A program made the position numbers and the translations under genes. Shown here in pieces: positions 1 to 64,000 of a stretch of 64,000 nt of DNA. Below the pieces are notes generated by a model. That model was not told the origin of the DNA. It was given only the letters and a program-made list of their open reading frames with translations, and made no database searches. The DNA is from Polaromonas sp. YR568. Its GTDB lineage: Bacteria; Pseudomonadota; Gammaproteobacteria; Burkholderiales; Burkholderiaceae_C. The stretch is from the NCBI RefSeq assembly GCF_900116715.1, contig NZ_FPBM01000001.1:746784-810783 (forward strand), in the 5' to 3' direction. How positions within the stretch are numbered: the first letter of the stretch is position 1; every line of letters begins with the position of its first letter.

Positions 1-314
1 CGCGCAACCCGCACAGCGGCATGGACATCGCGGCGGCCACCGGCACGGCGGTGGTGTCGCCGCTGCCGGCACGGGTGATCGACACGGGTGACTATTTCTT
101 TAACGGCAACACGGTGTGGCTGGACCACGGCGGCGGCCTGCTGAGTTTGATGTGCCACCTGAGCGCGACTGACGTGAAGCCCGGCGATATGCTGAAAACC
201 GGCGAACGCCTGGGCGAGGTGGGCGCCACAGGCCGCGTGACGGGGCCGCACCTGCACTGGGGCGTGATGCTGAACCGCACCATGGTGGACCCGGCGCTGT
301 TTCTGGATGCCTGA
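1..314 (+). CDS. M23 family metallopeptidase, C-terminal part (5' truncated by window)
   Basis: The reading frame is open from base 3 to the stop at 312-314, so the gene begins before the window. The visible 103 residues are the end of a LytM/M23 (lysostaphin-type) peptidase domain: the zinc motif HSGMD comes first, followed by the beta-sheet core and the HLHWG motif that carries the second metal and catalytic histidines. The family cleaves peptide cross-links in peptidoglycan or activates amidases in the periplasm. Both catalytic motifs are intact, so the enzyme is probably active. The N-terminal export signal lies outside the window. Confidence 0.9.
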
Positions 315-406
315 ATTTGATACCCCTCTCTAACCCGTTAGGTCGCACTCACTAGCCAAAAACGGGATGATGAATCATTGTTCAAACCAACATTGAAGGA
401 ATCACC

Positions 407-922
407 ATGAGCGCCAAGAACCTCTCCACCGTTGCCAGCGACCTGATCGAGTCTTACGGCAAGACCGCCAAAAACGTGATTGATGCCTACCGCGCCGGTG
501 GCGAGCGCGTTGTCAGCCTGCTGGAGCAGCGCTGGAACCAGGCCCTGAAGCAGTCGCGCACCGAGCTGACCGCCGAAACCGCCAAGAACGCGTCGGCCGC
601 ACAGGCCGCCTTCAGCGCTTACTACACCAAGGGCCTGATCTACACGACCAACGGCGCACAGCAAGTGGTGAGCCAGCTGGTGAAAGTGGCAGAAGCCGGC
701 GTGGAACGCGCCGCCGCCAACGCCAGCCTCTTTGAAGAAAAAACCGGCGTGACCACGCTGAACACGATCGCCCAGGCCACCGCGCCCGGCGCCCTGGCCC
801 TGAGCAAGCTGGCCGCCCAGATCGAACAAAAAACGGCCGAGCTGGCCAGCAAGATCGCCGGCGACGACAAGGCAGCCGCCAAGCGCAGCACCGCCTTCAG
901 CCAGCGCCGCAAGGCAGCCTGA
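407..922 (+). CDS. Phasin family protein
   Basis: This 171-residue protein is almost entirely predicted amphipathic helix, rich in Ala, Lys, Glu and Gln, with no signal peptide or membrane segment. Phasins coat polyhydroxyalkanoate granules or act as small cytoplasmic scaffold proteins, and the length and composition fit the PhaP-like proteins of Burkholderiales. A purine-rich GAAGGAA ribosome site precedes the ATG. The gene is monocistronic: it has about 90 bp of upstream spacer and is followed by a strong terminator. No PHA synthase gene is in view; a PHB-depolymerase-like esterase lies at 11.3-12.3 kb. Confidence 0.8.
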   Translation: MSAKNLSTVASDLIESYGKTAKNVIDAYRAGGERVVSLLEQRWNQALKQSRTELTAETAKNASAAQAAFSAYYTKGLIYTTNGAQQVVSQLVKVAEAGVERAAANASLFEEKTGVTTLNTIAQATAPGALALSKLAAQIEQKTAELASKIAGDDKAAAKRSTAFSQRRKAA

Positions 923-951
923 TCGATTCGATCAAGCCCCGCGCTAAAAAC

Positions 952-990
952 AAAACCCCGGCCGGCGCCTTGCGCTGACCGGGGTTTTTT
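952..990 (+). terminator. Rho-independent terminator after the phasin gene
   Basis: A perfect 10-bp stem (AAAACCCCGG at 952-961 pairing with CCGGGGTTTT at 979-988) closes a 17-nt loop and runs into TTTTTT at 985-990. The A-run on the other side means it could also end transcription of the convergent gene at 1029. Confidence 0.9.
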
Positions 991-1028
991 CATGAAGGCC
1001 GTGAGGCCTTCAACGGGTGCAGCCTGAT

Positions 1029-1655
1029 TTATCCGCGCGGATTGATCAGGCGCTCAACCTCATCCCGCAGCGCAGTCAGCTCAGCACGCAACTGCCGGCG
1101 CTCCTGCGGCGTCACCACGCCGTCAGCGCGGTAGGCAGCCTCGCGGCGCTCAATCGCCTGCTCACGGGCTTGCAAACGCCCGGCTTCCTGCAGGCTCAGG
1201 CGGTGCGAGCGCACGCCTTCGTCAATGCGCTGGCTGATGGCGAACTGCTGGCTGTCAATCGCGCCCAGCCCGCCGCCTGGCTGCGCTACCGGCACCGTGC
1301 GGTTGTTGGCAATGGCACGCTCGACCTCGGCGCTCAGGTTGGCCATGTCGTTGCGCAATTGCTGGCGCTCCTGCGGCGTCACGCGGCCATCTGACTTGTA
1401 GGCGGCTTCGCGGTTCTGGATCTCGGTATCGCGGCGGTACAGCGCGCGGGCTTCAGACGGCGTGATGCGGCCCGACTGCAAACCCTGCTGGATGCGGTCG
1501 CTGACGGCCTGCTGCGCGTTGTCGATGCCCGGCGTTTGCACCCGGGGCGGCGCATACACCGTGTAGGGGCCGGGCTGCGCCATCGCGGGTGCGGCGGCAA
1601 AGCCTGCGGCCAGGGCGGCGGCCATCATCGATGCGGTCAAGAGTTTCGTTTTCAT
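1029..1655 (-). CDS. Exported protein with two tandem helical repeats
   Basis: This 208-residue protein has a clear Sec signal peptide (MKTKLLTASMM, Ala-rich core, cleavage near APAMA/Q). The mature part is two copies of a roughly 70-residue unit. Each copy has QQ..S.RI..G..S.R....EA..L then REAAY..DG.VTPQER.QLR and ...EVER. Conserved DGxVTxxE blocks resemble half an EF-hand loop, but calcium binding is not shown. The ATG at 1655 is chosen because AAAGGAG sits just upstream and the signal peptide starts there; the frame stays open further upstream without such support. The function is unknown. It is probably a periplasmic stress or scaffold protein of the kind common in Comamonadaceae. Confidence 0.75.
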   Translation of the reverse strand: MKTKLLTASMMAAALAAGFAAAPAMAQPGPYTVYAPPRVQTPGIDNAQQAVSDRIQQGLQSGRITPSEARALYRRDTEIQNREAAYKSDGRVTPQERQQLRNDMANLSAEVERAIANNRTVPVAQPGGGLGAIDSQQFAISQRIDEGVRSHRLSLQEAGRLQAREQAIERREAAYRADGVVTPQERRQLRAELTALRDEVERLINPRG

Positions 1656-1906
1656 GGGGGCTCCTTTGCTCAATGTGAAAGGCGGCAACCCTGCTGACAA
1701 TGCTTTGGGGCTGCTTTCCGAAACACCGGCCGGGATGGCCTGCGCTTCAGTGATTTCATCGTGAGCCGCCAAAGTAAAGGCTGCGTAATGCGGGCGTATC
1801 GGCGGAGCAATAACCGTGTAACACAGGCGCGGTTTTACGCCTGGTTTACCGCACGGTATCCCGGGGTATCAGGATGTGTTCGCTGTACCCGGCATCCAGC
1901 ACCTGC

Positions 1907-2482
1907 TCACTTCGCGCTGAGCGGCAAATCGTCCACCGTCGCCAGATAGCGGCTGACCAGGTCAAAAAAGCTATCGTAAAACTCGTCGGACGAAATCGTG
2001 ACGCTGCCCACCTTGATCATCGACTCATTGCTGGAGGTGAAGGGCAAAGACACCGAGCCGATCGCGCCCACGCCCAGGCTGGCGGAGTTGTTGCTCTTTT
2101 TCAGCTGGTAGCTGTCTTGCAGCGCGGTGACAAAGCCCAGGCTGATCTTGCCGTCGGCGCTTTCGGGCGCGCACACCACACGAATCACCATTTGCAGGTG
2201 CGACTCGGCTTCAGGTTGAAAACTCTTCTGACCTTCCACCAGGTCGGCGCGGGCCGTGTTGATGATGTAGCCCTGGCTGAGTAGCGCGCGGCGCGAGGCT
2301 TCGCAGGTCTGCTCGGCCGAAGCGTCAAACAGGCGTGAATAGGTGGCGGTGGAACCGAACTTTTCCTGCAGCGGAAATGTTTTGACGCCGCTGCCGCAAG
2401 CGGCCAGCAAACTGGCCACGCCCAGGGCGGCCAAGAGGCCCACGCGGCGGGCGATTCGGCGGTGTGTCGATGGCAAGCTCAA
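1907..2482 (-). CDS. DUF2242 family lipoprotein
   Basis: The 191-residue product begins with a basic N-terminus and a hydrophobic stretch ending in the lipobox LLAAC, so it is expected to be a lipid-anchored envelope protein. The mature part (CGSGVKTFPL..., a Cys-containing ASAEQTCEASRRALLSQGY segment, and an FVTALQDSYQLKKS block) matches the DUF2242 family of Burkholderiales, whose role is unknown. The start is inferred to be TTG at 2482: AAGGAG lies nine bases upstream, and no ATG gives a sensible signal peptide. It is a single gene, divergent from trxC. Confidence 0.75.
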   Translation of the reverse strand: MSLPSTHRRIARRVGLLAALGVASLLAACGSGVKTFPLQEKFGSTATYSRLFDASAEQTCEASRRALLSQGYIINTARADLVEGQKSFQPEAESHLQMVIRVVCAPESADGKISLGFVTALQDSYQLKKSNNSASLGVGAIGSVSLPFTSSNESMIKVGSVTISSDEFYDSFFDLVSRYLATVDDLPLSAK

Positions 2483-2666
2483 AATCCGGTACTCCTTTGC
2501 ATGGCTGAAATTAGAACGCAGTCCAGCCTTCTGGAGTAGTTTCGGCCAAAACAGCGCGGTCATTGCCGTTTCATCAGGTTTGATTTTGTAAGCGAGCGCT
2601 AGTGGGCGGCTCACCTCAAGAGCGATTCGCTTGAAAACTCCACGCCCAGCCCCAAAATAGCGAGCT

Positions 2667-3104
2667 ATGTCCGACCCACTCCACATCGTCTGCCCCCACT
2701 GCCACACCACCAACCGCGTACGCGCTGACCAGCTCGGCAGCGACCCGACCTGCGGCAGCTGCAAGAAGGCGCTCTTCGTCGCCCATTCCACCGCACTCAA
2801 TGAAGCCGCATTCGACAAACACATAGGCCGCAACCAGATCCCTGTACTGGTCGACTTCTGGGCGCCCTGGTGCGGCCCCTGCCGGCAAATGGCCCCGGCG
2901 TATGAGCAAGCCGCCGCGCAGCTGGAGCCGCATGTGCGCGTGGCCAAGGTAGACACCGAAGCCGTGCCCAACCTGGGCGCGCGTTTCAACATCCGCAGCA
3001 TTCCTACTTTGGCCTTGTTCAAGAACGGCCGCGAAGTGGCGCGCCAGGCGGGCGCGATGGGTGCGGCGGATATCGTGCGGTGGGTGCAAGCTAACCTGCG
3101 CTGA
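2667..3104 (+). CDS. trxC: Thioredoxin TrxC (thioredoxin 2)
   Basis: The 145-residue protein has the two-part structure of TrxC. An N-terminal zinc finger is formed by Cys9, Cys12, Cys29 and Cys32, and is followed by a thioredoxin domain with the active site WCGPC (Cys69 and Cys72). The cis-proline segment SIPTLALFKNG is intact. TrxC is a cytoplasmic disulfide reductase, and its zinc domain is linked to oxidative-stress-tuned redox behaviour in other proteobacteria. It stands alone, divergent from the DUF2242 lipoprotein gene. Confidence 0.95.
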   Translation: MSDPLHIVCPHCHTTNRVRADQLGSDPTCGSCKKALFVAHSTALNEAAFDKHIGRNQIPVLVDFWAPWCGPCRQMAPAYEQAAAQLEPHVRVAKVDTEAVPNLGARFNIRSIPTLALFKNGREVARQAGAMGAADIVRWVQANLR

Positions 3105-3244
3105 TATCTTTCTGCGTAATGGCTCGCAATCGCAGAGTCGCCTATTTATTGGTAAAGGTCGCTGTATCGTTTTTTTTGGCTTTCGCCGGTTCTTTCCGCG
3201 ACACGCACGCCAGATGCCTAACGGAACGGGTTGTCAGACCAATC

Positions 3245-4021
3245 CTATGTCGCGTAAATATCGGAGCGTTTAAGAACTTTCCTCAAAAATCCCAACACTC
3301 CTTGCAATGGATCCGGTCCGAGACAAAAACCGTGTTGAATTTGTACATCTGTTCTCTTTGCCAGCAAAGCGCCATCTCCAATCTTTCGAATCTCGACATT
3401 TATCCGCGTCGAGGCCCATCGATAGTCGGGCAAAGATCCTAAGACATCGGACCGGTCATACGTCACGTCAACCACAAGTGCGTCCGTCCCCATCTCAACT
3501 TCAGGTGTACCCGCAAGGAATGAGAGTTCTGGTGTAAAGCGCGATCTGTCCAAAACCAGGTGTTTCTGAACTTCCAGCAACGACAACTCACCGTGAATCC
3601 GGACAAAAACCTTCTCCCGGCCGCTTGCATATGAATGAATCGTCTCGCCCCCCTGTTTGAGGCACTCCGCTTGCATGTTTGCAAGGACAGTTTTGTAAGC
3701 CGCCTCCCTTTGCTCTTTTTCATATTGAGCTTTATTCGAGAAATAGCCGACTCCAGCCATAAAAAGAACCAGGAAGATGGCCATCACTTTGACACCAAAT
3801 ATCTTGTAGATGATGAACAACGCCAAGACTACGAGAATCTGGCCTATTACGAGAATCCATCTGACAAGATCGCCAAGATAGGCGTCGCCATAACTGCCTT
3901 GGCCTTGGGCTATTGCAAGCGGCGAAAAAGCCATAAGGAAGAGGCCAACAAGACACGTCAGACTCGCGGCAATGAAGGCCCTACGGCATTCAAATGTGCT
4001 CCCGGAAAAATTCTTGCCCAC
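3245..4021 (-). CDS. Membrane protein of unknown function in an AT-richer islet
   Basis: I do not recognise the family. The product is about 258 residues. It has an N-terminal signal-like hydrophobic segment ending in AIAQ, then two closely spaced membrane segments (LVRWILVIGQILVVLALF and VKVMAIFLVLFMAGVGYF). A basic/acidic linker and a soluble C-terminal domain of about 150 residues with Cys pairs follow. The start chosen is GTG at 4021, five bases after AGGGAG; a TTG at 4108 is an alternative. Base composition is clearly lower in GC than the neighbours (one 60-bp line counted by hand gives 43 percent), which points to recent transfer. Nothing around it suggests a function. Confidence 0.6.
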   Translation of the reverse strand: MGKNFSGSTFECRRAFIAASLTCLVGLFLMAFSPLAIAQGQGSYGDAYLGDLVRWILVIGQILVVLALFIIYKIFGVKVMAIFLVLFMAGVGYFSNKAQYEKEQREAAYKTVLANMQAECLKQGGETIHSYASGREKVFVRIHGELSLLEVQKHLVLDRSRFTPELSFLAGTPEVEMGTDALVVDVTYDRSDVLGSLPDYRWASTRINVEIRKIGDGALLAKRTDVQIQHGFCLGPDPLQGVLGFLRKVLKRSDIYAT

Positions 4022-4151
4022 ACAAACTCCCTGCTGAATTTCTTTGCCGGACTTTAACTCGACGTTTGGTTGTCCTTTTTCAGGTAAGCAATGACTGTGA
4101 TTCAACAACGATGTACTTCCAGAGCGCTTCGCCTCTGGTTAGACTGCACGC

Positions 4152-5504
4152 ATGCTGATCATCCCCTCCCTGAGCCGCAAGCAGACTTTCCTGCTCGCGG
4201 CGGCCATCATTGGTGGCCTGGCCCTGGTGCTCTCGATGTTCTCGCGCTCCATCCTTCCGGCGCCGCCGGGACAGGTCGAGATGACGACGGGGGCTGTCGA
4301 TGGTGCGGCGCACCAGTTTGCGCTGAAGTACCAGCACTACCTCAAGGCCAACGGCGTGAAGCTGGACCTGAAGCCTTCGACCGGCGCAGTGCAAAACCTG
4401 GAGCGGCTGAACGCGGGCCTGCCGGTGGGTTTTGTGCAGGGCGGGCTGGGCCTGCTGCAGCTGGATTCGCAGGAGCCCGAGTCGAGCACACCGCTGCGCT
4501 CGTTGGGCGTAGTCGGTTATGAACCCATCTGGATGTTTGCCTCGCCAGCCCTGGCCAAAACGCTGAGCAAGGGCCTGGGCCCACTGGCCGGCAAGAAGCT
4601 TGCGATTGGCGCGGAGGGCAGCGGCACGCGCAAGGTGGCGCTGGAGTTGCTGCAGGCCTATGGCATAACGCCAGCCAATGCCACGCTGGCCGCCGACGGC
4701 GGGGTGGCGGCCGCTAACACCCTGCTGGCGGGCAAGCTAGACGCGCTCTTTATCATCGGCGCGCCGCAGACACCTGCGGTGCAAATGCTGCTGGGCAAAC
4801 AGGATGCAGCGCATCTGGTCTCCATCGAGCATGCCGAGGGCCTGACGCGGCGCTTGCCTTACCTGTCACTGGTCACACTCAAGGCTGGCTCGGTAGACCC
4901 GGCGCAAGACCGCCCGCGCCAGGACATCACGCTGCTGGCCACTACGGCCAACCTGGTGATCCACAAAGACCTGCACCCTGCCCTGGCTTACCTGCTGCTG
5001 GAGGCCGCACGCGAGGTGCACCGCGGCGCCACGCTGCTGAACCGGCCGGGCGAATTCCCGAATGGCAACGCGACGGAGTTTCCGCTGGCCGACGAGGCGG
5101 CGCGCTATTACAAAGACGGCCGACCCTTCTTGCAGCGCTACCTGCCTTACTGGGCGGCCAATGCACTGCAACGCCTGCTGCTGGTGCTGGTGCCGCTGAT
5201 TGCGATTGCGATCCCGGTGTTCCGCATCGTGCCCAAGCTGTTCGAGTTCAAGGAAAAGAACCGGCTCTATCGCCGCTATGGCGTGCTGCTGCAGATGGAG
5301 CGCGACATCACCTCGCGCAAGCTCAGCCCCGCCGAAGTGGCCGAGGCTGCGGCCAGACTGGACAAGATCGAGTACGAGGTGAGCCACATGAAGTTCTCAC
5401 TGGATTTTTCCGACCGGGTGTACACGCTGCGCCAGCATGTGGACTATGTAAGGAAGCAGTTGCATGCCGAGGGGGAACCCCCTGCGGCGGCACCGCCGGC
5501 TTGA
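4152..5504 (+). CDS. TAXI family TRAP-type solute-binding protein with C-terminal membrane anchor
   Basis: The 450-residue protein has an N-terminal membrane segment or signal anchor (about residues 10-31), then a TAXI-type periplasmic binding domain. Family blocks visible are the GAEGSGTRKVALELLQAYGI segment and GGVAAANTLLAGKLDALFIIG. A second membrane helix near residues 338-357 (LLLVLVPLIAIAIPVF) leads to a roughly 80-residue charged cytoplasmic helix tail. Anchored TAXI proteins of this layout are common in Burkholderiales. No TRAP permease subunits are adjacent, so it may serve a remote transporter or act as a sensor. Confidence 0.85.
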   Translation: MLIIPSLSRKQTFLLAAAIIGGLALVLSMFSRSILPAPPGQVEMTTGAVDGAAHQFALKYQHYLKANGVKLDLKPSTGAVQNLERLNAGLPVGFVQGGLGLLQLDSQEPESSTPLRSLGVVGYEPIWMFASPALAKTLSKGLGPLAGKKLAIGAEGSGTRKVALELLQAYGITPANATLAADGGVAAANTLLAGKLDALFIIGAPQTPAVQMLLGKQDAAHLVSIEHAEGLTRRLPYLSLVTLKAGSVDPAQDRPRQDITLLATTANLVIHKDLHPALAYLLLEAAREVHRGATLLNRPGEFPNGNATEFPLADEAARYYKDGRPFLQRYLPYWAANALQRLLLVLVPLIAIAIPVFRIVPKLFEFKEKNRLYRRYGVLLQMERDITSRKLSPAEVAEAAARLDKIEYEVSHMKFSLDFSDRVYTLRQHVDYVRKQLHAEGEPPAAAPPA

Positions 5505-5562
5505 ATCCCCATCGCGTTAAAGTCAAACGCCATCCACACACCGACACACCCACCAGCCCGCC

Positions 5563-6219
5563 ATGCACACACCTGACAACACCTTTCGCCGCCACCTCTT
5601 GCTGGGTGGCCTCGCCTCTGTAGCGTTGGTAGCTGCGGGCTGCTCAAAGTCAGCCAAACCCAAAGGCAAGACGCTGCCCAAAGAGGCCACGCTGCTGTGC
5701 CTGGGCGATTCGCTGACATTTGGTTATGGCGCTTCGGCGGGTGCGGGCTACCCGCAGCAGTTGCAGCAGCTCACAGGCTATGTGACGCAAAACGCCGGGA
5801 TCAACGGCGACACCTCGGAAGGGGCGCTGGCGCGGCTGCCAGCGCTGTTGCAGAACAACACGCCAGGCTTGGTGCTGGTGTCGATTGGCGGCAATGACTT
5901 CTTGCGAAGCTTGCCGCTGGACGGCACACGCGCCGCACTCAAAAACATTGTGCAAACCGCCGCTGCCGGCGCACAGGTGGTGCTGATCGCGCAGCCCAAA
6001 CCCGTCTTTCTGGCCGCGGCCACCGGCTCATTGAACGACCACGAGGTGTATGCCGATGTGGCGAAGGAAACCGGCACGCCGCTGTTTGCCGGCGGCTGGT
6101 CGTATGTGCTGTCGCGGGCCGAGCTGCGGTCGGACCAGATTCATGCCAATGATGCGGGGTACAAGGTGTTTGCTGAACGGCTGGCGGAATGGTTACGGGA
6201 TAACAAGTTTTTGGGCTGA
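5563..6219 (+). CDS. SGNH/GDSL hydrolase (arylesterase, TesA-like), lipoprotein
   Basis: The 218-residue enzyme has all SGNH blocks: GDSL with Ser50, the Gly of block II (GYVTQNAGINGDTS), GGND with Asn111, and DQIH with Asp191 and His194. It resembles TesA/EstA arylesterase-thioesterases. The N-terminus is a signal peptide with RR and a lipobox (VAAGC, Cys27), so it is probably anchored in the envelope. Typical substrates are short acyl esters or thioesters. The stop codon lies 12 bases before palindromic element copy A. Confidence 0.9.
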   Translation: MHTPDNTFRRHLLLGGLASVALVAAGCSKSAKPKGKTLPKEATLLCLGDSLTFGYGASAGAGYPQQLQQLTGYVTQNAGINGDTSEGALARLPALLQNNTPGLVLVSIGGNDFLRSLPLDGTRAALKNIVQTAAAGAQVVLIAQPKPVFLAAATGSLNDHEVYADVAKETGTPLFAGGWSYVLSRAELRSDQIHANDAGYKVFAERLAEWLRDNKFLG

Positions 6220-6231
6220 GTGGGGGGTGGG

Positions 6232-6884
6232 CCGGGTCTTGCTCCGGCTTGGGCGCTCGTGCCTTTTGCTGAGGCTGCTGGCCGGGTCTCGCCCCGGCGG
6301 GCGAGGCACTTTTCTTTGCTTCGCCAAAGAAAAGTACCCAAAAGAAAGGCGACCCTACTGTCTGCGTCCCTCCGCTTCGCTACGGGCAACCTGCGGTGCT
6401 CGGTTCAGGCGGGGTCTCGCTCGAACTCGCTTCGCTCAGACAATCGCGATCCCTGATCCGCCTGAACCTGCGCTCCTCGGCGCAGACAGAAGGGGTGGAG
6501 ACAGGAATACCAATACGAAATACCAAACAGCCGAAGACAGAAACCCGAATACAAGAAGAAACAAGGACTCGCCATGGCGAGTCCTTGTTGGTATTTGTCT
6601 TTGGTATTTAGTCCCCGCACCCGATTGCCCCTTCTGTCTGCGCCGAGGAGCGCAGGGCCAGACGGATCAGGGCAAAAACTTGTTTGAGCCGAAGGCGAGT
6701 TGTTTTTGACCCCGTCTGGACCGAGCACCGCAGGTTGCCCCGGAGCGAAGCGCAGGGGACGCAGACAGTAGGGTCGCCTTTTCTTTGCTTACTTTCTTTT
6801 GGCGAAGCAAAAGAAAGTGAGTTGCCGCCGGGCAACCCCCGGCCAGCAAGCTTCAGAGGAGGGCGCGCCGTCGGAGCAAGAACC
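6232..6884. repeat. Long palindromic repeat element, copy A
   Basis: About 650 bp of non-coding DNA form one large imperfect inverted repeat, closely matched by copy B at 57918-58577. The ends are small hairpins: GCCGG (6231-6235) pairs with CCGGC (6244-6248), and a mirror GGAGCAAGA motif sits at 6873-6881. The outer arms carry the block GGCGACCCTACTGTCTGCGT (about 6350) and its reverse complement (about 6755). Each half contains its own stem: 6402-6412 with 6458-6468 (11 bp) and 6658-6665 with 6712-6719 (8 bp). A perfect 28-bp palindrome (6561-6588) marks the centre, flanked by TACCAA on the left and TTGGTA on the right. It fills the gap between two convergent genes almost exactly. All frames through it are interrupted and none resembles a known family. 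Confidence 0.9.
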
Positions 6885-6889
6885 GACGA

Positions 6890-7858
6890 CTAGCCTTCGT
6901 CAGGCTCAGAACCCTTAGCCGGCCTAGGAATCTTCTTGAACTTGATCAACCGGTTAGTCTCAATCTTGTCCTTCTTCACCTGCCGCTCGGCATCCAGCAA
7001 CCGGCCGGCAGCCAGCCATTCGGCGTACTCTTCAGGCGTTTCCAGCGTCACGCGGCCCAGCGTGGCGGAGCGGAATTCGTAGATCACGATCTCGGCGGCT
7101 TTTTGCAGGTTGACGCGGCCCTTGGTGAGCACCGCGCCGCGTTTGCGGCCTATCTCTTCGAGCATTTGTTCGTCGGTGATGCCGGGCGTGACCTCGACTT
7201 TGTAGCGGGCCTCCAGCAGGCCGGGGTAATTCTTGATGAGGTAGTCGAGCAGCTCGAGCGCCACTTCTTCTTCGTTAAAGGCATTGCGGCCTATGGCGCC
7301 GCTGGCGGCCAGGTTGTAGCCGCTTTTGGCGACGATGATGCGCGGCCACAGCATGCCGGGGGTGTCCCACAGATAAAAGCCGTCGGCCAGCACCAGGCGC
7401 TGCTCGACCTTGGTGATGCCGGCTTCGTCGCCTGTTTTGGTGGCGCGCTTGCCGGTCAAGGTGTTGATGAGGGTGGACTTGCCGACGTTGGGAATGCCGC
7501 AGATCAGCACGCGCATGGGTTTGACCATGGTGCCGCGTGTGGGCGCCAGCGCATGGCAGGCGTCGATGAGGCGGCGCGCGGGTGTGGTCTCGCTGGCGTC
7601 GAGCTCGATGGCGCGGGTGTTGGGCAGGCTGTTGTAGTGCTCCAGCCAGAGCGGCGTGCGGGTGGCGTCGGCCAGGTCGCGCTTGTTGAGCACCTTGAGG
7701 GCGGGCTTGCCGCTGGTGAGTTCGGCCAGCATGGGGTTGGCGCTGGAGCCGGGCAGGCGCGCGTCCAGCAGCTCAATGACGACATCAATTTCTTTGATGC
7801 GCTCGCTGATGGCTTTTTTGGTCAGGTGCATGTGACCGGGAAACCACTGGATGGCCAT
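6890..7858 (-). CDS. rbgA: Ribosome biogenesis GTPase YlqF/RbgA
   Basis: The 322-residue protein is a circularly permuted GTPase. The G4 motif NKRD (residues 58-61) comes before G1 GIPNVGKST (121-129) and G3 DTPG (165-168), and the N-terminus has the family signature WFPGHM. RbgA/YlqF proteins act in late maturation of the large ribosomal subunit. The ATG at 7858 fits this N-terminal signature; the frame is open 57 bp further upstream but adds only a low-complexity proline-rich stretch. The stop codon is five bases beyond copy A of the palindromic element. The gene is divergent from the two-component system at 8082. Confidence 0.93.
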   Translation of the reverse strand: MAIQWFPGHMHLTKKAISERIKEIDVVIELLDARLPGSSANPMLAELTSGKPALKVLNKRDLADATRTPLWLEHYNSLPNTRAIELDASETTPARRLIDACHALAPTRGTMVKPMRVLICGIPNVGKSTLINTLTGKRATKTGDEAGITKVEQRLVLADGFYLWDTPGMLWPRIIVAKSGYNLAASGAIGRNAFNEEEVALELLDYLIKNYPGLLEARYKVEVTPGITDEQMLEEIGRKRGAVLTKGRVNLQKAAEIVIYEFRSATLGRVTLETPEEYAEWLAAGRLLDAERQVKKDKIETNRLIKFKKIPRPAKGSEPDEG

Positions 7859-7989
7859 CGGGATCTTTTCTTTCTGGGGTTTGGGTGTTGGGGCAGGGCT
7901 CGGAGGCCCCTGCAATACCCCAATTGTCGCCGCTGTGGCCCCAGGGGCCCCCGTGCCGCAAAATACACGGCATCCCGCGCCCTTTTTTT

Positions 7990-8006
7990 GTTAATAAATG
8001 ATTAAT
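7990..8006. promoter_or_regulatory. PmrA/QseB-like response-regulator box upstream of the two-component operon
   Basis: GTTAAT, five bases AAATG, ATTAAT: two direct TTAAT half-sites one helical turn (11 bp) apart, matching the NTTAAK-N5-NTTAAK form of PmrA/BasR boxes. It lies about 75 bp upstream of the regulator gene at 8082. A near-identical arrangement occurs at 12427-12443. Autoregulation is an inference. Confidence 0.5.
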
Positions 8007-8081
8007 CGGCCCTGGGCACGATCAGTGCATGGGGCCTTGCCGCCCCACCCCCCCTCCAAGCGCCCCGAAAGAGACATCCCC

Positions 8082-8747
8082 GTGCACCTGCTCCTGGTAG
8101 AAGACGACGCCATGCTGGCCGAGGCCGTGTGCGATGCGGCGCGCCAGATCGCCTGGACGGTGGACCACGTCGGTGACGCCGGGGCGGCCAAGCTGGCGCT
8201 GGTCGACCATGTGTATGAAGCCGTGCTGCTGGACCTGGGCCTGCCGGGCGATTCGGGCCTGGCGGTGCTGCGATCACTGCGCGGGCGGTATGACGTGACG
8301 CCGGTGCTGATACTCACGGCGCGCGGGCAGTTGAGCGAACGCATCACCGGCCTGGATGCCGGGGCCGACGACTACCTGGTCAAACCTTTTCAGCTCGATG
8401 AGTTGTGGGCGCGGGTGCGCGCCGTGATACGCCGCAGCCAGGGCAAGGTGGTGCCGGTGCACACCTATGGCGATATCAGCCTGGACCGCAGCAAGCGCGC
8501 CGTGACGCGCGCGGGCGTGCGCGTGGCGCTGAGCGCGCACGAGTACCGCACGCTGCTGGCCCTGCTGGAGCGCCCGGGCCATGTGGTGACGCGCGACCAC
8601 CTGGAAGATGTGGTCTACGGCAACACCTCGGCGATTGAAAGCAACACCATCGCGGTTTTTATTCACCAGCTGCGGCGCAAGCTGGGTGAGCACCTCATCA
8701 CCACGGTGCACGGCCAGGGCTACATGATCGGCGAGGCCAAATCGTGA
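8082..8747 (+). CDS. OmpR-family response regulator (PmrA/QseB-like)
   Basis: The 221-residue regulator has a receiver domain with the acidic pair Asp8/Asp9, phospho-acceptor Asp51 (LLDLGLPG), Thr79 and Lys101 (KPF). It is followed by an OmpR-type winged helix ending in IHQLRRKLG...GQGYMIG. The closest named types are PmrA/BasR, QseB and TctD. The start is GTG at 8082, where the receiver begins; the frame continues upstream without a domain. The sensor kinase gene overlaps its stop by four bases (GTGA), so the pair is translationally coupled. A PmrA-like box precedes the operon. Confidence 0.92.
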   Translation: MHLLLVEDDAMLAEAVCDAARQIAWTVDHVGDAGAAKLALVDHVYEAVLLDLGLPGDSGLAVLRSLRGRYDVTPVLILTARGQLSERITGLDAGADDYLVKPFQLDELWARVRAVIRRSQGKVVPVHTYGDISLDRSKRAVTRAGVRVALSAHEYRTLLALLERPGHVVTRDHLEDVVYGNTSAIESNTIAVFIHQLRRKLGEHLITTVHGQGYMIGEAKS

Positions 8748-10189
8748 AGCTCTTTCCGGTCAACTTTCCCGGCAGCTTTCCGGCCAAGTCGCTCAAGGGG
8801 CGGGTGCTGTGTGTGCTGGGCGTGACCATCCTGCTGTGCTGGGCCGGCGCGCTCACCGTGCTGACGGTGTACACCCTGCGTGGCCAGAACAGCATCTGGG
8901 ACAGCAAGCTGCAGGCCATAGGCACCAAGATCCTGATGTCCATCCCGAGCGGCAAGGTCATGCAGCCCTTCGGCCAGCGGCTGCGGCTGCAATTGCGCGA
9001 CGAAGCCCTGCCGCGCGACATGAACCTCACCTTTCAGGTCTGGACTGAGCGCACCAAGCTCATCGTGGGCGCCCCGGACTCGCCGCCCTCCCCGCTGCAA
9101 CCGGACTTTGCCGATGGATTTTCCAGTGTCACGATTGAAGGCATCCGCTGGCGGGTGTTCTCTGTGGCTGACAGCACGGGCCAGTTCAACGTGCAGGTCG
9201 GCATGCGGCATGAGGTGATCGACTGGGAAATCCAGCGCAAGACCTTTGGCGCCCTGGCGCTCACGACCATACTGCTGGCCGTGGCGGGCCTGCTGATGTG
9301 GTTTGCGGTGGGCAAGTCGCTGCGCCCGCTGACGGCGCTGGAGGCCGCCGTGCGCAGCCGCCGCAAGTTTGACCTGACGCCGCTGCCGGTGGCGCAACTG
9401 CCCAATGAGATCCGGCCGCTGGTCGACTCCTTTAACCACCTGCTGGACCAGCTGGACCAGGCGATGCAGGGCGAAAGGCGCTTTATCGGCGACGCCGCGC
9501 ACGAGCTGCGCACGCCGCTGTCGGCCTTGCAGGCGCAGGCCCAGGTGGCCCTGCGCGCGACCACGCTGGCCGACAAAGACGCCGCGCTCGTCAAACTGCT
9601 GGCGGTGGCCGAGCGCAGCACGCGCCTCTCAGACCAGTTGCTGGACCTGGCACGCATGGACGCGGGCGTGAACGCGCCGCAAAAAACCCTGGCCGATCTG
9701 AGCGAGCTCATCCTGCATGTGAGCCAGGAGTTCGACATGCAGGCGCAGCAGCAGCGGCGCAGCATCATCCTGGCGCTCACGCCCTGCCCGATCGAATGTG
9801 ATGTCGACGAGATCGGCATCCTCTTGCGCAACCTGCTGGACAACGCGCTGCGCTACACGCCTGAAGACGGGCGCGTGAAGATCAGCTGCGGCTACACAGA
9901 AGAAGACGGCAAGCGTCACGTCTGTCTGGAAGTGGCCGATGACGGCCCCGGCGTTCCCGAGGCCGAGCATGAAGCGATCTTCCGGCGCTTTCACCGTGTG
10001 GCCGGCAACAACGGGCGCGGCAGCGGCATAGGCCTGTCGCTGGTGGCCGGCATCGCGCAATTGCACGACGCCGCCATCAAGACCGGCCCGGGACTGGACG
10101 GCCGGGGCTTTAGTGTACGTATCCTGTTCCCGGTGCCGCCGGCATCCGCCTCAGTGGGGGCTGAGGTGGCGCCTGCGCAACCAGCTTAG
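8744..10189 (+). CDS. Sensor histidine kinase (QseC/PmrB/TctE-like)
   Basis: The 481-residue kinase has two membrane helices (about residues 21-45 and 168-189) flanking a periplasmic sensor region of about 120 residues. A HAMP-like linker follows, then a HisKA domain with phospho-acceptor His253 (DAAHELRTPLSAL). The HATPase domain has an N box (NLLDNALRYTP), G1 (DDGPGVP) and G2 (GSGIGLSL). All catalytic motifs are intact. It is the partner of the regulator it overlaps. The periplasmic domain is of the short TctE/QseC type and its signal cannot be read from sequence; cations, antimicrobial peptides or organic acids are known signals for relatives. Confidence 0.92.
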   Translation: MKLFPVNFPGSFPAKSLKGRVLCVLGVTILLCWAGALTVLTVYTLRGQNSIWDSKLQAIGTKILMSIPSGKVMQPFGQRLRLQLRDEALPRDMNLTFQVWTERTKLIVGAPDSPPSPLQPDFADGFSSVTIEGIRWRVFSVADSTGQFNVQVGMRHEVIDWEIQRKTFGALALTTILLAVAGLLMWFAVGKSLRPLTALEAAVRSRRKFDLTPLPVAQLPNEIRPLVDSFNHLLDQLDQAMQGERRFIGDAAHELRTPLSALQAQAQVALRATTLADKDAALVKLLAVAERSTRLSDQLLDLARMDAGVNAPQKTLADLSELILHVSQEFDMQAQQQRRSIILALTPCPIECDVDEIGILLRNLLDNALRYTPEDGRVKISCGYTEEDGKRHVCLEVADDGPGVPEAEHEAIFRRFHRVAGNNGRGSGIGLSLVAGIAQLHDAAIKTGPGLDGRGFSVRILFPVPPASASVGAEVAPAQPA

Positions 10190-10249
10190 GCTGTGTATCC
10201 AGCTGCGCCAGACGATTTTTTTCACCAGGTAGGCCGTATCGGTTTGCAT
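10151..10249 (-). CDS. Possible 32-residue small protein
   Basis: A short frame starts at ATG 10249, nine bases after AAGGAG, and encodes a basic peptide with several Trp residues (MQTDTAYLVKKIVWRSW then an Arg-rich end). The ribosome site is the main support. The 3' end runs antisense to the last codons of the sensor kinase. It lies upstream of, and on the same strand as, the MipA gene's 3' side, so it would need its own promoter or MipA read-through. I do not recognise it. Confidence 0.25.
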   Translation of the reverse strand: MQTDTAYLVKKIVWRSWIHSLSWLRRRHLSPH

Positions 10250-10358
10250 GGTTCATGACTCCTTCTGGATTGCCGGATCACCATTTCGGTGCGGGGCCGC
10301 GATCCGGCAGCAACGGCCCCGCAAGATTCACACCTGTTTTGCTGCTGAAAACCGGTGA

Positions 10359-11231
10359 TTAAAAACGGTAGAGGTAACCCAGGCGCACGCTGTTTTGCGA
10401 CGAACGCTCAACCAGCGGGCTGTCTTTGATGCTGGAGCCCAGGGTGGTGGTGCTCAGGTCCAGGAAGATGGTTTGCTTGGGCGCAATCGCATAGCCCACG
10501 CGCAAACCGGCTTCCAGGTTCACCGCCGAGCCGCCCTGGTAGAAGGGCCGGCCGGCGCGCACTTCGGCGGCGTTCACGCCGTAGTAGTACGACACATATT
10601 TGTCGTCCAGCCGGGTGGCGGCCAGGCGGGGCGTGATGTCAAACGAGCCCGCCTGAAAACGCCGGTCCACCGTCAGCTTGAACTTGGTGCCCTTGCTGTT
10701 GCCCGAGGCGTCGCCCAGCAGCTCGGCCGACAGGTTGGCCACGCCGGTGCGCCAGATGGCGGCGCCGCCCAGCCAGATGCCGTCTTTGCGTTCGTCCATA
10801 CCGGCCAGAAACGGCGAGTCGCCGGCTTCATAGCCGTCCATCGAATAACGTGCGCGCAGGCGGAAGGACACCGGGCCGGCGGACGGCAGCTTCACGTCGA
10901 CGCTGGGGCCGAAGATGCTGACCCATTTGTTTTCATAGGTGACCAGCGGGAGCGCCTTGGTTTCGTTGTCGATGCCGCGGTAGGGCTGCTTCTCGACGCC
11001 GACGGCCAGGCCCAGCCCCCAGGAGGATTCTTCTTTGGCGGCGGGCGCCTGGTTCTGGGCCTGCGCACTTGCAGGCTGCGCAAATGCCGCCATCAGGAAG
11101 AGCGAGAACAGCGGGAGCGGCGCGCGGGCCAGCTTGCCTGCGCCTTGGGGCTGCTTGTCCGATTTCTTTGCCGCTCGGCTGGTGAGCGCGCCGGGTTTGG
11201 TGGTCTTGCGCGGTACTTGGGCTTGGGTCAT
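10359..11231 (-). CDS. MipA/OmpV family outer membrane protein
   Basis: The 290-residue protein has a long basic N-terminus, a signal peptide ending near ASA/QAQ, and alternating beta-strand patterns that end in the aromatic C-terminal residue Phe (LGYLYRF), as in outer membrane barrels. The blocks GIDNETKALPLVTYENKWVSIFGP and LGGAAIWRT fit the MipA/OmpV family. Members have been linked to murein scaffolding (MipA) and to stress or antimicrobial-peptide responses. It lies 82 bp downstream of the esterase gene on the same strand and is convergent with the two-component system; a PmrA-like box precedes the esterase. Confidence 0.88.
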   Translation of the reverse strand: MTQAQVPRKTTKPGALTSRAAKKSDKQPQGAGKLARAPLPLFSLFLMAAFAQPASAQAQNQAPAAKEESSWGLGLAVGVEKQPYRGIDNETKALPLVTYENKWVSIFGPSVDVKLPSAGPVSFRLRARYSMDGYEAGDSPFLAGMDERKDGIWLGGAAIWRTGVANLSAELLGDASGNSKGTKFKLTVDRRFQAGSFDITPRLAATRLDDKYVSYYYGVNAAEVRAGRPFYQGGSAVNLEAGLRVGYAIAPKQTIFLDLSTTTLGSSIKDSPLVERSSQNSVRLGYLYRF

Positions 11232-11313
11232 CTTCAGGTTCTCCAGGTTAAAAAAAGTAAAAAGTAAAAAGGATTGAGCTTGGTGGTTGAGGGTGAGGGC
11301 GTGACGAGAAAAA

Positions 11314-12282
11314 TCACAGCCCGAAAAATTCGCAGGCGGCCTTGGGTGCGTCCAGCGCGGTGGTCTTGCGCCCCAGCAGGCGCGCCGCCCGGGCGTGCGG
11401 GTGCGGAATCACATGGCCGCCGCCCTGCACCGAATACAGCACCACCTTGGCATCGCGGCCCGCTGTCCAGGTCTGCTTGACCACCCGCGTGGGGTCGGGA
11501 AAGTCGCCGGGCGCGAGCTCCTGCGTGCGGGCCAGGTGGGCGCCGTGGAGACGGGCAAAGTGGTTGGCCGAGGCACGTGCCGACAGCACCTCGCCGCGGT
11601 TGCCAAAACCAAACCGCGTGATGGGCCCGCCGTCATAGGGGTTGACGGGGTCGTCGGTACCGTTGACCAGCATGGCCGGCACCGCCTGGCCCTGGGGTGC
11701 GGCCACGCTGCCTTCAGGCGCAGGGATGTTGGCGGCGACCACCGCAATGGCGGCGATGCGTGCGGGTGCTTCCTGCGCCAGCCGGAACGCCATATGCCCG
11801 CCGCCCGAGTAACCGAACACGAAGACGCGCTTGGGGTCAATGGCGTGCATGGCCGCCATGCTGTCGATGACGGCGGCGATGAAAGCCGCATCGTCAACGC
11901 CCTGCATGTGGGCAGGATGGCGCGCGGCCTTGTGTCCGTCGTTCCAGTGTTTGCCACACGCATTGGGGTAGGCCACGGCAAAACGCCGCTGGCCCGCCAG
12001 GCGCTCAAAGGCATAACCGGTGGCCTTTTGCATGGCCTGCGCGTCCTGGCCAGAGCCATGAAGCACGATGACCAGCGGCGAGTGAGGTTGCAGGTATTGC
12101 GGCGCGTGGGCGATGTAGGTGCGCTCCCGCCCGCCCAGCGCCAGGGTGCGCGTGACGGCTTCGTACACCACATCCAGCGGTGCCCCTGCCGGCACATGCA
12201 GCCAGTAAAACGCCACGCTGCCCGCAAACACTGCGACTAGCGTCAATGCCAGGGCAGTCATCAACATGGGCGGCGCCGTCAT
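11314..12282 (-). CDS. PHB depolymerase/feruloyl-esterase-like alpha/beta hydrolase (LpqC type)
   Basis: The 322-residue enzyme has an N-terminal membrane or signal segment (residues 6-28) and an esterase domain of the polyhydroxybutyrate-depolymerase-like family. Visible features are the oxyanion motif LHGSG (about 74-78), nucleophile Ser159 in GYSGGG, Asp210/211 in NGTDDPVNPYDGG, and His290 in GGGHVIPH. Such enzymes hydrolyse aromatic or hydroxyalkanoate esters outside the cytoplasm. It is first in a likely two-gene operon with the MipA/OmpV gene. A direct-repeat box of the OmpR type lies about 145 bp upstream. Confidence 0.85.
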   Translation of the reverse strand: MTAPPMLMTALALTLVAVFAGSVAFYWLHVPAGAPLDVVYEAVTRTLALGGRERTYIAHAPQYLQPHSPLVIVLHGSGQDAQAMQKATGYAFERLAGQRRFAVAYPNACGKHWNDGHKAARHPAHMQGVDDAAFIAAVIDSMAAMHAIDPKRVFVFGYSGGGHMAFRLAQEAPARIAAIAVVAANIPAPEGSVAAPQGQAVPAMLVNGTDDPVNPYDGGPITRFGFGNRGEVLSARASANHFARLHGAHLARTQELAPGDFPDPTRVVKQTWTAGRDAKVVLYSVQGGGHVIPHPHARAARLLGRKTTALDAPKAACEFFGL

Positions 12283-12426
12283 CAGCTTGCCACTACCAGC
12301 GTCGGCGCCGGCAGGCCTTGCACAATTTTTCGACTCAGCATCTGGGCACCTTTCAACAACTGGGTGACCCTGGTGGCCACGTTGGAGCGAATGGTGCCGG
12401 TGCGAATTTAAGGAGTTTTTAGCGGT

Positions 12427-12443
12427 ATTAAGAAATCGTTAAG
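12427..12443. promoter_or_regulatory. PmrA/QseB-like response-regulator box upstream of the esterase-MipA pair
   Basis: ATTAAG, five bases AAATC, GTTAAG. The half-sites and spacing match the box at 7990, even in the AAAT of the spacer. Another TTAAG lies 20 bp away at 12408. It sits between the esterase (start 12282, minus) and the small membrane protein gene (12597, plus), so it could act on either. Confidence 0.5.
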
Positions 12444-12596
12444 TGCGGTGAAACGAGCGGGCCCGATAAGGTGACAAGGTGCAACCAAAGACGGGGTCAC
12501 CCCAATGCACGACAATTGGGAAATCCCCGCGTCATCCCGTACGCGCCACACAGGCTGCACCGCTCACGCCAGCGCCCTCCCCCAACACGAGCCCCT

Positions 12597-12872
12597 ATGC
12601 CACTGCCCTCAGCCCCCGACCGCAAACCCGTCATCCCCGCCAGCCGGCTCGCAGCCTCCGCCGTGAAGGCCAACAATGAACTGCTGGTCAAAGGCGTGCT
12701 GTGCCTGCTGATCGGCGCGGGTGTGCTGGTGTCGCCCTACTTCATCACCTCGCCGGGCATGCAGTCCATCGTGGCGCAATCTTCGCTGGTGGGCTGGTTT
12801 GCCGTGGTGCTGGGTGCGGCGTTTGTGGGCCTGTATGCCCGCCGGCGCATGGCGGCTTCCGCCAAACCCTGA
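12597..12872 (+). CDS. Small membrane protein of unknown function
   Basis: The 91-residue product has two predicted membrane helices (about residues 27-44, LLVKGVLCLLIGAGVLVSP, and 61-80, LVGWFAVVLGAAFVGLYA) and a basic C-terminus (ARRRMAASAKP). The ATG at 12597 is the start nearest to the hydrophobic region, but no good ribosome site precedes it. It may be co-transcribed with the PF09791 gene 24 bp downstream. I do not recognise a function. Confidence 0.55.
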   Translation: MPLPSAPDRKPVIPASRLAASAVKANNELLVKGVLCLLIGAGVLVSPYFITSPGMQSIVAQSSLVGWFAVVLGAAFVGLYARRRMAASAKP

Positions 12873-12896
12873 AGCGCGCTTGTTTGCCCCAGGCCC

Positions 12897-13106
12897 ATGC
12901 CAGAAAGCCTCAGCGACCGCGACGCCGCACTGGCAATGTTCAGTGCACTCCAGCAGCGCGCCGCTGCCGCCGGCATCACCCTGCGCGCACCGCCGCCCGA
13001 GCCCGACAGCTGCTGCGGCCGCGGCTGCAACGGCTGTGTGTGGGAAGGCTGGTGGGGCGCGGTGGATTACTGGCGCGAAGAAGCGCTGCTGAAACTGGAG
13101 AGTTAA
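12897..13106 (+). CDS. Oxidoreductase-like domain protein (PF09791 type)
   Basis: The 69-residue protein carries the PF09791 signature PPPEPDSCCGRGCNGCVWEGWW followed by a WREEAL tail, with four clustered cysteines that could bind a metal or Fe-S cluster. In eukaryotes the same motif occurs in small mitochondrial proteins and at the N-terminus of some oxidoreductases; the bacterial role is unknown. Its stop codon overlaps the last four bases of the convergent diaminopropionate ammonia-lyase gene. Confidence 0.85.
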   Translation: MPESLSDRDAALAMFSALQQRAAAAGITLRAPPPEPDSCCGRGCNGCVWEGWWGAVDYWREEALLKLES

Positions 13107-14350
13107 CCGGCCGGGCGGGCGTACTCAAGGCGCGCCAGCCACTCGGCCTGGGCCGCCAGCACGGCCTGAGGGGAACGGCCCGTCAGTTGTGCATACACGG
13201 CAGGCGCGGTGGCGCCCTCGGTGTTGATGAGCAGCACGTGTGAGGCGGGATTCAAGCCGGTCTGCCTGCGCAGCTCTGGCGAAGCGGCCAGAACGCTGAG
13301 CGCCGCCAGCCCCGCAGCGCCTGATTCACCGCTGAGCACCGGCGCATCGCCGCCCTGCCCCGAAGCCAGCGTGCGCATGGCATCCACCGCCTGCTCGTCG
13401 GAGACGGTGATGAAGAAGTCCACGGCCGGCTGAAGAAAGCGCCACGCCAATGGCGAGGTCTCACCGCAGGCCAGCCCCGCCATCACCGAGTCGACTGAGC
13501 CGGTGGCGGTGGCCGGGCGGCCCAGCCGCGCACTTTGATAGAGGCAGTCGGCCTGCTCCGGCTCGACCACGATGAAGTTCGGCCGGCGCTCGCCGTAGCG
13601 CTCCCAGAAATAGCTCACGACGCCTGCGGCAAGACCACCCACGCCGCCCTGCAGGATCACATGGGTGTAAGGGCAAGAGGGACTTGCGGCGGCAGGACCG
13701 GACTCCAGCAGCTCATCCACCATGGCGGCGTAACCCTGCATCACATCGCGCGGAATCTTTTCGTAGCCCTCATAAGAGGTGTCAGACACCACCTGCCAGC
13801 CATTGGCCGCCGCCAGGCGGGCGGCTTCCTGCACGGACGCATCGTAGTTGCCGCTGATGCGCACGATCTCGGCGTCCAGGGCGGCGATGGGCGCTTCGCG
13901 CTCAGGGCTGACATGCGCGTGCAGCACGATCACGCAGCGGCAGCCCACGCTCTGCGCGGCCGCCGCCAGCGCGCGGCCGTGGTTGCCGTCGGTAGCGCTG
14001 ATGACCACAAAATCTTTCAAGTCTTGGGCATGGCGGCCGGCCAGCAGGTCTTGCGGCTGGAAGTGTTTGCCGGGCCAGCGGCGCATGATGAGGCGCAGCA
14101 GGGCGACCGGCGCGCCCAGCACCTTGAAGCTGCCCAGCGGCGAGCGCGCTGACTCATCCTTGATGCTGAGCTGCCCGATCTGCAGGCGCTGCGCCAGCTG
14201 CGGCAGTTGCCAGACCGGTGTGGCGCCGGGGTTGAGGACAGTCCAGTGTGAAAGCCAGTGCCGGCTTTCGCGGGCTTGGGCTATGTTCATGATGTGATGC
14301 AGGGCCGAGTTATAGGCACCGCGCCGGGCCAGCCGGTTGTGGGTCAGCAT
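13103..14350 (-). CDS. Diaminopropionate ammonia-lyase
   Basis: The 415-residue enzyme belongs to the fold-type II PLP family. Lys76 in SIKDESARSPLGSFK is the expected Schiff-base residue, DGNHGRALA is the substrate loop, and GGVGGLAAG binds the PLP phosphate. The overall layout matches 2,3-diaminopropionate ammonia-lyase, which yields pyruvate and two ammonia. The start at 14350 leaves a 22-bp gap from the upstream deacylase gene; a longer frame would overlap that gene without added domain. It forms an operon with the M20 deacylase, divergent from an Lrp regulator, which suggests catabolism of an N-acylated diaminopropionate or related amino acid. Confidence 0.88.
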   Translation of the reverse strand: MLTHNRLARRGAYNSALHHIMNIAQARESRHWLSHWTVLNPGATPVWQLPQLAQRLQIGQLSIKDESARSPLGSFKVLGAPVALLRLIMRRWPGKHFQPQDLLAGRHAQDLKDFVVISATDGNHGRALAAAAQSVGCRCVIVLHAHVSPEREAPIAALDAEIVRISGNYDASVQEAARLAAANGWQVVSDTSYEGYEKIPRDVMQGYAAMVDELLESGPAAASPSCPYTHVILQGGVGGLAAGVVSYFWERYGERRPNFIVVEPEQADCLYQSARLGRPATATGSVDSVMAGLACGETSPLAWRFLQPAVDFFITVSDEQAVDAMRTLASGQGGDAPVLSGESGAAGLAALSVLAASPELRRQTGLNPASHVLLINTEGATAPAVYAQLTGRSPQAVLAAQAEWLARLEYARPAG

Positions 14351-14372
14351 AAAAAAGTCTTTCGTGGCGGAA

Positions 14373-15536
14373 TCAATTCGGCAAGCGGATGCGCGCGATC
14401 TCGGCAAAGTAGCGCGCACCTATGGGCAGCAGGCTGTCGTTGAAGTCGTAGCGCGCGTTATGCAGGGGCGTGCCGCCAGTCGCGCCGGTGTCGCCATTGC
14501 CGATGAACACAAAAGCGCCCGGCACGATGCGCAAAAATGCGCCGAAGTCTTCTGAAATCATCATGGGCTGCACATTGCCGTCCACCTTGCCGGCCCCGGC
14601 AACGGCGGTGGCCGCCGCCAGGGCGGTGGGCACACACTCGGCCCAGTTGACGGTCGGCGCGAATTCATGGGTGTACTCAAACGTGCATTCGGCGCCATGG
14701 GTGCTGCAGATGCCGGTGCTGACTTCACGCATGCGTTTTTCGAGCAGCGCCTGCACGTCGGGCGAGTAACTGCGCGTGTCGCCCTTGATGACCACGTTGG
14801 ACGGTATGGCGTTGCGGATGCCGTCGGTGATGAACTCGGTGCAGGAAATGACGGCGGGCAAGCTCGGGTCCAGCGAGCGCGAAACAATGGTTTGCAGCGC
14901 CAGCACGATCTCGGCGCCAATCACGATGGGGTCCACGCCCATGTGCGGGCGGGCGGCATGGGTGCCGCGGCCTTTCACGTGGATGACAAAGTTGTCTTCA
15001 CTGGCCATGATGCCGCCGGTGCGCGTCGCAAAGCAGCCGGCGGGCAGGCCCGGCATGTTGTGTGCACCATAGATCTCGTCGACCGGAAAGCGCTCGAACA
15101 GGCCGTCATCCATCATGGCCTTGGCGCCGCGCCCGTGCTCCTCTGCCGGCTGGAAGATAAAGCGCACCGTGCCGCTGAAATTGCGCCGCTCGCGCAACAG
15201 CCGGGCTGCGCCCAGCACCATGGTCATGTGGCCGTCGTGGCCGCAGGCGTGCATGCGGCCCGGCGTCTGCGAAGCGTAGGCCCGGCCCTCAGCCGCCTCG
15301 GTGATGGCCAGCGCGTCCATCTCGGCGCGCAGGCCGATCACGCCTTTGCCCTCACCCACCGTCAGGTTGGCCACGAGGCCGGTACCGCCTATGCCGCGGT
15401 GCACCTCCAGGCCCAGCGCGCTGAGCACGCTGGCCACATAGTCGGCGGTGTTCACTTCCTCAAAGCCGGTTTCGGGATGGCGGTGCAGGTGGTGGCGCCA
15501 GCGCAGCAGTTGCGGCTCGAAATCAGCGAGGGTCAT
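14373..15536 (-). CDS. M20 family amidohydrolase (hippurate hydrolase-like)
   Basis: The 387-residue protein is an M20D aminoacylase. Metal-binding motifs are MHACGHDGHM (about residues 101-110) and QPAEEHGRG, with a central dimerisation domain containing GRGTHAARPH and a late MMISEDFGAF block. The family removes acyl groups from N-acyl amino acids in the cytoplasm. It is first in the operon with diaminopropionate ammonia-lyase, so it likely releases that enzyme's substrate. Expression is probably set by the divergent Lrp-type regulator. Confidence 0.9.
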   Translation of the reverse strand: MTLADFEPQLLRWRHHLHRHPETGFEEVNTADYVASVLSALGLEVHRGIGGTGLVANLTVGEGKGVIGLRAEMDALAITEAAEGRAYASQTPGRMHACGHDGHMTMVLGAARLLRERRNFSGTVRFIFQPAEEHGRGAKAMMDDGLFERFPVDEIYGAHNMPGLPAGCFATRTGGIMASEDNFVIHVKGRGTHAARPHMGVDPIVIGAEIVLALQTIVSRSLDPSLPAVISCTEFITDGIRNAIPSNVVIKGDTRSYSPDVQALLEKRMREVSTGICSTHGAECTFEYTHEFAPTVNWAECVPTALAAATAVAGAGKVDGNVQPMMISEDFGAFLRIVPGAFVFIGNGDTGATGGTPLHNARYDFNDSLLPIGARYFAEIARIRLPN

Positions 15537-15734
15537 GACGGGCTCCGGTGGGTGTGGAGGAGTGATGCATGGTTTGATCTTAGGGATCGTGATTGAGACA
15601 ATTTATCGATTGGGCGCAGAATTTGGATGTTTTGATGCATCAGAATCATGTTTTCGGGATAATTTCCCACACCCTTTACGTTCCCCCTCCGCCCCTCCAT
15701 CCCCTTCCCACTTCACCAGCTTGTGAGGCCCCGC
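15537..15734. promoter_or_regulatory. Divergent promoter region between M20 deacylase and Lrp regulator
   Basis: This 198-bp spacer is AT-richer than its surroundings and holds the perfect palindrome TGATGCATCA at 15633-15642 within a run of T/A-rich half-sites (GACAATTTATCGATTG, GATAATTTCCC). Lrp/AsnC proteins usually bind such AT-rich partly palindromic sites next to their own gene. The binding is inferred. Confidence 0.4.
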
Positions 15735-16208
15735 ATGACACTGGACCGGCTCGACACCCAGATCCTGAACCTGCTGCAGCAGGACGCAACCGTGCCGCTG
15801 CGCACGCTGGCCGAACAGGTGCACGCCTCGCCCGCCACCTGCCAGCGGCGCATCTCCCTGCTCAAGGCCAGCGGGGTGCTGCTCAAAGAGGTGGCCATCG
15901 TCGACCGGCTTCGCGTCGGCCGGCCTTTGACGGTATTTGTCTCCGTGGAGCTGGACAAGCAGAACGACGCGCTGCTGCGCAACTTCGAGAAGAAGATGGC
16001 GGACGAGGGCGACGTCATGGCCTGCTATGAAGTCTCCGGCGAGTTCGACTTCCTGCTGATCGTCAACTCGGCGTCGATGGAGCGCTACCACGCGTTCACG
16101 CGCGAGGTGTTTTCGTCCAACAACAACGTGCGTAATTTCAAAAGCACCTTCGCGATGAACTGCTCCAAATTCGAGACCAAGATACCGCTGGCAGAACCGC
16201 AGGCGTGA
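15735..16208 (+). CDS. Lrp/AsnC family transcriptional regulator
   Basis: The 157-residue protein has an N-terminal AsnC-type helix-turn-helix (LDRLDTQILNLLQQDATVPLRTLAEQVHASPATCQRRISLLKASG read in segments) and a C-terminal RAM ligand domain (GDVMACYEVSGEFDFLLIV). Start ATG 15735 has GAGG six bases upstream; GTG at 15723 is an alternative. Being divergent from the deacylase/ammonia-lyase operon, it is the likely amino-acid-responsive controller of that operon. Confidence 0.92.
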   Translation: MTLDRLDTQILNLLQQDATVPLRTLAEQVHASPATCQRRISLLKASGVLLKEVAIVDRLRVGRPLTVFVSVELDKQNDALLRNFEKKMADEGDVMACYEVSGEFDFLLIVNSASMERYHAFTREVFSSNNNVRNFKSTFAMNCSKFETKIPLAEPQA

Positions 16209-16231
16209 ATCGCTCCTGATCTAATAGAACG

Positions 16232-16831
16232 CTATGTCTGTTGGCCCAGCAAGGCATTTTTCAGTGCACCGTCCGCCGGCTGCGGGCCCAGCCACAGGCG
16301 CAGCATCACGCCAAAGGCTTCGGGCTCGCTGAAAGGCTCGCCACGCAGCTGGCCGTTGATGCGGATGGCCGTGCCGGCCCCCGGCTGCCAGTCGATCTGG
16401 AAACTGTCCCCGGCTGCCAGTTGTTTCTGCCCGCCCAGGATTTCGCCCAGGCGAAACAAGAGGGGCGCCAGCCGCAAAAGCTCTTCGTCGCTTGCATTGG
16501 CCAGCATGCCGCGCGCCAGCAGATCACCCATCTGGTCGGCGCTGACATCGCGCAGCATGACCACACGCAACTGCTTGGCGCCGGCGTTGGCCAGCACTGC
16601 GTCAGGTGTGGCGAGTTTCTGATCGAGGTAGAGGCCCGCGGTGTAAAGCCCGCTTGCGCCCTGGCGGCGAACGCCTGCGCCGTTGAGCTGCAGCGTGGCC
16701 GCGCCGGACTGCAGTGTGGGCTGCCAGGCGGCTCCGGGCCGTTCAGCGTCGGCTGCGTGAAGAGGCGCCGCGGCGAAGAGGAAAGGCAGCGCACATGACA
16801 GGGCCAGTGTGGTGAAGGAAAGATGTTTCAT
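16232..16831 (-). CDS. Chalcone isomerase-like family protein
   Basis: The 199-residue protein has a signal peptide (cleavage near LHA/AD) and a mature domain with the bacterial chalcone-isomerase-like pattern: LQLNGAGVRRQGASGLYTAGLYLDQ, a DVSADQMGDLL block, and GEPFSEPEAFGVMLRLWLGPQPADGALKNALLG at the end. Bacterial members are periplasmic and their reaction is not established. It is a single gene, convergent with the Lrp regulator. Confidence 0.85.
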   Translation of the reverse strand: MKHLSFTTLALSCALPFLFAAAPLHAADAERPGAAWQPTLQSGAATLQLNGAGVRRQGASGLYTAGLYLDQKLATPDAVLANAGAKQLRVVMLRDVSADQMGDLLARGMLANASDEELLRLAPLLFRLGEILGGQKQLAAGDSFQIDWQPGAGTAIRINGQLRGEPFSEPEAFGVMLRLWLGPQPADGALKNALLGQQT

Positions 16832-16886
16832 ACATGCCTTTGACGTGCAGAGCAGAAGCGCTCTGAAGAAAGGCTAACAGTGGGCC

Positions 16887-16904
16887 CACCCTGAAATTAG
16901 GGTG
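16887..16904. other. Short inverted repeat between chalcone isomerase-like gene and gshA
   Basis: CACCCT (16887-16892) and AGGGTG (16899-16904) form a perfect 6-bp dyad with GAAATT between, 55 bp upstream of the chalcone isomerase-like gene start at 16831. It could be an operator for that gene. The remainder of the 247-bp gap shows nothing further that I can support. Confidence 0.35.
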
Positions 16905-17078
16905 TGCACTCTGTCATCGGGGTTTCATCTTTTGCTGCGCAGTGTGACGCGCACAGTGGGTGTCAGTCCGGCGTCAGGCCTTGCACCAAACGTGTACGGT
17001 GAACACGAATGACGCGAAAAAAATCACCACTCGCGCACCAGCAACGCGCCGCTTGCGCGCGTGGCGCACCGAAGTGAC

Positions 17079-18650
17079 TCAGATCGCAACAGCCTCTCGG
17101 CCCGGCATGCCCAGGCGTTCGGCCGACACATACTGTTGCCGGTACACCTCAAACGGCATGGTGTCCGAGGCTTCGATCTTTTTCTGCTCCTGGATGGAGG
17201 ATTCCGTCAGGGCGGCAAAGCGGGCGAGCTGCTCTGAAGTAAGCGGCTGCGCCTGCAGGATGGCCTGCGTCTTTTGCGATTGCGCGCGCACAAAGCTGAT
17301 GAAGGAGTTGTCATGCCCGGCCGCCATGGCCGCCAGCACGCGGGCCGAAGGCAGGGTGGAAGGATCCAGCAGCGCGGCGCTGGCCGACGTCAGCGTGTCG
17401 CTGTAAAGCGTGCCGCCGTGGGCGGCATCGAGTGCCGCCGCAATCGGTGCGCACTGGGCCACGACTTCGGCGCCCCAGCTTGTCAACGTGACTTCCTGCC
17501 CGCCGCGCTTGAGCTTGAGCCCCGGCTCGCGGCCGCGTGCCGCTGTCTGGTGCTGGTTGTGCTTGAGTTCGGCGATCTCCTGCGGCGTGTCGCGGGGGCT
17601 GTCGCTGAGCAGGCAGTGCAGCAAAAACACATCGAGAAAACGCATGGTCTGCGCGTTGATGCCGACGGTCTCGAACGGGTCCAGGTCCATCAGGCGCACT
17701 TCGATGTATTCGACGCCGCGCTCGCGCAGCGCATGCAGCGGGCGCTCACCCGGGAAGATCACGCGCTTGGGGCGGATGGTGCCGTAGAACTCGTTTTCGA
17801 TCTGCAGCAATGTGGTGGCCAGCTGGTTGTAGTCGCCGCCCGGGTTGCGGATGCCGACGGCTTCGTAAGCCGGGTAGGGGCGCGTCAACGCGTCTTCCAG
17901 CGAGGCGCCGTAGCCGTCCAGGCTGTTGTAGCTGACGGCGAGCGAGGCCTGCGCGTCGCTCTGGTAGCCCAGGCGCCCCATGCGCAGCGAGGTGCCATAA
18001 GGCATATACATGGTGCCGTTGTTCAGGGTTTGCAGCTCGTGCTGGCGGCCGGCGACAAAGCTTGAACACACGGCGGGCGACGCGCCGAAAAGATACAGCA
18101 GCAAAAAGGCGTGGCGGCGGAAGTTGCGGATCAGCGAGAAGTACTGCTCGCTGCTGACCCCCGGCAGCGACCAGTTGTAGTGGATACCCGAGATAGTCTG
18201 CATGCGCCGGCCGTAGCGGTGCGACAGACCCATGCGGTAGACGCTCTTGGCGCGCCCGACATTGGACGAGCCGAAGCGGGCAATCGGAATGGTTTCGTCG
18301 GTCGGCAGGCCGCAGGGCATGCTGGAGACCCAGAGCATCTCGTCACCCAGCGCCTTCATGGTGCTGTAGGTGAACTGGTGCAGCTCGGTGAGCTCCTGCA
18401 GGGTGTCTTCGGGCCTGGCGTGCGCGCCGGTGACGAGCTCGACCTGCGATTCGCTGAAGTCGGTGGTGATGCTGGGGTGCGTCAGGGCCGAGCCCATGGC
18501 GGCCGGGTGCGGCGTAAGGGCCAGGCCGCCGCCGGGCTGGGCGCGCAGGCTTTCTTTCTCGACACCGCGGCGCATGCCCTGAAGGCGCGCCGGGGTGAGC
18601 GCGTTCAGGCGGTCCTGTAGCGGGCCCGCAGGCACCTGCAACTTGGTCAT
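17079..18650 (-). CDS. gshA: Glutamate-cysteine ligase
   Basis: The 523-residue length and motifs fit the gammaproteobacterial-type (group 1) GshA. These include the N-terminal RGVEKESLR ATP/glutamate segment, the central GIHYNWS motif with a Ser/Thr-rich FGASPAVC loop, and the late QEQKKIEASD region. The enzyme joins glutamate and cysteine by a gamma-peptide bond in the cytoplasm, the first step of glutathione synthesis. It is a single gene here, with no gshB in view. The gamma-glutamyltransferase operon at 31-39 kb deals with the opposite process. Confidence 0.93.
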   Translation of the reverse strand: MTKLQVPAGPLQDRLNALTPARLQGMRRGVEKESLRAQPGGGLALTPHPAAMGSALTHPSITTDFSESQVELVTGAHARPEDTLQELTELHQFTYSTMKALGDEMLWVSSMPCGLPTDETIPIARFGSSNVGRAKSVYRMGLSHRYGRRMQTISGIHYNWSLPGVSSEQYFSLIRNFRRHAFLLLYLFGASPAVCSSFVAGRQHELQTLNNGTMYMPYGTSLRMGRLGYQSDAQASLAVSYNSLDGYGASLEDALTRPYPAYEAVGIRNPGGDYNQLATTLLQIENEFYGTIRPKRVIFPGERPLHALRERGVEYIEVRLMDLDPFETVGINAQTMRFLDVFLLHCLLSDSPRDTPQEIAELKHNQHQTAARGREPGLKLKRGGQEVTLTSWGAEVVAQCAPIAAALDAAHGGTLYSDTLTSASAALLDPSTLPSARVLAAMAAGHDNSFISFVRAQSQKTQAILQAQPLTSEQLARFAALTESSIQEQKKIEASDTMPFEVYRQQYVSAERLGMPGREAVAI

Positions 18651-18877
18651 ATCGTCATTCCCCCAGAGTCTTGAATTGGCGTGGAAGTTATCACAGCGCG
18701 GCGCTTTGCGCTGGCGCCCTGGGGCTTGCCAGCACAGTCCGGGTGGGGTCTGGCGGCAAGCGCGTGCACGTTGGCCGGATTTCGGCCATACGCCTCTTTT
18801 TTATGCACAAATCCACACTTTAGTCTTTTGATTGTGGAAAGCGAGCGACGCCAGGCCGCGAACGTGAAGAAACGTCC

Positions 18878-18937
18878 TTGACTTGTCAGATGACCTGAAC
18901 GACGATAAAAAACATTCAGTAACATGTTGTCTGTTAC
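18878..18937 (+). promoter_or_regulatory. Promoter module A, shared with the paralogous gene at 25385
   Basis: TTGACT (18878-18883), a 17-bp spacer and GACGAT (18901-18906) form a sigma-70-like arrangement. An inverted repeat GTAACA (18919-18924), seven bases, TGTTAC (18932-18937) follows just downstream of the expected transcription start. The same order (TTGACC, 17 bp, GACATT, then GTAACAT) occurs before the paralogue. The rest of the 356-bp gap 18651-19006 holds no gene that I can support. Confidence 0.5.
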
Positions 18938-19006
18938 ACAATCTTCACACTTTTAATCTGTGTGCCAGATATGCGGTAAGAGGCAAGGTATCAGCCCGCA
19001 CCCAAA

Positions 19007-19777
19007 ATGAAAAAATTGATAGCCAGCCTGTTTGGTGTCCGTGCCACGGCCGCAGTCGCCCAGCGCGCGCCCGCATCCAGCCGCGACAACCCGCTCACCA
19101 TTGAAGACGGCTCGGACAACGCCACGCGGCGCCAGCTGGTGCAGGTGCTGCTGCGCGATGCGGTGCGCAAATACGGCATCCCCCCGCGCTGGATCGACTG
19201 CCAGATGATGGTGGTGTCCAGCCGCAGCCGCGGCCCCGGCATGTATGTGCGGCTGGTGGTGCGCCAGTGGGACGACCGCCTACTGAACTACGCCCACGCC
19301 TTCCAGACCGCACTGATGGTGGAAATCACCCGCTTTGAGCCCCAGGCCTCGCAGTGGCTGCACGGTATTTCGTGGCAGCTGGAGGTGGCCGACAGCTGCC
19401 CCTACCGCACCATGCCCGACAAGTCTTTCTGGGCCGATCCGGCCAGGCCCGCGCCCGAGGCGCCCCAGAGATCGCACATGGCAGCTCCGGCGGCCACGGC
19501 TTCCGCATCGGCCGCACGCCAGGCGGCGCTTGCACCGGCGCCCATGAGTGCAGCCACCGCAGCCGCTGCTGCGGCGCCCATCATTGCGGCCCTGAGCCAA
19601 AGCCAGGCCCAGCAGCCGGCACCCGCCCCATCCGCGTCCCGCGCCGCAGCAACCGCCGACAGCGACGCCATGAAAGACCTGGAAAGCCTCTTCAAGATCC
19701 GCGACCAGGAGCTCAGCAAAGGCGGCGACGGCGGCCCGGCGGTCGGCTACGAGTCGACCCAGCCCTCGCCTCTGTAG
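19007..19777 (+). CDS. Uncharacterised protein, paralogue A (with long Ala/Pro linker)
   Basis: I do not recognise the family. The 256-residue protein has an N-terminal domain (about residues 28-150) with the block LTIEDGSDNATRRQLVQVLL and later PRWIDCQMMVVSS, MYVRLVVRQWD, EITRFEP and WLHGISW. An Ala/Pro/Ser-rich linker (about 150-220) follows. It ends with a short conserved tail (DLESLFKIRDQEL then YESTQPS). The gene at 25385 has the same head and tail without the linker. No signal peptide is evident, so it is probably cytoplasmic. The isolated Cys in the IDCQM motif is conserved in both. A regulatory or adaptor role is possible but not demonstrated. Confidence 0.8.
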   Translation: MKKLIASLFGVRATAAVAQRAPASSRDNPLTIEDGSDNATRRQLVQVLLRDAVRKYGIPPRWIDCQMMVVSSRSRGPGMYVRLVVRQWDDRLLNYAHAFQTALMVEITRFEPQASQWLHGISWQLEVADSCPYRTMPDKSFWADPARPAPEAPQRSHMAAPAATASASAARQAALAPAPMSAATAAAAAAPIIAALSQSQAQQPAPAPSASRAAATADSDAMKDLESLFKIRDQELSKGGDGGPAVGYESTQPSPL

Positions 19778-19838
19778 TTTTCTGCGCCTTGCGGGTCTGG
19801 CCTGCGGGGCGTGAGGCGCTGGTGTACGCTTGGCGTCC

Positions 19839-21128
19839 ATGAGCCCCCCATCCGCCCCTTCACCGGCCTCCTCCGCGCCCCCACAAGACCCCTCCTCCCT
19901 TGCCGATTCACGCTATGCCGTGATGCGGCTCATCATCACGCTGGCCCTGATGACCGTGGGCTCCAGCGGCATGTACGTGATCGCGGTGGTGCTGTCCGCG
20001 GTGCAGGCCGAATTCGGCGTCTCGCGCGCCGACGCTTCGCTGCCCTACACCTTCCTGATGATCGGCTTTGGCATTGGCGGCGTGATGATGGGCCGGCTGG
20101 CCGACCGCTTCGGCGTGATGGTGCCGCTGCTCATAGGCGGCGCCGGCCTCGGCCTGGGTTTCGCCGGGGCGGCGATGTCCAGCAATGTGTGGATGTTCTC
20201 TCTGGCGCACGGCCTCCTCATCGGTTTTCTCGGCTCGGCCGCGACCTTTGCACCGCTGCTGGCCGACACCTCCTTGTGGTTTGTGCGCCGCCGCGGTTTT
20301 GCGGTGGCGGTGTGCGCCAGCGGCAATTACCTGGGCGGCGCGATCTGGCCGCCCATCGTGCAGCACTTTGTGGAAACCGTGGGCTGGCGGCAAACCTACC
20401 TGGGCCTGGGTCTGTTCAGTTTTGTGACCATGACGGCGCTGGCGCTCCTGATGCGCAAACGCCCGCCGGTGGCCGTGGCTGCGGCCGTGGGCAGCAGCGG
20501 CATCGCGGCAACCGTCAGCAGCATGCCCTTTGGCCTCTCCGTAGGGAAGGCGCAGCTGCTGCTGTGCGTGGCCGGCGTGGCCTGCTGCGTGGCCATGGCT
20601 ATGCCGCAGGTGCACATCGTTTCGTACTGCACCGACCTGGGCTACGGCGCGGCGCGCGGCGCCGAGATGCTGTCGCTGATGCTGGCCTGCGGCGTGGTGA
20701 GCCGGCTGGTGTCGGGCGCGATCTGCGACCGCATAGGCGGGCTGCGCACGCTGCTGCTGGGCTCCGTCTTGCAGGGCGTTGCGCTGCTGCTGTTTTTGCC
20801 TTTTGACGGGTTGGTGTCGCTGTACCTGATTGCCGCGCTGTTCGGGCTGTTCCAGGGCGGCCTGGTGCCAGCCTACGCCATCATCGTGCGTGAATACTTT
20901 GAGCCTGCCGAGGCCGGCGCGCGCGTGGGCACGGTCATCATGGCCACGCTGCTGGGCATGGCGCTGGGCGGCTGGATGTCGGGCAAAGTGTTTGACCTGA
21001 CGGGCTCTTACCACGCAGCCTTTCTGAACGGCATCGCCTGGAACCTGCTGAACTTCAGCATCGCGTTTTTTCTGCTGTGGCGTGTGCGGAAGATGGCGCG
21101 GGGAACGGTGGCGGGGCAAGCGGCCTGA
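19839..21128 (+). CDS. MFS transporter
   Basis: The 429-residue protein has 12 predicted membrane helices and the MFS loop motif GRLADRFG between helices 2 and 3, with a related GAICDRIGG in the second half. The layout resembles the oxalate/formate antiporter and monocarboxylate-type MFS group, but the substrate cannot be read. ATG at 19839 is preferred over a TTG three codons upstream. It follows paralogue A by 61 bp on the same strand and may be co-transcribed with it. Confidence 0.85.
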   Translation: MSPPSAPSPASSAPPQDPSSLADSRYAVMRLIITLALMTVGSSGMYVIAVVLSAVQAEFGVSRADASLPYTFLMIGFGIGGVMMGRLADRFGVMVPLLIGGAGLGLGFAGAAMSSNVWMFSLAHGLLIGFLGSAATFAPLLADTSLWFVRRRGFAVAVCASGNYLGGAIWPPIVQHFVETVGWRQTYLGLGLFSFVTMTALALLMRKRPPVAVAAAVGSSGIAATVSSMPFGLSVGKAQLLLCVAGVACCVAMAMPQVHIVSYCTDLGYGAARGAEMLSLMLACGVVSRLVSGAICDRIGGLRTLLLGSVLQGVALLLFLPFDGLVSLYLIAALFGLFQGGLVPAYAIIVREYFEPAEAGARVGTVIMATLLGMALGGWMSGKVFDLTGSYHAAFLNGIAWNLLNFSIAFFLLWRVRKMARGTVAGQAA

Positions 21129-21212
21129 AGGGCCTGAAAAGGCCTGAAATAGGCCGCTATCTTTTCAGGAGCTGGCTACGCTAGTGCCGTGCGGGTTTCA
21201 GCTACTTTTCAT
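21122..21212. repeat. Short degenerate intergenic repeat region
   Basis: Three near-tandem copies of GGCCTGAA (21122, 21131, 21141) overlap the MFS stop. The last starts an inverted repeat GGCCT-N5-AGGCC (21141-21155). Two related TTTTCA-containing blocks follow (GCTATCTTTTCAGG and GCTACTTTTCATTGG). The region resembles small interspersed repeats common in Comamonadaceae. It may end convergent transcription from both sides. Confidence 0.4.
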
Positions 21213-21229
21213 TGGAAGAATCAGGAAAC

Positions 21230-21892
21230 TCAGGCCAAGACCCGCTGCAGCCACTCTTCCAGATCTATCACCTCTTCGGGGCACACCGAGTGCTCCATCC
21301 GGTATTCATGCCAGTCGACCTGGTAGCCCATGTCAGTAAGCGCATCACGCGTAGCGGTGGCGCGCGGAAGGATCACCACGCCGTCGTGCGTGCCGTGGGC
21401 CAGGAAGATGGGCGTGTCCTGGCTGGCGGCGCTGCGCTCGGCGGCGGTCTTGTCGGCCAGCGGCAAATAGCCCGACAGCCCCGCGATACCGGCCAGGCGT
21501 TCTTTATGCCGCAGGCCCGTCATCAGCGCCATGGCGCAGCCCTGCGAAAAGCCCGCCACCACGATCTTGTTGGCCGGAATGCCGCGCGACTTTTCATGCT
21601 CGATCAGCGCGTCGATTTCAAGCTGCGACTTGCGCAGCCCGGGCTCGTCCTGGCGGCTCACCAGGTCGGCGCCCAGCAAGTCGTACCAGGCGGGCATCAC
21701 GTAGCCGCCGTTGATGGTCACGGGGATTTGCGGCGCATTGGGAAAGAGGTAACGCACCGGGCCCACGTCCCGCAGATCAATCTGCTCGGCAATCGGCAGG
21801 AAGTCGCGCCCGTCCGCCCCCAGGCCGTGCATGATGATGATGGTGGCTACAGGGTTGTCGCCCGTCTGGGCTTCAATGACTTGGAGGGACAT
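21230..21892 (-). CDS. Carboxylesterase (phospholipase/carboxylesterase family)
   Basis: The 220-residue alpha/beta hydrolase has the oxyanion motif MHGLGADG (21-28), nucleophile Ser116 in GFSQG, the Asp in HGTHDGVV and the His in EYRMEHSVCPEE. It matches the small YpfH/EstB carboxylesterases, which are cytoplasmic and hydrolyse short acyl esters. No signal peptide is seen. It is a single gene, convergent with the MFS transporter. Confidence 0.9.
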   Translation of the reverse strand: MSLQVIEAQTGDNPVATIIIMHGLGADGRDFLPIAEQIDLRDVGPVRYLFPNAPQIPVTINGGYVMPAWYDLLGADLVSRQDEPGLRKSQLEIDALIEHEKSRGIPANKIVVAGFSQGCAMALMTGLRHKERLAGIAGLSGYLPLADKTAAERSAASQDTPIFLAHGTHDGVVILPRATATRDALTDMGYQVDWHEYRMEHSVCPEEVIDLEEWLQRVLA

Positions 21893-22060
21893 GCGTGGAT
21901 CCGTTGAGGTTGGTCAGGAAGGAATGAAAAGCGGGAAGGCCGAGGCCATGCGGGATTCTAGGCGGGCAGCCCCGCAGGGCGGGCAAGCGCTCTTGCCGCA
22001 CCGTAGCGAGTGGGCTACTATTTTTCAGTCAGCATTTTCTGACGCGTGCCGGAGATTCGC

Positions 22061-22297
22061 ATGAAACTCATCATCGCCGCCGTGGCGCTTGCCACATCCT
22101 CACTGGCCTTTGCCCACAACTGCCCCAACGAGATGAAGGCCATCGACGCCAAACTCGCCACCAACCCGAAACTCTCGCCCGCCGACATGACCAAGGTCAA
22201 AGACCTTCGCGCCGAGGGCGAGAAGTTTCATAAGGAAGGCAAGCACGACGACTCGATGAAAGCGCTGGGCGGCGCCAAGAAGCTGCTCGGGATCTGA
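22061..22297 (+). CDS. Small periplasmic protein of unknown function
   Basis: The 78-residue product has a clear signal peptide (MKLIIAAVALATSSLAFA/H). The mature part of about 60 residues is a charged helix-forming chain, NCPNEMKAIDAKL...LSPADMTKVKDLRAEGEKFHKEGKHDDSM. GGAGA-like purines precede the ATG at 22061. Similar small His/Lys-rich periplasmic proteins occur in Burkholderiales, but no function is known. An inverted repeat GTAGC-N6-GCTAC (about 22002-22017) lies just upstream. Confidence 0.7.
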   Translation: MKLIIAAVALATSSLAFAHNCPNEMKAIDAKLATNPKLSPADMTKVKDLRAEGEKFHKEGKHDDSMKALGGAKKLLGI

Positions 22298-22320
22298 AGC
22301 CGGCGTACCTGGAGCCGCTC

Positions 22321-23094
22321 TCAACCGCGGCGCAAGGCTGCCAGCCTGTTTGAAAAATCCGCCTGCTGGTTGAGTTCGTTCCACCACAGGCGGTAGCCCG
22401 CATCGCTGGGGTGCAGCCCGTCCCTGGCATTGAGTTCATCGGGCCGCTGGGCAAACGGATCCTCGGCTTTGTCCTTGTACAGGTTCACATACAGCGCGCC
22501 ATTGTCTTTGGCGGCCTCGCGCACGAAGCCGTGCAGCACCTGCGAGCGTTTTGTCATCAGCCACGACCACGGTGCAAAAAAGAAGGGTGCGCTGCCCACA
22601 TTGCCGCTGGGCATCATCACCACCAGATTGGCATGGGTGCGCGCCAGCTCGGCGCTGCGCGCGATGTCCTGCTCGAGCTTTTCATAGCGCGTCAGGCGAA
22701 TCACGTCGTTGCCGCCACCCAGCACCAGGATGGCATCAAACCGCTCCCCGCCCAGGGCCTCAAGCTGCCCGGCGATGTCGGCAAACTTCGCGCCGTCTTT
22801 TGCGCGGTTGGTGATCTTCAGGCGCGGGTGTGCCTGCCCGATCAACCCGGCTACGCTGTTTGCCCCCGACGACGCGCCGGTGCCCACGGCGGTGCTGTCG
22901 CCCACCACCAGCAGGCTGGCCATGGCCCCGGCGGGTGAGGCTTCGAAGGGCTCGCTCTGGCGCGCAAGCTCGGCCGACTGGCGGATGCGCCAGACGGCGC
23001 ACCCCGATGTGGTCAGCACAGCGAGCGCGGCGATCAACGCGATGACGGGCAGCATGCGGGGGCGCCGGTGCAAGATGGTGTGGGTGTGTGGCAT
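22321..23094 (-). CDS. SGNH/GDSL-type hydrolase, lipoprotein
   Basis: The 257-residue protein has an N-terminal signal with lipobox TSGC and an SGNH fold. GDSTAVG carries the nucleophile Ser, GGGNDVIR carries the Asn, and DGLHPSDAGY carries the Asp/His pair. It is a distant relative of the esterase at 5563. The mature enzyme is expected in the envelope, acting on acyl esters of unknown identity, possibly polysaccharide acetyl groups. The TspO-like gene lies 27 bp upstream on the same strand and may be co-transcribed. Confidence 0.85.
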   Translation of the reverse strand: MPHTHTILHRRPRMLPVIALIAALAVLTTSGCAVWRIRQSAELARQSEPFEASPAGAMASLLVVGDSTAVGTGASSGANSVAGLIGQAHPRLKITNRAKDGAKFADIAGQLEALGGERFDAILVLGGGNDVIRLTRYEKLEQDIARSAELARTHANLVVMMPSGNVGSAPFFFAPWSWLMTKRSQVLHGFVREAAKDNGALYVNLYKDKAEDPFAQRPDELNARDGLHPSDAGYRLWWNELNQQADFSNRLAALRRG

Positions 23095-23121
23095 GGCAGG
23101 TGTGTTGGGGGTGTATGGCGG

Positions 23122-23577
23122 TTAGCGGTTCATCCAGGTGATGCTGAGCTGCAGCACGGTGGCAAACGCCACCCAGAGCAGATAGGGAATGTTGACCAGC
23201 GCCACCCAGCGCACGCGCCGCCAGACCGCGACCATCGCCCATACCAGCGTACCCAGCACCAGCAGAATGTCCACGCTGGCCAGCGCGTTGTTCTTCAGGC
23301 CGAACTGGATGGGCGTGTAAGCCAGGTTGAACACCAGGTTCAGGATGAAGGGCAGCAGCACGCTGAACGGCAGGCGGCGCTTGAGCGTTTGCAGCAACAC
23401 ATAGCCAAAGCTGACGGCGATGACAAGGTAAAGCACCGTCCACACCGGGCCGAAAACGGAAGCCGGGGGCGCAAAAAAAGGTTTGGCGAGTTGCGCGTAC
23501 CACGCGGCGCTGCTGGTGCTGTCCATAAAGAAGCCGGCGGATTGCCCGGAAAAAGTGGGGATGGTTTTTTTTACCAT
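23122..23577 (-). CDS. TspO/MBR family protein
   Basis: The protein (about 151 residues from ATG 23577, or 134 from ATG 23526) has five membrane helices. It carries the TspO signatures WYAQLAKPFFAPP, FGPVWTVLYLVIAV and NLVFNLAYTPIQFGLKN. TspO proteins bind porphyrins and are linked to tetrapyrrole and stress regulation. Neither start has a strong ribosome site, and the homologous part begins at the second. It is divergent from the PhzF gene and probably in an operon with the downstream SGNH hydrolase. Confidence 0.85.
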   Translation of the reverse strand: MVKKTIPTFSGQSAGFFMDSTSSAAWYAQLAKPFFAPPASVFGPVWTVLYLVIAVSFGYVLLQTLKRRLPFSVLLPFILNLVFNLAYTPIQFGLKNNALASVDILLVLGTLVWAMVAVWRRVRWVALVNIPYLLWVAFATVLQLSITWMNR

Positions 23578-23656
23578 CGGCGTTGCGCCGCCTCTGGCCG
23601 CAAGCGCTGATACCCGGGTAGGACGCCACCGCCATAATCCCGAGAGGAGCCCCGCA

Positions 23657-24538
23657 ATGACCACCACCCCTTCCTTGCACGGCCTCGGCTACTACCAGGT
23701 CGACGTCTTCACCCATGAAGCGCTGGCCGGCAACGGCCTGACCGTGTTCTTGCCCGAGAGCCCCCTGCCTGCCCGCGTGATGCAGCGCCTGACCACCGAG
23801 ATGCGGCAGTTCGAAAGCATTTTTTTGTCGCCCGACGGCCCCGGCAGCCGGTTTGAGGCGCGCATTTTCACGATGGAAGAAGAGCTGGATTTCGCCGGCC
23901 ATCCCCTGCTGGGTGCGGCGGGCCTGTTGCATCACCTGCACGCGCCGCGGCAAGCCGATGCCGAATGGACACTGATGCTGGGCACGCGGGCCGTCAAGCT
24001 CAACACCACGCGGCACGAGGGCAAACCGGCCACCTACGACGCCAGCATGAACCAGGGCGCGGCCAGCTTTCAGCCGCCGCTCAGCCGCGCCGACAGCCGG
24101 CCTTTTCTCGCTGCGCTCAATCTTGAGGAATCACAACTCGACGTGCGCTTTCCGCTGCAGGTGGTGTCGACCGGCCTGCCCTACCTGCTGGTGCCCGCGG
24201 CAGGCGGGCTGGAGCGCGCGAAGATCGTGCACCCGGAATTCGAATCGCTGCTGGCCACCGCAGGCGCCAAGTTCGCCTACGTGCTCGATGTGACGGCGCG
24301 CGAGGGCCGCACCTGGGACAACGCCGGGCTGGTAGAAGACATCGCCACCGGCAGCGCTGCGGGGCCGGTGGGCGCCTACCTCCGGCACCACCGCGCCGCA
24401 ACGGCCAGCGAGACCATCACCCTCAAGCAAGGCCGCTTTGTGGGCCGCCCCAGCCGCATCACGGTGGCGGCCAATGCAGTCGGCGAAATGCTGGTGAGCA
24501 GCGGTGTGGTGGTGCTGGCGCGCGGCGAGTTTCTGTAG
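23657..24538 (+). CDS. PhzF family protein (isomerase/epimerase fold)
   Basis: The 293-residue protein shows the PhzF signature set: YYQVDVFTHEALAGNGLTVF at the N-terminus, with the catalytic-type Glu in RQFESIFL and EEELDFAGHPLLGAAG, then DIATGSAAGPVGAYL and GRPSRI near the C-terminus. Relatives include the phenazine enzyme PhzF and many uncharacterised isomerases; no phenazine genes are nearby. The ATG at 23657 follows GAGGAG. It is a single gene, divergent from the TspO-like gene. Confidence 0.9.
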   Translation: MTTTPSLHGLGYYQVDVFTHEALAGNGLTVFLPESPLPARVMQRLTTEMRQFESIFLSPDGPGSRFEARIFTMEEELDFAGHPLLGAAGLLHHLHAPRQADAEWTLMLGTRAVKLNTTRHEGKPATYDASMNQGAASFQPPLSRADSRPFLAALNLEESQLDVRFPLQVVSTGLPYLLVPAAGGLERAKIVHPEFESLLATAGAKFAYVLDVTAREGRTWDNAGLVEDIATGSAAGPVGAYLRHHRAATASETITLKQGRFVGRPSRITVAANAVGEMLVSSGVVVLARGEFL

Positions 24539-24610
24539 GCCGTACATCCAGCCGGCGCCATACCGCGTATCTTCAGCATCCACGCTAATCCATCCGCAAA
24601 GATTGACCTC

Positions 24611-25078
24611 ATGACCGCCAGCCCTTCCCGCCACTTCATTCGCCACTTCTTTCACGACGTCACCCGCCTCCTTGCCGCGCTGTGGCTGCTGTGCATGGCG
24701 ATGACGGCGAGCGCGGCGCCGCTGACGGCGGCGGACGAAAAGAGCGTGCGCGACGTGGTGCAGGCCCAGCTGGCGGCGTTTGCGAAGGACGACGCGGCCA
24801 CGGCGTTTTCTTTTGCCGCGCCCAATGTACGCAAGGCCGTGGGCACGGCCGAAGCCTTCATCGCGATGGTGCGACGCGACTACCCCGTTGTGTACCGGCC
24901 CTCGTCAGTCGCCTTCCTGAAGCCGGAGGGCAAAGACGACCAGGTGATCCAGCGCGTGCAGATGGCCGATGCGCAGGGCACGTCATGGCTGGCGGTTTAC
25001 AGCCTGCAGCGGCAGGGCAACAAGGCCTGGCGCATCACGGGCTGCGTGGTGGTGGAAAACAAAGGCCGCATGGCCTGA
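24611..25078 (+). CDS. DUF4864 domain exported protein
   Basis: The 155-residue product has a signal peptide (about residues 1-36, ending TASA/AP). A DUF4864 domain follows: VRDVVQAQLAAFAKDDAATAFSFAAPNVRKAVGTAEAFIAMVRRDYPVVYRP read as one helical/cystatin-like block, then WRITGCVVV. The fold is NTF2-like and the function is unknown. A strong terminator follows 12 bases after the stop, so the gene is transcriptionally separate from the next one. Confidence 0.85.
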   Translation: MTASPSRHFIRHFFHDVTRLLAALWLLCMAMTASAAPLTAADEKSVRDVVQAQLAAFAKDDAATAFSFAAPNVRKAVGTAEAFIAMVRRDYPVVYRPSSVAFLKPEGKDDQVIQRVQMADAQGTSWLAVYSLQRQGNKAWRITGCVVVENKGRMA

Positions 25079-25090
25079 CGTGCTGCTGCG

Positions 25091-25110
25091 AAAACCCGGT
25101 ACGGGTTTTT
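25091..25110 (+). terminator. Rho-independent terminator after the DUF4864 gene
   Basis: AAAACCCG (25091-25098) and CGGGTTTT (25102-25109) form a perfect 8-bp stem with a 3-base loop, ending in TTTTT. Confidence 0.85.
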
Positions 25111-25273
25111 CGGGCCCACTTCGGCGCCGGAATAAGCAAGCGCGTGCATCCGGCCGCCGGGGCGGTTTTTGCGCTTTGTGTACTTTTTGGCACTTGTAGC
25201 CAATTGTTACAAGACTAAGCAAAAACGCCCGCGTGTTTCATGAAAAAGTGCCGCTTTCACAAGGAGGGCAGCC

Positions 25274-25320
25274 TTGACCGGGTGACCTGCATCGCCGACA
25301 TTGATAACACTTTGTAACAT
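25274..25320 (+). promoter_or_regulatory. Promoter module B, shared with the paralogous gene at 19007
   Basis: TTGACC (25274-25279), a 17-bp spacer and GACATT (25297-25302) are followed by GTAACAT at 25314. That is 40 bases from the -35 start, against 41 in module A. A GTGACCTG block inside the spacer matches ATGACCTG in module A. An extra TTGTTACAA sits further upstream near 25204. The rest of the gap 25111-25384 shows nothing else supported. Confidence 0.5.
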
Positions 25321-25384
25321 TTATCAATCTCACGCGTGCCGGCCGGAATTTGTCGAAAGCATGCGCGGGGCGAGGGGAAATACC

Positions 25385-25981
25385 ATGAATCTCAGCCTGC
25401 AGCACCTGTTCGGCATCAAAAGCCGTGCCAAGCACAAAAGCCATGCAGCGCCCGCTCCCGCTGTCAGCGAGCCGCCGCGCGAAGGCCCCGCCACCATCGA
25501 GGACGGGTCCGCCAACGCCTTGCGCCGCCAGCTGATCCAGGTCTTGCTGAAGGATTCGATGCGCCGCCACGGCATCCCGGTGCACTGGCTGGACTGCCAG
25601 ATGCTGCTGGTCTCCAGCGCCAGCCGCGGCGAAGGCATGTACCTGCGCATCATCATGAAGCAGTGGGACCTGCGCATGCTGACCTACGCGCTGGCGTTTG
25701 AAAAATCGCTGATGGTGGACATTACCCGTTTTGAGCCGCATGCCAGCACCTGGCTCTACGGCATCTCCTGGCAGTTTGAAGTCGGCGACAGCTGCCCTTA
25801 CCAGGAACTGCCCGACCACAAAGTGTGGGAGAACCGGCCCGTCCAGTCCGGCGCGCAGGCCGATCTCAAGCAGGATCTTGCCCGCATGTTTGCCATACGG
25901 GATGCCGACATGCTGGTGCGCGGAGCCGACGCCGCCGGCAACTACGAAAAAACGCAGCCGCAGATATTGCCGCCGCGCTGA
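25385..25981 (+). CDS. Uncharacterised protein, paralogue B
   Basis: The 198-residue protein is clearly homologous to the product of the gene at 19007: ATIEDGSANALRRQLIQVLLKD, HWLDCQMLLVSSASRGEGMYLRI, DITRFEPHASTWLYGISWQFEVGDSCPY and the tail MFAIRDADML then YEKTQPQ (each an interrupted block). It lacks the Ala/Pro linker of paralogue A, so the conserved head and tail are nearly adjacent. ATG 25385 follows GAGGGGAAA. No membrane or export signal is visible. The family is not known to me. Confidence 0.82.
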   Translation: MNLSLQHLFGIKSRAKHKSHAAPAPAVSEPPREGPATIEDGSANALRRQLIQVLLKDSMRRHGIPVHWLDCQMLLVSSASRGEGMYLRIIMKQWDLRMLTYALAFEKSLMVDITRFEPHASTWLYGISWQFEVGDSCPYQELPDHKVWENRPVQSGAQADLKQDLARMFAIRDADMLVRGADAAGNYEKTQPQILPPR

Positions 25982-26032
25982 GCCGGCGAGGCGGCATCCG
26001 CCGTACTCACGGCACTTTCGGCACTCAGCGCA

Positions 26033-26542
26033 TCAATAGGTGCCGATGTAATCCTTCTTGCCGATCTCCACGCCGTTGTGGCGCAGGATGGCGTACGCCG
26101 TCGTCGTGTGAAAGAAAAAATGCGGCAAGCCGTAGTTCAGCAAATACGACTGGCCGGTAAAACGCTTTTCTTTCGGTGTGCCGGCTTGCGTGATGATTTC
26201 GCGCACGGCGGCGTCATCAAACTTCTTCACATCCAGCCCTTCGACAAAGGCAAGAATCGTGTCGATGCGCGCCTGCAACTCGGCAAACGTCGTTTCCTTG
26301 TCTTCGACCTTGGGCACTTCCACACCGGCCAGCCGGGCCGACACGCTCTTGGCGAAGTCAGTGGCCACCTGCACCTGGCGCAGCAAGGGAAACATGTCGG
26401 GGAAAAGACGTGCCTGCAGCAGCGCGTTCGGATCGATCTTTTTGGCGGAAGCATGGGCTTCCGCCTTGGCCAGGACGTCCTTCAGGCCGCCCAGCATCTG
26501 CTTGAAGACGGGGATGGACGTGGTGTAGATGCTGCTGGTCAT
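26033..26542 (-). CDS. DUF1993 domain-containing protein
   Basis: The 169-residue protein matches DUF1993, a four-helix-bundle family related to DinB-like proteins. Blocks visible are the SIYTTSIPVFKQMLGGLKDVL start, ARLFPDMFPLLRQVQ, ADTFAELQARI-type central helix and the C-terminal YGLPHFFFHTTTAYAILRHNGVEIGKKDY. The latter holds the conserved histidines. The role is unknown. The start at 26542 removes a low-complexity upstream extension. It is divergent from the argE-like gene. Confidence 0.88.
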   Translation of the reverse strand: MTSSIYTTSIPVFKQMLGGLKDVLAKAEAHASAKKIDPNALLQARLFPDMFPLLRQVQVATDFAKSVSARLAGVEVPKVEDKETTFAELQARIDTILAFVEGLDVKKFDDAAVREIITQAGTPKEKRFTGQSYLLNYGLPHFFFHTTTAYAILRHNGVEIGKKDYIGTY

Positions 26543-26717
26543 GGGATGCTTTCGGTAGGGTTCAGTGGGGTGATCGGGTTGCACGCGCGCTGGGCGCGGC
26601 GCCCTGCATTCTCGCCGCATTGGCATGAATGGCCCGGCCGGCCGCAAAATAGTATGCTGTCATACCAATTTTCGCCCCCTACCTGCCGCCCATCCGCCGT
26701 CCTGAAAAGGCCCCACC

Positions 26718-27938
26718 ATGAACGCCCCTCTCCCCACCGCCACCCGCCAATCCGTGCAGGCCGCTGACCTCGCCGCCCTGCCGCTGATTGAAAAATGGGT
26801 GTCCTTTGCCTCCGTCTCGCGCGACTCCAACCTGCCCCTGCTCGACTGGACCCAGGCGCGGCTCGAAGCGCTGGGCATCGAATGCCGCCGCACCTACGAC
26901 GACAGCGGCAAAAAAGCCAACCTGTGGGCCACCCTGCCCGCGGAAAACGGCGAAACCAAATTGGGCGGACTGGTGCTGTCGGGTCACACCGACGTGGTGC
27001 CGGTCGACGGCCAACCCTGGAACACCGACCCCTTTGCCGCGCAAATCATCGGCGACAAGCTCTACGGCCGCGGCGTGACCGACATGAAGAGCTACGGCGC
27101 GACTGCATTGATGATGGTGCCCGAGCTGCTCAAGCGCAAACTCAAACGCCCGGTGCACCTGGCCTTCAGCTACGACGAAGAAGTTGGCTGCATAGGCGTG
27201 CGCCGGCTGATCGCCGACATGGTGGACCAAGGCTACAAACCCGCCGGCTGCATTGTGGGTGAACCCACCGGCATGCAGGTGGTGATTGCGCACAAGGGCA
27301 AGCATGCCTACAAGACTTCCGTGCGCGGCTTTGAAGCGCACTCTTCGCTCACACCGCTGGGCGTCAATGCGGTAGAGATTGCCTGCGAGTTTGTTGCCAA
27401 CCTCAAATCCATGCACAAGCGCCTGGTCAAGGAAGGCCCGTTCGACCCGATCTACGACGTGCCGCACACCACCATCCACACCGGCGTGATCGCAGGCGGC
27501 ACCGCGCTCAACATCATCCCGCGCGACTGCGATGTGACCTGGGAGATCCGCCACCACCACATGAATTCGCCGGTGGAGTTGTTCAATGAAGCCAAGGCCT
27601 TTGCCGACAGCCTTATCCCGGCCATGCAGGCGGTGGCGGCCGATACCGGCATCACCCACAAACTCAACTCGGTGCTGCCCGGCTTTGCAACGGATGCCGA
27701 CAGCGAGATCGCGCAGCTGTGCTTCAAGTGCGCGGATGTCGATGCGAGCTCGGGCGCAGGCAAGGTCTCTTTTGGCACGGAAGCTGCATTGTTCCATCAG
27801 GCCGGTGTGCCGACCATCGTGTGCGGCCCCGGCCATATCGCTCAGGCACATCAGCCCAATGAATGGGTCACGCTGGATCAACTCGCCTGGTGCGAACGCT
27901 TTATGCGCCGCCTGGCCGACGAGATCTGCGTGAACTGA
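26718..27938 (+). CDS. argE: Acetylornithine deacetylase (M20 family)
   Basis: The 406-residue protein fits the ArgE/DapE group of M20 metallopeptidases. SGHTDVVPVDGQPW provides the first metal His/Asp, GRGVTDMKSY the bridging Asp, and YDEEVGCIG the general base and metal Glu. GEPTGM and a late GPGHIAQAHQPNEW complete the signature. ArgE removes acetate from N-acetylornithine in arginine synthesis in the cytoplasm. The neighbouring Bug-type binding protein gene starts 46 bp downstream on the same strand, which is unusual for a biosynthetic enzyme, so a catabolic N-acyl amino acid role remains possible. Confidence 0.85.
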   Translation: MNAPLPTATRQSVQAADLAALPLIEKWVSFASVSRDSNLPLLDWTQARLEALGIECRRTYDDSGKKANLWATLPAENGETKLGGLVLSGHTDVVPVDGQPWNTDPFAAQIIGDKLYGRGVTDMKSYGATALMMVPELLKRKLKRPVHLAFSYDEEVGCIGVRRLIADMVDQGYKPAGCIVGEPTGMQVVIAHKGKHAYKTSVRGFEAHSSLTPLGVNAVEIACEFVANLKSMHKRLVKEGPFDPIYDVPHTTIHTGVIAGGTALNIIPRDCDVTWEIRHHHMNSPVELFNEAKAFADSLIPAMQAVAADTGITHKLNSVLPGFATDADSEIAQLCFKCADVDASSGAGKVSFGTEAALFHQAGVPTIVCGPGHIAQAHQPNEWVTLDQLAWCERFMRRLADEICVN

Positions 27939-27984
27939 ACACCGAACCGATATCGCAACCCTCACCTCAACCGAAAGAACATTC

Positions 27985-28944
27985 ATGATGCAACGCGGAG
28001 ATTTCCTGGGCACCGGCCTGGCACTTGCCGCAGGCGGCGCACTGGCGCAGGCCAACCCCAAGATCGCACGCATCGTGGTGCCCTTCGCGGCGGGCGGTGT
28101 GCAGGACTTGCTGGCGCGCGCCATGTCTACCGAACTCGGCGTGGCGCTGGGCCAGACCGTCATCATCGAAAACCGGCCCGGCGCCGGCGGCACCGTGGGC
28201 ACGGGTTATGTCGCCAAGTCGCCGCCCGACAGCGGCGCCATGGTGCTGGGCGCGGCCAGCCACAACATTGCCGGCACGCTTTACACCAAGCTCAGCTACG
28301 ACCCGCAAAAAGACTTCGCCCCCATGGCGCACATCGGCACGGCCGACTACGTGCTGATGATTCACCCCGACGTGCCGGCCAAAACCGCAGCCGAATACAT
28401 CCGCTATGCCAAGGCCAACCCCGGCAAGCTCAACTACGCGACCGCCGGTGTCGGCAGCGCCACGCACCTGTCCATGGCCTACTTCAACGGCCTCGCCGGC
28501 ATCGACGTGGTGCATGTGCCGCTCAAGGCCACGGGCGAAGCAATCAACGAAGTGATCTCGGGCCGCGCGCAAGCCGTGATCGCAGCCAGCATTGGTGCGC
28601 TGGCCTTTGCCAAAGACAGCCGCATCCGCCTGATCGGCGTGACCTCGCCCAAGCGTTCCAAATATTTGCCCGATGTGCCGACCATTGCCGAAAGCGGCCT
28701 GCCCGGCTACCAGTTCGATTCATGGTTCGGCCTGCTGGGCCCCGCAGCCACACCGGCAGCGGAAATCAACCGCGTCAACGCGGCTGTGGCCAAGGTCCTC
28801 AAAGACCCGGTGGTGCTGGAGCGCCTCGACAAGCAAGGCATTGAACCGCTGGCCATGAACAATGCCGACTTTGCCAAGCTGCTGGCCGTGGATTACAAAC
28901 GCATGGCGGAAGTGGTGAAAGCTTCGGGCGCCAAGGTCGAATAG
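27985..28944 (+). CDS. Bug/TctC-type tripartite tricarboxylate transporter substrate-binding protein
   Basis: The 319-residue protein has a short signal segment (MMQRGDFLGTGLALAAGGALAQ) and the Bug family blocks IVVPFAAGGVQDLLAR, ENRPGAGGTVGTGYVAKSPPD and a TAGVGSATHLSM ligand loop. Such proteins are very abundant in Burkholderiales and capture carboxylic acids or amino-acid-like ligands in the periplasm. No TctAB membrane genes are adjacent. It may be co-transcribed with the argE-like gene, which hints at an N-acyl amino acid ligand. Confidence 0.88.
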   Translation: MMQRGDFLGTGLALAAGGALAQANPKIARIVVPFAAGGVQDLLARAMSTELGVALGQTVIIENRPGAGGTVGTGYVAKSPPDSGAMVLGAASHNIAGTLYTKLSYDPQKDFAPMAHIGTADYVLMIHPDVPAKTAAEYIRYAKANPGKLNYATAGVGSATHLSMAYFNGLAGIDVVHVPLKATGEAINEVISGRAQAVIAASIGALAFAKDSRIRLIGVTSPKRSKYLPDVPTIAESGLPGYQFDSWFGLLGPAATPAAEINRVNAAVAKVLKDPVVLERLDKQGIEPLAMNNADFAKLLAVDYKRMAEVVKASGAKVE

Positions 28945-28952
28945 TTTTCCGG

Positions 28953-29873
28953 TCAACGCCTGGCCGGCGTCAGGTTCTCGACCAGAAACTCCACAAAAGT
29001 CCGCACGCGCAATGACAGATGCCGCGCATGCGGATACAGCAGGATGAAGGGCCGCGAGCTGCCGCCGAACTGCGGTAGCAACTCGACCAGCTCGCCGCTC
29101 TTCAAATCTTTCTCAAGGATGTAGCGGTAGGTCTGCACCAGGCCCGCGCCGCTGCGCGCCAGGGTGGCAACGCCCAGCACATCTTCGGAGCAGCAATAGC
29201 TGCCCGGGGTCGCAACATCAACGTCCTTACCCTCCACCTGAAACGTCCATGGAATCCGGCGGCCTGTGCTGGGCAGTTCAAACTGGATGCATTCGTGCTT
29301 TTGCAGGTCTTCCAGCGTCTTGGGTTTGCCCGCGCGCTTGAGGTATGAAGGCGTAGCCGCCAGCACCAGCTCCGCGTCTTCGAGCTTGCGCGCAATCAAG
29401 CTGGAATCGTCGGGCGCCCGCCCGCGTATCGCCAGGTCATAGCCCTCATCTGCAAAATCGATGTTGCGGTTGCTCAGGTGCACATCAAGCTGCACTTGCG
29501 GATACAGCTTGCGAAATTTCGGCAACAGCGGCAGCACGCGGTAATGCGCAAAAGGCGTCGGCATGCTGATGCGCAACAGGCCGGCCGGTGCGGCCTGCTC
29601 GCCCGTCACCAGGCGCTCAGCATCCACCAGTTGCGACAAGGCTTGGTGGCACTGCTCAAAGTACACACGGCCGGCATCGGTCAGCCTGATCTGCCGCGTT
29701 GTGCGCACAAAGAGGCGCACGCCCAGCCTTTCTTCCAGCCGCGACACGGATCGGCTCACCGCCGCGGGCGTCACGCTCGCTGCCGCTGCGGCGGCGGTAA
29801 AGCTGCTGAGTTCAGCCGCCAGGCAAAAGAGTTCAATGCTGCCGAGCAGCAGGTCGTCGAAGTTGCGTTTCAT
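28953..29873 (-). CDS. LysR family transcriptional regulator
   Basis: The 306-residue protein has an N-terminal winged helix-turn-helix (FCLAAELSSFTAAAAAASVTPAAVSRSVSRLEERLG in segments) and a LysR substrate domain with the DYLAIRGR-type block YDLAIRGRAPDDSSLIARKL. ATG 29873 follows AAGGACC; an upstream in-frame start adds nine residues only. It is divergent from the SDR-tautomerase pair at 30067 and most likely regulates it. Confidence 0.9.
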   Translation of the reverse strand: MKRNFDDLLLGSIELFCLAAELSSFTAAAAAASVTPAAVSRSVSRLEERLGVRLFVRTTRQIRLTDAGRVYFEQCHQALSQLVDAERLVTGEQAAPAGLLRISMPTPFAHYRVLPLLPKFRKLYPQVQLDVHLSNRNIDFADEGYDLAIRGRAPDDSSLIARKLEDAELVLAATPSYLKRAGKPKTLEDLQKHECIQFELPSTGRRIPWTFQVEGKDVDVATPGSYCCSEDVLGVATLARSGAGLVQTYRYILEKDLKSGELVELLPQFGGSSRPFILLYPHARHLSLRVRTFVEFLVENLTPARR

Positions 29874-29903
29874 GGTGGTCCTTGGCCAGTTTTTCGCCAA
29901 TTC

Positions 29904-29925
29904 ATTACACCATGTATCAGGTAAT
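29904..29925. promoter_or_regulatory. Candidate LysR operator between LysR and SDR genes
   Basis: ATTAC (29904-29908) and GTAAT (29921-29925) form a dyad with 12 bases between, in the divergent spacer 30 bp from the LysR start. LysR-type sites commonly have a T-N11-A core with such symmetry next to the regulator gene. Confidence 0.4.
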
Positions 29926-30066
29926 TTGAAAAAACCTGTATTTATCTTCTTCTACCGCATCAATACAGTTCATCTCACCGAGACGAACAACACATTCACC
30001 CCGGTTCGGCGCAGGAATTCATCGTGAACTCCACACCGTTTCGTCAACCAGTAAAGGACTTTTGAA

Positions 30067-30810
30067 ATGAGCAACAGCAACAAAACCGTCGTCATCACCG
30101 GCGCATCCAGCGGCATCGGCTTCTCTCTGGCAGAGGCTTACCTCAAGCGCGGCTACAACGTGGTCGGCAATGCCCGCACCGCCGCACGCCTGCAAGCCGC
30201 TGCGGCCAAACTCGGCAACCCGGCCAACTTCGTCGGTGTCGAGGGTGACATCGCCCAACCGTCTACCGCCAAAGCCCTCTTTGCCAAAGCGATTGCCGCC
30301 TTTGGCAAGGTCGACATCCTCATCAACAACGCCGGCATCTTTACCGCCAAGCCGCTGGTGGACTACACCGAGGACGACCTGGAAACCATAGTCGGCACCA
30401 ACCTCAAGGGCTTCTTCTACCCCTCGCAGCAGGCCGCCAAACACATGGCCCAGAACAAGCAGGGCCACATCGTGACCATCACCGCGAGCATTGCCATGCA
30501 ACCCACCATGAAAGTGCCTGCGCTGCTGCCGGTGCTGATCAAGGGCGGCCTGAACAACGCAACCCGTGCACTGGCGCTGGAGCTGGCTTCGTCGAACGTG
30601 AAGGTCTCCGCCGTCGCGCCCGGCATCATCGCCACCCCCATGCACAGCGACGATGAAGGCACGCGGGCCTTCTTCAAGACACTGGCACCAACGGCCAGCA
30701 CCGGTGTCACGCAGGACATCGTTGACGCTGTGCTCTACCTGACCGACGCACAGTTCACCACCGGTGTTGTGCTGGCGGTGGACGGCGGCGCTTCGGCCGG
30801 AACCTGGTAA
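30067..30810 (+). CDS. Short-chain dehydrogenase/reductase family protein lacking the catalytic Tyr
   Basis: The 247-residue protein has the SDR fold: TGASSGIG (residues 11-18) for NAD(P) binding, NNAG (87-90), the structural Asn112 and a Ser at 141 (ITASIA). The usual YxxxK reads P155-VLI-K159: the lysine is kept but the tyrosine is replaced by proline. It may be a non-reductive SDR or use another residue. It is followed by a 4-oxalocrotonate tautomerase-like gene 53 bp downstream, and both are divergent from a LysR regulator. Confidence 0.88.
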   Translation: MSNSNKTVVITGASSGIGFSLAEAYLKRGYNVVGNARTAARLQAAAAKLGNPANFVGVEGDIAQPSTAKALFAKAIAAFGKVDILINNAGIFTAKPLVDYTEDDLETIVGTNLKGFFYPSQQAAKHMAQNKQGHIVTITASIAMQPTMKVPALLPVLIKGGLNNATRALALELASSNVKVSAVAPGIIATPMHSDDEGTRAFFKTLAPTASTGVTQDIVDAVLYLTDAQFTTGVVLAVDGGASAGTW

Positions 30811-30863
30811 ACCATCCCTGTTCATCCATCGGCGACCACGCCACAACTTGAGGAGTTTCTGCC

Positions 30864-31088
30864 ATGCCTTATGTCAATATCCGCATCACCCGCGAAGGCG
30901 CCACACCGGCGCAAAAACTGCAACTGATCGAAGGTGTCACCGACCTGCTGGTCAAGGTGCTCAACAAAAACCCGGCTACCACGTTTGTGATCATCGATGA
31001 GGTCGAGACCGACAACTGGGGTGTCGCCCGCGAGAACGTGACAACGGTGCGCAAGCGCGAAGCCGCGGCAAAAAAAGCAGCGGGTTAA
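30864..31088 (+). CDS. 4-oxalocrotonate tautomerase family enzyme
   Basis: The 74-residue protein begins MPYVNIRIT, placing the catalytic Pro at position 1 after Met removal, and continues with the TREGATPAQKLQLIEGVTDLL helix and the FVIIDEVETDNWGV segment of the small tautomerases. GAGGAG lies just upstream of the ATG. It is co-directional with the SDR and probably in one transcript, which suggests processing of an enol or keto acid. Confidence 0.92.
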   Translation: MPYVNIRITREGATPAQKLQLIEGVTDLLVKVLNKNPATTFVIIDEVETDNWGVARENVTTVRKREAAAKKAAG

Positions 31089-31302
31089 CCCCCGTGGATC
31101 GCCGACCACGGCGTGAAGCAAATAGCTTCAAGATGGAATAGACTCCCGCTTGGCCGGCAGGTCCGCGAGACACGGATCTGCCGGTCCATGGCACGATTCA
31201 TGCGTTATCCGTTGCAAGATGGAAATCGCGAATCGCGGTTTTTGTTTCCGGGGAGCACGCCAGACGCCTCACCAAGGGCGCAGCTGCTGACGAAAGCTTG
31301 AC

Positions 31303-32022
31303 ATGACCTGGTCCCTCATCGCGCGCGATTCATCGGGCGCGTTTGGCGTGGCAGTTGCCAGCAAATTTTTTGCCGTGGGCGCTTTGTGCCCGCACGCCCG
31401 CAGTGGCGTGGGTGCGCTCGCCACACAGGCGCTGGTCAACCCCCTCTATGCCGCACCGGCCCTGGACGCACTGGCCCAAGGCCTCGCGCCCGCCGCCATC
31501 ATTGAACGCCTGACATCAGCCGACGAAGGCCGTGACCACAGGCAACTTCATTTAATCGGCATGAACGGCCAGGCTGCGGCCCACACGGGCAGCGCCTGCA
31601 TCGACTGGTGCGGCCACACGGCCGGCGAGGGTTACTCCGTCGCGGGCAATATGCTGGCCGGCCCGCAGGTGATCGAAGCCACGGCCCGGGCTTATGAAGC
31701 CAATGCCAGCCTGCCCTTTGCCGAACGCCTGATCGTCGCGCTGGCAGCCGGCGAGGCCGCGGGCGGCGACAAGCGCGGCAAGCAGGCCGCAGCACTTTTG
31801 ACTTACACCACCGAAGACTATTGCGCGCTGGACATCCGCGTGGACGACCACGCCGAACCCATCCAGGAGCTGCGCCGGCTCTACGACAAAAGCCTGGAGC
31901 GCTACCAGCCCTTCAGCACCTGCCTGCCCTCGCGCCGCAGCCCCGCAGGCGTCACCGACCGCGCGGTGATCGAGGCCGAGATCACACGCTTTCACGCGCA
32001 GCGCAGCGGAGCGGCTCAATGA
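31303..32022 (+). CDS. DUF1028 domain-containing protein (Ntn-hydrolase-like)
   Basis: The 239-residue protein matches DUF1028: MTWSLIARDSSGAFGVAVASKFFAVGALCPHARSGVGALATQAL (in segments), GEGYSVAGNML and DIRVDDHAEPIQELRRL. Families with this domain are related to Ntn-hydrolases. The gene begins a seven-gene operon and its stop overlaps the next start (ATGA). With an ABC peptide importer and gamma-glutamyltransferase downstream, it may hydrolyse an amide or lactam in the imported substrate. That activity is inferred from context only. Confidence 0.9.
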   Translation: MTWSLIARDSSGAFGVAVASKFFAVGALCPHARSGVGALATQALVNPLYAAPALDALAQGLAPAAIIERLTSADEGRDHRQLHLIGMNGQAAAHTGSACIDWCGHTAGEGYSVAGNMLAGPQVIEATARAYEANASLPFAERLIVALAAGEAAGGDKRGKQAAALLTYTTEDYCALDIRVDDHAEPIQELRRLYDKSLERYQPFSTCLPSRRSPAGVTDRAVIEAEITRFHAQRSGAAQ

Positions 32023-33050
32023 CGGCATTGCTGGAGGTGAGCGGCCTGCGCACCAGTTTCAAGCTCGAAGGCGGCGGCGAATTTGCCGCGGTAGACGGCA
32101 TCAGTTTTTCGGTGGCCTCAGGCCGCACGCTGGGCATCGTCGGTGAATCGGGCTGCGGAAAAAGTGTGACCTCGCTGTCCATCATGGGCCTGCTGCCCAA
32201 GGGCCAGGGGCGGGTCTCGGCCGGCTCCATCCGTTTTGAAGGCACCGACCTGGCCACGCTGGAGCCGGACGCGATGCGCACCTTGCGCGGCAACCGCATG
32301 GCCATGATTTTCCAGGAGCCCATGACCTCGCTGAACCCGGCCTTCACGATAGGCGACCAGCTGATCGAAGGCATACGCTGCCACCGCGACATCAGCGCGG
32401 CTGAGGCCAGGGAGCATGCCATCACTATGCTGCGCCGCGTGCGCATACCCTCGCCCGAGCAGCGCATCGACGAATATCCGCACAAGCTTTCGGGCGGCAT
32501 GCGCCAGCGTGTGATGATCGCCATGGCGCTGGCCTGCGAGCCTCAGTTGCTGATTGCCGACGAACCAACCACCGCGCTGGACGTCACCATCCAGGCCCAG
32601 GTGCTGGACCTGATGCGCACCCTGCGCGAGGAAACCGGCACAGCCATCATCCTGATCACACACGACCTGGGCGTGATTGCCGAGCTGGCCGACGACGTTG
32701 CCGTGATGTATTCCGGCAAGATCGTGGAGCGCGCGCCCGTGGCCCGGCTCTTCGACCAGCCGCAGCACCCTTACACCATAGGCCTGCTCGGCTCCATCCC
32801 CAAGCTGCACCTGGCGCAGGACCGACTCAACGCGATTGAAGGCCAGGTGCCCACACCCATGACGCGCATGGATGGCTGCCGCTTTGCGCCGCGCTGCCCG
32901 TTTGCCATAGACAAATGCAAGCAGGAAGTGCCGCCGCTGATGGACATGGGCGGCGGCCATGAAGCGGCCTGCTGGCGCGCGCCACTGGAAGCCGACATGG
33001 CAACCAGGCACAACACAATGGCCGCCGTGCCGAACGAGGTGGCGCTGTGA
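32019..33050 (+). CDS. Peptide-type ABC transporter ATP-binding protein (DppD/OppD-like)
   Basis: The 343-residue protein has Walker A GESGCGKS, the Q-loop in [12 protein letters not shown], the signature LSGGMRQR, Walker B in [12 protein letters not shown] and the switch His in LITHDLG. The C-terminal region carries the Opp/Dpp-specific [14 protein letters not shown] cysteines. It energises import through the permeases at 35715 and 36660. Its start overlaps the DUF1028 stop and its stop overlaps the next start (GTGA). Confidence 0.93.
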
Positions 33051-34096
33051 CGGCACTGCTTCGCGTCGAAAACCTGGTCAAACACTTCCCGGTGCGCTCG
33101 CACCTGTTCAGCCGTTCCAAAGCGGTTGTGCATGCGGTTGATGGGCTGAACTTTGAACTCAATGCCGGCGAGACCATGGCGCTGGTCGGTGAATCGGGCT
33201 GCGGCAAGTCCACCGTGGGCCGCCTGGTGCTGCGGCTGCTGGATGCGACCTCCGGCCAGGTCTGGTTTGACGGCGAGGACCTGATGACGCTGCCCGCCGG
33301 CCGCCTGCGCGCCAAGCGCCGCGAGTTGCAGATGATTTTCCAGGACCCGTATTCCTCGCTCAACCCGCGCATGACGGTGGAGCAGGCGCTGACCGAACCG
33401 CTGGCCCTGCATGGCCTGGCGCGCGGCCGGCACCGCGAGCGCGCCGCCGAGCTGCTGGACCTGGTGGGCCTGGCGCCGCAATACCTGCAGCGCTACCCGC
33501 ACGAATTTTCAGGCGGCCAGCGCCAGCGCATCGGCATTGCACGTGCGCTGGCAGTGGAGCCGCGGCTCATCGTCTGCGACGAAGCCGTGTCCGCGCTGGA
33601 CGTGTCCATCCAGGCGCAGGTCGTCAACCTGCTGCAGGATTTGCAGCGGCGACTGGGCCTGGCGTATGTCTTTATTGCGCATGACCTTGCCGTGGTCAAA
33701 CACATCGCCTCGCACGTGGCGGTGATGTACCTCGGGCAGATCGTCGAATACGCCGACAAACACAGCCTGTTCGCGCAGCCGCGCCACCCGTACACGCAAG
33801 CCCTGCTGTCGGCCATTCCGGTGCCGGAGCCCGGCCTCAAGCGCGAACGCACGCTGCTGCAAGGCGATGTGCCCAACCCCATCACACCGCCCTCGGGCTG
33901 CCGCTTCAGGACGCGCTGCCCGCATGCGCGCGACCGCTGTGCGGAAGAAGTTCCCGTATTGCGTTCGCAAGGCGGCCACGCCGTGGCCTGCCATTTCTGG
34001 GAAGAGATCAAGACGCCCGCCAGCATCACAAGCGGCGCCGTTGTAAACGAGAGGCTGCTCCGGCTCCAGGCGGCTTTTCATGCGCAAGCAGCCTGA
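33047..34096 (+). CDS. Peptide-type ABC transporter ATP-binding protein (DppF/OppF-like)
   Basis: The 349-residue second ATPase has Walker [10 protein letters not shown]-loop [12 protein letters not shown], signature FSGGQRQR, Walker B in [12 protein letters not shown] (Ala in place of the more usual Pro/Ser-type residue) and the C-terminal [14 protein letters not shown] motif. The pairing of two distinct ATPases is typical of the Dpp/Opp/Gsi group. It begins with GTG, four bases before the upstream stop ends. Confidence 0.93.
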
Positions 34097-34185
34097 TGGA
34101 GACCACGATGTTCACCAGGATTCCGGGCGCAAGGCAGCCAATCAAGCAACCCATCATCGCAATCGACAACCGTGAAGGAAAAACC

Positions 34186-35685
34186 ATGAGCAAGAATATT
34201 CTGCTGGCCCTGACACTGGCCGCCACCGCCTGCGCGACGCAGGCCCAAACCCTGCGCATAGGCCTGGCCGAAGACCCGGACGTGCTGGACCCGACGCTGG
34301 CGCGCAGCTTCGTGAGCCGCATTGTGTTTTCCTCGCTGTGCGACAAACTGGTCGACATCGATGAAAAACTCAACATCGTGCCGCAGCTGGCCACGTCCTA
34401 CCAATGGTCGGCCGACAACAAGGCCTTGACGATGAAGCTGCGCAGCGGCGTGACCTTCCATGACGGCGAAAAGTTTGACGCGGCTGCGGTGAAGTTCAAC
34501 ATCGACCGCCATAAAAACCTCGCAGGCTCCAATCGCCGAGGCGAGCTGGCACCCGTGACCACGGTGGACGTGATCGACGACCTCACCGTGAAGATCAACC
34601 TCAGCGCGCCTTTCTCGCCGCTGCTCAGCGTGCTGGCCGACCGCGCCGGCATGATGGTTTCGCCCAAGGCCGCGCAGGCTGCACCCACCAACTTCGGCAC
34701 CAAGCCGGTGTGCTCCGGCCCCTTCAAGTTCACCGAACGCGTGGCGCAGGACCGCATCGTGCTGGAACGCTACGCCGGTTACTGGGACAAGGCCAACATC
34801 CATTTCGACAAGGTCGTTTTCCAGCCCATCGTGGACGCCACCGTGCGCCTGGCCAACCTGCGCTCGGGCCAGCTTGATTTCATCGAGCGCGTCGCGCCGT
34901 CGGACATCGCCTCTATCAAGGCCGACAAAAAACTCGCCTTCTCGCGCATCACCGAGCTGGGCTACCAGGGCATCACCATCAACACCGGCAAGAGCGACCA
35001 GGCGCAGAAGAACCCGCTGGGCCGCGACCCGCGCGTGCGCGAAGCCTTTGAGCTGTCGCTGGACCGCGCCGGCATCGTGCAGGTCGCGATGGACGGCGAA
35101 GCCACGCCGGGCAACCAGTGGGTGCCGCCCAGCAACAGCTTTTACGCCAAGAACGTTCCCATTCCCAAGCGCGATGTCGCGCGTGCCAAACAGCTGCTGA
35201 AAGAAGCCGGTGTGCCCAACCCGAGCTTCACGCTGATGACGCCCACCACGTCTGATGCCCAGCGCGTGGCCCAGGTGGTGCAGGCCATGGCCAAGGAGGC
35301 CGGCTTTGACGTGAAGATCCAGTCCACCGAATTCGCCACTTCGCTGAACCTGGCGGACAAGGGCCAGTTCGACGCCTACGTGCTGGCCTGGAGCGGCCGC
35401 GCCGACCCGGACGGCAACCTGTTCAGCTTTTACGGCTGCAAGCAGCCGCTGAACTACAGCGGCGAATGCCGGCCTCAGTGGGACGAGCTGCTCAACCGCT
35501 CACGCAACACGCTGGACACTGCCGGCCGCATCAAGGTCTTTGCGACGCTGGCCGCCGAAGCGGAAAAGGTCAAACCCGTGGTCTACCTGTTCCACCGCAA
35601 CTGGCTGTGGGCCTACAACAAGAAGATCACCGGCATGCGCGCCGTGCCTGACGGCCTGGTGCGACCCCAGGGCCTGAAGATGTAA
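34186..35685 (+). CDS. Peptide/glutathione-type ABC transporter substrate-binding protein
   Basis: The 499-residue protein has a signal peptide (MSKNILLALTLAATACATQAQ) and the SBP_bac_5 domain: AEDPDVLDPTLARSF, LRSGVTFHDGEKFDAAAVKFNIDR and VCSGPFKFTERVAQDRIVLERYAGYWD segments. Close types include GsiB and DppA, which bind glutathione or peptides. ATG 34186 follows GAAGGAAAA. A 90-bp spacer separates it from the second ATPase gene, but strand and content keep it in the operon. Confidence 0.92.
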   Translation: MSKNILLALTLAATACATQAQTLRIGLAEDPDVLDPTLARSFVSRIVFSSLCDKLVDIDEKLNIVPQLATSYQWSADNKALTMKLRSGVTFHDGEKFDAAAVKFNIDRHKNLAGSNRRGELAPVTTVDVIDDLTVKINLSAPFSPLLSVLADRAGMMVSPKAAQAAPTNFGTKPVCSGPFKFTERVAQDRIVLERYAGYWDKANIHFDKVVFQPIVDATVRLANLRSGQLDFIERVAPSDIASIKADKKLAFSRITELGYQGITINTGKSDQAQKNPLGRDPRVREAFELSLDRAGIVQVAMDGEATPGNQWVPPSNSFYAKNVPIPKRDVARAKQLLKEAGVPNPSFTLMTPTTSDAQRVAQVVQAMAKEAGFDVKIQSTEFATSLNLADKGQFDAYVLAWSGRADPDGNLFSFYGCKQPLNYSGECRPQWDELLNRSRNTLDTAGRIKVFATLAAEAEKVKPVVYLFHRNWLWAYNKKITGMRAVPDGLVRPQGLKM

Positions 35686-35714
35686 TGACGTAAAACAGGC
35701 AGCCACCACTTTTC

Positions 35715-36656
35715 ATGCTCCAGTACCTGCTCAAGCGGCTTGCCGCGATCATCCCGACGGTGTTTTTTGTCACCGTCATCATCTTCGGGCTGCAGCAACT
35801 GCTGCCCGGTGATGCCGCGTCCGTCCTGGCCGGCGAAGACCAGGACCCGCAGGTGATCGCCTACCTGCAAAAGAAGATGCACCTCGACGAGCCGCTACCG
35901 GTGCGCTACGGCTACTGGATTTCCGGCGTGTTTCATGGGGACCTGGGCGAGTCCATGCGCATCCAGCAACCGGTGCTGGACCTGATCAAGGAAAAGCTGC
36001 CGGTCACGCTGCAGCTGGCAGCCATGGCCATGGTCATCGCGCTGCTGATCGGCATCCCGGCCGGCATTGTTTCGGCCGTGGGCAAGGACTCGGCCTGGGA
36101 CTACCTGGCCAATGTGATTGCGCTGTGGGGCTTGTCCACGCCCAACTTCTGGCTGGGCATTTTGATGATCCTGGTGTTCTCGGTGCAGCTGGGCTGGCTG
36201 CCGGCTTCGGGTTATGTCAGCCCGTTTGAAGACCTCGGGGCCAACCTGGCGGCCATGATCATGCCGGCTTTTGTGCTGGGCAATGCGATTGCCGCCGTGC
36301 TGATGCGCCACACGCGCAGCGCCATGCTGCAGGTGCTCAATGCCGACTATGTCCGCACCGCACGCGCCAAGGGCCTGACCGAGCGGCGTGTGGTGCTCAA
36401 GCATGCACTGCGTAATGCGCTCACGCCCATCATCACGCTGGGCGCGCTGGAGTTCGGCACGTTGCTGTCGGGCGCGGTGCTGACCGAGCAGGTGTTTTCG
36501 ATTCCCGGTTTCGGCAAACTGATTGTGGACGCGGTGTTCAACCGCGACTATGCGGTGGTGCAGGGCGTGGTGCTGTTTACTTCCAGCGTCTACATCCTGC
36601 TCAACCTGTTGGCCGACCTGGCGTATTTTGTCGTCAACCCGCGGCTGAGGGGTTAA
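35715..36656 (+). CDS. ABC transporter permease (DppB/GsiC-like)
   Basis: The 313-residue permease has six membrane helices. The N-terminus MLQYLLKRLAAIIPTVFFV is typical of DppB, and the EAA coupling loop lies in YVRTARAKGLTERRVVLKHALRNALTPII. It pairs with the DppC-like gene three bases downstream. Confidence 0.93.
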   Translation: MLQYLLKRLAAIIPTVFFVTVIIFGLQQLLPGDAASVLAGEDQDPQVIAYLQKKMHLDEPLPVRYGYWISGVFHGDLGESMRIQQPVLDLIKEKLPVTLQLAAMAMVIALLIGIPAGIVSAVGKDSAWDYLANVIALWGLSTPNFWLGILMILVFSVQLGWLPASGYVSPFEDLGANLAAMIMPAFVLGNAIAAVLMRHTRSAMLQVLNADYVRTARAKGLTERRVVLKHALRNALTPIITLGALEFGTLLSGAVLTEQVFSIPGFGKLIVDAVFNRDYAVVQGVVLFTSSVYILLNLLADLAYFVVNPRLRG

Positions 36657-36659
36657 GGC

Positions 36660-37532
36660 ATGAGCGCTGTTCTTCCCACCATCGCACCGCGTGAGGCCAC
36701 CCCGGCGCAGCGCGCACTGCGCCGCCTGATGCGCCGCCGCGGCGCCATGCTGGGCCTGGCCATCGTGGTGATGTTTGTGGTGCTGGCGCTGTTCGCTCCG
36801 TGGATCGCACCCTACGACCCCGTCGCCACCAGCTGGAGCGCGGTACGCAAGGCGCCCAGCATGCAATACCTGTTTGGCACCGACGAGATTGGCCGTGACG
36901 TGCTGTCGCGTGTGGTGTGGGGCGCGCGCGCCTCGCTGCTGGCGGGCCTGGTGTCGGTCAGTATTTCCATGGCGCTGGGTGTGCCGGTCGGCCTGCTGGC
37001 GGCTTATGTAGGCGGCTGGACGGACAGCCTGATTTCGCGCTTTACCGACGCCATGCTGGCCGTGCCCTTTTTGATCCTGGCCATCGCGCTGGCCGCCTTT
37101 CTGGGCCCCAGCCTCAGCAACGCCATGATCGCCATTGGCGTGTCGGCCACGCCCATCTTCATACGCCTGACGCGGGCCCAGGTGCTGGCCATGAAGGTGG
37201 AGGATTTTGTCGAGGCGGCGCGTGCCGTGGGCAACCCGCACTGGCGCATCGCGCTGCGCCACATCCTGCCCAATGTGCTGCCGCCGCTGATCGTGCAGGC
37301 CTCGCTGGCGATTGCCTCGGCCATCATCGCCGAGGCCAGCCTGTCTTTCCTGGGCCTGGGCCAGCAGCCGCCCGCGCCCAGCTGGGGCAGCATGCTGAAC
37401 ACCGCCAAAAATTACGTCGACAATGCCCCCTGGATGGCGATCTGGCCCGGCCTGTCCATCTTTTTGCTGGTGCTGTCTTTCAACCTGCTGGGTGACGGCC
37501 TGCGCGACGCGCTGGACCCCAAGCACAAATAA
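36660..37532 (+). CDS. ABC transporter permease (DppC/GsiD-like)
   Basis: The 290-residue permease has a cytoplasmic N-terminus, helix LGLAIVVMFVVLALFAPWI, the DppC block FGTDEIGRDVLSRVVWGARASL and the EAA loop FVEAARAVGNPHWRIALRHILPNVLPPL. With the DppB-like partner it forms the importer channel. The gamma-glutamyltransferase gene starts three bases after its stop. Confidence 0.93.
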   Translation: MSAVLPTIAPREATPAQRALRRLMRRRGAMLGLAIVVMFVVLALFAPWIAPYDPVATSWSAVRKAPSMQYLFGTDEIGRDVLSRVVWGARASLLAGLVSVSISMALGVPVGLLAAYVGGWTDSLISRFTDAMLAVPFLILAIALAAFLGPSLSNAMIAIGVSATPIFIRLTRAQVLAMKVEDFVEAARAVGNPHWRIALRHILPNVLPPLIVQASLAIASAIIAEASLSFLGLGQQPPAPSWGSMLNTAKNYVDNAPWMAIWPGLSIFLLVLSFNLLGDGLRDALDPKHK

Positions 37533-37535
37533 TTC

Positions 37536-39173
37536 ATGCCGCAAGGCATTCACTCCTTTTTAACCATGCCCACCTTCGACGCCCTTCACTATCCCTATGC
37601 CTCCCGCCGCAACGTGGTCTATGCCAACAAGGGCATGGTGGCGACATCACAGCCACTGGCCGCGCAGGCGGGCTTGCAGGTGCTGCAGGCCGGCGGCAAT
37701 GCGATTGACGCGGCGATTGCGACGGCGGCCGCGCTCACGGTGGTCGAGCCCAATGCCAATGGCATAGGCGGCGATGCCTTCGCGCTGGTCTGGCACGGCG
37801 GCAAGCTGCACGGGCTAAACGCCAGCGGCCCCGCGCCACAAAGCATCACGCTCGACAAACTGACCAGCCAGGGTTTGAGCGAAGTGCCCAAGTACGGCCC
37901 GCTGCCCGTCACGGTGCCGGGCACACCCGCCGCCTGGGCCGCGCTGGCGCAGCGCTTTGGCCGCCTGCCACTCAAAACCTCGATGGCCCCCGCGGTGGAA
38001 CTGGCGCGCGAAGGTTTTCCGGTATCACCCACGGTGGCCGGCGCCTGGCAGACGGCCACGGCGCTGTTTCGCGACGCGTTCAAGGAGCCGTATTTCAAAC
38101 ACTGGTTCGACACCTTTTCGCCGGAGCGCGCACCGCAGCCGGGCGAAATCTGGCGCTCCGCCGCGCATGCCGACACCTTGCAATCGATTGCCGACACCAA
38201 CGCCGAAAGTTTTTACCGCGGCCCGCTGGCCGAACGCATCGCGGCTTTTGTGCAGTCGGCCGGCGGTTACCTGACGCAGGAGGACCTCGCGGCCTTCCAG
38301 GTCGACTGGTGCGACCCGATCAGCGTGAACTACCGCGGTTATGACGTCTGGGAGATTCCGCCCAATGGCCACGGCCTGGTGGCCTTGATAGCGCTCAACA
38401 TCCTCAAGGGTTTTGATTTCACCGAACGCGACACCCTGCGCACCCACCACCTGCAGATCGAAGCCATGAAACTGGCTTTTGCCGATGGCCTGGCGCACAT
38501 CGCCGACCCGGCCCACATGCGGGTGTCGGTGGCCGACCTGCTGTCGGACGCCTATTCGGCTGAGCGCCGCGCGCTGATAGGTGCACGTGCCCTGCAGCCT
38601 ATGCCGGGCGAGCCCTCGCGCGGCGGCACGGTCTACCTGAGCACGGCCGACGGCGAAGGCAATATGGTCTCGCTGATCCAGAGCAACTACATGGGCTTCG
38701 GCTCGGGCATGGTGGTGCCGGGCACCGGCATCGCGCTGCACAACCGCGGCAACAATTTTTCGCTCGATGCCAAACACCCCAACAGCCTGGCGCCGGGCAA
38801 GCGGCCTTATCACACCATCATCCCGGGCTTTCTGACCAAAGACGGCAAAGCGGTAGGCCCCTTCGGCGTGATGGGCGGCTTCATGCAGCCGCAGGGCCAT
38901 GTGCAGATGGTGATGAACACCGTGGACTTCGGCCTGAACCCGCAAGCCTCGCTGGACGCGCCGCGCTGGGAATGGGAAAGCGGCAAACGCGTAAGCATCG
39001 AGCGCTCCACACCCGAGCACCTGTTCCACGGCCTTGCCGGCCTGGGCCATGAAGTGACGTGGTCCGCCAACCGCGTCGGCTTTGGCCGCGGGCAGATCAT
39101 CTGGCGCAATGCCGATGGCGTGCTCTGCGGTGGCACTGAGCCGCGCGCAGACGGTTCCATCGCAGCCTGGTAA
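37536..39173 (+). CDS. ggt: Gamma-glutamyltransferase family protein
   Basis: The 545-residue protein is a GGT-type Ntn-hydrolase made as one chain and expected to cleave itself before Thr365 in RGGTVYLSTADGEGNMVS. The glycine-rich GGDAFALVWHGG and AGGNAIDAAIATAAALTVVEPN blocks of the large subunit are present. No signal peptide is seen, so unlike periplasmic GGTs it should act in the cytoplasm on imported gamma-glutamyl compounds. The ATG at 37536 is three bases after the upstream stop (coupled); ATG 37566 is an alternative. It closes the DUF1028-ABC operon. Confidence 0.9.
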   Translation: MPQGIHSFLTMPTFDALHYPYASRRNVVYANKGMVATSQPLAAQAGLQVLQAGGNAIDAAIATAAALTVVEPNANGIGGDAFALVWHGGKLHGLNASGPAPQSITLDKLTSQGLSEVPKYGPLPVTVPGTPAAWAALAQRFGRLPLKTSMAPAVELAREGFPVSPTVAGAWQTATALFRDAFKEPYFKHWFDTFSPERAPQPGEIWRSAAHADTLQSIADTNAESFYRGPLAERIAAFVQSAGGYLTQEDLAAFQVDWCDPISVNYRGYDVWEIPPNGHGLVALIALNILKGFDFTERDTLRTHHLQIEAMKLAFADGLAHIADPAHMRVSVADLLSDAYSAERRALIGARALQPMPGEPSRGGTVYLSTADGEGNMVSLIQSNYMGFGSGMVVPGTGIALHNRGNNFSLDAKHPNSLAPGKRPYHTIIPGFLTKDGKAVGPFGVMGGFMQPQGHVQMVMNTVDFGLNPQASLDAPRWEWESGKRVSIERSTPEHLFHGLAGLGHEVTWSANRVGFGRGQIIWRNADGVLCGGTEPRADGSIAAW

Positions 39174-39185
39174 GAGCCCCGACCC

Positions 39186-41600
39186 TCACCTGAGCGCCAG
39201 GCCCGCCGTGCCGGCCAGGTACTGCTCCAGCACGGCCAGTTCGGTCAGCGTGGGCGCGCCCTTGCCCGCGATGACGGCATACAGGTTGCCGCGGAAGCCT
39301 TCTCGCGGGTAGTAGCTGACATAACCGCAGCCCATCAGCATCTGCGTAAAGGCGCTGGGCGCGAAGGTCGCGGCGCTGCTGCCGACTTCGGCGGAGTTGA
39401 GGCGCAGCTTTTGGGCGCCCGCCACCGATACCAGTGCCAGCACCGCCGGCGTGTTGGCCGCGAGCCTGGCAGGGGCCAGCAGTTGCACGGTCTGGCCTTT
39501 TGAATCCACCCATTTGGCGCGCGGCTGGCCGTTGGTCAAACCCAGCTCCGAGGTCTGCAGGTCTTCCGTCTTGGAGGCCTGGAACACCACGCCCGTGTTG
39601 TTAGTCGCAGGCACGCTGAGGGCTGCAATGGCAAAGTGCGCGTCTTCGATGTTGTAGGGAACACGGTTGCGCGGATTGGGCTGCACGCCCGCCATGCGGG
39701 AGGATTTTTTGCACCAGAAGCCGAAGGACTCCGGCACCGCATGGTCGGAGTTCTTCTTGCCGTTGGTCACCCGCATCACCGGCGGCGACATGGGGCCTGC
39801 CGCGCCGTTGTCCTTGTTGATCCAGTTGATCATCTCCATCGCATTGCCCGGGCTGGAGCCGTAACCGGAATCCGATACCGCACGCACCACCTGCCCTGCC
39901 GCAGCCGGCGTGCCCAGCAGGTAGTCGGTGTAGCCGTCGGCCAGTTCCCATTTGCAGGCGCCGTATTTGGCGATGATGGCCAGTGCTGCATCAGGCAGGC
40001 TTGTAGCCGCATAGGCCGCCGGGTCGGTCAATGAAAACACCTTGCGCGGCGGTGGCACCTGGCCATCACCCGTGTAGGTCAGCGTGGCCACCTGGTTGAC
40101 GGCGGGTGTGTAGGTAAAGCTGTCTTGCCCGTTGGCGCCCGCAGGAATGGTGAGCCGCGACTTGCTGAACGTACCGCCCTTGTTCGACGCCACCGTCAGC
40201 GCCACCGGCTGTGCCAGGTTGCCGCGCGCATAGACGGTGATAGTCAACGGTGTGCCCGCCAGGGCGTAGCCGGGGCCGTCGTCAAACACAGTGGCCTGTG
40301 CGATGCCGATTGAGGCTTTCAGCACACCCGACACGGCGGGCTCCAGCGTCTTGTTCTGGTGCCAGCCAGGCACGTGGTTGATAGCGTAGTTACGTATGGG
40401 CCAGTGGTTGCCGCCCATCCAGGTGTAAAGCTCACAACCCGACTGCGCGGCGTAAGCCGCCACTTGCGTGAACATCGCCTCCCAACGCGGGTCATCAATC
40501 GGCATGCCGACTTCAGTGAGCGCCAGCTTCACGCCCTTGGCAGCAGCCCAGTCAACGGCGATCTTCAACCGGTCCACGCCGGTTGAGGCCTTGATGGCAC
40601 CGGAGCCGAAACCGGCGCTGTAGTTCTTGGCCACCTCGGTGTCGTAGTCAAAGAAGGCGCCGTTGCTGAAGGCGTCCAGGTACATATGCACCTCATAAAT
40701 CAGGTTGGCGCCCGCCAGCGGAAAGCCGGGGTTTTTAGTGCCTATCACCATGGCCGAGTCGTACTGGTTGCCCGCCACGTAGATCGGGTTGACCGCATCG
40801 ACCGCCCGTATGGCCTGGATAGCGGCCTGCGCGAAGGTAGGCCAGATCGTCAGGTCTTCGCCGCCCTTCACCGCCTCCTCGTTTGACGCGATGACGCCGC
40901 CCGGCTTGGGCATGTCGTGCGGCTCGTTCATCAGGCCGTAGCCGCCAAAGCCCGGGTGGTTCTTCCACTTGGTGGCCGCACGCGTCCAGAAGTCGGCGAA
41001 GTGCGCGGGTTTGAGCGTCGCACCCGGTGCGAGCGAAAAAATCCGCGACTGGATCTGCACCGCATCGGTGGTGTGGGGCCTGAGCACGCCCCCGGGCGGC
41101 ACCGTCAGGCCGATCACCGAGCCGTCGGGCTGAAAGCGGAAGTCCTGGTAGCGGCCGTAGTTATGGTTGTCGATGATGCAGCGCGTGCCTGCCGCCGCAT
41201 GGGCATCCAGCACGCCAGTGATGAAAGCTTCATATCCCGCATGAAAGACGCCCGGGTTGCCGATGGCGGCCTTCGCGGCGGCATTGGCAACCGTGTCGTG
41301 CAGCATGGGCTGCAGCAGCTCCCACTGGATGGGCAACCGGTTTTTGCTAAAGCCGCAGGCGGCCAGATAAGCCACGTCGGCCTTGCGCGGGACGGTGAAG
41401 TGCAGGTTGGGAGCCGAGCTGGTGTTGGCGCGCAGGCCGGGCTTGGCCCATTCCATGCCCGAAAGATTCGTGCCCATGGCGGGCATGCCCGCCGCAGCGC
41501 GTGCGGCAGCGGCCTGCGCCAGCCGGCTCACGGTAAAAGGGCCCAGCGCGGCCAATGCGCCGGCCGCCAGCGCAGCTTGGGAAAATTCACGTCTTTGCAT
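39186..41600 (-). CDS. Tat-exported GH5 family glycoside hydrolase (cellulase-like) with C-terminal extra domains
   Basis: The 804-residue protein starts with a twin-arginine signal (MQRREFSQAALAAGALAALG). The GH5 catalytic domain spans about residues 40-430: the acid/base Glu226 in GLMNEPHD, His305 in YEVHMYLD and the nucleophile Glu363 in LALTEVGMP. A segment of about 120 residues resembling an Ig-like or beta-sandwich domain and a C-terminal lectin-like region with a conserved Cys complete it. GH5 enzymes cut beta-1,4-glucans or mannans. No other polysaccharide genes are nearby, so the natural substrate (plant or own exopolysaccharide) is unclear. Confidence 0.85.
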   Translation of the reverse strand: MQRREFSQAALAAGALAALGPFTVSRLAQAAAARAAAGMPAMGTNLSGMEWAKPGLRANTSSAPNLHFTVPRKADVAYLAACGFSKNRLPIQWELLQPMLHDTVANAAAKAAIGNPGVFHAGYEAFITGVLDAHAAAGTRCIIDNHNYGRYQDFRFQPDGSVIGLTVPPGGVLRPHTTDAVQIQSRIFSLAPGATLKPAHFADFWTRAATKWKNHPGFGGYGLMNEPHDMPKPGGVIASNEEAVKGGEDLTIWPTFAQAAIQAIRAVDAVNPIYVAGNQYDSAMVIGTKNPGFPLAGANLIYEVHMYLDAFSNGAFFDYDTEVAKNYSAGFGSGAIKASTGVDRLKIAVDWAAAKGVKLALTEVGMPIDDPRWEAMFTQVAAYAAQSGCELYTWMGGNHWPIRNYAINHVPGWHQNKTLEPAVSGVLKASIGIAQATVFDDGPGYALAGTPLTITVYARGNLAQPVALTVASNKGGTFSKSRLTIPAGANGQDSFTYTPAVNQVATLTYTGDGQVPPPRKVFSLTDPAAYAATSLPDAALAIIAKYGACKWELADGYTDYLLGTPAAAGQVVRAVSDSGYGSSPGNAMEMINWINKDNGAAGPMSPPVMRVTNGKKNSDHAVPESFGFWCKKSSRMAGVQPNPRNRVPYNIEDAHFAIAALSVPATNNTGVVFQASKTEDLQTSELGLTNGQPRAKWVDSKGQTVQLLAPARLAANTPAVLALVSVAGAQKLRLNSAEVGSSAATFAPSAFTQMLMGCGYVSYYPREGFRGNLYAVIAGKGAPTLTELAVLEQYLAGTAGLALR

Positions 41601-41723
41601 CGGAAGGCTTCTCCTTTTTTCTTCACATCTTTGTTTGTAAAGACTCAGGTTAAGCCCGGTATTTCCGCTTCATTACAGTTTGAAGCAAGGCAGTGACCCG
41701 CTTACATTTCAGGTTCTTTCGGC

Positions 41724-41741
41724 CCTGTCAGTCCTGACAGG
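41724..41741. promoter_or_regulatory. Palindrome followed by T-run between GH5 and Bcr/CflA genes
   Basis: CCTGTCA and TGACAGG form a perfect 7-bp dyad with GTCC between, followed by TTTTT (41742-41746). No plus-strand gene lies upstream for it to terminate, so an operator for the drug exporter at 41919 is at least as likely as a terminator or attenuator. The rest of the 318-bp gap 41601-41918 has no supported gene. Confidence 0.45.
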
Positions 41742-41918
41742 TTTTTGCGCGGCGCCAGCGCAAAACCGCGAGGTCGGCGACAATGGCGGCAGGTTTTCTT
41801 CGTCGGACCTGCAAGATGCATGCATTTGCAACGCCGGCTTTCATCATGCCGTTTCGTGCAGGGCCAGGCCCACTGTCAACAGCGCACGAGTGGCCTGATC
41901 CACTTCCCTCTTTCATTC

Positions 41919-43121
41919 ATGACAAAAAGTTTCTTCCGGGCAGCCCTGGTATTGGGTTTGCTGTCCGCCATCGGCCCCTTCGCCATCGACATGTACCTGC
42001 CCGCCCTGCCCTCCATCGGGCAATCACTGGGTGCCTCCATGGGCGCGGTGCAGGCCAGCCTGATGGCCTTCTTTATCTCGCTGGGCATAGGCCAAATCAT
42101 TTACGGCCCGGTGTCCGACATGATCGGCCGCAAGGCGCCGCTCTACTTCGGTCTGCTGCTGTTTGCCGCCGGCAGCATTGGCTGCGCGCTGGCGCCCGAC
42201 ATCCACACGCTGGTGGTGCTGCGTTTTATCCAGGGCCTGGGTGCCTGCGCCGGCATGGTGGTGCCGCGCGCCATCGTGCGTGACCTGCACACCGGCCACG
42301 ACGCCGCGCGCCTGATGTCCTTGCTGATGCTGGTTTTCAGCGTGTCGCCCATCCTTGCGCCGCTGGCCGGCAGCATTTTGATTGAGTCCTTCGGCTGGCG
42401 CAGTGTGTTCTGGGCAGTCACCGTAGCCGCTGCCGCCGGCTTGCTGCTGGTGGGCTTCACCTTGCCTGAAACGCGTCCGCCCGAGCAGCGCGTGGACAGC
42501 AGCTTCGGCAGCGCGCTCACCGCCTACGGCGTGCTGCTGCGCGACCGCCATTTCATGGGCCTGGTGTTCATAGGCGCTTTCGGCATTTCGAGCTTCTTTG
42601 CCTACCTCGCCAATTCATCCTTCGTGCTGATTGACCACTACGGCCTCACGCCGCGCCAATACAGCATCGCCTTTGCCGTCAATGCGGCCTCGTTTATCGG
42701 CGTCTCGCAATTCACCGGCAAGCTGGCTGCGCGCTTCGGCCTGGTGCCTATTGTGAAGGTGGCTGTCACAGGCTATGCGGCCGTGATGGCGTTGCTGCTG
42801 GTGGTGAACCTCGTGGGTATTGAGCGGCTGGACGTGATGATCGCGCTGCTGCTGGTGGGCTACGGTTTTCTGGGACTGGTGGTTCCGACCACTGCAGTAC
42901 TTGCACTCGAAGAACATGGCGCGATTGCCGGCACCGCATCGGCGCTGATGGGTACCTTGCAATTTGTCACCGGCGCGGTAGTCATGGCGACCGTCGGCGT
43001 GTTTGCCGACGGCACGGCCCTGCCCATGGTGGCCGGCATTGCCGGCTGTGCGCTGCTGGCCTATGCGATGACACGCGTCACGTTGGGCGGCGTCCGCACC
43101 ACATCCGTCTCAGCTCCCTAA
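41919..43121 (+). CDS. Bcr/CflA family multidrug efflux MFS transporter
   Basis: The 400-residue protein has 12 helices and the Bcr/CflA N-terminal block GPFAIDMYLPALPSIG, then GQIIYGPVSDMIGRKAPLYFG (MFS motif A) and VLPRAIVRDL-like VVPRAIVRDLHTG (motif C region). It exports drugs by proton antiport. The ATG at 41919 is selected for its position before helix 1. The stop overlaps the RIO kinase stop by four bases on the opposite strand. Confidence 0.9.
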   Translation: MTKSFFRAALVLGLLSAIGPFAIDMYLPALPSIGQSLGASMGAVQASLMAFFISLGIGQIIYGPVSDMIGRKAPLYFGLLLFAAGSIGCALAPDIHTLVVLRFIQGLGACAGMVVPRAIVRDLHTGHDAARLMSLLMLVFSVSPILAPLAGSILIESFGWRSVFWAVTVAAAAGLLLVGFTLPETRPPEQRVDSSFGSALTAYGVLLRDRHFMGLVFIGAFGISSFFAYLANSSFVLIDHYGLTPRQYSIAFAVNAASFIGVSQFTGKLAARFGLVPIVKVAVTGYAAVMALLLVVNLVGIERLDVMIALLLVGYGFLGLVVPTTAVLALEEHGAIAGTASALMGTLQFVTGAVVMATVGVFADGTALPMVAGIAGCALLAYAMTRVTLGGVRTTSVSAP

Positions 43122-43972
43122 ACCTGCATGCGGAGGCGGCGCGCTGCTTCTTCGGCACGCGCGTCGTCAATCTCGCCCATCACCGCGCCCAGGTTGACCG
43201 GACCGGTCTTGTGCGCGAAGTGGCCGGTCAGCACCGTCTCCGGTTGCAGCACGCCGCGCTGGTACAAGTCCCAGATCTCACTACCGTAGTCGGTGTGCAA
43301 GAGCTCGGGGGCAAAGCGGCCGAAAAAACTGCGCAAATTGGCCACGTCGCGCAACAGCATGCGGCCCGCGTGATTGTTGCCTGCAGCGTCCACCGCCTGC
43401 GGCAAATCGATGATGACCGGGCCGGGCTGGCCGTCAGTCACGCCCAGCAGGATATTGAACTCCGACAAATCGCCGTGCACGACACCCGCGCACAGCATGC
43501 GCACCACTTCCGTGAGCAGCGTTGCGTGGTGCAGGCGCGCATCTTCAGGGGTGAATTCGACGTCGTTCAAGCGCGGTGCAGCATCGCCATGCTCGTCCGT
43601 CACCAGTTCCATCAGCAGCACGCCGTCGCAAAAGTTGTGGGGTTTGGGTACACGCACACCGGCCGCGGCCAACCGGTAGAGCGCGTCAACCTCGGCGCTT
43701 TGCCAGGCAGCTTCGGTAGCTTGGCGGCCAAAGCGCGTGCCCTTGGCCATGGCGCGCGCCTGGCGCGTGTTTTTTACCTTGCGGTTTTCGGTGTAGTCCA
43801 CCGCCTGGCGGAAGCTGCGCTCGGTCGCGTCTTTGTAGACCTTGGCGCAGCGGGTTTCGTCTCCGCAGCGCACCACATAGACCATCGCCTCCTTGCCGCT
43901 CATGAGCTGGCGCACGACGGTGTCGATCAGGCCTTCTTCGAGCAAGGACTGCAATCTCGGGGGTGTTTTCAT
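43118..43972 (-). CDS. RIO1-type serine protein kinase
   Basis: The 284-residue protein has the RIO kinase set: a glycine-free nucleotide loop region GKEAMVYVV, the ATP lysine in CAKVYKD, the catalytic loop VVHGDLSEFNILL and the metal-binding IIDLPQAVD. Bacterial homologues such as Pseudomonas PA4780 are poorly understood but are conserved in proteobacteria. ATG 43972 follows an upstream TTG that adds one residue only. Confidence 0.92.
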   Translation of the reverse strand: MKTPPRLQSLLEEGLIDTVVRQLMSGKEAMVYVVRCGDETRCAKVYKDATERSFRQAVDYTENRKVKNTRQARAMAKGTRFGRQATEAAWQSAEVDALYRLAAAGVRVPKPHNFCDGVLLMELVTDEHGDAAPRLNDVEFTPEDARLHHATLLTEVVRMLCAGVVHGDLSEFNILLGVTDGQPGPVIIDLPQAVDAAGNNHAGRMLLRDVANLRSFFGRFAPELLHTDYGSEIWDLYQRGVLQPETVLTGHFAHKTGPVNLGAVMGEIDDARAEEAARRLRMQV

Positions 43973-44002
43973 CAAGCCATTTTGCGCTTACAGGCGAAGG
44001 TC

Positions 44003-44035
44003 AAAAAAAAGCCCGCCCGTTTAACCGGACAGGCT
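44003..44035 (-). terminator. Rho-independent terminator of the RcnB-like gene
   Basis: On the minus strand the stem AGCC...GGCT (44010-44013 with 44032-44035, continuing with two mismatches to 44019/44026) is followed by eight T (44003-44010). It lies 20 bp after the stop at 44055. Confidence 0.8.
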
Positions 44036-44054
44036 CTTGTGCGGAGCAGGATGA

Positions 44055-44477
44055 TCAGTTGCTGAGCACCAGCTGCGCGATCACGCCCGTGGCAATGGCG
44101 ATCAGCGCGTAGTCAGCGCCAACCTGCACCCATTGCTGGCCGCGTGGCGGCGCATGCAGGTGACGACCGCGCCAGTCGCTCACCACATATTGCCGGCCAC
44201 GGTATTCATTCGGGATAAGACCGCCGCGGTAAAACTGCCGGCCATGGCCGTTAAAGTGACGGTCGTTGCGGTTATCACGGACATGGCGATGCTCAACCAC
44301 GACGCGGCGGTCAACCGGACGGTAAACCGGGCCATGGCCGGGGCCGCCAGGTCCGCGATATTCCACACGCGGTGGCTCGCCCCGTGGGCCGCGTCCGTCA
44401 TAGCCTTGCGCAAACGAGAGCGAGGCAAAGCCCAGCGACGCTGCGGCGATGGCACACACAATGGCTGTTGATTTCAT
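44055..44477 (-). CDS. RcnB family periplasmic protein
   Basis: The 140-residue product has a signal peptide (MKSTAIVCAIAAASLGFASLSFA) and a His/Arg/Gly-rich region. The RcnB domain has GGLIPNEYRGRQYVVSDWRGRHL, PPRGQQWVQVG and ADYALIAIATGVIAQLV. RcnB helps tune nickel and cobalt homeostasis in E. coli. No rcnA or metal exporter is adjacent. The gene is monocistronic, with a clear terminator. Confidence 0.9.
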   Translation of the reverse strand: MKSTAIVCAIAAASLGFASLSFAQGYDGRGPRGEPPRVEYRGPGGPGHGPVYRPVDRRVVVEHRHVRDNRNDRHFNGHGRQFYRGGLIPNEYRGRQYVVSDWRGRHLHAPPRGQQWVQVGADYALIAIATGVIAQLVLSN

Positions 44478-44591
44478 GTCGACTCCTTTGGGGTTGGTGA
44501 GTCTTCATGGTGTTCCCCTGCTGTATAGGGGTTGCAAAGTCACCGGGGTCTTTGTGTAAAGCCTGGTTGCAATGTGTGCGGGGTTTCCGGC

Positions 44592-45602
44592 TCAGGCCGC
44601 TTCAGGTAAGGGTACGGCAACTTGTTCAGGCACATAGCCCCGTAGCGCCTGTACCAGCCACGCCTCTACCAGCACCGGGTCGTTCACCGTCTTGATCGCC
44701 TGGTAAGCCGTTTCCGCTTCCGGGAAACGCCGGCGCAAAAAGTTGAGCCACTGCTTGAGCCGCCCGGCGCGCGCACGCGGCTCAATCCGCGAACAGACGA
44801 TGCGCCAGAAATCGTTGATCAGCGGCAGCAAGGTGGGCCAGCTCACTGCTGCCTGCGCACCCAGTCTGTCGGCCTTGATCGCCAGGCCCAGACCCGGGTC
44901 ACGCACCGCGCCGCGGCCAATCATCAAGGTGTCACAGCCAGAAACCTCACGGCAGCGCCGCGCATCTTCGATGGTCCAGATTTCACCGTTGGCCACGACC
45001 GGAATTTTGACGGCGGCGCGGATGTCGGCAATCCGCTCCCAGTACGCCGGTGGCCTGTAGGCCTGGGCCTTGGTGCGGCCGTGCACGACCAGCTCGCCCG
45101 CGCCGCCTGCTTCGATGGCGAGCGCGCATTCAACAGCGCGTGCGTCGTCGTCGTAACCCAGCCGCATCTTGGCCGACACCGGCATGTGTGCGGGTACGGC
45201 CCGGCGCACCGCCCCCACAACCGCCGTCAGGGTTTCGGGCTCTCTCAGCAGCGATGCCCCGCCGCCGTGGCGATTGACCACCGCCGCCGGGCAGCCGAAG
45301 TTGAGGTCGATGCCGGCCGGCCCCAGGCTTGCCAGCCGCGCGGCGTTCTCCGCCATGCAGCCCGGGTCTGAACCCAGCAGTTGTGCGCGCACCGGCACGC
45401 CGGCCAGCGTGCGGCCGCCGTTGTGCAGCTCCGGCACGATGCGGTAAAAAACCCGCTCGGGCAGCAACTGGTCAGTGATGCGGATGAACTCGGAGACGCA
45501 GCGGTCTATGCCGCCCACCCGGGTGAGGATGTCGCGCAGCACAAAGTCCAGCAGGCCTTCCATGGGGGCCAGCAAGACGGTGTCGCGTGATTGAGCTTCC
45601 AT
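44592..45602 (-). CDS. dusC: tRNA-dihydrouridine synthase C
   Basis: The 336-residue protein is a Dus family FMN enzyme. It has the APMEGLLD start, the catalytic Cys in LNFGCPAAVVNRHGGGASLL, the RTKAQAY phosphate-binding part and VVANGEIWTIEDA with MIGRGAVRDP. The APMEG form and length match DusC (U16 of tRNA). ATG 45602 is the start where homology begins; a methyltransferase gene ends 20 bp upstream on the same strand. Confidence 0.9.
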   Translation of the reverse strand: MEAQSRDTVLLAPMEGLLDFVLRDILTRVGGIDRCVSEFIRITDQLLPERVFYRIVPELHNGGRTLAGVPVRAQLLGSDPGCMAENAARLASLGPAGIDLNFGCPAAVVNRHGGGASLLREPETLTAVVGAVRRAVPAHMPVSAKMRLGYDDDARAVECALAIEAGGAGELVVHGRTKAQAYRPPAYWERIADIRAAVKIPVVANGEIWTIEDARRCREVSGCDTLMIGRGAVRDPGLGLAIKADRLGAQAAVSWPTLLPLINDFWRIVCSRIEPRARAGRLKQWLNFLRRRFPEAETAYQAIKTVNDPVLVEAWLVQALRGYVPEQVAVPLPEAA

Positions 45603-45622
45603 CGAACTCGCAAGTCTCAGAT

Positions 45623-46870
45623 TTATTTGGCGGCCAGGCGCCACAGCGACGTGACTTCAGCCGCGCGCGCCGCGTGCAGCGCATCGCTGGCGTCAGCCGC
45701 CTTGGGGTGATGCGGTTGTGCATCGAGCCTGTCCACCACCTTAAGCCCGGCCGCATCTATCGCAGCAAGCAGCCATGCGCGCGTGCGCAGGCCCAGGTGC
45801 TCGGCGATGTCCGAGAGGATCAGCCAGCCTTCACCCTTGGGCTCCAGATGCGCGGCCAGGCCGTTGAGAAAGCCCAGCAGCATGCGGCTGTCTTCGTCAT
45901 ACACCGCATGCTCAATCGGCGAGCCGGGGCGCGCAGGCAGCCAGGGCGGGTTGCACACAATGATGTGCGCCTTGCCTTCAGGAAACAGGTTGGCCTCGCG
46001 CACTTCAATCTGCGGAAAACCCAGCCGTTTGAGGTTGTCGCGCGCGCAGGCCAGCGCACGCGGGTCCTGGTCGGTTGCAACCACACGCTGCACACCGCTG
46101 CGCAAGGCCAGCACCGCAGCCAACACGCCGGTGCCGGTGCCGATGTCAAAGCCCAGCAGGTCGTCGGTGCCCTCAGGCACAGGCGCCTGGGCCACCAAGT
46201 CGATGTACTCACCGCGCACGGGGGAAAAGACGCCGTAGTGCGGGTGGATGCGGTTGTGCGGCCCCTCTTCGCCGAGGGCAGGAATGGGCACACCCTTGCG
46301 GCGCCACTCGTGCGAGCTGATAAAACCCATCAACTCACGCAGCGATGCCACGGAGGAACCTGCGGCTTCCTTGGCGGGGCCCCAGGCTTCCGAGCAGGCC
46401 TTCTTGGCATCCGGCGCGCGGCGCAAAGGAATGCTGTAGTCCGCATCAAACGGGATCAGCACCATGCTGAGCACGCGGGCGCGCTGCGCCTGCGCCTGGC
46501 GGTGCAGGTGAAAAGCTTCGGGGAAAACAGGCGCCGGTGCGGCCGTTGCAACGGCGGCTTCGCCAGGTTTCGTATCTTTAACGCGCTTTTCGCGCTTCGG
46601 TTTTGCCGGCTTGTCGATGCGGCGCGCCAGCGCTTGCAGCAGCAAACGCGCATTCTGGAAGTCACCGCGCCAGAGCAGACCCGTGCCTTCACAAGCCAGG
46701 CGGTAAGCCGTATCAGCCGCCATGGTGTCGTCGGCGATCACCACGCGTTTGGGCGGCGCAGCACCGCGCTCGGAACGCCAGCGCGCTGAACGCGCTTCAC
46801 CGCCCTCCGTCCAGTTGATGATGGCGGGCGTGACAGACGAAGGAGCGGAAGCGGCGGGTGAAACAGGCAT
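45623..46870 (-). CDS. Class I SAM-dependent methyltransferase (PrmC/HemK-like motif NPPW)
   Basis: The 415-residue protein has an N-terminal region of about 200 residues (with a Lys/Pro-rich linker) and a C-terminal Rossmann methyltransferase domain: DIGTGTGVLAAVLALRSG (motif I), VVATDQDPRAL, and the NPPWLP catalytic motif typical of N5-glutamine and N6-adenine transferases. The target cannot be read, but ribosomal RNA or protein is plausible. ATG 46870 gives an MPVSP start. dusC follows 20 bp downstream, so the two RNA/protein modification genes form an operon. Confidence 0.85.
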   Translation of the reverse strand: MPVSPAASAPSSVTPAIINWTEGGEARSARWRSERGAAPPKRVVIADDTMAADTAYRLACEGTGLLWRGDFQNARLLLQALARRIDKPAKPKREKRVKDTKPGEAAVATAAPAPVFPEAFHLHRQAQAQRARVLSMVLIPFDADYSIPLRRAPDAKKACSEAWGPAKEAAGSSVASLRELMGFISSHEWRRKGVPIPALGEEGPHNRIHPHYGVFSPVRGEYIDLVAQAPVPEGTDDLLGFDIGTGTGVLAAVLALRSGVQRVVATDQDPRALACARDNLKRLGFPQIEVREANLFPEGKAHIIVCNPPWLPARPGSPIEHAVYDEDSRMLLGFLNGLAAHLEPKGEGWLILSDIAEHLGLRTRAWLLAAIDAAGLKVVDRLDAQPHHPKAADASDALHAARAAEVTSLWRLAAK

Positions 46871-46997
46871 CAGGGGCAAACAGGTAAAAGAATAGGAAAA
46901 CAAGACACAGCCGACTGTTTTAACAGATGGCGTACGCCGGCGCCCCACCTTGCGGCCATTTCAAGACCCCACTACGCCCCAAACGCCACCAAAAAGA

Positions 46998-47024
46998 AGA
47001 AAACGGCCATAAAGGCCGCTTTTC
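46998..47024. terminator. Hairpin with flanking A and T runs
   Basis: CGGCC (47004-47008) and GGCCG (47014-47018) pair around ATAAA with AAAA before and TTT after. It lies between the RND outer-membrane gene stop (47136) and the methyltransferase start, so on the minus strand it may end the RND operon. Confidence 0.5.
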
Positions 47025-47046
47025 GCGTGTGAGAGATAACTCCAGG

Positions 47047-47074
47047 GGGGCCGGGGTCCGGCTCCGCCGGCCCC
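47047..47074. repeat. GC-rich hairpin downstream of the RND operon
   Basis: GGGGCCGG (47047-47054) and CCGGCCCC (47067-47074) are a perfect 8-bp stem around a 12-base loop. It may be a second terminator part or a small repeat; only one copy is seen in this window. Confidence 0.5.
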
Positions 47075-47135
47075 AAGGCGCCCGTCTCCTGCAAGGGGAA
47101 AGGAGGCTACACGCAGTGAGCCTCAAGAGGGGTAT

Positions 47136-48539
47136 TCAAACTGTCCATCCGCCACCCAGCGCCCGGATCAATCCCACCGTCGCCAGGTACTGCGAAGTCT
47201 TCACCTGCAGCGCCTGCCGCCTGTTGCGCAGTTCGCTGCGCTGGGCGTCCAGCAGCTCCAGTTGGCTCACAAAACCGTTGCGGTAGCGTGAATCCGACAG
47301 CACCGTGGCGCGGGTGGCGGAAGCCACCGAGCGCGACTGCGCTTCAGACTGCTCAGCCAACAGGCGCAAAGCCGAGAGCTGGTCTTCCACGTCCTTGAAG
47401 GCGACAAGGATCTGCTCGCGGTAGTTGGCCAGTGCGATGTCGAGTTCGGCATTCGCGTTCTGCACACCGGCCTTGCGGCGGCCGCCGTCAAAGATCGGCA
47501 GCGACAGCAGTGCGCCCACACCCCAGGCCTGGCTGGATACCTTGAACAGGTCCTTGATCTCGGGCGCGGCATAACCACCGTTGGCCGTGAGCGAGAAGGT
47601 CGGGAACCAGGCGGCCTCGGCCACACCCACGCGGGCCTGTGCGGCCTGCATGGTGCTTTGCGCGGCCGACACGTCGGGGCGGCGCTCCAGCACCGTGCTG
47701 GGCACACCGGCCGGGATCACCGGCAGCGCGGTCGACCACTCGGTGGGCGCGACGGCAAAGTTCGAAGCCACTTCACCGACCAGCACGGCCAGCGCGTGTT
47801 CCAGCTCGGCGCGGCGGCGGTCCAGCGCCAGCGCTTCCGATTCAGTGGCCGCCACCTCGGTGCGCACACGGGCCACGTCCAATTCGGCCACATCGCCTTC
47901 CTTGAAGCGGACTTCCGTCAGGCGCAGGGTGTTGCGGTAAGCCTGCAGCGTGTCGCGCACCAACGCGCGCTCGGTGTCTAGCGAGCGCAGGTTCAGGTAG
48001 GTCTGCGCCACGTCGGCCTGCACCAGCAGCTGGGTGCTGCGCAGCAGGGCTTCACGCGACTTCGCGTCCAGCGACGCGGCGTCGGAGTTGAGCGACAGCT
48101 TGCCGATCAGGTCAACTTCATACGAGAAGTTGGCAGCGGCCGTGACCGTGGTCTGCGCCACGCGGTTGGTGGTGATGTTGCTCTGGCGCACCGCGCCGCC
48201 GCTCAGGCCCACTTGCGGCAGACGGTCGGCGTCGGTGGCGCGCAAGATGGCGCGCGCCTGGGCCAGCCGGCCGGCGGCCACTTTCACGCTGTTGTTGTTA
48301 TTGCCGGCCTGCTCGACCAGTTGGTCGAGCACGGGGTCGGCAAACACCTTCCACCAGGTGCCTTGGGATTGCGGGGCAGTCGGTGTCGCTGCAACGGTGG
48401 CGACGTTTTCTTTGTACGCCGCCGGCGCAGCAGGGATGCTGGCCGGGTCAACCGATGCGCTGGTGGCGCAACCGGCCAGCACCAGGGCGGCCAAGAGCGG
48501 CAGCAGTGCGGTGCGCAGTTTCGATGTTGTGCGGTTCAT
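47136..48539 (-). CDS. RND efflux outer membrane lipoprotein (OprM/NodT family)
   Basis: The 467-residue protein has a lipobox signal (LVLAGCATS) and two outer-membrane-efflux repeats with long coiled-coil helices (ARAILRATDADRLPQVGLSG, then RRAELEHALAVLVGE). It ends with the usual SQLELLDAQRSELRNRRQALQV block. It forms the outer membrane duct of the tripartite pump encoded upstream. Spacing from the pump gene stop is 29 bp. Confidence 0.92.
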   Translation of the reverse strand: MNRTTSKLRTALLPLLAALVLAGCATSASVDPASIPAAPAAYKENVATVAATPTAPQSQGTWWKVFADPVLDQLVEQAGNNNNSVKVAAGRLAQARAILRATDADRLPQVGLSGGAVRQSNITTNRVAQTTVTAAANFSYEVDLIGKLSLNSDAASLDAKSREALLRSTQLLVQADVAQTYLNLRSLDTERALVRDTLQAYRNTLRLTEVRFKEGDVAELDVARVRTEVAATESEALALDRRRAELEHALAVLVGEVASNFAVAPTEWSTALPVIPAGVPSTVLERRPDVSAAQSTMQAAQARVGVAEAAWFPTFSLTANGGYAAPEIKDLFKVSSQAWGVGALLSLPIFDGGRRKAGVQNANAELDIALANYREQILVAFKDVEDQLSALRLLAEQSEAQSRSVASATRATVLSDSRYRNGFVSQLELLDAQRSELRNRRQALQVKTSQYLATVGLIRALGGGWTV

Positions 48540-48568
48540 GATGAACTCCTGTAACTTGATGCTTGTTG

Positions 48569-51500
48569 TTATTCGTGAAGCTTGAGGGGCGCTGCGGGCT
48601 GTGCATGCGCACCTGCACCACCGGCGCCTGCGAAGGCTTCGATGTGCGGCACTTCGCCATGCAGCTTGAGCGGTCGGTTGCCCGTGAGGCGGCGCAGCGT
48701 GACGTAGAACACCGGCGTGAGGAAGAGGCCGAAAGCCGTCACGCCAATCATTCCGGAGAACACGGCCACACCCATGGCGTGGCGCATTTCGGCGCCGGCG
48801 CCGGTCGACAGCACCAGGGGCAGCACGCCCATGATGAAGGCCAGCGAGGTCATCAGGATGGGGCGCAGGCGCAGGCGGCTGGCTTCAATCGCGGCCTGCA
48901 GCGGCGTACGCCCGGCAAACTCCAGCTCTCGCGCAAACTCCACAATCAGGATGGCGTTCTTCGCCGACAGCCCCACCAGCACAATCAAGCCGATCTGCGT
49001 GAAGATGTTGTTGTCGCCTCCGGTCAGCTTCACGCCCAGCATCGCGGCCAGCAGGCCCATGGGAACGATCAGCACGATGGCGATCGGCAAGGTCAGGCTT
49101 TCATACTGCGCGGCCAGCACCAGGAAGACCAGCAGCAGGGCCAGCGGGAACACCCACATGGCGGAGTTACCGGCAATGATTTCCTGATACGTCAGGTCCG
49201 TCCACTCATAGCTGATGCCGGGCGGCAGGGTTTCGGCAGCGATGCGGGCAACCGCATCCTGCGCCTGGCCCGACGAATAGCCGGGTGCGGCGCCGCCGTT
49301 GATGTCGGCCGAGAGGAAGCCGTTGTAGCGCATGGCGCGTTCAGGGCCAAAGCTCGGCGTGACCTTCATCAACGCTGACAGCGGCACCATTTCGCCGGTG
49401 GTCGAACGTACTTTCAGCAGGCCGATGTCTTCAGCACGGGCGCGGTAAGGCGCATCGGCCTGGACACGCACGCTGTAAGTGCGGCCGAACTTGTTGAAGT
49501 CGTTGGCATACAGGCTGCCCAGGTAGATCTGCATGGTGTCGAACACGTCGGTCACCGGCACGCCAAGCTGGCGCGCCTTGGTGCGGTCGATGTCGGCGTA
49601 GAGCTGCGGCACATTGACCTGGAAGCTCGAGAACATGCCGGCCAGCTCAGGCGTCTGGTAAGCCTTGGCCATGAAGGCCTTGGTGGCGGCGTCCAGCGCT
49701 GCATAACCGAGCGAGCCACGGTCTTCCAGCTGCAGCTTGAAGCCGCCGGTGGTGCCCAGGCCCTGCACAGGCGGCGGCGGGAACATCGCAATAAACGCTT
49801 CCTGGATGCCGCCAAACTGGCCGTTGAGTTGGCCGGCGATGGCGCCCGCGCTCAGGTCTGCGGTCTTGCGCTGGTCAAACGGTTTGAGCGACAGGAACAC
49901 AATGCCCGAGTTGGAGCTGTTGGTGAAGCCGTTGATCGACAGGCCGGGGAAAGCAATCGCGTGTTCCACGCCGGGCTGCTTCATGGCGATGTCGCTGATG
50001 CGGCGGATCACGTCTTCGGTGCGGTCCAGCGTGGCGCCGTCAGGCAGCTGGGCAAAACCGATCAGGTACTGCTTGTCCTGGCCGGGAACAAAACCGCTGG
50101 GCACAGCCTTGAAGAGGCCGGTGGTGGCCAGCACCAGCACCAGGTACACGCCCAGCATCACGGCCTTGCGCGAGATCGCACCCTTGACGCCACGGCTGTA
50201 ATTTTCAGAACCGCGGTGAAAGGCCTTGTTGAAGGCCCTGAAGAAGGGGCCGAAGACCTTGTCCATGCCGCGGGTCAGCGAGTCCTTGGGTGCGTCGTGG
50301 CCCTTGAGCAGCAATGCTGCGAGGGCTGGAGACAGCGTCAGCGAGTTGACAGCCGAGATCACGGTCGAGATCGCAATCGTCAGTGCGAACTGCTTATAGA
50401 ACTGGCCCGACAGGCCGGTGATGAAAGCCAGTGGCACGAACACAGCGATCAGCACCAGCGCAATCGCGATAATGGGCCCGGAGACCTCTCGCATGGCGCG
50501 GTAGGTCGCGTCTCGCGGACTCAAGCCCGCTTCGATATTCCGTTCCACGTTCTCCACCACCACGATGGCGTCGTCCACCACAATGCCGATGGCCAGCACC
50601 AGCCCGAACAGGCTGAGCGCGTTGATCGAGAAGCCGAAGAGATGCATCACCGCAAAAGTGCCGATGACAGAAATGGGCACGGCCAGCAGCGGGATGATGG
50701 AGGCGCGCCAGGTTTGCAAGAAGATGATCACGACCAGCACGACCAACGCCACGGCTTCCAGCAGCGTGTGCACCACGGCTTCGATGGACGAACGTACAAA
50801 CTGCGTGGTGTCGTAGACGATTTCGTAGTCCACGCCTTCGGGCATGTTCTTTTTGAGCTCTTTCATGACGGCTTGCACGTCATCCGAGATCTGGATGGCG
50901 TTGGAGCCCGGCGCGGCAAACACCGGCACGGCCACAGCCTGTTTGTTGTCCAGCAAGGAGCGCAAGGCGTAGTCCGAAGCGCCCAGTTCCAGGCGGGAGA
51001 TATCGCGCAGGCGCGTCACGGCGCCGCCCTTGTCGGTCTTGACGATGATGTCACCGAACTCTTCTTCGCTTTGCAGGCGGCCCTGGGCATTGATAGACAG
51101 TTGCATGTCCACGCCAGGCAGGCCGGGCGAAGCACCCACTACACCAGCAGCGGCCTGGATGTTCTGCTCGCGGATCGCACGCACCACGTCACCGGCGGAC
51201 AAGCCGCGCTCAGCCACTTTTTGCGGGTCCAGCCAGACGCGCATCGAATAGTCGCCGGAGCCGAACAGCTGCACCTGGCCCACGCCGTTGATGCGCGCCA
51301 GGCGGTCCTTGACATTAAGCACCGCGTAGTTGCGCAGGTAGGTCATGTCGTAGCGGTCGTTGGGCGAGAGCAAGTGCACCACCATCGTGAGGTCGGGTGA
51401 GCTCTTGATGGTCGTGATACCCAGGCGGCGCACTTCTTCGGGCAGGCGCGGCTCGGCTTGCGAGACGCGGTTTTGCACGAGCTGCTGTGCCTTGTCAGGG

Positions 51501-51802
51501 TCGGTGCCCAGCTTGAAGGTGACATTGAGCGTCATCAGGCCGTCGGTGGTGGCCTGGCTGCTCATGTAGAGCATGCCGTCCACGCCGTTGATGGATTCCT
51601 CCAGCGGCGTAGCCACAGTCTCTGCAATCACCTTGGGGTTGGCGCCGGGGTAGTTGGCGCGCACCACCACGGTGGGCGGCACCACGTCGGGGTACTCGGC
51701 GATAGGCAGCGAGCGCAGCGCGATCAGTCCGGCAATGAACATCAGCAGCGACAGCACGCCGGCAAAAATCGGCCGGTCAATAAAAAACTTGGATAAATTC
51801 AT
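48569..51802 (-). CDS. RND multidrug efflux permease (MexF/AcrB-like, HAE1)
   Basis: The 1077-residue protein is a HAE1 inner-membrane pump: N-terminal MNLSKFFIDRPIFAGVLSLLMFIAGLIALRSLPIAEYPDVVPP in segments, and the proton-relay Asp410/Asp411 in GIVVDDAIVVVENVERN (helix 4). A Lys/Arg partner region lies in helix 10. The best named match by overall features is MexF. It works with the adaptor (51835) and outer membrane gene (47136). Confidence 0.95.
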   Translation of the reverse strand: MNLSKFFIDRPIFAGVLSLLMFIAGLIALRSLPIAEYPDVVPPTVVVRANYPGANPKVIAETVATPLEESINGVDGMLYMSSQATTDGLMTLNVTFKLGTDPDKAQQLVQNRVSQAEPRLPEEVRRLGITTIKSSPDLTMVVHLLSPNDRYDMTYLRNYAVLNVKDRLARINGVGQVQLFGSGDYSMRVWLDPQKVAERGLSAGDVVRAIREQNIQAAAGVVGASPGLPGVDMQLSINAQGRLQSEEEFGDIIVKTDKGGAVTRLRDISRLELGASDYALRSLLDNKQAVAVPVFAAPGSNAIQISDDVQAVMKELKKNMPEGVDYEIVYDTTQFVRSSIEAVVHTLLEAVALVVLVVIIFLQTWRASIIPLLAVPISVIGTFAVMHLFGFSINALSLFGLVLAIGIVVDDAIVVVENVERNIEAGLSPRDATYRAMREVSGPIIAIALVLIAVFVPLAFITGLSGQFYKQFALTIAISTVISAVNSLTLSPALAALLLKGHDAPKDSLTRGMDKVFGPFFRAFNKAFHRGSENYSRGVKGAISRKAVMLGVYLVLVLATTGLFKAVPSGFVPGQDKQYLIGFAQLPDGATLDRTEDVIRRISDIAMKQPGVEHAIAFPGLSINGFTNSSNSGIVFLSLKPFDQRKTADLSAGAIAGQLNGQFGGIQEAFIAMFPPPPVQGLGTTGGFKLQLEDRGSLGYAALDAATKAFMAKAYQTPELAGMFSSFQVNVPQLYADIDRTKARQLGVPVTDVFDTMQIYLGSLYANDFNKFGRTYSVRVQADAPYRARAEDIGLLKVRSTTGEMVPLSALMKVTPSFGPERAMRYNGFLSADINGGAAPGYSSGQAQDAVARIAAETLPPGISYEWTDLTYQEIIAGNSAMWVFPLALLLVFLVLAAQYESLTLPIAIVLIVPMGLLAAMLGVKLTGGDNNIFTQIGLIVLVGLSAKNAILIVEFARELEFAGRTPLQAAIEASRLRLRPILMTSLAFIMGVLPLVLSTGAGAEMRHAMGVAVFSGMIGVTAFGLFLTPVFYVTLRRLTGNRPLKLHGEVPHIEAFAGAGGAGAHAQPAAPLKLHE

Positions 51803-51834
51803 GGCAATTCTTCTTGTTCAGGTGTGAAGCCGGC

Positions 51835-53076
51835 TCAGGACTTGGCCGCGACCTTCACGGCTTTTTCGGTGAGCTCGGCCTTGGCGGACATTTCCACCGG
51901 CTGCGGCGCCACCAGCGCACCGGGGCGGATGCGTTGCAGGCCGTTGACGACGATGCGTTCGTTGGCGGCCAGGCCAGCCTTGACGACGCGCAGGCCGTTG
52001 ATGTTGGCGCCCAGCGTGACTTCACGGTAGACGGCCTTGTTGTCGGCGCCCACCACCAGCACAAACTTCTTGTTCTGGTCGGTGCCGACGGCACGCTCAT
52101 TGATCAGCAGCGCCGTGCCTTTGGTGGCCTGGCCCATGCGGATGCGTGCGAACTGGCCGGGCATCAGCTGGCCATCCTTGTTGTCGAACACGGCGCGGGC
52201 GCGCACGGTGCCGCTTCGGGCATCGACCTGGTTGTCGACGAGCTGCAGCTTGCCTTCGAACGGCGTGTCGGTGCTGGCGGCGGTTCCCATCTGCACCGGG
52301 ATGCGTTCGAGGTTGCGGCTGCCTGAGCCACCATTTCCGCCATTACCGCCTGCGTCTTTCAGGGCCTTGGTCACGACTTGTTCGTCGGCATCAAAGCTTG
52401 CGTAGATCGGGCTCACCGACACCAGCGTGGTCAGCACCGGTGCGCCCGGGCCTGCGGCCACCAGGTTGCCCACGGTCACTTCCAGCTTGCCGACACGGCC
52501 GGACACCGGTGCGCGCACCTGGGTATAGCCCAGGCTCAGTTGCGCTGTCTGCAAGGCTGCTTGCGCGGCGCGCAGGTTGGCGTCGGCTTCGCCCTTGCCG
52601 TTGGTGCGCTCGTCAAACTCGCGTTTGGAAATGGCTTGCTCGCTCCAGAGGCGCTGTGAGCGCTCTTGCTCGCCCTTGGCCTGGGTCACGCGGGCCTGGG
52701 CCGCGGCAACCTGCGCGTCGGCGCGCTCGACATCGGCGGCGTAAGGCGCCGGGTCGATGGTCAGCAGCAGGTCGCCTTTCTTGACGAGTGCGCCTTCGCG
52801 GAAATGCACGGACTGGATGTTGCCAGCCACACGCGAGCGGATGTCCACCCGCTCTACCGCTTCAAGCCGGCCCGAGAACTCGTCCCAGGCGGAGACGTCG
52901 CTTTGCACCACGGTGGCGACCGACACGGGCGTGGCTTGCGGCTCGCCGGGTGCGCCCGACTGGGCACGCGTGCCGGACACACCGAAGATGGCGGCGGTCA
53001 CGCCGGTCAGCGCCAGCACGGCCAGCGCAATCGCCAGTACACGGCGTTGGGGGGTATGAAGTTTGATCGATGACAT
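51835..53076 (-). CDS. RND efflux periplasmic adaptor (MexE/AcrA-like)
   Basis: The 413-residue protein has an N-terminal membrane anchor (about residues 13-33), a lipoyl domain half EFSGRLEAVERVDIRSRVAGNIQSVHF, a coiled-coil hairpin and the second lipoyl half TQVRAPVSGRVGKLEVTVG, then beta-barrel and membrane-proximal domains. The glycine-rich insert GGNGGNGGSG is a local oddity. It is the first gene of the operon, 32 bp before the pump gene, behind a MerR-type promoter. Confidence 0.93.
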   Translation of the reverse strand: MSSIKLHTPQRRVLAIALAVLALTGVTAAIFGVSGTRAQSGAPGEPQATPVSVATVVQSDVSAWDEFSGRLEAVERVDIRSRVAGNIQSVHFREGALVKKGDLLLTIDPAPYAADVERADAQVAAAQARVTQAKGEQERSQRLWSEQAISKREFDERTNGKGEADANLRAAQAALQTAQLSLGYTQVRAPVSGRVGKLEVTVGNLVAAGPGAPVLTTLVSVSPIYASFDADEQVVTKALKDAGGNGGNGGSGSRNLERIPVQMGTAASTDTPFEGKLQLVDNQVDARSGTVRARAVFDNKDGQLMPGQFARIRMGQATKGTALLINERAVGTDQNKKFVLVVGADNKAVYREVTLGANINGLRVVKAGLAANERIVVNGLQRIRPGALVAPQPVEMSAKAELTEKAVKVAAKS

Positions 53077-53183
53077 GTGAGTTCTCTTGAAAAGTGAATT
53101 GACGGATTGATAAAACGAAAAAGAAAAAACGGATTGAAAAAATTAAACGGATCGGCGTAGCTGATAGGGGCGCTGAAACAGGG

Positions 53184-53214
53184 ACTCTAAAACCTCAACT
53201 TAAGTTGAGGTCAA
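53184..53214 (-). promoter_or_regulatory. SoxR/MerR-type promoter of the RND operon
   Basis: Read on the minus strand: TTGACC (53214-53209), a 19-bp spacer and TAGAGT (53189-53184). A perfect 20-bp palindrome, ACCTCAACTTAAGTTGAGGT (53192-53211), lies between and over the -35 element. The 19-bp spacer with a dyad inside is the hallmark of MerR-family activated promoters. The dyad differs from the SoxR box CCTCAAGTTAACTTGAGG by one symmetric base swap. The predicted leader before 53076 is about 100 nt. No MerR or SoxR gene is in the window. Confidence 0.75.
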
Positions 53215-53353
53215 GCACCGCCTCAAAAAGCACCAGAACACAAAGGGCTTCTGCCCTGCGGCCCTGCATGGCCGCTGCGACAACGGCTAACGGCCGGGTA
53301 AATGGATTGCATAAAACTCCCTCCAGAAAAAAATAGTTGATCGTTATGTGTGT

Positions 53354-54223
53354 TCAGGAAATGCTCTCAACCTGCGGCGCCAGCGCGCCATTCAAAAAGC
53401 CGCTGAACTGTTCGTGCAGGATCGGTCCCCAGGCGGTTTTGCGGCCGGCGGGCTCCAGGTAGCTGCAAGGCCAGCCGGTGGGCACGGGCAGCACGACGTC
53501 GCGCGCGGCCAGCCCGGCGGCACGCAACCGCGCGGCATAGGCCAGGGTTTCGTCGCGCAGCGGGTCGTCTTGCGCAGTAATCAGCAGCGTGGGCGGCAGG
53601 CCGGCCAGGCGGTAGGCCGAGCCCGGGGCCGCATAAGGGTGGCCGGCATCTTCCAGGCGCGGCAGGTAGTTGTGCCAGCCGTCGGCCCAGGTGCAGCCCA
53701 CCGGGCCGGCTTCGGCATCGCGCAGCGACGCGGTGGCCAGGCAAGGGTCCAGCATGGGCGACAGCAAAATCTGCCCGGCCAGTGCAGGTTCATGCAGGTC
53801 GCGCGCCATCAGCGCCACGGCGGCGGCGATATTGCCGCCGGCTTCTTCACCGGCCACAAACACGGGCGCACCGGCGCCGGCCAGCTTGTGGCGGGACTTG
53901 AAGGCCCAGACCAAAGCGGCGTAACCCATTTCAACGGCATTGGGGAAGGGATGCTCGGGCGCCAGCGGATAGTCCAGCGACATCACCACCGCGCCGGCAT
54001 CGGCCAGCAGCCCGGCCACGCAGGAGCCGCCTTCCAGCGAGCCGCCCACAAAGGCGCCGGCGTGGAAGTGCACCACCAGGGGAGAGGTGCCCTTGCTGCT
54101 GCGGCGGCCGTAAAAACGCACGTCCAGCGGCTTTTTCAGCGCCAGCTGGATCTGTTTGTCCACCCAGGGGGGTGTTGTGGCTTTGGCAGCGCCTGAAAGG
54201 GCTGGCTGGTGGCTTTTCATCAT
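53354..54223 (-). CDS. Alpha/beta hydrolase-fold protein lacking the catalytic serine (probable pseudoenzyme)
   Basis: The 289-residue protein has the hormone-sensitive lipase-like layout: HFHAGAFVGGS (oxyanion region, 52-62), the LDYPLAPEHPFP motif and LLITAQDDPLRDE with Asp220. The nucleophile elbow reads GEEAGGN (125-131) where active enzymes have GDSAGG, so the serine is Glu127. The expected C-terminal His region reads LPVPTGWPCSYL with no His. The gene is otherwise intact, with no frameshift. It lies upstream of the RND operon on the same strand, separated by the operon's promoter. A binding or regulatory role is possible. Confidence 0.85.
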   Translation of the reverse strand: MMKSHQPALSGAAKATTPPWVDKQIQLALKKPLDVRFYGRRSSKGTSPLVVHFHAGAFVGGSLEGGSCVAGLLADAGAVVMSLDYPLAPEHPFPNAVEMGYAALVWAFKSRHKLAGAGAPVFVAGEEAGGNIAAAVALMARDLHEPALAGQILLSPMLDPCLATASLRDAEAGPVGCTWADGWHNYLPRLEDAGHPYAAPGSAYRLAGLPPTLLITAQDDPLRDETLAYAARLRAAGLAARDVVLPVPTGWPCSYLEPAGRKTAWGPILHEQFSGFLNGALAPQVESIS

Positions 54224-54681
54224 GATGAACCGCGCGGGGCTCCTGTTTGTTGCAATGCAGCAGAAGATACGCGCCAGCCATCACTTAATAAATAGCCATT
54301 CCGTTCATACTTTATTTCACGGGTGCAACAATCGGGGTATGTCGAGGCCCTGAAAGGCAATCTGCAGGGCAAACCACGGCTCCAGCTCATGAAGACTCTT
54401 TTGAATGGCATAGGCACGCAGCTTCGGCCTTCCCTGCGGGGCAGGGTCAATGGCCTGCGGGTAATCCCTGACGCGCGTCAGGGCTATTTGGCGCCGGCCG
54501 CAGAATGTGTCCAGGCTCGTCACAATCGCCCCTCGCCTTCAGCCCATGCCTGCCTGATGAGGCTGCGTTTACAGACCTTTCGAGCCTTCTGCCGCACCAT
54601 GGCCAACACAGCCAGGGGGCGAGGCAGGCGGATCACTTAACGCGACACCCGCTGACAACCTTCACCAGGACAGGACTTCCC
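54224..54681. other. Intergenic region with an 18-bp perfect palindrome
   Basis: This 458-bp spacer between the divergent hydrolase-like and LysR genes contains CCCTGACGCGCGTCAGGG (54466-54483), a perfect dyad. It also holds an AT-rich stretch (about 54280-54320) suitable for a promoter. Frames on either strand are short and lack a good ribosome site or recognisable domain. Confidence 0.5.
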
Positions 54682-55716
54682 ATGGACAAGTTTTCCGCAA
54701 TGCAGGCCTTTGTACGGGTCGTGGAAGCCGGCACCTTCACCAAGGCGGCCGACTCCATGGGCATGCCCAAGCCGACCGTGACGCGGCTGATCCAGACGCT
54801 GGAGCTGTCGCTGGACACCAAACTCCTGAACCGCACCACACGCAAAGTCACCGTCACCGCCGACGGCGCCGCCTATTACGAGCGCGCCGGCCGCCTGCTG
54901 GGCGAGATGGAAGAGCTGGAGTCCAGCATGTCGCGCGCCAAGGCAAGTCCGCGCGGCCGGCTCAAGGTGGACATTCCCTCATCGCTGGGCATGGCGGTGG
55001 TGATCCCCGCTCTGCCGGACTTTTATGCACGCTACCCCGACATCCAGCTGGAGCTGGGTGTGAGCGACCGGCCCATCGACATCCTGGCGGAAAACGTCGA
55101 CTGCGTGATCCGCGGCGGCGAGATCACCGACCAGTCGCTGGTGGCGCGCCGCATCGGCGAGTTCTATTTAATGTCTTGCGCCTCGCCGGCCTACCTCAAA
55201 CGCCACGGCACGCCTGAGCACCCGAAGCAGCTGGTCGACGGGCATCGGCTGATCCGCTACTTTTCACCGCGCGACGGCAAGCTCTACAACGTGACGCTGC
55301 ACAAAGACGGCGAGATAGTGGAGATCGAAGGCCACCACCAACTGTCGGTCAATGATTCGAATGCCGGGGTGGCGGCCGCGCTGGCCGGCCTGGGTGTGTT
55401 GCAGACGCTGACTTTCCTCGTGCAGCACCACATCAGCAGCGGCGCGCTGGAGCCGCTCTTCAACGGCTGGTGCACCGAGGCCAAGCCCATCCACGTGGTC
55501 TACCCGCCCAACCGCCACCTGAGCAACAAGGTGCGCGTGTTTGTGGACTGGATCGCTGAGCTCTTTGCCAAGCATGACCTGATCCAGCGCAAGAGCAGCT
55601 TGCCCGCGGCACCGGGCACGAGATCCGGCGCATCCCGCGGCCCGGACTCTCCTACAGCCGCCGTCACCGCCAGCCTACAGCCGCCCGCCCCTGCAAGGGT
55701 TAAGGTGAAGGCATGA
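54682..55716 (+). CDS. LysR family transcriptional regulator
   Basis: The 344-residue protein has the LysR winged helix at the N-terminus (FVRVVEAGTFTKAADSMGMPKPTVTRLIQTLE in segments) and a substrate domain with the CVIRGGEITDQSLVARRIG block. The C-terminus is about 40 residues longer than usual (Ala/Pro/Ser-rich). ATG 54682 has AGGACTT upstream. It is divergent from the hydrolase-like pseudoenzyme; it could control that gene or the RND operon beyond it. Confidence 0.9.
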   Translation: MDKFSAMQAFVRVVEAGTFTKAADSMGMPKPTVTRLIQTLELSLDTKLLNRTTRKVTVTADGAAYYERAGRLLGEMEELESSMSRAKASPRGRLKVDIPSSLGMAVVIPALPDFYARYPDIQLELGVSDRPIDILAENVDCVIRGGEITDQSLVARRIGEFYLMSCASPAYLKRHGTPEHPKQLVDGHRLIRYFSPRDGKLYNVTLHKDGEIVEIEGHHQLSVNDSNAGVAAALAGLGVLQTLTFLVQHHISSGALEPLFNGWCTEAKPIHVVYPPNRHLSNKVRVFVDWIAELFAKHDLIQRKSSLPAAPGTRSGASRGPDSPTAAVTASLQPPAPARVKVKA

Positions 55717-55774
55717 ATTGAAAGCGTTGACCGCTTTCTTTTGATCGCCTTCTTTATCTTGAGAAAGACCTTCA

Positions 55775-55987
55775 ATGCCCAGACTGAAAGCACCCGCGCC
55801 CGACGCCGAAAGCCGCAAGGCACTGGAGCAGCGAGCACGGGAAGCCGCCAAGCCCGCGCCGCCGGCGCAAAAAGGCCGCTGGCCCTTTTCTGTGCAAGAC
55901 AACGAACCCACCGGTGAGGCTGGCGAGGCCGACAGTGATCACGCAAAGCCGGATCAACCCGCGCGGCCGGGCAAACCCAGAAGCTGA
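55775..55987 (+). CDS. Small charged protein of unknown function
   Basis: The 70-residue product (MPRLKAPAPDAESRKALEQRAREAAKP then a Pro/Asp/Glu-rich tail) has no hydrophobic segment and looks disordered. GAGAAAGA precedes the ATG by about 9 bases. It is convergent with DUF808. I can say only that its start is sensible. Confidence 0.45.
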   Translation: MPRLKAPAPDAESRKALEQRAREAAKPAPPAQKGRWPFSVQDNEPTGEAGEADSDHAKPDQPARPGKPRS

Positions 55988-56006
55988 TGCCTGGGTATAT
56001 GCAGGT

Positions 56007-56948
56007 CTAGCGCTTGGGCCAGGCCTTTTTAGCCAGCGTCACTGCCAGCAACACCAAAGCCCCGGCAACCAGGCCCACGACAGCGTCCATCAACAGCGGC
56101 GTCAGGGCCGCCACAAACCCGCCGACACCACCCAGCGCTGCCGCTTGTTGCGCCAGCGCCTCGATGGCATGGTGCAAAGGCGCGATGCCGTGCGTCAAAA
56201 TACCGCCGCCCACCAGGAACATCGCGGCCGTACCGGCCACTGAGAGCCCCTTCATCAGCCAGGGCGCCGTCAGCAAAATGCCGCGCCCCGCACTTCGCTG
56301 AAGCCGCTGCAAAGCGCCGCTGCCCTCACGCTGGCTGAGGTACAAACCGCCGTCGTCAAGCTTGACGATGCCGGCCACCAGGCCGTAAACCCCCACCGTC
56401 ATCAGAAGCGCGATGCCGCACAGCACGGCGACCTGCGTGATGAAAGGGCTGGCCTGCACCGTGCCCAGCGTGATCGCAATGATTTCAGCCGAAAGAATGA
56501 AGTCGGTGCGTACCGCGCCTTTGATCTTGTCTTTCTCCAGCGCCAGCAAATCAACCGCCGGATTGGCCAGTGCGGCCGTCAGCGCCTCATGTTCGGTGGC
56601 GCGCTCGTGCGCGCTGTGCATGAACTTGTGCGCCAGCTTTTCAAAACCCTCGTAGCAAAGAAAGGCGCCGCCCACCATCAGCAGCGGCGTGACCGCCCAG
56701 GGCGCAAAAGCGCTGATCGCCAGCGCCGCCGGCACCAGGATGGCCTTGTTGACAAAAGAGCCTTTGGCCACAGCCCAGACAACCGGCAGTTCGCGGTCGG
56801 CTTTGACGCCCGAGACCTGCTGGGCATTGAGCGCCAGGTCGTCGCCCAGCACACCGGCGGTTTTCTTGGCGGCTACTTTGGAGAGTATTGCCACGTCGTC
56901 GAGCACGGTGGCGATGTCGTCAATTAATGCAAGGAGACTGCTGGCCAT
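56007..56948 (-). CDS. DUF808 family (YedI-like) membrane protein
   Basis: The 313-residue protein has about seven membrane helices and the DUF808 blocks [47 protein letters not shown] (in segments), [15 protein letters not shown] and [20 protein letters not shown]. The family is widespread in proteobacteria but uncharacterised. ATG 56948 fits the conserved start; no strong ribosome site is seen. Confidence 0.9.
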
Positions 56949-57088
56949 AATTTTTATGAGAGGTAGGAAGACATGCAAGGCTTGCCTTGCAAGATCCGGC
57001 GCTGAGCTGTTGTCGTTGTGGCGCACCGGGAAAGGTCGCCTACTGTACCCAAATTTGATGTCGCTCCGCCCACAGAAGCACAGTGCAG

Positions 57089-57113
57089 CAAAAAGCCGCC
57101 CCAAGGCGGCTTT
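57089..57113 (-). terminator. Rho-independent terminator after the DUF883-like gene
   Basis: AAAGCCGCC (57092-57100) and GGCGGCTTT (57105-57113) form a perfect 9-bp stem with a 4-base loop. On the minus strand it runs into TTTTT, 25 bp after the stop at 57137. Confidence 0.85.
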
Positions 57114-57136
57114 GACCGAACAGGAGCTGAGACGGC

Positions 57137-57472
57137 TTAGCGCGCCGTCAATCGGCCCAGAATGAACCCGAGCGCCAGCGCTACACCAACCGCCTCAAGC
57201 GGTTTTTCCTGCACCCACGATTTCGACGCTTCAAGCACGCGGCCGGGCGCCTCGCTCACCAGGCGCGTCTGGTCGGCAAAACGGTCCGCCACATGGCTGG
57301 CGCTGCCGGCCAGCTTGTCGACACCCTGGTGCGCCGCCGAGGAGGCGCGCTCCACCGCGTTGCGTGCCGGCTCGGCGACCTTGTCAATGCCGCTGTGAAG
57401 CGCCGCGCCTGCGGATTCGACGCTGCGCTGGATGGGGTTGTCGTTGGCTGGAGATGCTGTGGTTTTGTCCAT
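57137..57472 (-). CDS. DUF883/ElaB-YqjD-like tail-anchored protein
   Basis: The 111-residue protein is a mostly helical chain with Ala/Ser/Asp/Lys repeats and ends in a single C-terminal hydrophobic anchor ([18 protein letters not shown]). This is the architecture of the ElaB/YqjD ribosome-associated inner membrane proteins. GAAAGAAG precedes ATG 57472. A strong terminator follows. Confidence 0.8.
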
Positions 57473-57732
57473 GATGCTTCTTTCAAAAAAATTCCACACA
57501 ATGCTGATGTGGCACCCGCGATCAGATTCGGGGCCATCGGGTGTAGTCAACCACTGTAGGCACAAGCGAAGCTGCGGCCTGTGCGCAGCAAGACAGCTTG
57601 CATGTAGGACAAGAGAGTGTTGCAAAGGCCGGCCGGTTGTCGGCCCGCACTGACAAAAGAACAGCCGCTTGGCTTGGCGGGCTGCGCTGCATGAGTCCCC
57701 ATCATCAAGCCTTCACGCCCAAGGAGAATTTC

Positions 57733-57912
57733 ATGCACAGGACTGCCAAACGCACCCCCAAGGCCCCGGTCACCGACAACGGCCAGCCCCGCTATGGCCC
57801 GCCCGAAGAGGCCGGGGATGATGATGATGCGCTGGAGTTGCCGGTGGAGCCGGATGAAGGGATGCCTTTGATTCCGGATGATGATGAACGGGTAGTGAAT
57901 GTTCCGTCTTGA
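57733..57912 (+). CDS. Small acidic protein of unknown function
   Basis: The 59-residue product starts MHRTAKRTPKAPVTDNGQPRYGPPEE, then has a poly-Asp stretch and ends ELPVEPDEGMPLIPDDDERVVNVPS. A strong AAGGAG precedes the ATG at 57733. It looks disordered. The stop codon lies five bases before palindromic element copy B. I do not recognise a function. Confidence 0.65.
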   Translation: MHRTAKRTPKAPVTDNGQPRYGPPEEAGDDDDALELPVEPDEGMPLIPDDDERVVNVPS

Positions 57913-57917
57913 TTTGG

Positions 57918-58577
57918 CTGGGTCTTGTTCCAGCCTGCGCGCTTGTGCCCTTTGCTGAGGACAGCTGGCCGGGGGTTGCCCGGCGGCAACTCACTTTTCT
58001 TTGCTTCGCCAAAGAAAAGTAAGCAAAAGAAAGGCGACCCTACTGTCTGCGTCCCTTCGCTTCGCTACGGGCAACCTGCGGTGCTCGGTTCAGGCGGGGT
58101 CTCGCTCGAACTCGCCTTCGGCTCAGACAGTCGCGATCCCTGATCCGCCTGAACCTGCGCTCCTCGGCGCAGACAGAAGGGGTGGGGAGATGGAATACCA
58201 ATACCGAATACCAAACAGCCGAAGAAAGAAACCTGAATACCTGAAGAAACAAGGACTCGCCACGGCGAGTCCTTGTTGGTATTTGTCTTTGGTATTTGGT
58301 CCCCGTGCCCGATTGCCCCTTCTGTCTGCGCCGAGGAGCACAGGGCCAGACGGATAAGGGCAAAAACTTGTTTGAGCGAAGCGAGTTGTTTTTGACCCCG
58401 TCTGGACCGAGCACCGCAGGTTGCCCGCAGCGAAGCGGAGGGACGCAGACAGTAGGGTCGCCTTTTCTTTGGTGACTTTCTTTTGGCGAAGCAAAAGAAA
58501 GTTACTTGCCGCCGGGCAACCCCCGGCCAACAGCCTCAGCAAAGGGCAAGAGCGCGAGAGACCGGAGCAAGACCCGG
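57918..58577. repeat. Long palindromic repeat element, copy B
   Basis: This is the second copy of the element at 6232-6884, in the same orientation and aligned along its whole length. The ends are hairpins: GGCTGG (57916-57921) with CCAGCC (57930-57935), and a mirror CCGG...CCGG motif around GGAGCAAGACC (58562-58577). A left stem-tip GCCTTCGGC (58114-58122), a right stem-tip GCGAAGC (58376-58382) and a central near-perfect 28-bp palindrome (58249-58276) are present. It occupies the gap between a + gene ending at 57912 and a - gene ending at 58585, leaving only 5 and 7 bp. Confidence 0.9.
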
Positions 58578-58584
58578 CAAAAAA

Positions 58585-59106
58585 CTAGTCCACTACCCTC
58601 TTAAGCCGAATCTCTTCAAGCTTGGCACTACCAAACGCCACAGTCTTAAGCGAAGGCATCTCCCGCTTGAACCCCGCAGCATGCTCATAAAACCGCAGCG
58701 CACGTTCATTGCGCAACAACACCCACAACGTGACCTGCGTGCAGCCTTCTTCCTTCAGGCCTTCGCGCGCGCCATCCCACAGGGCCAGCCCAGCGCCCTT
58801 GCCCCAGTGCGCCGGCGCCACATACATGGCCCAGACTTCGCCCACGGTGGACTTGGTACCCGCATCACGCGAACGGTCAAAACCGACAAAACCCACGATC
58901 TCGTCGCCGTCGGTGGCTACCAGCAGTTGCGGTTCGCTGAACTCGATGGCTTCGCGCCAGTAGGCCAGGCGTTTTTCGACGGAGATCTTGTTCAGGTAGT
59001 CCTCGGGCATGAGGTCTTTGTAGGCGGCTTGCCAGGTGGCGACATGAATCTCTGCGATGGCTTTGGCATCGCGGGGCGTGGCGTGGCGGACGGAATAGCT
59101 GGACAT
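58585..59106 (-). CDS. GNAT family N-acetyltransferase
   Basis: The 173-residue protein has the GNAT core: SVRHATPRDAKAIAEIHVATWQAAY at the N-terminus and the acetyl-CoA loop in VAPAHWGKGAGLALWDGAREGL. The substrate is unknown. ATG 59106 is the start nearest to homology; no strong ribosome site is seen. It is convergent with element copy B and divergent from the scramblase-like gene. Confidence 0.88.
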   Translation of the reverse strand: MSSYSVRHATPRDAKAIAEIHVATWQAAYKDLMPEDYLNKISVEKRLAYWREAIEFSEPQLLVATDGDEIVGFVGFDRSRDAGTKSTVGEVWAMYVAPAHWGKGAGLALWDGAREGLKEEGCTQVTLWVLLRNERALRFYEHAAGFKREMPSLKTVAFGSAKLEEIRLKRVVD

Positions 59107-59289
59107 GAAAATCTGGGAGTTGGTGCTTGAGGTCGGAAAAAATCCGGCGGAGCGGAATTGTCGCCCAAATCCGCCCCCGGCTGGCAAGACATTTGATCTG
59201 TGTCCGCCCGGCGGCAGGCCGATGCCCGAAAGCGGTGCGGGCGTCGGTTACATTCGGCGCACCCTTACATTTACAAGCGCTTGCACACC

Positions 59290-59886
59290 ATGGCCCAACG
59301 CCTTCAGTTTCCTTTGCGGATGTCTTTCAAGCTCATTGCCTTCGCACCCCAGTTTCTGGTCGCAGACGCCCACAGCCGGCCCGTTGCCTATGTGCGGCAA
59401 AAGCTCTTCAAGCTCAAGGAAGCGATCACGGTTTTCACCAATGAGAAGCAGGACCAGCAGCTCTACCAGATCAAGGCCGACCGCATCATTGATTTTTCGC
59501 CGCTTTACCACTTCACCGATTCGCAAGGCATCGCGCTGGGCGGCATCAAGCGGCACGGTGTGCGTTCCATGTGGAGAGCCGGCTTTGACGTGCTGGACAA
59601 CGGCGTGACGCTCTTCAGCATTAACGAAAAAAGCGTGATGACGCGCTTTCTGGACGGCCTCTTTGGCCAGCTTCCGCTGATCGGGCTGCTGTCGGGTTAC
59701 CTGTTCCACCCCGCTTACCAGGTGAAACGGCCCGACGGCACCCTGGTGGCCGAGTTGACCAAACAGCCCGCCCTGTTTGAGGGCCTGTTCACCGCCGAGC
59801 AGATGGCGCCCGTCAACGAGCGCGAAGAGCAGCAACTGTTGCTGGCGCTGATGACCGTGCTGCTGCTGGAGCGCATGCGCGGCTAA
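59290..59886 (+). CDS. LURP-one-related/phospholipid scramblase-like fold protein
   Basis: The 198-residue protein has the tubby-like/LOR core: QFPLRMSFKLIAFAPQFLVADAHSRPVAYVRQKLFKLKEAITVFTNE in segments, then TLFSINEKSVMTRFLDGLF and a C-terminal membrane-proximal helix LLLALMTVLLLERMR. The family's bacterial role is not known. It is followed by a ferredoxin gene on the same strand. Confidence 0.8.
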   Translation: MAQRLQFPLRMSFKLIAFAPQFLVADAHSRPVAYVRQKLFKLKEAITVFTNEKQDQQLYQIKADRIIDFSPLYHFTDSQGIALGGIKRHGVRSMWRAGFDVLDNGVTLFSINEKSVMTRFLDGLFGQLPLIGLLSGYLFHPAYQVKRPDGTLVAELTKQPALFEGLFTAEQMAPVNEREEQQLLLALMTVLLLERMRG

Positions 59887-59912
59887 CGCTGGCAGCGCAA
59901 TCCGAAATACCG

Positions 59913-60197
59913 ATGAACGACCCGGCCCAGTTCAGCGTCCGGCTGGCCCCTGAGGGCACGCAGTTCAGCGCCTCGCCCTCCTTGCCTATCCTGCAGTCGG
60001 CGCTTTTGGCTGGGGTGGTGATGGACAGCTCTTGCCGCAACGGCACCTGCCGGACCTGCATTTGCCGGCTGGCCAGCGGCGAGGTGGCTTACCGCATTGA
60101 ATGGCCGGGCCTGAGCGCCGAGGAAAAGCGCGAGGGATACATCCTGCCCTGCGTGGCCTACCCGCTCTCGGACCTGGTGATTCAGCCGGCCGATTGA
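59913..60197 (+). CDS. 2Fe-2S plant-type ferredoxin
   Basis: The 94-residue protein binds a [2Fe-2S] cluster through Cys41, Cys46, Cys49 (CRNGTCRTC) and Cys80 (YILPCVAYP). It is an isolated electron carrier. It may be co-transcribed with the upstream gene (26 bp gap). Its last 16 bases overlap the convergent acetyltransferase gene. Confidence 0.92.
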   Translation: MNDPAQFSVRLAPEGTQFSASPSLPILQSALLAGVVMDSSCRNGTCRTCICRLASGEVAYRIEWPGLSAEEKREGYILPCVAYPLSDLVIQPAD

Positions 60198-60763
60198 GCC
60201 ACAGCCAAACCGGCCGGCGTTGAGGCGCCCTCGCCCAGCGTCCGCTGCATCAACACCGTGTCGACCCACTGGCCGAACTTGTAGCCGACAGCGGCCAGCG
60301 TGCCGACCCGCGTAAAACCCAGCGCCTCATGCACACGCAACGAGCCGGTGTTGGCGCTGTTGCCGACCACACCCACCATTTGCCGGAAGCCCAGCGCTTC
60401 GCAGTCCTCAATCAAGGCCCGCAGCAAGGCGCTGCCGATGCCGGCCTGGCGGTGGCCGGGCGAGACATAAATCGAGTCTTCCACCGTGTGGCGATACGCC
60501 GGCCGCAAGCGGTAAGCGCTGGCATAGGCATAACCCACTACCTCACCCCCCAGCCGCGCCACCAGGTAGGGATAACCGCCGCGAAGGATATCGGCGCGGC
60601 GCGACAGCATCTGGTGCGCTGTGGGCGGCTCCAGCTCGAAGGTGGCGAGGTTGGTCGCCACGTAATGCGCATAGATGGCCTGGATCGCCGCGATATCGCC
60701 CTCGGAACAAGGGTGGATGGAGACCGCGGTACCGGGGGAGCAGAGAGTGTTTGAAACTTGCAT
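60182..60763 (-). CDS. GNAT acetyltransferase, phosphinothricin/methionine-sulfoximine type
   Basis: The 193-residue protein has the Pat/MddA layout: CSEGDIAAIQAIYAHYVATNLATFELEPPT, GYAYASAYRLRPAYRHTVEDSIYVSPGHRQAGIGSALL and GVVGNSANTGSLRVHEALGF. Such enzymes acetylate phosphinothricin-like amino acids. A LysR gene divergent from it (60837) probably regulates it. The start is the second Met (60763) or the first (60787). Confidence 0.88.
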   Translation of the reverse strand: MQVSNTLCSPGTAVSIHPCSEGDIAAIQAIYAHYVATNLATFELEPPTAHQMLSRRADILRGGYPYLVARLGGEVVGYAYASAYRLRPAYRHTVEDSIYVSPGHRQAGIGSALLRALIEDCEALGFRQMVGVVGNSANTGSLRVHEALGFTRVGTLAAVGYKFGQWVDTVLMQRTLGEGASTPAGLAVAQSAG

Positions 60764-60788
60764 GCCTTGATGGTTGCCCAAGGCCATG

Positions 60789-60814
60789 CATAAGTAAATA
60801 TGTCAAATCTTATG
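60789..60814. promoter_or_regulatory. Candidate LysR operator between acetyltransferase and LysR genes
   Basis: CATAAG (60789-60794) and CTTATG (60809-60814) are a perfect 6-bp dyad 14 bases apart in the 73-bp divergent spacer. The inner AT-rich core (TAAATATGTCAAAT) fits a LysR-type site. It also overlaps the longer GNAT start, which favours the shorter one. Confidence 0.5.
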
Positions 60815-60836
60815 ATTTTCATTAGAATTTCTTTGT

Positions 60837-61751
60837 ATGCCAACCACCAGCCCCTCCCTCGGCCTGACGCTCAACCTCGACCACCTGCGCACCTACGCGC
60901 TCATCATCGAGACCGGCAGCTTCTCGGGCGCGGCTGAAAGGCTGGGCTTGTCGCAGCCGGCTGTGAGCCTGCAGATACGCCAGCTTGAGCAGCGCCTGCG
61001 CGTGCGCCTGATCGAGCGCGTCGCGCGCCGGGCCGCGCCCACACCGGCGGGCATTGACCTGCTGGAGCAGATCAGGCATGTGGATTCGGCAGTCGAGGGC
61101 GTGATGACGGCCATGGCCGCGCACTCGGCCAACGTCGCGGGCCGGGTCACGCTGGGCACCGGCGCCACGGCCTGCCTGTATTTATTGCCGCACATCCTGC
61201 GCTCCCTGCGCGTGCGCTTTCCCAATTTGAGCGTGCTGGTCAACACCGGCAACACGGCCGACTTCGTCAAGGCGGTGGAAGGCAACACGCTGGACATGGC
61301 GCTGGTGACCCTGCCCGTGCAGCGCCGCGCGCTGGTGGCCACACCGGTGCTCAATGACGAGTTTGTGGCCGTGATTCCCCAGCGCGAAACCGGCCTGCCC
61401 GCCCGCATCACGCCGGCCTTTTTGGCCAAACGCGAGCTGGTGCTCTTTGAGCCGGCCGCCAACACGCGCGTGATCATTGATCAGTGGTTTGCTGCGGCGG
61501 GCCACGCGCCCAAACCGGTGATGGAGCTGGGCAGCGTGGAAGCCATCAAGGAAATGGTGGCCGCGGGCCTGGGCTGCAGCATCCTGCCGGCCATGGCCGT
61601 CACCGGCCCCGGGCAACACCCCGGGCTGGCGGTGCACCCGCTTTACCCCAAGCTGCAAAGAACGCTGGCGCTCATCATGCGCAGCGACAAGCCGGTCAAC
61701 AAGGCCATGCGCCAGGTGATATCGGCGATCGAGCAGCGAACGGGAAACTGA
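60837..61751 (+). CDS. LysR family transcriptional regulator
   Basis: The 304-residue protein has the LysR winged helix (YALIIETGSFSGAAERLGLSQPAVSLQIRQLEQRL) and an effector domain (RVTLGTGATACLYLLPHILRSLRVRFPNLSV). Its likely target is the divergent Pat-like acetyltransferase. The stop is 12 bp from the convergent TetR stop. Confidence 0.9.
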   Translation: MPTTSPSLGLTLNLDHLRTYALIIETGSFSGAAERLGLSQPAVSLQIRQLEQRLRVRLIERVARRAAPTPAGIDLLEQIRHVDSAVEGVMTAMAAHSANVAGRVTLGTGATACLYLLPHILRSLRVRFPNLSVLVNTGNTADFVKAVEGNTLDMALVTLPVQRRALVATPVLNDEFVAVIPQRETGLPARITPAFLAKRELVLFEPAANTRVIIDQWFAAAGHAPKPVMELGSVEAIKEMVAAGLGCSILPAMAVTGPGQHPGLAVHPLYPKLQRTLALIMRSDKPVNKAMRQVISAIEQRTGN

Positions 61752-61763
61752 GCCGCCAGGCGG

Positions 61764-62366
61764 TCAACGTACCAGCGTGTCCCAGCTGGCCATGGCGCAG
61801 TCGACGATGGCCTGCAGCTCCTGGGCCGAAGCGCCGTCCAGTGCCTGGATAGACAGCCCGTGAATCACCGTCGTGTAGTAGGCCGCGAGCTTCGCCGCGT
61901 CCGCCTTGGCAGGCACGTCTTTGTCACGGATGCCGCGCTCTATACGCTGGGCCAGCCCCAGCTGCCCGTCCTTGCGCATCTTCATCAGAAAGCTGCGCAC
62001 CTCGGCGTTTTCTTCGGCGCCCCGCATGGAGGCCACCACGATCATGCAGCCGGGCGGCGTGCCTGAGCTCACATAGGTGCCGGCATTGATGCGCAGCACC
62101 GCCTCGATCGCCGCGCGGGCCGTGGGCTCGTTTTGCAAAGCCTGCGAAAGCGCGATGCACTCCACGCTGTTGTAGTACTGCACCGCTTCCCGGAAGAGCG
62201 CCTCTTTGCAGCCAAAGGCCGCATACAGGCTGGGCTTGTTGATGCCCATGGCCTCGGTGAGCTCGCCCATGGACGCGCCCTCATAGCCTTGCGACCAGAA
62301 GACCTGCATGGCTTTGCCCAGGGCTTCTTCGCGGTCGAATGCGCGGGGTCTTCCTCGTTCAGTCAT
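61764..62366 (-). CDS. TetR family transcriptional regulator
   Basis: The 200-residue protein has a TetR helix-turn-helix (AMQVFWSQGYEGASMGELTEAMGINKPSLYAAFGCKEALFREAVQYY) and an all-helical ligand domain with a PPGCMIV block. It is divergent from an SDR gene with two TACC/GGTA operators between them, so it probably represses both itself and the SDR-SMR operon until an inducer, such as an aldehyde, quinone or drug, binds. Confidence 0.92.
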   Translation of the reverse strand: MTERGRPRAFDREEALGKAMQVFWSQGYEGASMGELTEAMGINKPSLYAAFGCKEALFREAVQYYNSVECIALSQALQNEPTARAAIEAVLRINAGTYVSSGTPPGCMIVVASMRGAEENAEVRSFLMKMRKDGQLGLAQRIERGIRDKDVPAKADAAKLAAYYTTVIHGLSIQALDGASAQELQAIVDCAMASWDTLVR

Positions 62367-62400
62367 GAATATGCGGATTTCGCTGGAAATGTGGTTTTTG

Positions 62401-62485
62401 TACCAACAGGTAAATAATTATTGAGACTCGGCTTTTTAAAGGCTTTTGGAGGTTACCATGCCAATTTTATACCAATCGGTATAAA
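62401..62485. promoter_or_regulatory. TetR operators between tetR and SDR genes
   Basis: Site 1 is TACC-AACA-GGTA at 62401-62412. Site 2 is TTTATACC-AATC-GGTATAAA at 62466-62485, a perfect 8-bp dyad. Both have the same TACC-N4-GGTA core. They are positioned to repress tetR and the SDR gene respectively. Confidence 0.65.
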
Positions 62486-62537
62486 TTAAATCCACTGAAC
62501 TCCAACCCCTTCAAACCTCTCTGAAAAAGGAAGCAAC

Positions 62538-63278
62538 ATGCAGGATCTCAAAGGCAAGGCCGCCCTGGTCACCGGCGCAAGCCGCGGCATAGGCGCCGCT
62601 ATCGCAAGGCGCCTGGCGGAACGCGGCGCCGACGTCGCCATCACCTATGTCAACTCGGCAGGCCGCGCAGCGGAAGTCGTCAAACAGATCGAGGCTGCGG
62701 GCAGCCGCGGCCTGGCCATCCAGGCCGACAGCGCCGACGTGGCGCCCCTGGTGGCGGCCGTCAACCAGGCCGCCGCGGCCTTCGGCCGGCTCGACATCCT
62801 GGTCAACAACGCCGGGATCTTTCCCTACGGCCCGCCTGAAGACGTGACGCTGGCGCAGATCGACCAGACCCTGGCCATCCATGTGCGCGGGGTGTTTGTC
62901 GCCTCGCAGGCCGCGCTCAAACACATGGGTGCGGGCGGGCGCATCATTTCCATCGGCTCCTGCTTTGCGCAGCGTGTGCCCCACGGCGGCGTCACCCTGT
63001 ATTCAATGAGCAAGTCGGCCCTGATCGGCTTTACCAAAGGCCTGGCGCGCGACGTGGGCGCACGCGGCATCACCGTCAATGTGATTGACCCAGGCTCTAC
63101 CGACACCGACATGAACCCCGCCACAGCCGCCGGCGCCGACGGCCAGCGCGCCCTCACCGCGCTGGGCCATTTCGGCAAACCGGAAGACGTCGCCTCCATG
63201 GCCGCTTACCTGGCGAGCGACGAGGCCCGCGTGGTCACCGGCGCCTCGATTGCTGTTGACGGTGGCGCGAATGCATAA
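62538..63278 (+). CDS. Short-chain dehydrogenase/reductase
   Basis: The 246-residue enzyme is a classical SDR: TGASRGIG (12-19), NNAG (90-93), and the catalytic Ser141, Tyr155 and Lys159 (YSMSK). The tetrad Asn is His115 here. The C-terminus ends GASIAVDGGANA. AAGGAAG precedes the ATG. It is followed after 15 bp by an SMR exporter, both under TetR control, which suggests joint detoxification of one compound class. Confidence 0.92.
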   Translation: MQDLKGKAALVTGASRGIGAAIARRLAERGADVAITYVNSAGRAAEVVKQIEAAGSRGLAIQADSADVAPLVAAVNQAAAAFGRLDILVNNAGIFPYGPPEDVTLAQIDQTLAIHVRGVFVASQAALKHMGAGGRIISIGSCFAQRVPHGGVTLYSMSKSALIGFTKGLARDVGARGITVNVIDPGSTDTDMNPATAAGADGQRALTALGHFGKPEDVASMAAYLASDEARVVTGASIAVDGGANA

Positions 63279-63293
63279 CGAAAGCGTCTTCGC

Positions 63294-63617
63294 ATGACGG
63301 CCGGCTGGGCGTGGCTGCTGGCCGCGGGCCTGTTTGAAATCGTCTGGGCCAGCGCGCTCAAGCACGCCGACGGCTTCAGCCGGCCCTGGCCCACGGCGCT
63401 GGGCATTGGGGCGGCCATCGCCAGCTTCTGGATGTTGGCCCTGGCGCTGCGGGTGCTGCCCATGGGCGTGGCCTACGCCGCCTGGACGGGCATAGGCATC
63501 ATGGGCACCGCCGTGGTGGGCGCGGCGATCTTTCATGAAGCCCTCTCGGCCGGGCAGGTGGCGTCACTGGTGCTGATTCTTGCGGGGGTTGCCGGGCTCA
63601 AGCTGTTTTCAGGCTGA
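63294..63617 (+). CDS. SMR family transporter (SugE/Gdx-like)
   Basis: The 107-residue protein has four membrane helices and the essential Glu in GLFEIVWASALKHADGF; WTGIGIMGTAVVG is the third-helix signature. Gdx/SugE proteins export guanidinium or quaternary ammonium compounds. The residues after the Glu (IVWAS) fit the SugE/Gdx subtype better than EmrE. Confidence 0.88.
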   Translation: MTAGWAWLLAAGLFEIVWASALKHADGFSRPWPTALGIGAAIASFWMLALALRVLPMGVAYAAWTGIGIMGTAVVGAAIFHEALSAGQVASLVLILAGVAGLKLFSG

Positions 63618-63675
63618 ACCGGCCCGCCGCACACTTTGTAGTGCGCTTGTCAAACAAATGTGCAAGGATGGCCGG

Positions 63676-64000
63676 ATGCACGACCTGCCTCCGAGCACCG
63701 GCGCGGAAAGCCCTCGCAGCCTTCACAGCCCCTACAGCCTCACCCCGGCGCGGGACGCGGCCGCCAGCTTTGCCGAGCTGGAGGAGCTGAAAGCCATTCT
63801 GCTGGCCGGCAGCGCGCACTTCGATGTCGCTGTCGTTGCCGAGGCGCACACGCTTTCGCCCTCCTTTCCGCTCTACACCGCCAGCATCGGCTCGGCCGAC
63901 CCGCTGGCGCCCGCGGTGGGTTTTTTCGGCGGCATCCATGGGCTGGAGCGCATCGGCACGCAGCTCATCCTGCACTACATGCGCGCATTGCTGCACCGCC
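63676..64000 (+). CDS. M14/DUF2817-like metallopeptidase, N-terminal part (truncated by window end)
   Basis: From ATG 63676 (AAGGA upstream) the frame runs open to the last base, giving 108 residues. FFGGIHGLERIGTQLILHYMRALL holds the HxxE zinc motif (His, Gly, Leu, Glu) of M14-type carboxypeptidases and succinylglutamate desuccinylases. Most of the catalytic domain lies beyond the window. Confidence 0.75.
   Translation, partial: MHDLPPSTGAESPRSLHSPYSLTPARDAAASFAELEELKAILLAGSAHFDVAVVAEAHTLSPSFPLYTASIGSADPLAPAVGFFGGIHGLERIGTQLILHYMRALLHR

Follow-up and report, generated by a model that had tools for sequence, protein, structure and literature searches.

The window, a stretch of 64,000 nucleotides from the genome of Polaromonas sp. 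YR568, contains two copies of a long imperfect palindrome, copy A at about 6231-6886 and copy B at 57913-58584, which align in five collinear blocks of 94-100% identity. Each copy has a + strand gene on its left and a - strand gene on its right, i.e., its flanking genes are convergent. At copy A, the TGA stop codon of the left gene occupies 6217-6219 and the end hairpin starts at 6231; on the right, the end hairpin reaches 6886 and the stop codon of the - strand gene is at 6890-6892. At copy B, the TGA of the left + strand orf occupies 57910-57912 and the end hairpin starts at 57916; the right end hairpin reaches about 58578 and the - strand gene stops at 58585-58587. An earlier note on this DNA had placed both copies between convergent genes, as the located stop codons and hairpins bear out, and its spacings of 12 and 5 bp for copy A and 5 and 7 bp for copy B were essentially right: the distances from stop codon to end hairpin were measured as 12 and 3 bp for copy A and 5 and 7 bp for copy B, and overall the ends of the element lie 3-12 bp from the stops. 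The features of the two sites are as follows.

5563..6219, + strand: left flanking gene of copy A
6231..6886, no strand: copy A of the element
6890..7831, - strand: right flanking gene of copy A, presumably a GTPase of YlqF type
57734..57912, + strand: left flanking small gene of copy B, 58 codons, frame kept in relatives
57913..58584, no strand: copy B, a full-length palindromic element between two convergent stops, with arms 57966-58101/58394-58529 that are 90% complementary
57916..57935, + strand: left end hairpin of copy B (GGCTGGGTCTTGTTCCAGCC)
57968..57984, + strand: G-rich hairpin of the left half-unit of copy B; the variants GTTGCC/GGCAAC, GTCGCC/GGCGAC and GTGGCC/GGCCAG retain pairing
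57994..58034, + strand: left triplex-type motif of copy B (pyrimidine tract, purine tract, mirror purine tract), recognized by tract pairing and mirror symmetry
58038..58182, + strand: branched stem of the left half-unit of copy B, outer pairing 58038-58051/58168-58182 and inner pairing 58087-58097/58145-58155, predicted with covariation
58248..58277, no strand: central hairpin of copy B (AACAAGGACTCGCC..GGCGAGTCCTTGTT) with T-rich flanks, found by pattern and matched by a terminator scan
58278..58561, - strand: right half-unit of copy B, inverted
58461..58501, - strand: right triplex-type motif of copy B
58562..58578, - strand: right end hairpin of copy B
58585..59106, - strand: right flanking gene of copy B, which we take to be acetyltransferase-like

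The 58-codon gene on the left of copy B fell below the first threshold of the gene caller and was accepted because its frame, read by eye, is retained in the genomes of G048 and G041; its product is an acidic small protein. No gene was called inside copy B, where open frames of up to 139 aa are present. Folded as single-stranded DNA, copy B reaches -291 kcal/mol compared to a mean of -121 kcal/mol for 20 shuffled sequences (z -23.9).

Full copies of the element consist of two inverted half-units of ~250 bp around a central hairpin; half copies and deletion derivatives also exist. Each half-unit comprises, in order, the end hairpin, a G-rich hairpin, a pyrimidine tract, a complementary purine tract, a third tract, again of purines and in mirror symmetry with the second, and the branched stem. 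The end hairpins are inverted at both ends of copies A and B and so constitute terminal inverted repeats, of which some copies lack one. An exact match to their consensus CCGGGTCTTGCTCCGG is found at 12 places in the YR568 genome, 11 of them at located copies and the other at C2:18997, and the idea of a separate genome-wide motif behind stop codons was rejected. The pattern of the central hairpin occurs 25 times in the YR568 genome (23 exact, two with two mismatches), and the central hairpin of G048 matches its counterpart in Polaromonas sp. JS666 (L107). Between half-units and central hairpin there are short, variable tandem repeats (GGGTAC, TTGGCTG and GGTATT types) that differ among copies, for example in L059 after position 3181, near the centre of L072, and at 58190-58310 of the window.

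In 52 YR568 arms found by pattern, the first and second tracts pair in every arm and the second and third are mirror-symmetric in 51. Two alleles, CTTTTCTTTG/CAAAGAAAAG/AAAAGAAAG and CTTTCTTTTG/CAAAAGAAAG/AAAGAAAAG, account for 51 of the 52 arms, and both retain the pairing as well as the mirror symmetry. A fixed pairing of alleles between the arms of one copy was rejected, for 15 YR568 copies include nine with unlike arms (4/3 or 3/4), five with like arms and one other. In loci L070-L156, 84 of 94 arms are mirror-symmetric, among them alleles of other lengths, and 10 are not; in loci L157-L193 all 37 arms are. Most of these loci were picked with a pattern in which the third tract is fixed and the other tracts are free. 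A pyrimidine tract, a purine tract and a reverse-Hoogsteen purine tract joined by short loops on one strand make up the sequence layout of a class II intrastrand triplex, and the half-unit motif has this layout; the triplex itself is predicted. The 52-bp triplex-type hairpin part alone matches at least 36 to 40 places in each of seven Paraburkholderia replicons (NZ_CP012748.1 and six others), which would represent a larger related family.

Alignment A1 comprises 37 diverse half-units: of 192 arms 102 were non-redundant, 45 of these remained after filtering by length and motif, and 37 of the 45 were used. In this alignment, 29 of the 51 predicted pairs have double changes that preserve pairing. 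The pairs with more than one Watson-Crick type contain 968 Watson-Crick, 36 G.U and 13 A.C cells, 23 of the G.U cells being in one column pair. Because G.U and A.C cells are rare, and about equally so outside two column pairs, there is no clear sign that the RNA of either strand folds. Correction of quasi-palindromes at replication could also give such pairing, but not the mirror symmetry. If the account of the element given below is right, the covariation among dozens of copies in each genome, with several alleles in different genera, makes it a natural system for tracing a three-strand pairing rule.

A DNA search of the YR568 genome gave 94 matches, merged by eye into at least 40 distinct copies; the best 40 of 69 candidates were scored, so more copies exist, and short-motif matches are found near four further contig ends. 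Flanking genes were predicted with our own Markov gene finder, independently of the published annotation, and their orientations were tallied by eye. Both flanking genes are readable for 26 copies, of which 15 are between convergent genes, 8 between tandem genes and 3 between divergent genes, compared to 26 convergent, 94 tandem and 39 divergent among 159 element-free gene pairs of the same DNA (Fisher p=2e-5 for the convergent share; p=4e-4 against an assumed 25%). The convergent enrichment in the YR568 genome is real and statistically sound, and the earlier opinion that the arrangement was unlikely by chance has been upheld. Fourteen other copies are cut by contig ends, and 12 of these face the 3′ end of a gene, one faces a 5′ end and one is ambiguous; two of the fourteen are probably two sides of one copy, as C17 and C20 match both sides of one site in G048. 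No located copy in YR568 lies wholly within a called gene, and called genes overlap the edge of the element by up to about 90 bp at four loci (L035, L067, L051, L059). A motif search in YR568 and related loci located 44 element ends, a few of them representing the inner G-rich hairpin; 33 of the ends point at the 3′ end of a gene, 27 of them from a distance of 0-16 bp from the stop codon. Convergent gaps without the element are short, with a median of 23 bp. Fourteen of the 44 contig ends of the YR568 assembly are inside the element (L045, L048, L050, L051, L052, L061-L069), making it a main cause of assembly breaks in this genome.

The close relative G048 has 5 convergent, 6 tandem and 1 divergent among 12 copies with both flanks that were picked from the matches listed; not counted among these 12 are a convergent locus of G041 and one tandem and one divergent locus of G042. 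A pattern scan of named genomes produced at least 117 stretches; titles were shown for 80, and loci L157-L193 were used without names. The titled loci among the matches listed include some from Polaromonas, Variovorax, Acidovorax, Thiobacillus, Dechloromonas, Silvimonas, Gallionella, Methylobacter and Aggregatibacter. Among the matches listed from other genomes, 51 sites with both flanks comprise 14 convergent, 34 tandem and 3 divergent, compared to 60 convergent, 196 tandem and 70 divergent among 326 background gene pairs; the convergent excess is not significant (p=0.07) but the divergent deficit is (p=0.002). These 51 were retained from 105 scanned sites by excluding 7 that overlap a called gene, 45 with only one flank within 1.5 kb (28 facing a 3′ end and 17 a 5′ end) and 2 without a flank. 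By title, nine Polaromonas loci are 1 convergent, 6 tandem and 2 divergent; the other titled loci are 9 convergent, 18 tandem and 1 divergent; and the loci without a shown title are 4 convergent, 10 tandem and 0 divergent. Where published annotation was available, a copy in Variovorax paradoxus (CP063167.1) is convergent and one in Comamonas (NZ_CP083452.1) is tandem. The convergent share is higher in YR568 than in the other genomes (15/26 versus 14/51, p=0.013), and the bias may be particular to the YR568 genome. Convergent placement was therefore rejected as a defining property of the element, being found at 14 of 51 sites in other genomes and at one of nine Polaromonas loci. The earlier note, which had proposed a role where transcripts converge, named a majority of copies between co-directional or divergent genes or inside genes as the observation that would speak against it: the proposal is favoured by the enrichment in YR568, where 11 of 26 copies are non-convergent, but not elsewhere, where 34 tandem and 3 divergent sites out of 51 form such a majority, and a role at converging transcripts thus does not hold for the element in general.

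A second, unrelated intergenic repeat of ~90 bp, located at 47042-47133 of the window, has 20 matches in YR568 and many in G048 and G041, and may be the published BRE. Its 17 intergenic copies are 6 convergent, 11 tandem and 0 divergent, and 3 more are inside called genes. The convergent share of this control repeat (6/17) is not significantly different from that of the element (15/26, p=0.22), indicating that a bias toward 3′ ends is partly general to intergenic repeats.

The history of the two sites in the window was examined in relatives. At site B, G041 has kept both genes around an empty 22-bp gap, and in G048 the gap measures 172 bp and contains a shortened copy, with end hairpins directly adjoining the two stop codons (frames read by eye). 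No target-site duplication is visible at this one empty site, where the sequences have diverged. At site A, the left gene is followed in G048 by a 210-bp derivative and a different right neighbour; in G041 the right gene is preserved with a full copy behind it, and the left neighbour is a different one. The G048 counterparts of both copies have lost the middle and kept the ends. Searches for orthologues of the right genes of copy A and of L034 found different neighbours in relatives and no clean empty site. Eight YR568 sites with both flanks readable have a counterpart in G048; five share both flanks (site A being counted among them, with genes in between) and three share one flank within 2.5 kb. 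A change of partners at element sites is suggestive only. Median identity is 86.6% among 17 YR568 copies and 84.7% among 11 G048 copies, but 79.0% between the two genomes, and in a comparison of five shared sites, three with both flanks in common and two with one, the best-scoring copy was never the counterpart; the pair L040/L271 is non-discriminating, with 88.5% identity to the counterpart and 87-89% to YR568 copies. The similarity within genomes is due either to concerted evolution or to repeated insertion at the same places.

The best account of the element, which is put forward tentatively, is that of a fold-back DNA repeat of triplex type which persists at the 3′ ends of genes and recombines with its copies. 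Two inverted structured half-units around a central hairpin, with a triplex-type motif in each half, would constitute a non-coding repeat that acts at the DNA level, its copies probably folding when they are single-stranded. Recombination between copies would homogenise them, deletion across the palindrome would remove the middle of some, and copies would sometimes end up beside new gene partners. The element would be tolerated, and hence retained, where no promoter is parted from its gene, which is to say at 3′ ends and chiefly in short convergent gaps, where both of its ends would be within a few bp of stop codons. In the YR568 clade, the T-flanked central hairpin may also end transcripts from both sides.

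This account draws on the predicted structure with its covariation, the 3′-end bias, the similarity within genomes, the deletion derivatives and the one empty site. Tolerance is supported by the convergent excess in YR568, the divergent deficit elsewhere, the similar bias of the unrelated repeat (6/17), the shortness of convergent gaps (median 23 bp) and the 22-bp empty gap in G041. Action at the DNA level is supported by covariation without a clear RNA signature and by the mirror rule (51 of 52 YR568 arms), and PMC4666352 states that RNA does not form purine-motif triplexes. Recombination is supported by the higher identity among YR568 copies than between YR568 and G048 copies, the deletion derivatives in G048, and the sharing of one flank at three of eight sites. 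The lack of matches in phage records (none of 50,697) and their rarity in plasmid records (15 of 72,556) also favour the account. Several observations weigh against the same account: tolerance alone does not predict a higher convergent share in YR568 than elsewhere (p=0.013), the single convergent site among nine Polaromonas loci means that the effect may be peculiar to YR568, the lack of located copies wholly inside genes points to targeting or to strong selection, the signs of concerted evolution could come from repeated insertion at favoured sites, and the overlap of an Rfam RNA family with a diverged half-unit speaks for RNA.

It is unlikely that the element is instead a bidirectional terminator or insulator under selection, in which the central hairpin would end both transcripts, the arms would block antisense read-through and selection would keep the copies at junctions. 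Convergent enrichment in YR568 would fit such a function, as would the hairpins with T or A runs in which the half copies L049 and L054 end. Counting a tail as T-rich when at least 4 of its 8 letters are T, central hairpins with such tails on both sides make up 9 of 14 in YR568 and 5 of 9 in loci of G048 and G042, but only 1 of 22 in other loci. The terminator scan of copy B gives a match, but matches are no more numerous than in shuffled sequences; the G048 counterparts of copies A and B dispensed with the middle and not with the ends; and a study quoted by PMC4666352 found PIT elements inactive as promoters or terminators. The termination role suggested at the outset is thus weakly favoured in the YR568 clade (9/14) and disfavoured elsewhere (1/22): a two-way terminator is possible in that clade, but unlikely as a common function.

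Targeted insertion, in which a non-autonomous mobile element would be placed in trans by an enzyme at terminators or 3′ ends, is quite unlikely. The 33 of 44 ends that face a 3′ end, 27 of them within 0-16 bp of the stop codon, the lack of located copies wholly inside genes and the empty site in G041 are in its favour, but short gaps alone would place the ends near stop codons, no target duplication is visible at site B, and no gene was called within copy B (open frames up to 139 aa). A Y1 transposase domain was found in seven of eight genomes searched (10 matches; 39.3 bits in YR568), but no arm of the element is present within about 1.5 kb on either side of eight Y1 loci, and an association with the transposases examined was rejected. 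The element matched none of 50,697 phage records, by which a phage origin was rejected, and it is rare on plasmids (15 of 72,556 records). Insertion directed to 3′ ends, which the earlier note had also proposed, is possible, with no target duplication seen at the one empty site. Facing arms are 1.46 kb apart in L090 (2951-4452) and 1.56 kb apart in L098 (1543-3147), both in other genomes, and the stretch between them could be an autonomous or inserted unit.

An RNA-level element, the half-unit being a structured 3′ untranslated region or small RNA, is improbable. Strong covariation and location at 3′ ends would suit it, and according to PMC4666352 the pyrimidine-motif layout, which the complementary strand has, is able to form in RNA. 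Among 15 diverse loci, Rfam identified two families at gathering score, a tRNA and TwoAYGGAY (RF01731); the latter, at 3350-3517 of L171 on the outward strand, overlaps a half-unit (arm 3508-3549) with 45.2 bits against a gathering score of 43, and L162 has a partial match below gathering. Against an RNA-level element are the rarity and near equality of G.U and A.C cells outside two column pairs, the absence of TwoAYGGAY from YR568 and six other genomes (14 control genomes being silent too) and from six other diverse loci, and the lack of any Rfam match in copy B except a weak one below threshold. TwoAYGGAY is rated 'probably RNA' in PMC2864571, and binding of CsrA to it is proposed in PMC4333381. 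Judging by the L171 overlap, a distant branch of the element family, or the branched stem, may have been described already as a candidate RNA of unknown function. Finally, chance or a gene-calling artefact, which might be suspected from the use of our own gene calls and a tally of convergence by eye, is very improbable given 26 copies with p=2e-5 and the conservation of the reading frames at copy B in relatives.

A broader proposition is doubtful: that this is a widespread structured DNA family of beta- and gammaproteobacteria, named only in its fringe (as TwoAYGGAY), in which the stem sequence turned over but a three-strand motif of triplex type and a branched, covarying fold persisted, which evolves in concert within genomes, and which in some genomes marks convergent junctions, possibly as a joint for recombination or the absorption of supercoils. 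If correct, it would connect an intergenic DNA repeat with a candidate structured RNA whose function is unknown, and help to separate function at convergent junctions from survival there, which are often confused for intergenic repeats. No earlier description of the whole element was found in the open-access literature.

Of the known repeats that the element resembles, the MITE-like EFAR acts as a two-way terminator. EFAR, YPAL and NEMIS, listed as MITEs in PMC3733652, are likewise non-coding, have inverted ends and adjoin coding sequences, but the element exceeds the 70-300 bp given there, and neither a target duplication nor a cognate transposase was seen. REP and BIME sequences, in the same paper, are intergenic palindromes located on the downstream side of coding regions and mostly between genes that are unidirectional or convergent; they differ in being 20-40 bp long with GTAG or CGTC tags and often accompanied by a transposase gene, whereas the element is about 650 bp, has no constant GTAG or CGTC tag at the listed ends (by eye), and has no arm beside the transposase genes examined. 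BRE (PMC3110155) is usually intergenic and is reported to be most numerous in Polaromonas sp. JS666, but is about 90 bp and tandemly repeated, a comparison made by description only. TwoAYGGAY overlaps the branched stem of the diverged half-unit in L171 (2 bits above gathering) and partly that in L162, but has no match in YR568 or the closer relatives searched (the control genomes are also silent), and its two AYGGAY loops were not seen in the YR568 half-unit.

PIT elements (BoxC, TM-ECO) were compared on the basis of PMC4666352. The element does not fit the TM-ECO/BoxC consensus CCCTCNCCC..GGGNGAGGG..GGGNGAGGG when compared by eye; TM-ECO is G/C-rich and 37 nt long, whereas the tracts of the element are A/G and T/C and belong to a half-unit of ~250 bp with more covarying stems, and TM-ECO is reported to be more often upstream of genes, whereas the element prefers 3′ ends in YR568. 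In the same paper, the class II intrastrand triplex is described for bacterial DNA, and a G/C-rich triplex relative is linked to local rearrangement, with deletions at palindromic sites. Like the element, PIT elements have pyrimidine, purine and mirror purine tracts on one strand in the class II layout, are intergenic and sometimes in inverted pairs, occur in many proteobacteria, and are associated with rearrangement and palindromic deletions.
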